Below, piece after piece: positions 1 to 8,084 of a stretch of 8,084 nt of DNA. A program made the position numbers and the translations under genes. Position 1 is the stretch's first letter, and each line of letters begins with the position of its first letter. Below the pieces are notes generated by a model. It had not been told where the DNA came from and ran no database searches. It saw only the letters and a list, made by a program, of their open reading frames with translations. Location: assembly GCA_016209865.1 (NCBI GenBank), contig JACQVL010000193.1, positions 1 to 8,084 on the forward strand, written 5' to 3'. This DNA is from Candidatus Latescibacterota bacterium (lineage in GTDB: Bacteria > JAAXHH01 > JACQVL01).

Positions 1-33
1 GACCATCTCTCCCTTATCACTGATCCTGGTTTT

Positions 34-58
34 ACTCGTCACTGGTCACTCGTCACTG
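34..58. repeat. Short tandem heptamer repeat (ACTSGTC)
   Basis: Three consecutive heptamers, ACTCGTC, ACTGGTC and ACTCGTC, are followed by a partial fourth copy (ACTG). The array ends 34 bases before the first start codon, and bases 1-92 hold no recognisable gene. I could not identify a convincing promoter in this stretch. It looks like a low-complexity intergenic repeat of the kind that decays and expands in some environmental bacterial genomes; a regulatory role is not shown. Confidence 0.7.
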
Positions 59-76
59 AATCAATACCGTTCGTTC

Positions 77-84
77 AAAGGAAG
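77..84 (+). promoter_or_regulatory. Ribosome binding site deciding the radical SAM start
   Basis: AAAGGAAG lies 8 bases upstream of the ATG at 93. The in-frame GTG at 84 overlaps this Shine-Dalgarno-like sequence and so has no site of its own. This favours ATG 93 over the longer reading. Confidence 0.6.
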
Positions 85-92
85 TGATTCCC

Positions 93-1268
93 ATGATTGC
101 TTACCGGAACCTCGCCCGTACCGTCCATAAAGCCGTAACCCAGCCCCGGTACGCCTACCAGGCGTTCCAGGCGCGGTTCAAATCGTACCTCTCCTACCGC
201 CGGGACGACGGCGTCAGCGCCCCGCCGGAGACGGTCTCCCTGTTCCTCACCTTCCGGTGCAACCTCCGCTGCCACATGTGCGGCCAGTGGGGCGAGACCG
301 GGGCGTTTAAGGAGATGCCGGGGGAGACGCTGCGGAGCGGGCTGTCTCTGGACGAGATCAAAGCCCTCGTCGATGACGTCGCCTCGTTCTCCCGGCATCC
401 GACGTTCACTCTCTTCGGAGGAGAGCCCACCATCTACCGGGACTGGGTTGAGGTCGTCCGGTACATCAAGCGCAAGGGCCTCCGGTGCAACATGGTGACG
501 AACGGGATGCTCCTGGCAAAAGCCGCCGACGACCTCGTCCAGATGAAGATGGATGAGATCATCCTGTCGTTAGACGGGGATGAAGAGGTGCACGACCGGA
601 CCCGAGGGCTGCAAGGGACGTTCAAGCGGATGATCGAAGGCCTGCAGGCCATCCACGAGGCCAAGCGCGCCCGGCACACCTCGTCCCCAGTCATCACCGT
701 TAACTCCACGATGTGCGAGACGAACTATCGCGACCTGCCGGGCGTCCTGAACGGCGCGGAGAAATTGGGCGCGCAGATCGTCACCTTCCATCACCTGCTG
801 TTCCTCTCACGAGAAACGTGCCAGCTCCACAATCAGTTGTACGAGCAGCGCTTCGGCAAGCCTTGCCAGGACTGGTTCGGGTTCGTCCGGGACAGTCTGC
901 CCGACATTGACGTCGAATTCCTGATCGGGCAGATCGAGACGCTGAAGAAGATGCCGTCGAAGATGGCGATCGCGTTCTACCCGAATTTTACCCCCGACGA
1001 GATGCGCCGGTATTACTCCGGGGACGAGTTCGCCCCGACCAGCTACAAAGGGCGATGCTTAAGCCTGTGGATGGCGGCGTACGTCTTCCCCAACGGGGAT
1101 GTCCGGGAATACCACTCGATGGACTACGCGCTCGGCAACATTCGTCAGGCGAAGTTTACCGACATCTGGAACAACGAACGCTACCGGGAGTACCGCAAGG
1201 CGGTGAAAGTCCTCAAGCGGTTCCCCGTCTGCTCACGGGGCTGCACGGAGCTGTACCGGTACGGGTAG
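93..1268 (+). CDS. Radical SAM protein with SPASM/twitch-like C-terminus
   Basis: Predicted S-adenosylmethionine radical enzyme of 391 residues. The signature CxxxCxxC is at C56-C60-C63 (sequence FRCNLRCHMC), which binds the [4Fe-4S] cluster that cleaves SAM. GGEP at 109-112 is the usual SAM-contact motif. The C-terminal third resembles a SPASM/twitch domain: C322 in GRC, a G-N-I motif near 348-350, then C380 and C384 (CxxxC) close to the end, suggesting an auxiliary iron-sulfur cluster. Where SPASM domains usually have 'PC' after the G-D-V turn, this protein reads EYHS (339-342), so one expected cluster cysteine is missing. It is the first gene of a tightly packed polysaccharide cluster. Family membership is firm; the substrate is unknown. 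A sugar, a sugar nucleotide, or a peptide presented by the PqqD-like protein at the far end of the locus are all possible. Confidence 0.9.
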   Translation: MIAYRNLARTVHKAVTQPRYAYQAFQARFKSYLSYRRDDGVSAPPETVSLFLTFRCNLRCHMCGQWGETGAFKEMPGETLRSGLSLDEIKALVDDVASFSRHPTFTLFGGEPTIYRDWVEVVRYIKRKGLRCNMVTNGMLLAKAADDLVQMKMDEIILSLDGDEEVHDRTRGLQGTFKRMIEGLQAIHEAKRARHTSSPVITVNSTMCETNYRDLPGVLNGAEKLGAQIVTFHHLLFLSRETCQLHNQLYEQRFGKPCQDWFGFVRDSLPDIDVEFLIGQIETLKKMPSKMAIAFYPNFTPDEMRRYYSGDEFAPTSYKGRCLSLWMAAYVFPNGDVREYHSMDYALGNIRQAKFTDIWNNERYREYRKAVKVLKRFPVCSRGCTELYRYG

Positions 1269-1280
1269 GACGGAGTCCGG

Positions 1281-2468
1281 ATGCCGACGGAGGGACGACG
1301 CGTCAAGGTCGTGCATCTCATCACCCGGCTCGACCGGGGGGGATCGGCCGAGGTGGTGTTGCAGTTGGCCGCCCGGCTCGACCGTGATCGGTATGACGTG
1401 GAGGTCGTGAGCGGGCGAACGATCGACCCGGTCTGCGATCTCGCGCACTACACGCGGACGACCGGGGTGCCGATCACGATGCTTCCCCGTCTCCGCCGCG
1501 AGGTCGCCCCGGCCGACGACCCGATCGCCTGCGTCCAGGTCTACCGCTACTTGCGGCGCAGCCGGCCGGACCTCGTCCACACCCATTCCTCGAAAGCCGG
1601 GATTGTGGGACGGCTGGCCGCCCGGGCGGCCGGGACGCCGGTCATCGTGCACGCCCCCCACGGGCATGTGTTCTACGGGTACTTCGGACGCCTGGCGACG
1701 CACGCGTTCATCCTGGCAGAACGCCTGACGGCGCGATGGACGGACCGCATCATCACGTTGACGGAACTGGAGAAGCAGGATCATCTCCGCGTCCGGATCG
1801 GACGGCCTGAGCAGTTCGTCCCCATCCCCTGCGGCATCGACCTCTCGCGCTTCTCCGCGGCAGAGCAGGAAGGACGGACGCTCCGGGAAGGCCTTCAACT
1901 CCGTCCCGGCGAGCTGCTCGTCCTGTGGGCCGGCCGGCTCGTCCCGATCAAAGGGTGTGACGCGTTCCTGCGTGCCTGCACGATCGTTGTCCGGCAGCAC
2001 GACACGGCCCGGTTCGTCATCGTCGGGGACGGCCCCCTGGCGGAGTCCCTCCGAAAGATGGCATCCCGACTCGGCCTGGACGACCGGGTGCGGTTCGTAG
2101 GATACCGGTCGGACATCCCCGCCTGGATGTGGGCCGCCGATGTGTTCGTCCTCTCCTCCCTGAACGAGGGCCTGGGGCGAGTGTTACTGGAAGCGATGGC
2201 GTGCCAGACTCCGATCGTGGCCACCGATGTCGGGGGAGTCAGCGAGATCGTCCAGACCGGGGAGACCGGACTGCTCGTCCCGCCGGCCGACCCCGAACGC
2301 TTGGCGGAGGGCATCCTGACGCTCCTGCGTGAGACGGAGCGGGCACGGGCGATGGGCGAGCGGGGGTATCAGCGGGCGCTCGGCTTCGACCTGCGGGTGA
2401 TGGTGGACAGAACCGCGGCGGTGTATGAATCCCTGCTCACGGCCAAAGGAGTGCGGCATGCCGCCTGA
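1281..2468 (+). CDS. GT4-family glycosyltransferase
   Basis: Retaining GT-B-fold glycosyltransferase of 395 residues, the usual length for family GT4. It transfers a sugar from a nucleotide donor to a growing glycan on the cytoplasmic face of the membrane. The N-terminal acceptor half begins with a beta strand and a glycine-rich turn (LDRGGSAE, 17-24) and contains THSSKAG (101-107) and HAPHGHVFYGYF (124-135), both typical of capsule and exopolysaccharide GT4 enzymes. The C-terminal donor half has AGRLVPIKG (217-225), VGDGP (248-252) and the EX7E motif E296...E304 in EGLGRVLLE, followed by the GG-SEIV and GLLVPP elements. A CGGAG Shine-Dalgarno lies 5 bases before ATG 1281, 12 bases after the radical SAM stop. 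Its last 11 bases overlap the next gene, which implies translational coupling. Donor and acceptor cannot be told from sequence. Confidence 0.93.
   Translation: MPTEGRRVKVVHLITRLDRGGSAEVVLQLAARLDRDRYDVEVVSGRTIDPVCDLAHYTRTTGVPITMLPRLRREVAPADDPIACVQVYRYLRRSRPDLVHTHSSKAGIVGRLAARAAGTPVIVHAPHGHVFYGYFGRLATHAFILAERLTARWTDRIITLTELEKQDHLRVRIGRPEQFVPIPCGIDLSRFSAAEQEGRTLREGLQLRPGELLVLWAGRLVPIKGCDAFLRACTIVVRQHDTARFVIVGDGPLAESLRKMASRLGLDDRVRFVGYRSDIPAWMWAADVFVLSSLNEGLGRVLLEAMACQTPIVATDVGGVSEIVQTGETGLLVPPADPERLAEGILTLLRETERARAMGERGYQRALGFDLRVMVDRTAAVYESLLTAKGVRHAA
2445..2451 (+). promoter_or_regulatory. Ribosome binding site for the PHP-like gene
   Basis: AAAGGAG sits inside the 3' end of the glycosyltransferase gene, 6 bases before ATG 2458. 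It fixes the start at 2458 rather than at the in-frame ATG 2425. The shorter start also places a clean signal peptide at the N-terminus. Confidence 0.7.
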
Positions 2469-4011
2469 GACGACGCGCACGCGCTCCGCCCGCCTGCGGG
2501 GCCTGAGCCTCTGCCTGGCGCTCCTCCTCTCCGGGCTTGCCCACGCCGGCCCGGCTCAGGTGCCGGGCGTGGTGCATGTCGACATCGATATCGGGTCGGA
2601 CCGTCTGACCGTCCCCCAACTGACCGACCTGACTCACCAGGCCCGCTTAGGCGTCATCGTCTTCACCGACCATGACAACGCGGTAGTGGAATACGGACTC
2701 CCGCCGTTCCGCCGTCTCCTGAAGAAACAGGAATCCCGCCCCTCCATCCAGGCGTACGGCGCTCAGCGGTACGTGGAGACGATCCGGATGGCCGGGGATT
2801 ACACGCCGGGAGTCATCACGATCGACGGCACGGAAGCGGCGCCCGCGTATTACTGGGAGGGGAACGTCTGGGGGGGACGGCCGTTAGCCAGGAATATCCA
2901 CAAACATCTGCTCGTCATCGGGCTTCCGGACCCCAAAGACTACGAACGACTTCCGTCATTGGCGACCGGCTTTCCCCAGCCGTTCGGCCTCCGGTGCCTG
3001 GTGAGCCTGTGGCCCCTGCCCGTCGCGCTCGCGGGCCTCACGATGGTCGTCCTGTCGCGCCGGCGGGCCCGGCTGGAAGGGGAAGCCGGAAACCCCATGC
3101 CGGGGGTGGCCGTGACGATCATCGGGGCGGCGTTCCTGGCGAACAGCTTCCCCCTGTGCTCGCCGTACGACCAGTACCACGGCGACCCGGGGGACGGCCC
3201 GTACCAGGCGGTGATCGATTACGCGAACGCCCGTGGCGCGATGACGTTCTGGGCGCATCCGGAGGTCATGCAGCGGTTGTCCGCGCCCGTCCCGTGGCCG
3301 GTGTCGATGTTCGCAGACAGCGTCGTCTTCGAGACGCTCCCGTATACGACCGCGCTGTCGACGACGTCTGAGTACACCGGGTTCGCCATCTTTCAGGAGG
3401 GTCTGCGCGTCATCGGCAAGCCGGGCGGCGTCTGGGACCAGGTGCTCATCGAGTACTGCGCGGGCGCCCGGCGCCGTCCCGTCTGGGCAATCGGGGAGGC
3501 GGATTTCGAGGACCGCGCAATCGCCAACCCGAAGGAGGACCTCGAAGCCTGCCAGACCGTCTTCCTCTTGAAGGAACGGAGCCGGGCCGGGGTGCTGGAG
3601 GCGCTGCGGTCGGGGACGATGTACGCGCGACGCGCGCCCGGCCATCTCTTGACCCTGCGCGATTTTCGCGTGACGGACGGCGCGGGACAGACCGCCGCCA
3701 CGATGGGCGGGCACGTGACCCTGTCGGAGAGCCCGCACGTTCGCATCGACTTGGGGGTTCAGGATTCCAGTCCGCGCAACCTCGTCATCCAGGTCATCCG
3801 TGACGGCCGGGTCATCCGGATGATTCCGGCGGCCGGGGACACGACGATCACGTTCGAGGATCGGGTCGTCGGGGGTGAGGGGACGACGTTCTACCGGTTG
3901 CTCGTGACGCTGGACGACTGGGAGGTGTTAGCGTCCAACCCGATCTTCGTCACCATCCGGCCACGGTCCGCCCTCCAGCGCCCCGGGTCGGCCGGGCGAG
4001 CGGGCGTATGA
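2458..4011 (+). CDS. Exported PHP-like protein split by a two-helix membrane hairpin
   Basis: 517 residues. A basic N-terminus (RTRSARLR) and hydrophobic core end at AHA (28-30), a likely Sec signal peptide. The mature part opens like a PHP metal-dependent phosphoesterase: VHVDID (39-44), FTDHD (69-73), GTE (124-126), H150 in HLLVIG, H267 in WAHPE and GEADFED (346-352). The usual motif I HxH reads H40-V-D42, and the D-x-H near the end reads D349-F-E351, so two expected histidine ligands are acidic. Residues about 180-200 and 215-235 form two hydrophobic helices separated by an RRRAR-rich loop. By the positive-inside rule this loop is cytoplasmic, so both domain halves face the periplasm. Residues about 395-510 look like a beta-sandwich tail. 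The gene overlaps both neighbours (11 and 4 bases). PHP membership is from motifs read by eye. Phosphoesterase, pyrophosphatase or non-catalytic roles in glycan handling are all open. Confidence 0.75.
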   Translation: MPPETTRTRSARLRGLSLCLALLLSGLAHAGPAQVPGVVHVDIDIGSDRLTVPQLTDLTHQARLGVIVFTDHDNAVVEYGLPPFRRLLKKQESRPSIQAYGAQRYVETIRMAGDYTPGVITIDGTEAAPAYYWEGNVWGGRPLARNIHKHLLVIGLPDPKDYERLPSLATGFPQPFGLRCLVSLWPLPVALAGLTMVVLSRRRARLEGEAGNPMPGVAVTIIGAAFLANSFPLCSPYDQYHGDPGDGPYQAVIDYANARGAMTFWAHPEVMQRLSAPVPWPVSMFADSVVFETLPYTTALSTTSEYTGFAIFQEGLRVIGKPGGVWDQVLIEYCAGARRRPVWAIGEADFEDRAIANPKEDLEACQTVFLLKERSRAGVLEALRSGTMYARRAPGHLLTLRDFRVTDGAGQTAATMGGHVTLSESPHVRIDLGVQDSSPRNLVIQVIRDGRVIRMIPAAGDTTITFEDRVVGGEGTTFYRLLVTLDDWEVLASNPIFVTIRPRSALQRPGSAGRAGV

Positions 4012-4691
4012 TCGTCTCCATCCATCAGCCCCATTTCCTCCCATGGCTGGGGTTCTTCGAGAAAGTCGACCGGGCGGACGTGTTCATCCTGTTAGACAAC
4101 GTCCAGTTCGAGAAGAACGGGTGGCAGAATCGCAACCGGATCAAGGGGGCGAACGGGTGGCAGTGGCTGACGGTGCCGGTCTACCAGCGGTTTCCCCAGA
4201 CGATCGCGGAGACGATGGTCAACAACACTGTCGACTGGCGGCGGAAGCACTGGAACGGGATCGTCTCGAATTACAGCCGGGCGCCGTATTTTCATGAATT
4301 ACGACCGCCCTTCGAGGAGGCGTACCGCCGGTCCTGGGACCGGCTGGTCGACCTGAACATCCATCTCCTGACGGTGGCGTTCGACCTCTTAGGGCTGCAC
4401 CGGCGGGTGTGTCTGGCGTCCGAGTATGCCGCCAGTCAGACCCCGTCCGAACGCTTAGCCGACCTGTGCGCCGCCGTCGGGGGGGATGTCTACCTGGCTG
4501 GAGAAGGGGGACACACCTACCTGGACCTCCGGCCGTTCGAGGAGAAAGGCATCCGCGTCGAATTCCAGCAATTCCAGCACCCCGTTTATCCCCAGTTGTT
4601 CGGGGCGTTTGAAGCGCATCTGTCGGTCATCGACCTGTTGTTCAACTGCGGGGGGCAGAGTCTGGACATCATCCGGGGACGGATTCGCTGA
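4008..4691 (+). CDS. WbqC-family protein
   Basis: 227 residues, matching the WbqC-like family in length and motifs. The N-terminal signature IHQPHFLPW (5-13) is followed by GFFEKVDRADVFILLDNVQF, spanning residues 15-34, and NGWQNRNRIK (37-46). The C-terminal half carries HPVYPQ (191-196) and LSVIDLLFNCG (205-215), also typical. Family members are found in O-antigen, capsule and exopolysaccharide loci, often near sugar aminotransferases and methyltransferases, but I know of no settled enzymatic reaction. No signal peptide or membrane segment is seen, so the protein is probably cytoplasmic. The start codon shares ATGA with the stop of the preceding gene, a classic termination-reinitiation junction that ties its expression to the PHP-like protein. 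Family assignment is strong; function is not known. Confidence 0.9.
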   Translation: MIVSIHQPHFLPWLGFFEKVDRADVFILLDNVQFEKNGWQNRNRIKGANGWQWLTVPVYQRFPQTIAETMVNNTVDWRRKHWNGIVSNYSRAPYFHELRPPFEEAYRRSWDRLVDLNIHLLTVAFDLLGLHRRVCLASEYAASQTPSERLADLCAAVGGDVYLAGEGGHTYLDLRPFEEKGIRVEFQQFQHPVYPQLFGAFEAHLSVIDLLFNCGGQSLDIIRGRIR

Positions 4692-4706
4692 GGGAGCACC
4701 CATCGT

Positions 4707-5339
4707 ATGCACATCCTGGCCATCGGCTCGCATCCGGATGACATCGAGTACGGATGCGGGGGGACGCTCATCAAGTACGCCCGACAAGGGCATGGAGTCC
4801 ACCTGTTCGTGGCGACCTGCGGGAGCTTCGGGGGAGACCCGGAGGTCCGGCACCGGGAGCAACTCCGATCCGCAGAAATCCTGGGCGTCACGGAGGTGTT
4901 CTGGGGAGAGTACACCGATACGCAAATCCCGTTGAGCCAGGAGTTGATCGCCCGGCTGGAGCAGGTCATCCGGCAGGTCAAACCCCATTTCATCTTCGTC
5001 CACTCCCCAGAGGACACGCATCAGGATCACCGGACGCTGTCGAGCTGTACGATTTCGGCCACACGGTACATCCCGAACGTGCTCTTCTACGAGGGGCCGA
5101 CGACGCAGCATTTTCTGCCGACCGTCTACGTGGATATCGACGCGACGCTGGAAGACAAAATCGAGCTACTCCTCGCCCACCGGTCGCAGGTGGCGAAACT
5201 CTACAACAAGGATATTCAGGACCTGACGATCATCGAAAGCGCCCGGTCGTGCGCGAATTTCCGGGGCGTCCAGAGCCGGGTGAGGTACGCGGAAGGGTTT
5301 GCCCCCCTTCGGCTGTTCATTAATATTGGGGGGGAATGA
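4707..5339 (+). CDS. PIG-L/LmbE-type zinc-dependent N-deacetylase
   Basis: 210 residues, slightly short for the family. The zinc-binding motif HPDD is at 9-12 (GSHPDDIEYGCGGTL), the R-HREQ element at 47-52 matches the conserved helix, and HQDH at 105-108 supplies the second histidine pair. AEGF (195-198) is the usual C-terminal signature. Known members remove N-acetyl groups from GlcNAc in GPI precursors, mycothiol and bacillithiol precursors, or from amino sugars in antibiotic and glycan pathways. Here, next to a WecA-like enzyme and glycosyltransferase, a sugar-nucleotide or lipid-linked N-acetylhexosamine is the likely substrate (inference). The protein is cytoplasmic, with no signal peptide. 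GAGGGAG lies about 10 bases before the ATG, 15 bases after the WbqC stop. The last codons (INIGGE) run into a G-rich repeat region. Confidence 0.92.
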   Translation: MHILAIGSHPDDIEYGCGGTLIKYARQGHGVHLFVATCGSFGGDPEVRHREQLRSAEILGVTEVFWGEYTDTQIPLSQELIARLEQVIRQVKPHFIFVHSPEDTHQDHRTLSSCTISATRYIPNVLFYEGPTTQHFLPTVYVDIDATLEDKIELLLAHRSQVAKLYNKDIQDLTIIESARSCANFRGVQSRVRYAEGFAPLRLFINIGGE

Positions 5340-5360
5340 GTGGGGGAGTGGGAGTATGGG
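5328..5360 (+). other. Canonical G-quadruplex motif across the deacetylase stop codon
   Basis: Four G-tracts (7, 5, 3 and 3 bases) are separated by loops of 7, 3 and 5 bases, fitting the G3+N1-7 rule on the coding strand. The first tract encodes the final glycines and the TGA stop (5337-5339) lies in the first loop. It could form in the mRNA as well as in DNA. Folding is predicted only from the pattern. Confidence 0.55.
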
Positions 5361-5406
5361 AGAGTATGAGCCTCTGATCTGTTTCCCCCATACGCCCATA
5401 CTCCCA
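5349..5406. repeat. Inverted repeat in the 5340-5502 gap
   Basis: TGGGAGTATGGG (5349-5360) is the exact reverse complement of CCCATACTCCCA, which occurs at 5395-5406 and again at 5434-5445. The left arm can therefore pair with either right arm, giving two mutually exclusive 12-bp stems. Each right arm is followed within a few bases by a T-run (5413-5416 and 5452-5456). The arrangement could act as a weak terminator or attenuator between the two gene blocks, or may only be part of the repeat element. Confidence 0.5.
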
Positions 5407-5455
5407 TACATCTTTTCCTCCGTCCCCCATACGCCCATACTCCCATACGTCTTTT
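5384..5455. repeat. Two near-identical 33-base direct repeats
   Basis: Bases 5384-5416 and 5423-5455 match at 32 of 33 positions with a 39-base period; the only difference is A5410 versus G5449. The unit contains the internal near-repeat CCCATAC(G/T)CCCATACTCCC and ends in TCTTTT. The two copies fill most of the 163-base gap between the deacetylase and aminotransferase genes. They keep the aminotransferase frame open upstream, creating a false N-terminal extension rich in HTPILPY. Two copies with a 6-base separation do not make a CRISPR array. No flanking transposase is visible. Confidence 0.85.
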
Positions 5456-5485
5456 TCCCTTTCGCCTTTTCGCCCGGCAGGGAAG

Positions 5486-5492
5486 GGAGGAG
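5486..5492 (+). promoter_or_regulatory. Ribosome binding site deciding the aminotransferase start
   Basis: GGAGGAG lies 10 bases upstream of ATG 5503, with a further AGGGG at 5494-5498. This and the start of family homology (IPHSRPSLG) place the true start at 5503, not at the in-frame ATG 5299 inside the preceding gene. Confidence 0.7.
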
Positions 5493-5502
5493 CAGGGGTG
5501 TC

Positions 5503-6552
5503 ATGATTCCCCATTCCCGGCCGTCCTTAGGGCCGGACGAAGCGGAGGTCGCAGCCCAGGTCATCAGGTCGGGCTGGGTCGCCCAGGGACCGCAGACCGA
5601 GGGGTTTGAGGAGGACATCGCCCGGCAGGCCGGGATGGCCTGGGGGACGGCGACCAGCTCCGGGACGGCGGCGTTGCACTTAGCGCTCTTAGGGATCGGC
5701 GCAGGACCGGGGGACCGGGTCGTCATCCCGAGTTATGTGTGTGTCGCGCTGCTCCACGCCGTCCGGTACGTCGGGGCCGAGCCGGTCATCGTCGACGTTG
5801 ATCCGGAGACGATGAACCTCGACCCGGACGCGCTCCGGCGGGCCGCCCCCGGCCGGTTGAAGGCGGTCATCCTCCCCCATCTCTTCGGGCTGCCCGCCGA
5901 GGTGGACGCGATCACCGCGATGGGGGCGCCGGTGATCGAGGACTGCGCGCACGCGGTTGGGGCGACGGTGAACGGCCGGCCGGTCGGCGGGCTGGGGACG
6001 CTGTCGATCTATTCGTTTTACGCCACTAAGATGATGACGACGGGAGAAGGCGGGATGGTCGTCGGCCAAGACTCGTCCATCGAGGAGCGAGTCCGGGGGC
6101 TGCGGGACTACGATCGGCCGGACGCCAGCACGATACGGTTCAATTACAAGATGACGGACATCCAGGCGGCAATCGGGCGCGTCCAGCTCCGGCGACTGCC
6201 GTCGTTCCTCGACCGGCGCCGGCAGGTCGCCCAGGTCTACGATGAACGATTCCAGAGCCTCCATCTGGGGCTTCCGGCCGGACGCCCCGGGGCTCCACAT
6301 GCGTACTACCGGTACATCGTGCGGATGAACGGCAACGTCGCTGAGACGATCGCCCGTCTGGACGAGGCCGGGGTGGCGTGCCGGCGCCCGGTCGCCCAGC
6401 CGCTCCACCGCCTGGTCGGCGGGCCGCCCTGTCCCGGCGCGGACGCGGCGTTCGACCGGGCGTTGTCCATTCCCATCTACCCGACCCTGACGGACGAAGA
6501 GGTCGAGATGGTCAGCCAGCGAGTCTCCCGCACGCTGGCGAACAGGCGGTGA
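5503..6552 (+). CDS. DegT/DnrJ/EryC1/StrS-family sugar aminotransferase
   Basis: PLP-dependent transaminase of 349 residues that would convert a keto-sugar nucleotide to an amino sugar, with glutamate as the usual amino donor. Visible motifs are the N-terminal SRPSLGPDE (5-13), SGWVAQGPQ (23-31) typical of the family, SSGTAALHL for PLP-phosphate binding (52-60), D147 in IEDCAHA, which contacts the pyridine nitrogen, and K176 in SFYATKMMTTGEGG as the Schiff-base lysine. NYKMTDIQAAIG (214-225) and the C-terminal P-x-Y-P-TLT are also conserved. The protein is slightly shorter than common members (about 360-400). The start at 5503 is chosen from the ribosome binding site and homology. No partner dehydratase or epimerase is in the window, so the keto-sugar must come from genes elsewhere. 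The repeat-rich 163-base gap upstream could give it its own expression unit. Confidence 0.92.
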   Translation: MIPHSRPSLGPDEAEVAAQVIRSGWVAQGPQTEGFEEDIARQAGMAWGTATSSGTAALHLALLGIGAGPGDRVVIPSYVCVALLHAVRYVGAEPVIVDVDPETMNLDPDALRRAAPGRLKAVILPHLFGLPAEVDAITAMGAPVIEDCAHAVGATVNGRPVGGLGTLSIYSFYATKMMTTGEGGMVVGQDSSIEERVRGLRDYDRPDASTIRFNYKMTDIQAAIGRVQLRRLPSFLDRRRQVAQVYDERFQSLHLGLPAGRPGAPHAYYRYIVRMNGNVAETIARLDEAGVACRRPVAQPLHRLVGGPPCPGADAAFDRALSIPIYPTLTDEEVEMVSQRVSRTLANRR

Positions 6553-6559
6553 ACACGTC

Positions 6560-7735
6560 ATGGATCACGTCGAAGTTGTCGCCAAGCCTGAATACCACAG
6601 ACCCGCCTGGGTTGTGATCGCCATGACTGGCGCGCCGACCGCGCTCGTCCTGATCGTCCTGCTGACGCAGGATGTCCGGGCCTGGTTTTTCTCCGGGCCC
6701 AACCTGCGGGTGGCATACTTATTGCTTTTTTCATTCGGGACGGCGTACCTGGCCACCCCGATCGCCGGAGTGATCGCGCAGTGGACCGGAGTGATGGACT
6801 ACCCGGCGCAACGGAAGATGCACCAGGCACCGACCCCGCTGTTGGGCGGTCTGGCCATCTATACCGCGTTCGCCATGACGATCTTCGTCAATAACCTGTA
6901 TACGGTCGAACTGAAGAGCGTGGCGATCGCGGCGACCCTGGTGTTCTGCATCGGACTGCTCGACGACATCCGGCCGTTGAGCGCCTGGTCGCGGTTAGGG
7001 GTGCAACTCCTCGGGGTGGGGATCATGATCGGCTACGGGGTCCGGGTGAGCTTCATGCCGCCCTCCTGGTGGGGGGACACACTGGAGGTCGTGTTCACCG
7101 TCATCTGGGTCATCGGCATCACGAACGCGATCAACCTGATCGACGGACTGGACGGGCTGGCGTCCGGGTCGGTGATGATCAACGCGGCGTTCTTCAGCCT
7201 GATCGCCGTGCAGACGAGCCAGCCGTACATGCGGTTTCTGTCGATCGCGCTCGCCGGGAGCTGTCTGGGGTTCCTCCCGTACAACCTCAGACCGCGCAGA
7301 CCGGCGTCGATTTTCTTAGGGGACGGCGGCAGCAATTTCATCGGGTTCACGATCGCGGCGCTGGGGGTTCTGGGGGATTGGGGCACCAACAGCTCTGTCG
7401 ACCTGATCACCCCCATCCTGATCCTCGGCGTCCCGATCTTCGACATGACGTTGACGACTATCTTGCGCATTAAAGATGGCCGGGTCCGGTCCCTCTCCCA
7501 ATGGCTGCATTGTACCGGCAAAGACCACTTTCACCACCGGCTGGTCGAGATCGGCCTCAGCCCTCGACTGGCGGTCTTCACGATCTTCTTGATTTCCGTC
7601 ACCCTGGGGATCAGCGCGGCCGTCCTCCGGCGCGCCGAAGGGATCGACGCGCTTCTGCTGTTGGGCCAGGCGATCCTGATGTTCAGCATGATCGGCTATT
7701 TCATGGTGTTCGTGAAGCAGCAGTATCGTCTATGA
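6560..7735 (+). CDS. WecA/TagO-type polyprenyl-phosphate sugar-1-phosphate transferase
   Basis: Polytopic membrane enzyme of 391 residues in the MraY/WecA/TagO superfamily. It would transfer a sugar-1-phosphate (GlcNAc-1-P in WecA) from UDP-sugar to undecaprenyl phosphate, the first committed step of lipid-linked glycan assembly. Motifs in order: RKMHQAPTPLLGG (85-97), the Mg-binding GLLDD (132-136), NAINLIDGLDGLASG (189-203), FLGDGGSNFIGF (252-263) and the cytoplasmic HxHH-type DHFHH (322-326). About ten or more hydrophobic helices alternate with short loops. An additional hydrophobic helix near 17-36 precedes the segment (about 49-75) that usually opens the family. The gene starts 7 bases after the aminotransferase stop, with a weak GGCGGTGA upstream. 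Sugar specificity is inferred only from family resemblance. Confidence 0.93.
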   Translation: MDHVEVVAKPEYHRPAWVVIAMTGAPTALVLIVLLTQDVRAWFFSGPNLRVAYLLLFSFGTAYLATPIAGVIAQWTGVMDYPAQRKMHQAPTPLLGGLAIYTAFAMTIFVNNLYTVELKSVAIAATLVFCIGLLDDIRPLSAWSRLGVQLLGVGIMIGYGVRVSFMPPSWWGDTLEVVFTVIWVIGITNAINLIDGLDGLASGSVMINAAFFSLIAVQTSQPYMRFLSIALAGSCLGFLPYNLRPRRPASIFLGDGGSNFIGFTIAALGVLGDWGTNSSVDLITPILILGVPIFDMTLTTILRIKDGRVRSLSQWLHCTGKDHFHHRLVEIGLSPRLAVFTIFLISVTLGISAAVLRRAEGIDALLLLGQAILMFSMIGYFMVFVKQQYRL

Positions 7736-7742
7736 GGATGGT

Positions 7743-8039
7743 ATGAGAATTCGAATCGATACAGAACGGGTGGTGTGGAGGACGCTCAAGGATGACCTCG
7801 TCCTGCTGCACCTGGAGACGGGCGCGTACTACACCCTGAACGAGACGGGTGCGCTCATCTGGCAGGGCCTGGTGGACGGCCGGCCGTATCCCGACATCAT
7901 CGCGGCGATCACCAGCACGTACGAGGTGGACGAGCGCGCCGCGCAGCAAGATTTTGAACGGCTCGTCAATGAACTGACCGGCCAGGGGCTGGTCGAATTG
8001 GTCGATGACGATGTAGGGGCGAAGCCTGACACTCTCTAA
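7743..8039 (+). CDS. PqqD-family small protein (RiPP recognition element-like)
   Basis: 98 residues with the PqqD pattern: hydrophobic strands at the start, LETGAYYTLNETGALIW (24-40) and then L43, an I-x-x-I helix near 52-56, Y60-E-V-D before the second helix, and a final L-x-x-QGLVEL (78-86). PqqD and related domains are winged-helix folds that bind leader peptides and deliver them to radical SAM or other modifying enzymes. Stand-alone copies also occur in polysaccharide loci with lasso-peptide B2-like proteases and asparagine synthetase-like proteins, so such genes may lie downstream. It starts 7 bases after the WecA-like stop with GAGG upstream. The last eight codons (VGAKPDTL) and the stop come from an inverted repeat, so the original C-terminus appears to have been replaced. 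Confidence 0.85.
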   Translation: MRIRIDTERVVWRTLKDDLVLLHLETGAYYTLNETGALIWQGLVDGRPYPDIIAAITSTYEVDERAAQQDFERLVNELTGQGLVELVDDDVGAKPDTL

Positions 8040-8057
8040 GCCAGGCTTCGCCCCTAC
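8013..8057. repeat. Perfect 16-bp inverted repeat (hairpin) at the 3' end of the PqqD-like gene
   Basis: GTAGGGGCGAAGCCTG (8013-8028) and CAGGCTTCGCCCCTAC (8042-8057) are exact reverse complements around a 13-base loop that holds the TAA stop (8037-8039). The stem is GC-rich and would be very stable in RNA. No T-run follows, so it is not a classic intrinsic terminator, though it may block exonucleases or end transcription by other means. Hairpins of this form behave as dispersed REP/MITE-like repeats in several bacterial genomes; whether this one does cannot be seen here. Bases 8058-8084 contain nothing I can assign and may be the leader of the next gene. Confidence 0.85.
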
Positions 8058-8084
8058 GATCACGATAGAAACGAGGCCACACGA

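Follow-up and report, generated by a model that had tools for sequence, protein, structure and literature searches.

Gene content of the window

The window, meaning the whole stretch of DNA analysed here (8,084 nucleotides), spans the full length of one contig from the draft genome of Candidatus Latescibacterota bacterium (G000:C142; 3.75 Mb, 83% complete). Its eight genes are all on the forward strand:

84..1268, +, radical SAM/SPASM protein (PF04055, PF13186)
1281..2468, +, GT4 glycosyltransferase (PF00534, 8.4e-46; TIGR03088-like, 220 bits)
2458..4011, +, PHP-hairpin protein P0001, 517 aa plus stop codon (open reading frame; full-length homologues in at least ten phyla)
4008..4691, +, WbqC-family protein (PF08889, 9.9e-78)
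4707..5339, +, PIG-L deacetylase (PF02585, 1.1e-26)
5299..6552, +, DegT/DnrJ/EryC1 sugar aminotransferase (PF01041, 1.1e-88)
6560..7735, +, WecA/MraY-like polyprenyl-phosphate glycosyl-1-phosphate transferase (PF00953, 6.3e-36; WecA model, 2.6e-38)
7743..8039, +, PqqD-like protein (PF05402, 1.7e-18)

The ATG of the PHP-hairpin gene (2458) lies within the final codons of the GT4 gene, with an overlap of 11 bp, and a second in-frame ATG is present at 2425. The parts of a Wzy-dependent locus found on the contig, which ends at 8084, are the WecA-like and GT4 genes only. No exosortase (TIGR02602) was found in the window's genome at its 83% completeness, and the label 'exosortase system' was dropped for the window on that ground.

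Architecture and predicted fold of P0001

The following segments were assigned within P0001:

2458..2547, +, predicted signal peptide, residues 1-30 (n-region RTRSARLR; cleavage after AHA, before G)
2548..3006, +, PHP barrel part 1, residues 31-183 (H40-x-D42, D71-H72, E126, Y131, W133, H150; AF2 model, structure match, ligand counts)
3007..3156, +, transmembrane hairpin, residues 184-233 (TM1 about 184-200, RRRAR 201-205, TM2 about 215-233)
3157..3642, +, PHP barrel part 2, residues 234-395 (W265-A-H267, W326-D327, D349-x-E351; AF2 model, structure match, ligand counts)
3166..3207, +, YDQYHGD...PYQ junction, residues 237-250, at the return of TM2 into the barrel (conservation)
3643..3960, +, C-terminal Ig-like beta domain, residues 396-501, ending SNPIFV (AF2 secondary structure)

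A first-pass annotation of the window had already described the signal peptide, the PHP motifs on both sides of the hairpin, and two hydrophobic helices (placed at about 180-200 and 215-235) with RRRAR between them, and the assignments above bear it out on each point. The AF2 model of P0001, built from an input alignment of 53 sequences, had a mean pLDDT of 91.2 and a pTM of 0.88, and its hairpin helices span residues 186-207 and 214-229. Residues 32..395 of the model matched 2anu_F with a Z score of 18.7 (213 residues aligned, rmsd 3.0 A); other structure matches of the barrel were 3e38 (Z 17.6), 3e0f (15.8), and 2yb1 (12.4), and the two-domain PHP protein 3e38 aligned with residues 31..435. 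By these matches, P0001 has the distorted beta/alpha barrel of the PHP superfamily. Because residues 32-395 superpose on single PHP barrels, both flanks of the hairpin form one barrel, as had been proposed, and the match across the hairpin rules out two separate domains. Matches of the Ig-like domain to Wzt carbohydrate-binding domains (Z about 10) were not used, since many unrelated Ig-like folds scored about 9.

P0001 had no Pfam match, PF02811 (PHP) included; that model was matched by 33 of 53 aligned members at E<=0.01. The only family match of P0001 was to the CehA/McbA model NF038032 (47.4 bits, E 1.7e-12), below its cut-off of 80 bits, and this NCBIfam model was matched by 53/53 aligned members at E<=0.01. 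Profile homology and the order of domains, PHP and then a C-terminal beta domain, give P0001 a CehA/McbA-type layout. Matches of seven members to the LiaI/LiaF transmembrane Pfam models were read as generic hydrophobic helices.

Distribution, topology, and history of the hairpin

A genome scan identified 80 homologue loci, and the hairpin was present at the same place in 79 of them. The groups represented were Zixibacteria, Latescibacterota, Poribacteria, Planctomycetota, Nitrospinota, Nitrospirota, Deltaproteobacteria groups, Omnitrophota, Elusimicrobiota, Aminicenantes, Marinimicrobia, and Calditrichota, at least ten phyla in total by the submitters' labels. Relatives of P0001 were not found on viral contigs. 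In the nearest homologue (L021:3-1700, the same gene as L009), an in-frame TAA follows WAIG at the position of Glu347 in P0001, so that either the gene is broken or the sequence contains an error.

A hydrophobic N-terminal segment precedes motif I in 85 of 88 aligned rows, and the inter-helix loop carries a net positive charge in 78 of 84 rows and a negative one in none (0/84). A signal peptide together with a positive loop predicts, by the positive-inside rule, that both halves of the barrel lie outside and the loop inside. The barrel is thus predicted from sequence to face the periplasm, the same outer-face topology that had been suggested at first reading. The hairpin itself is the least conserved region of the alignment, and the YDQYHGD...PYQ junction has the highest average conservation.

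A tree was built from 83 family rows and eight hairpin-less outgroup proteins, with the hairpin columns left out. The split between family and outgroup had a support of 100/100, and the state of the hairpin required three changes, most simply one gain followed by two nested losses. The losses are at L072, inside an Omnitrophota/Elusimicrobiota group, and at L013, beside L044. Both proteins retain the junction motif (DQYHGD/NQYQGD...PYQ), which supports their derivation from a form with the hairpin. The tree and the conservation in 79/80 loci rule out an isolated insertion in one genome, the outcome that would have undone the original proposal. The distant hairpin-less relatives come from one other phylum and look exported, several having lipobox-like N-termini. 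Tandem arrays of such hairpin-less exported PHP proteins were observed in that one phylum at L102-L111 (G061:C37, G060:C557) and L015/L018 (G055:C125).

A conserved gene cassette

A GT4 gene lies directly upstream of the PHP-hairpin gene at 31 of the 77 loci with an upstream gene, and a WbqC gene directly downstream at 29 of 76. Within six genes, WbqC was found at 43/81 loci, PIG-L at 35/81, and radical SAM at 24/81; the linkage to WbqC extends over about ten phyla. The cassette order GT4-PHP-WbqC-PIG-L-DegT-WecA recurs across phyla, and L012 (full ligand set), L013 (hairpin-less), and L014 (very divergent) all have it, with no more than small insertions. The glycan locus recognized around the PHP-hairpin gene in the first-pass annotation is therefore a cassette conserved in its homologues.

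Wza-, Wzc/PCP-, and Wzy-like genes adjoin the cassette at L012 and were also found at the related locus L131; homologues of Wza, Wzc, and Wzy in some loci suggest that the cassette serves exopolysaccharide assembly. Of 109 neighbours scanned, 10 were TIGR03015-like ATPases and seven TIGR03108-like amidotransferases. Further neighbours of the cassette were methyltransferases, heptosyltransferases, a carbamoyltransferase (8 loci), and a polysaccharide deacetylase. WbqC, an uncharacterised family, and PIG-L (4008-5339 in the window) are adjacent in most cassettes of about ten phyla, which suggests a joint step of sugar modification. Within the literature collection searched, no paper combined WbqC with a PHP domain, or a PHP domain with an exosortase.

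The radical SAM/SPASM (84-1268) and PqqD-like (7743-8039) genes of the window stand at the ends of the cassette, and a gene of this kind is also present at L051:9877-10185; the pairing of radical SAM/SPASM with PqqD is otherwise typical of peptide modification. A Nitrospinota clade (13 rows and one labelled Nitrosomonadaceae) lies outside the cassette. Loci of this clade (L011, L076, L085, L088-L091, L093-L100) have neighbour genes on the opposite strand, and the L011 protein is extended at its C-terminus by a segment that weakly matches bacterial SH3.

At L041:6858-9482, GT4 and the PHP-hairpin protein are joined in one frame of 875 aa, with the hydrophobic segment LLAIIFILSILFGG between the two domains, a linker consistent with the glycosyltransferase inside and the PHP domain outside. 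This fusion was seen once, in a Deltaproteobacteria-labelled genome assembled from a metagenome. Among 58 relatives, the four other genomes with matches all have a separate PHP gene, and the fusion was thus rejected as a general arrangement.

Metal site and invariant residues

Motifs, together with an alignment to the outgroup, were used to assign the ligand positions. P0001 has six of the eight canonical ligands, Asp42 replacing the second His of HxH and Glu351 the last His, and so lacks the full four-motif ligand set of the PHP superfamily; H40, H72, E126, H148, H150, H267, and D349 are retained. Since Asp and Glu can bind metal, metal binding through Asp42 and Glu351 is possible, and the site of P0001 may be active.

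Retention across 82 rows of the hairpin family was 44 for H40, 16 for H42, 52 for H72, 82 for E126, 65 each for H150 and H267, 68 for D349, and 27 for H351, and L012 was the only row with all eight canonical ligands. In the hairpin-less outgroup, the eight compared positions were nearly invariant and the PHP set essentially complete. With the exception of E126, each site changed 4-8 times on the tree. The ligands ranked from 22 (E126) to 249 among 468 alignment columns. W133, W326, W343, W265, Y131, Y249, and Q250 were among the ten most conserved columns by a score that favours rare aromatic residues; by plain count, E126, Y131, W133, Y249, Q250, D254, W326, and D327 were invariant.

Replacements at ligand positions in cassette relatives include Arg, Lys, Ser, Tyr, and Leu (for example, DRHE-, HSRE-, and DKYE-types), and the cassette context is unchanged whether the metal site is complete or incomplete; the DRHE- and HSRE-types are still in the cassette. 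The fold, the membrane placement, the aromatic-rich invariant residues, and the cassette are conserved, and a complete metal site is not among these features. The earlier suggestion of a metallo-phosphatase directed at a glycan phosphate finds no support, because the positions that vary in the family include the metal ligands.

Comparison with known systems

The first-pass annotation set the protein apart from soluble, cytoplasmic PHP enzymes. That contrast is overdrawn with regard to export, as exported PHP enzymes are known; the unusual trait is the hairpin within the barrel. The PHP proteins 3e38 (BVU_3505) and 2anu (TM0559) share the same barrel, and 3e38 also has a second domain. In 2anu, motif I is canonical for PHP, unlike that of P0001, and the stretch between the conserved Glu and the AHP motif is about 45 residues long, compared with about 140 in the PHP-hairpin protein, which leaves no room for a hairpin in 2anu. 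The PHP tyrosine phosphatases CpsB, YwqE, and Cap8C, which are cytoplasmic, act on the tail of the BY-kinase and belong to capsule loci. They resemble the PHP-hairpin protein in fold and in their association with a polysaccharide locus, whereas the PHP-hairpin protein is predicted, from its signal peptide and positive loop, to face the periplasm.

The secreted phosphodiesterase Sb-PDE of Sphingobium TCM1, a homodimer of mature 413-aa chains, likewise combines a PHP domain with a signal peptide, which is cleaved; in contrast to the PHP-hairpin protein, its four PHP motifs are conserved and no hairpin is mentioned (PMC5460133). Among the CehA/McbA metallohydrolases (NF038032), the carbaryl hydrolase McbA of strain C5pp is periplasmic, and four His residues were reported to be important in CehA of strain CFD-1 (PMC8292978). 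The PHP-hairpin family shares with this group its profile, its export, and the order of a PHP and then a C-terminal beta domain, and the PHP-hairpin protein differs in the hairpin in its barrel, its eroded HxH and DxH motifs, and its polysaccharide locus. The PHP domain of E. coli DNA polymerase III, which kept its fold after loss of metal ligands (PMC3666897), is a cytoplasmic part of a polymerase, unlike the PHP-hairpin protein. Several loci resemble XrtA/PEP-CTERM exopolysaccharide loci (PMC1569441) in their neighbouring genes (GT4 TIGR03088-like, ATPase TIGR03015-like, and amidotransferase TIGR03108-like). These TIGR-like members, scored one by one, fall below the cut-offs, and the genome of the window differs in having no TIGR02602 match.

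Proposed role and alternatives

The best explanation, to which we give a probability of roughly one half, is that the PHP-hairpin protein is a membrane-anchored, glycan-handling protein facing the periplasm, which began as a CehA/McbA-like hydrolase and today is often a pseudoenzyme. A role in glycan handling with frequent loss of catalysis is favoured because the computed fold, hairpin placement, aromatic residues, and cassette are conserved and a complete metal site is not; the single gain of the hairpin and the loss of ligands were likewise computed. In the mechanism envisaged, the hairpin inserted between the segments bearing H150 and H267 would hold an exported CehA/McbA-type PHP barrel, with its Ig-like domain, on the outer side of the inner membrane. 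There the protein would be a regular part of the machinery that assembles an undecaprenyl-linked exopolysaccharide. At the inner face, the WecA-like enzyme would prime the lipid and GT4 and others would extend it, with sugars modified by PIG-L, DegT, and WbqC. After flipping, the PHP-hairpin protein would encounter the glycan, lipid-linked or still growing, at the surface of the membrane, bind it through an aromatic-rich pocket, and then hand it on or edit it; we infer the glycan as the ligand. The ancestor was probably a metal-dependent hydrolase, and most present members, having partly lost the metal site and, as we infer, catalysis, are likely binding or scaffold proteins. The position of the hairpin between the H150 and H267 segments means that the ligand-bearing mouth of the barrel may face the membrane.

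A bolder version, offered tentatively and with the odds somewhat against it, is that of a conserved pseudo-metalloenzyme whose PHP barrel would receive lipid-linked glycans at the membrane surface or hand them over. It would be in physical contact with GT4 across the membrane and would define a polysaccharide cassette, so far undescribed, that at least ten phyla share.

The main alternative for function is an active metal-dependent hydrolase that uses Asp42 and Glu351 as ligands and whose target is a glycan, lipid-linked or exported, from which it would split a phosphoester, ester, or carbamate; this is in line with the first-pass annotation. It draws on the seven metal-site residues still present in P0001 with acidic residues at the other two sites, on the complete ligand set of L012 in the same cassette, on the precedent of exported PHP hydrolases, and on the carbamoyltransferase genes that adjoin the cassette in eight loci. 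Nevertheless, we regard it as unlikely, given that cassette relatives have Arg, Lys, Ser, Tyr, or Leu at ligand positions, with the DRHE- and HSRE-types still in the cassette, and that of the four His residues reported as important in CehA (PMC8292978), which from motif context apparently belong to HxH, AHP, and DxH, P0001 would keep two. A purely structural part in a polymerisation or export machine, as a Wzy/Wzc accessory whose barrel is a scaffold with no glycan pocket, has a precedent in the retained fold of the Pol III PHP domain (PMC3666897) and would suit those loci in which Wzc-, Wza-, and Wzy-like genes lie close to the cassette. It is considered quite improbable: the invariant E126, Y131, W133, Q250, D254, W326, and D327 lie close in sequence to the metal motifs and the hairpin-barrel junction, which suggests that a pocket has been kept and not a scaffold alone.

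A further alternative bears on the hairpin and could go with either the hydrolase or the scaffold, namely that the hairpin is a plain membrane anchor that replaced the lipid anchor of an ancestral lipoprotein and has no other role. Several outgroup proteins are lipobox-like at the N-terminus and none has a hairpin, the hairpin-less L072 and L013 remain in the cassette with the DQYHGD/NQYQGD motif kept, and no region is less conserved than the hairpin sequence, all of which are in its favour. An anchor could, however, have stayed N-terminal, and placement between ligand segments with near-universal retention suggests that position at the membrane matters, so this reading is judged rather unlikely. 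If it holds, the finding would amount to no more than a different way of anchoring an exported CehA/McbA-like protein.

Implications

P0001 belongs to a widespread and apparently unnamed family. Phyla with few cultured members (Omnitrophota, Aminicenantes, Planctomycetota, Latescibacterota, and others) carry it along with a matching cassette. In this family a membrane hairpin inserted into a catalytic barrel has been maintained since a single gain, and the metal site decays repeatedly while the gene context stays fixed. The invariant residues and the natural fusion make a periplasmic role in polysaccharide assembly testable.
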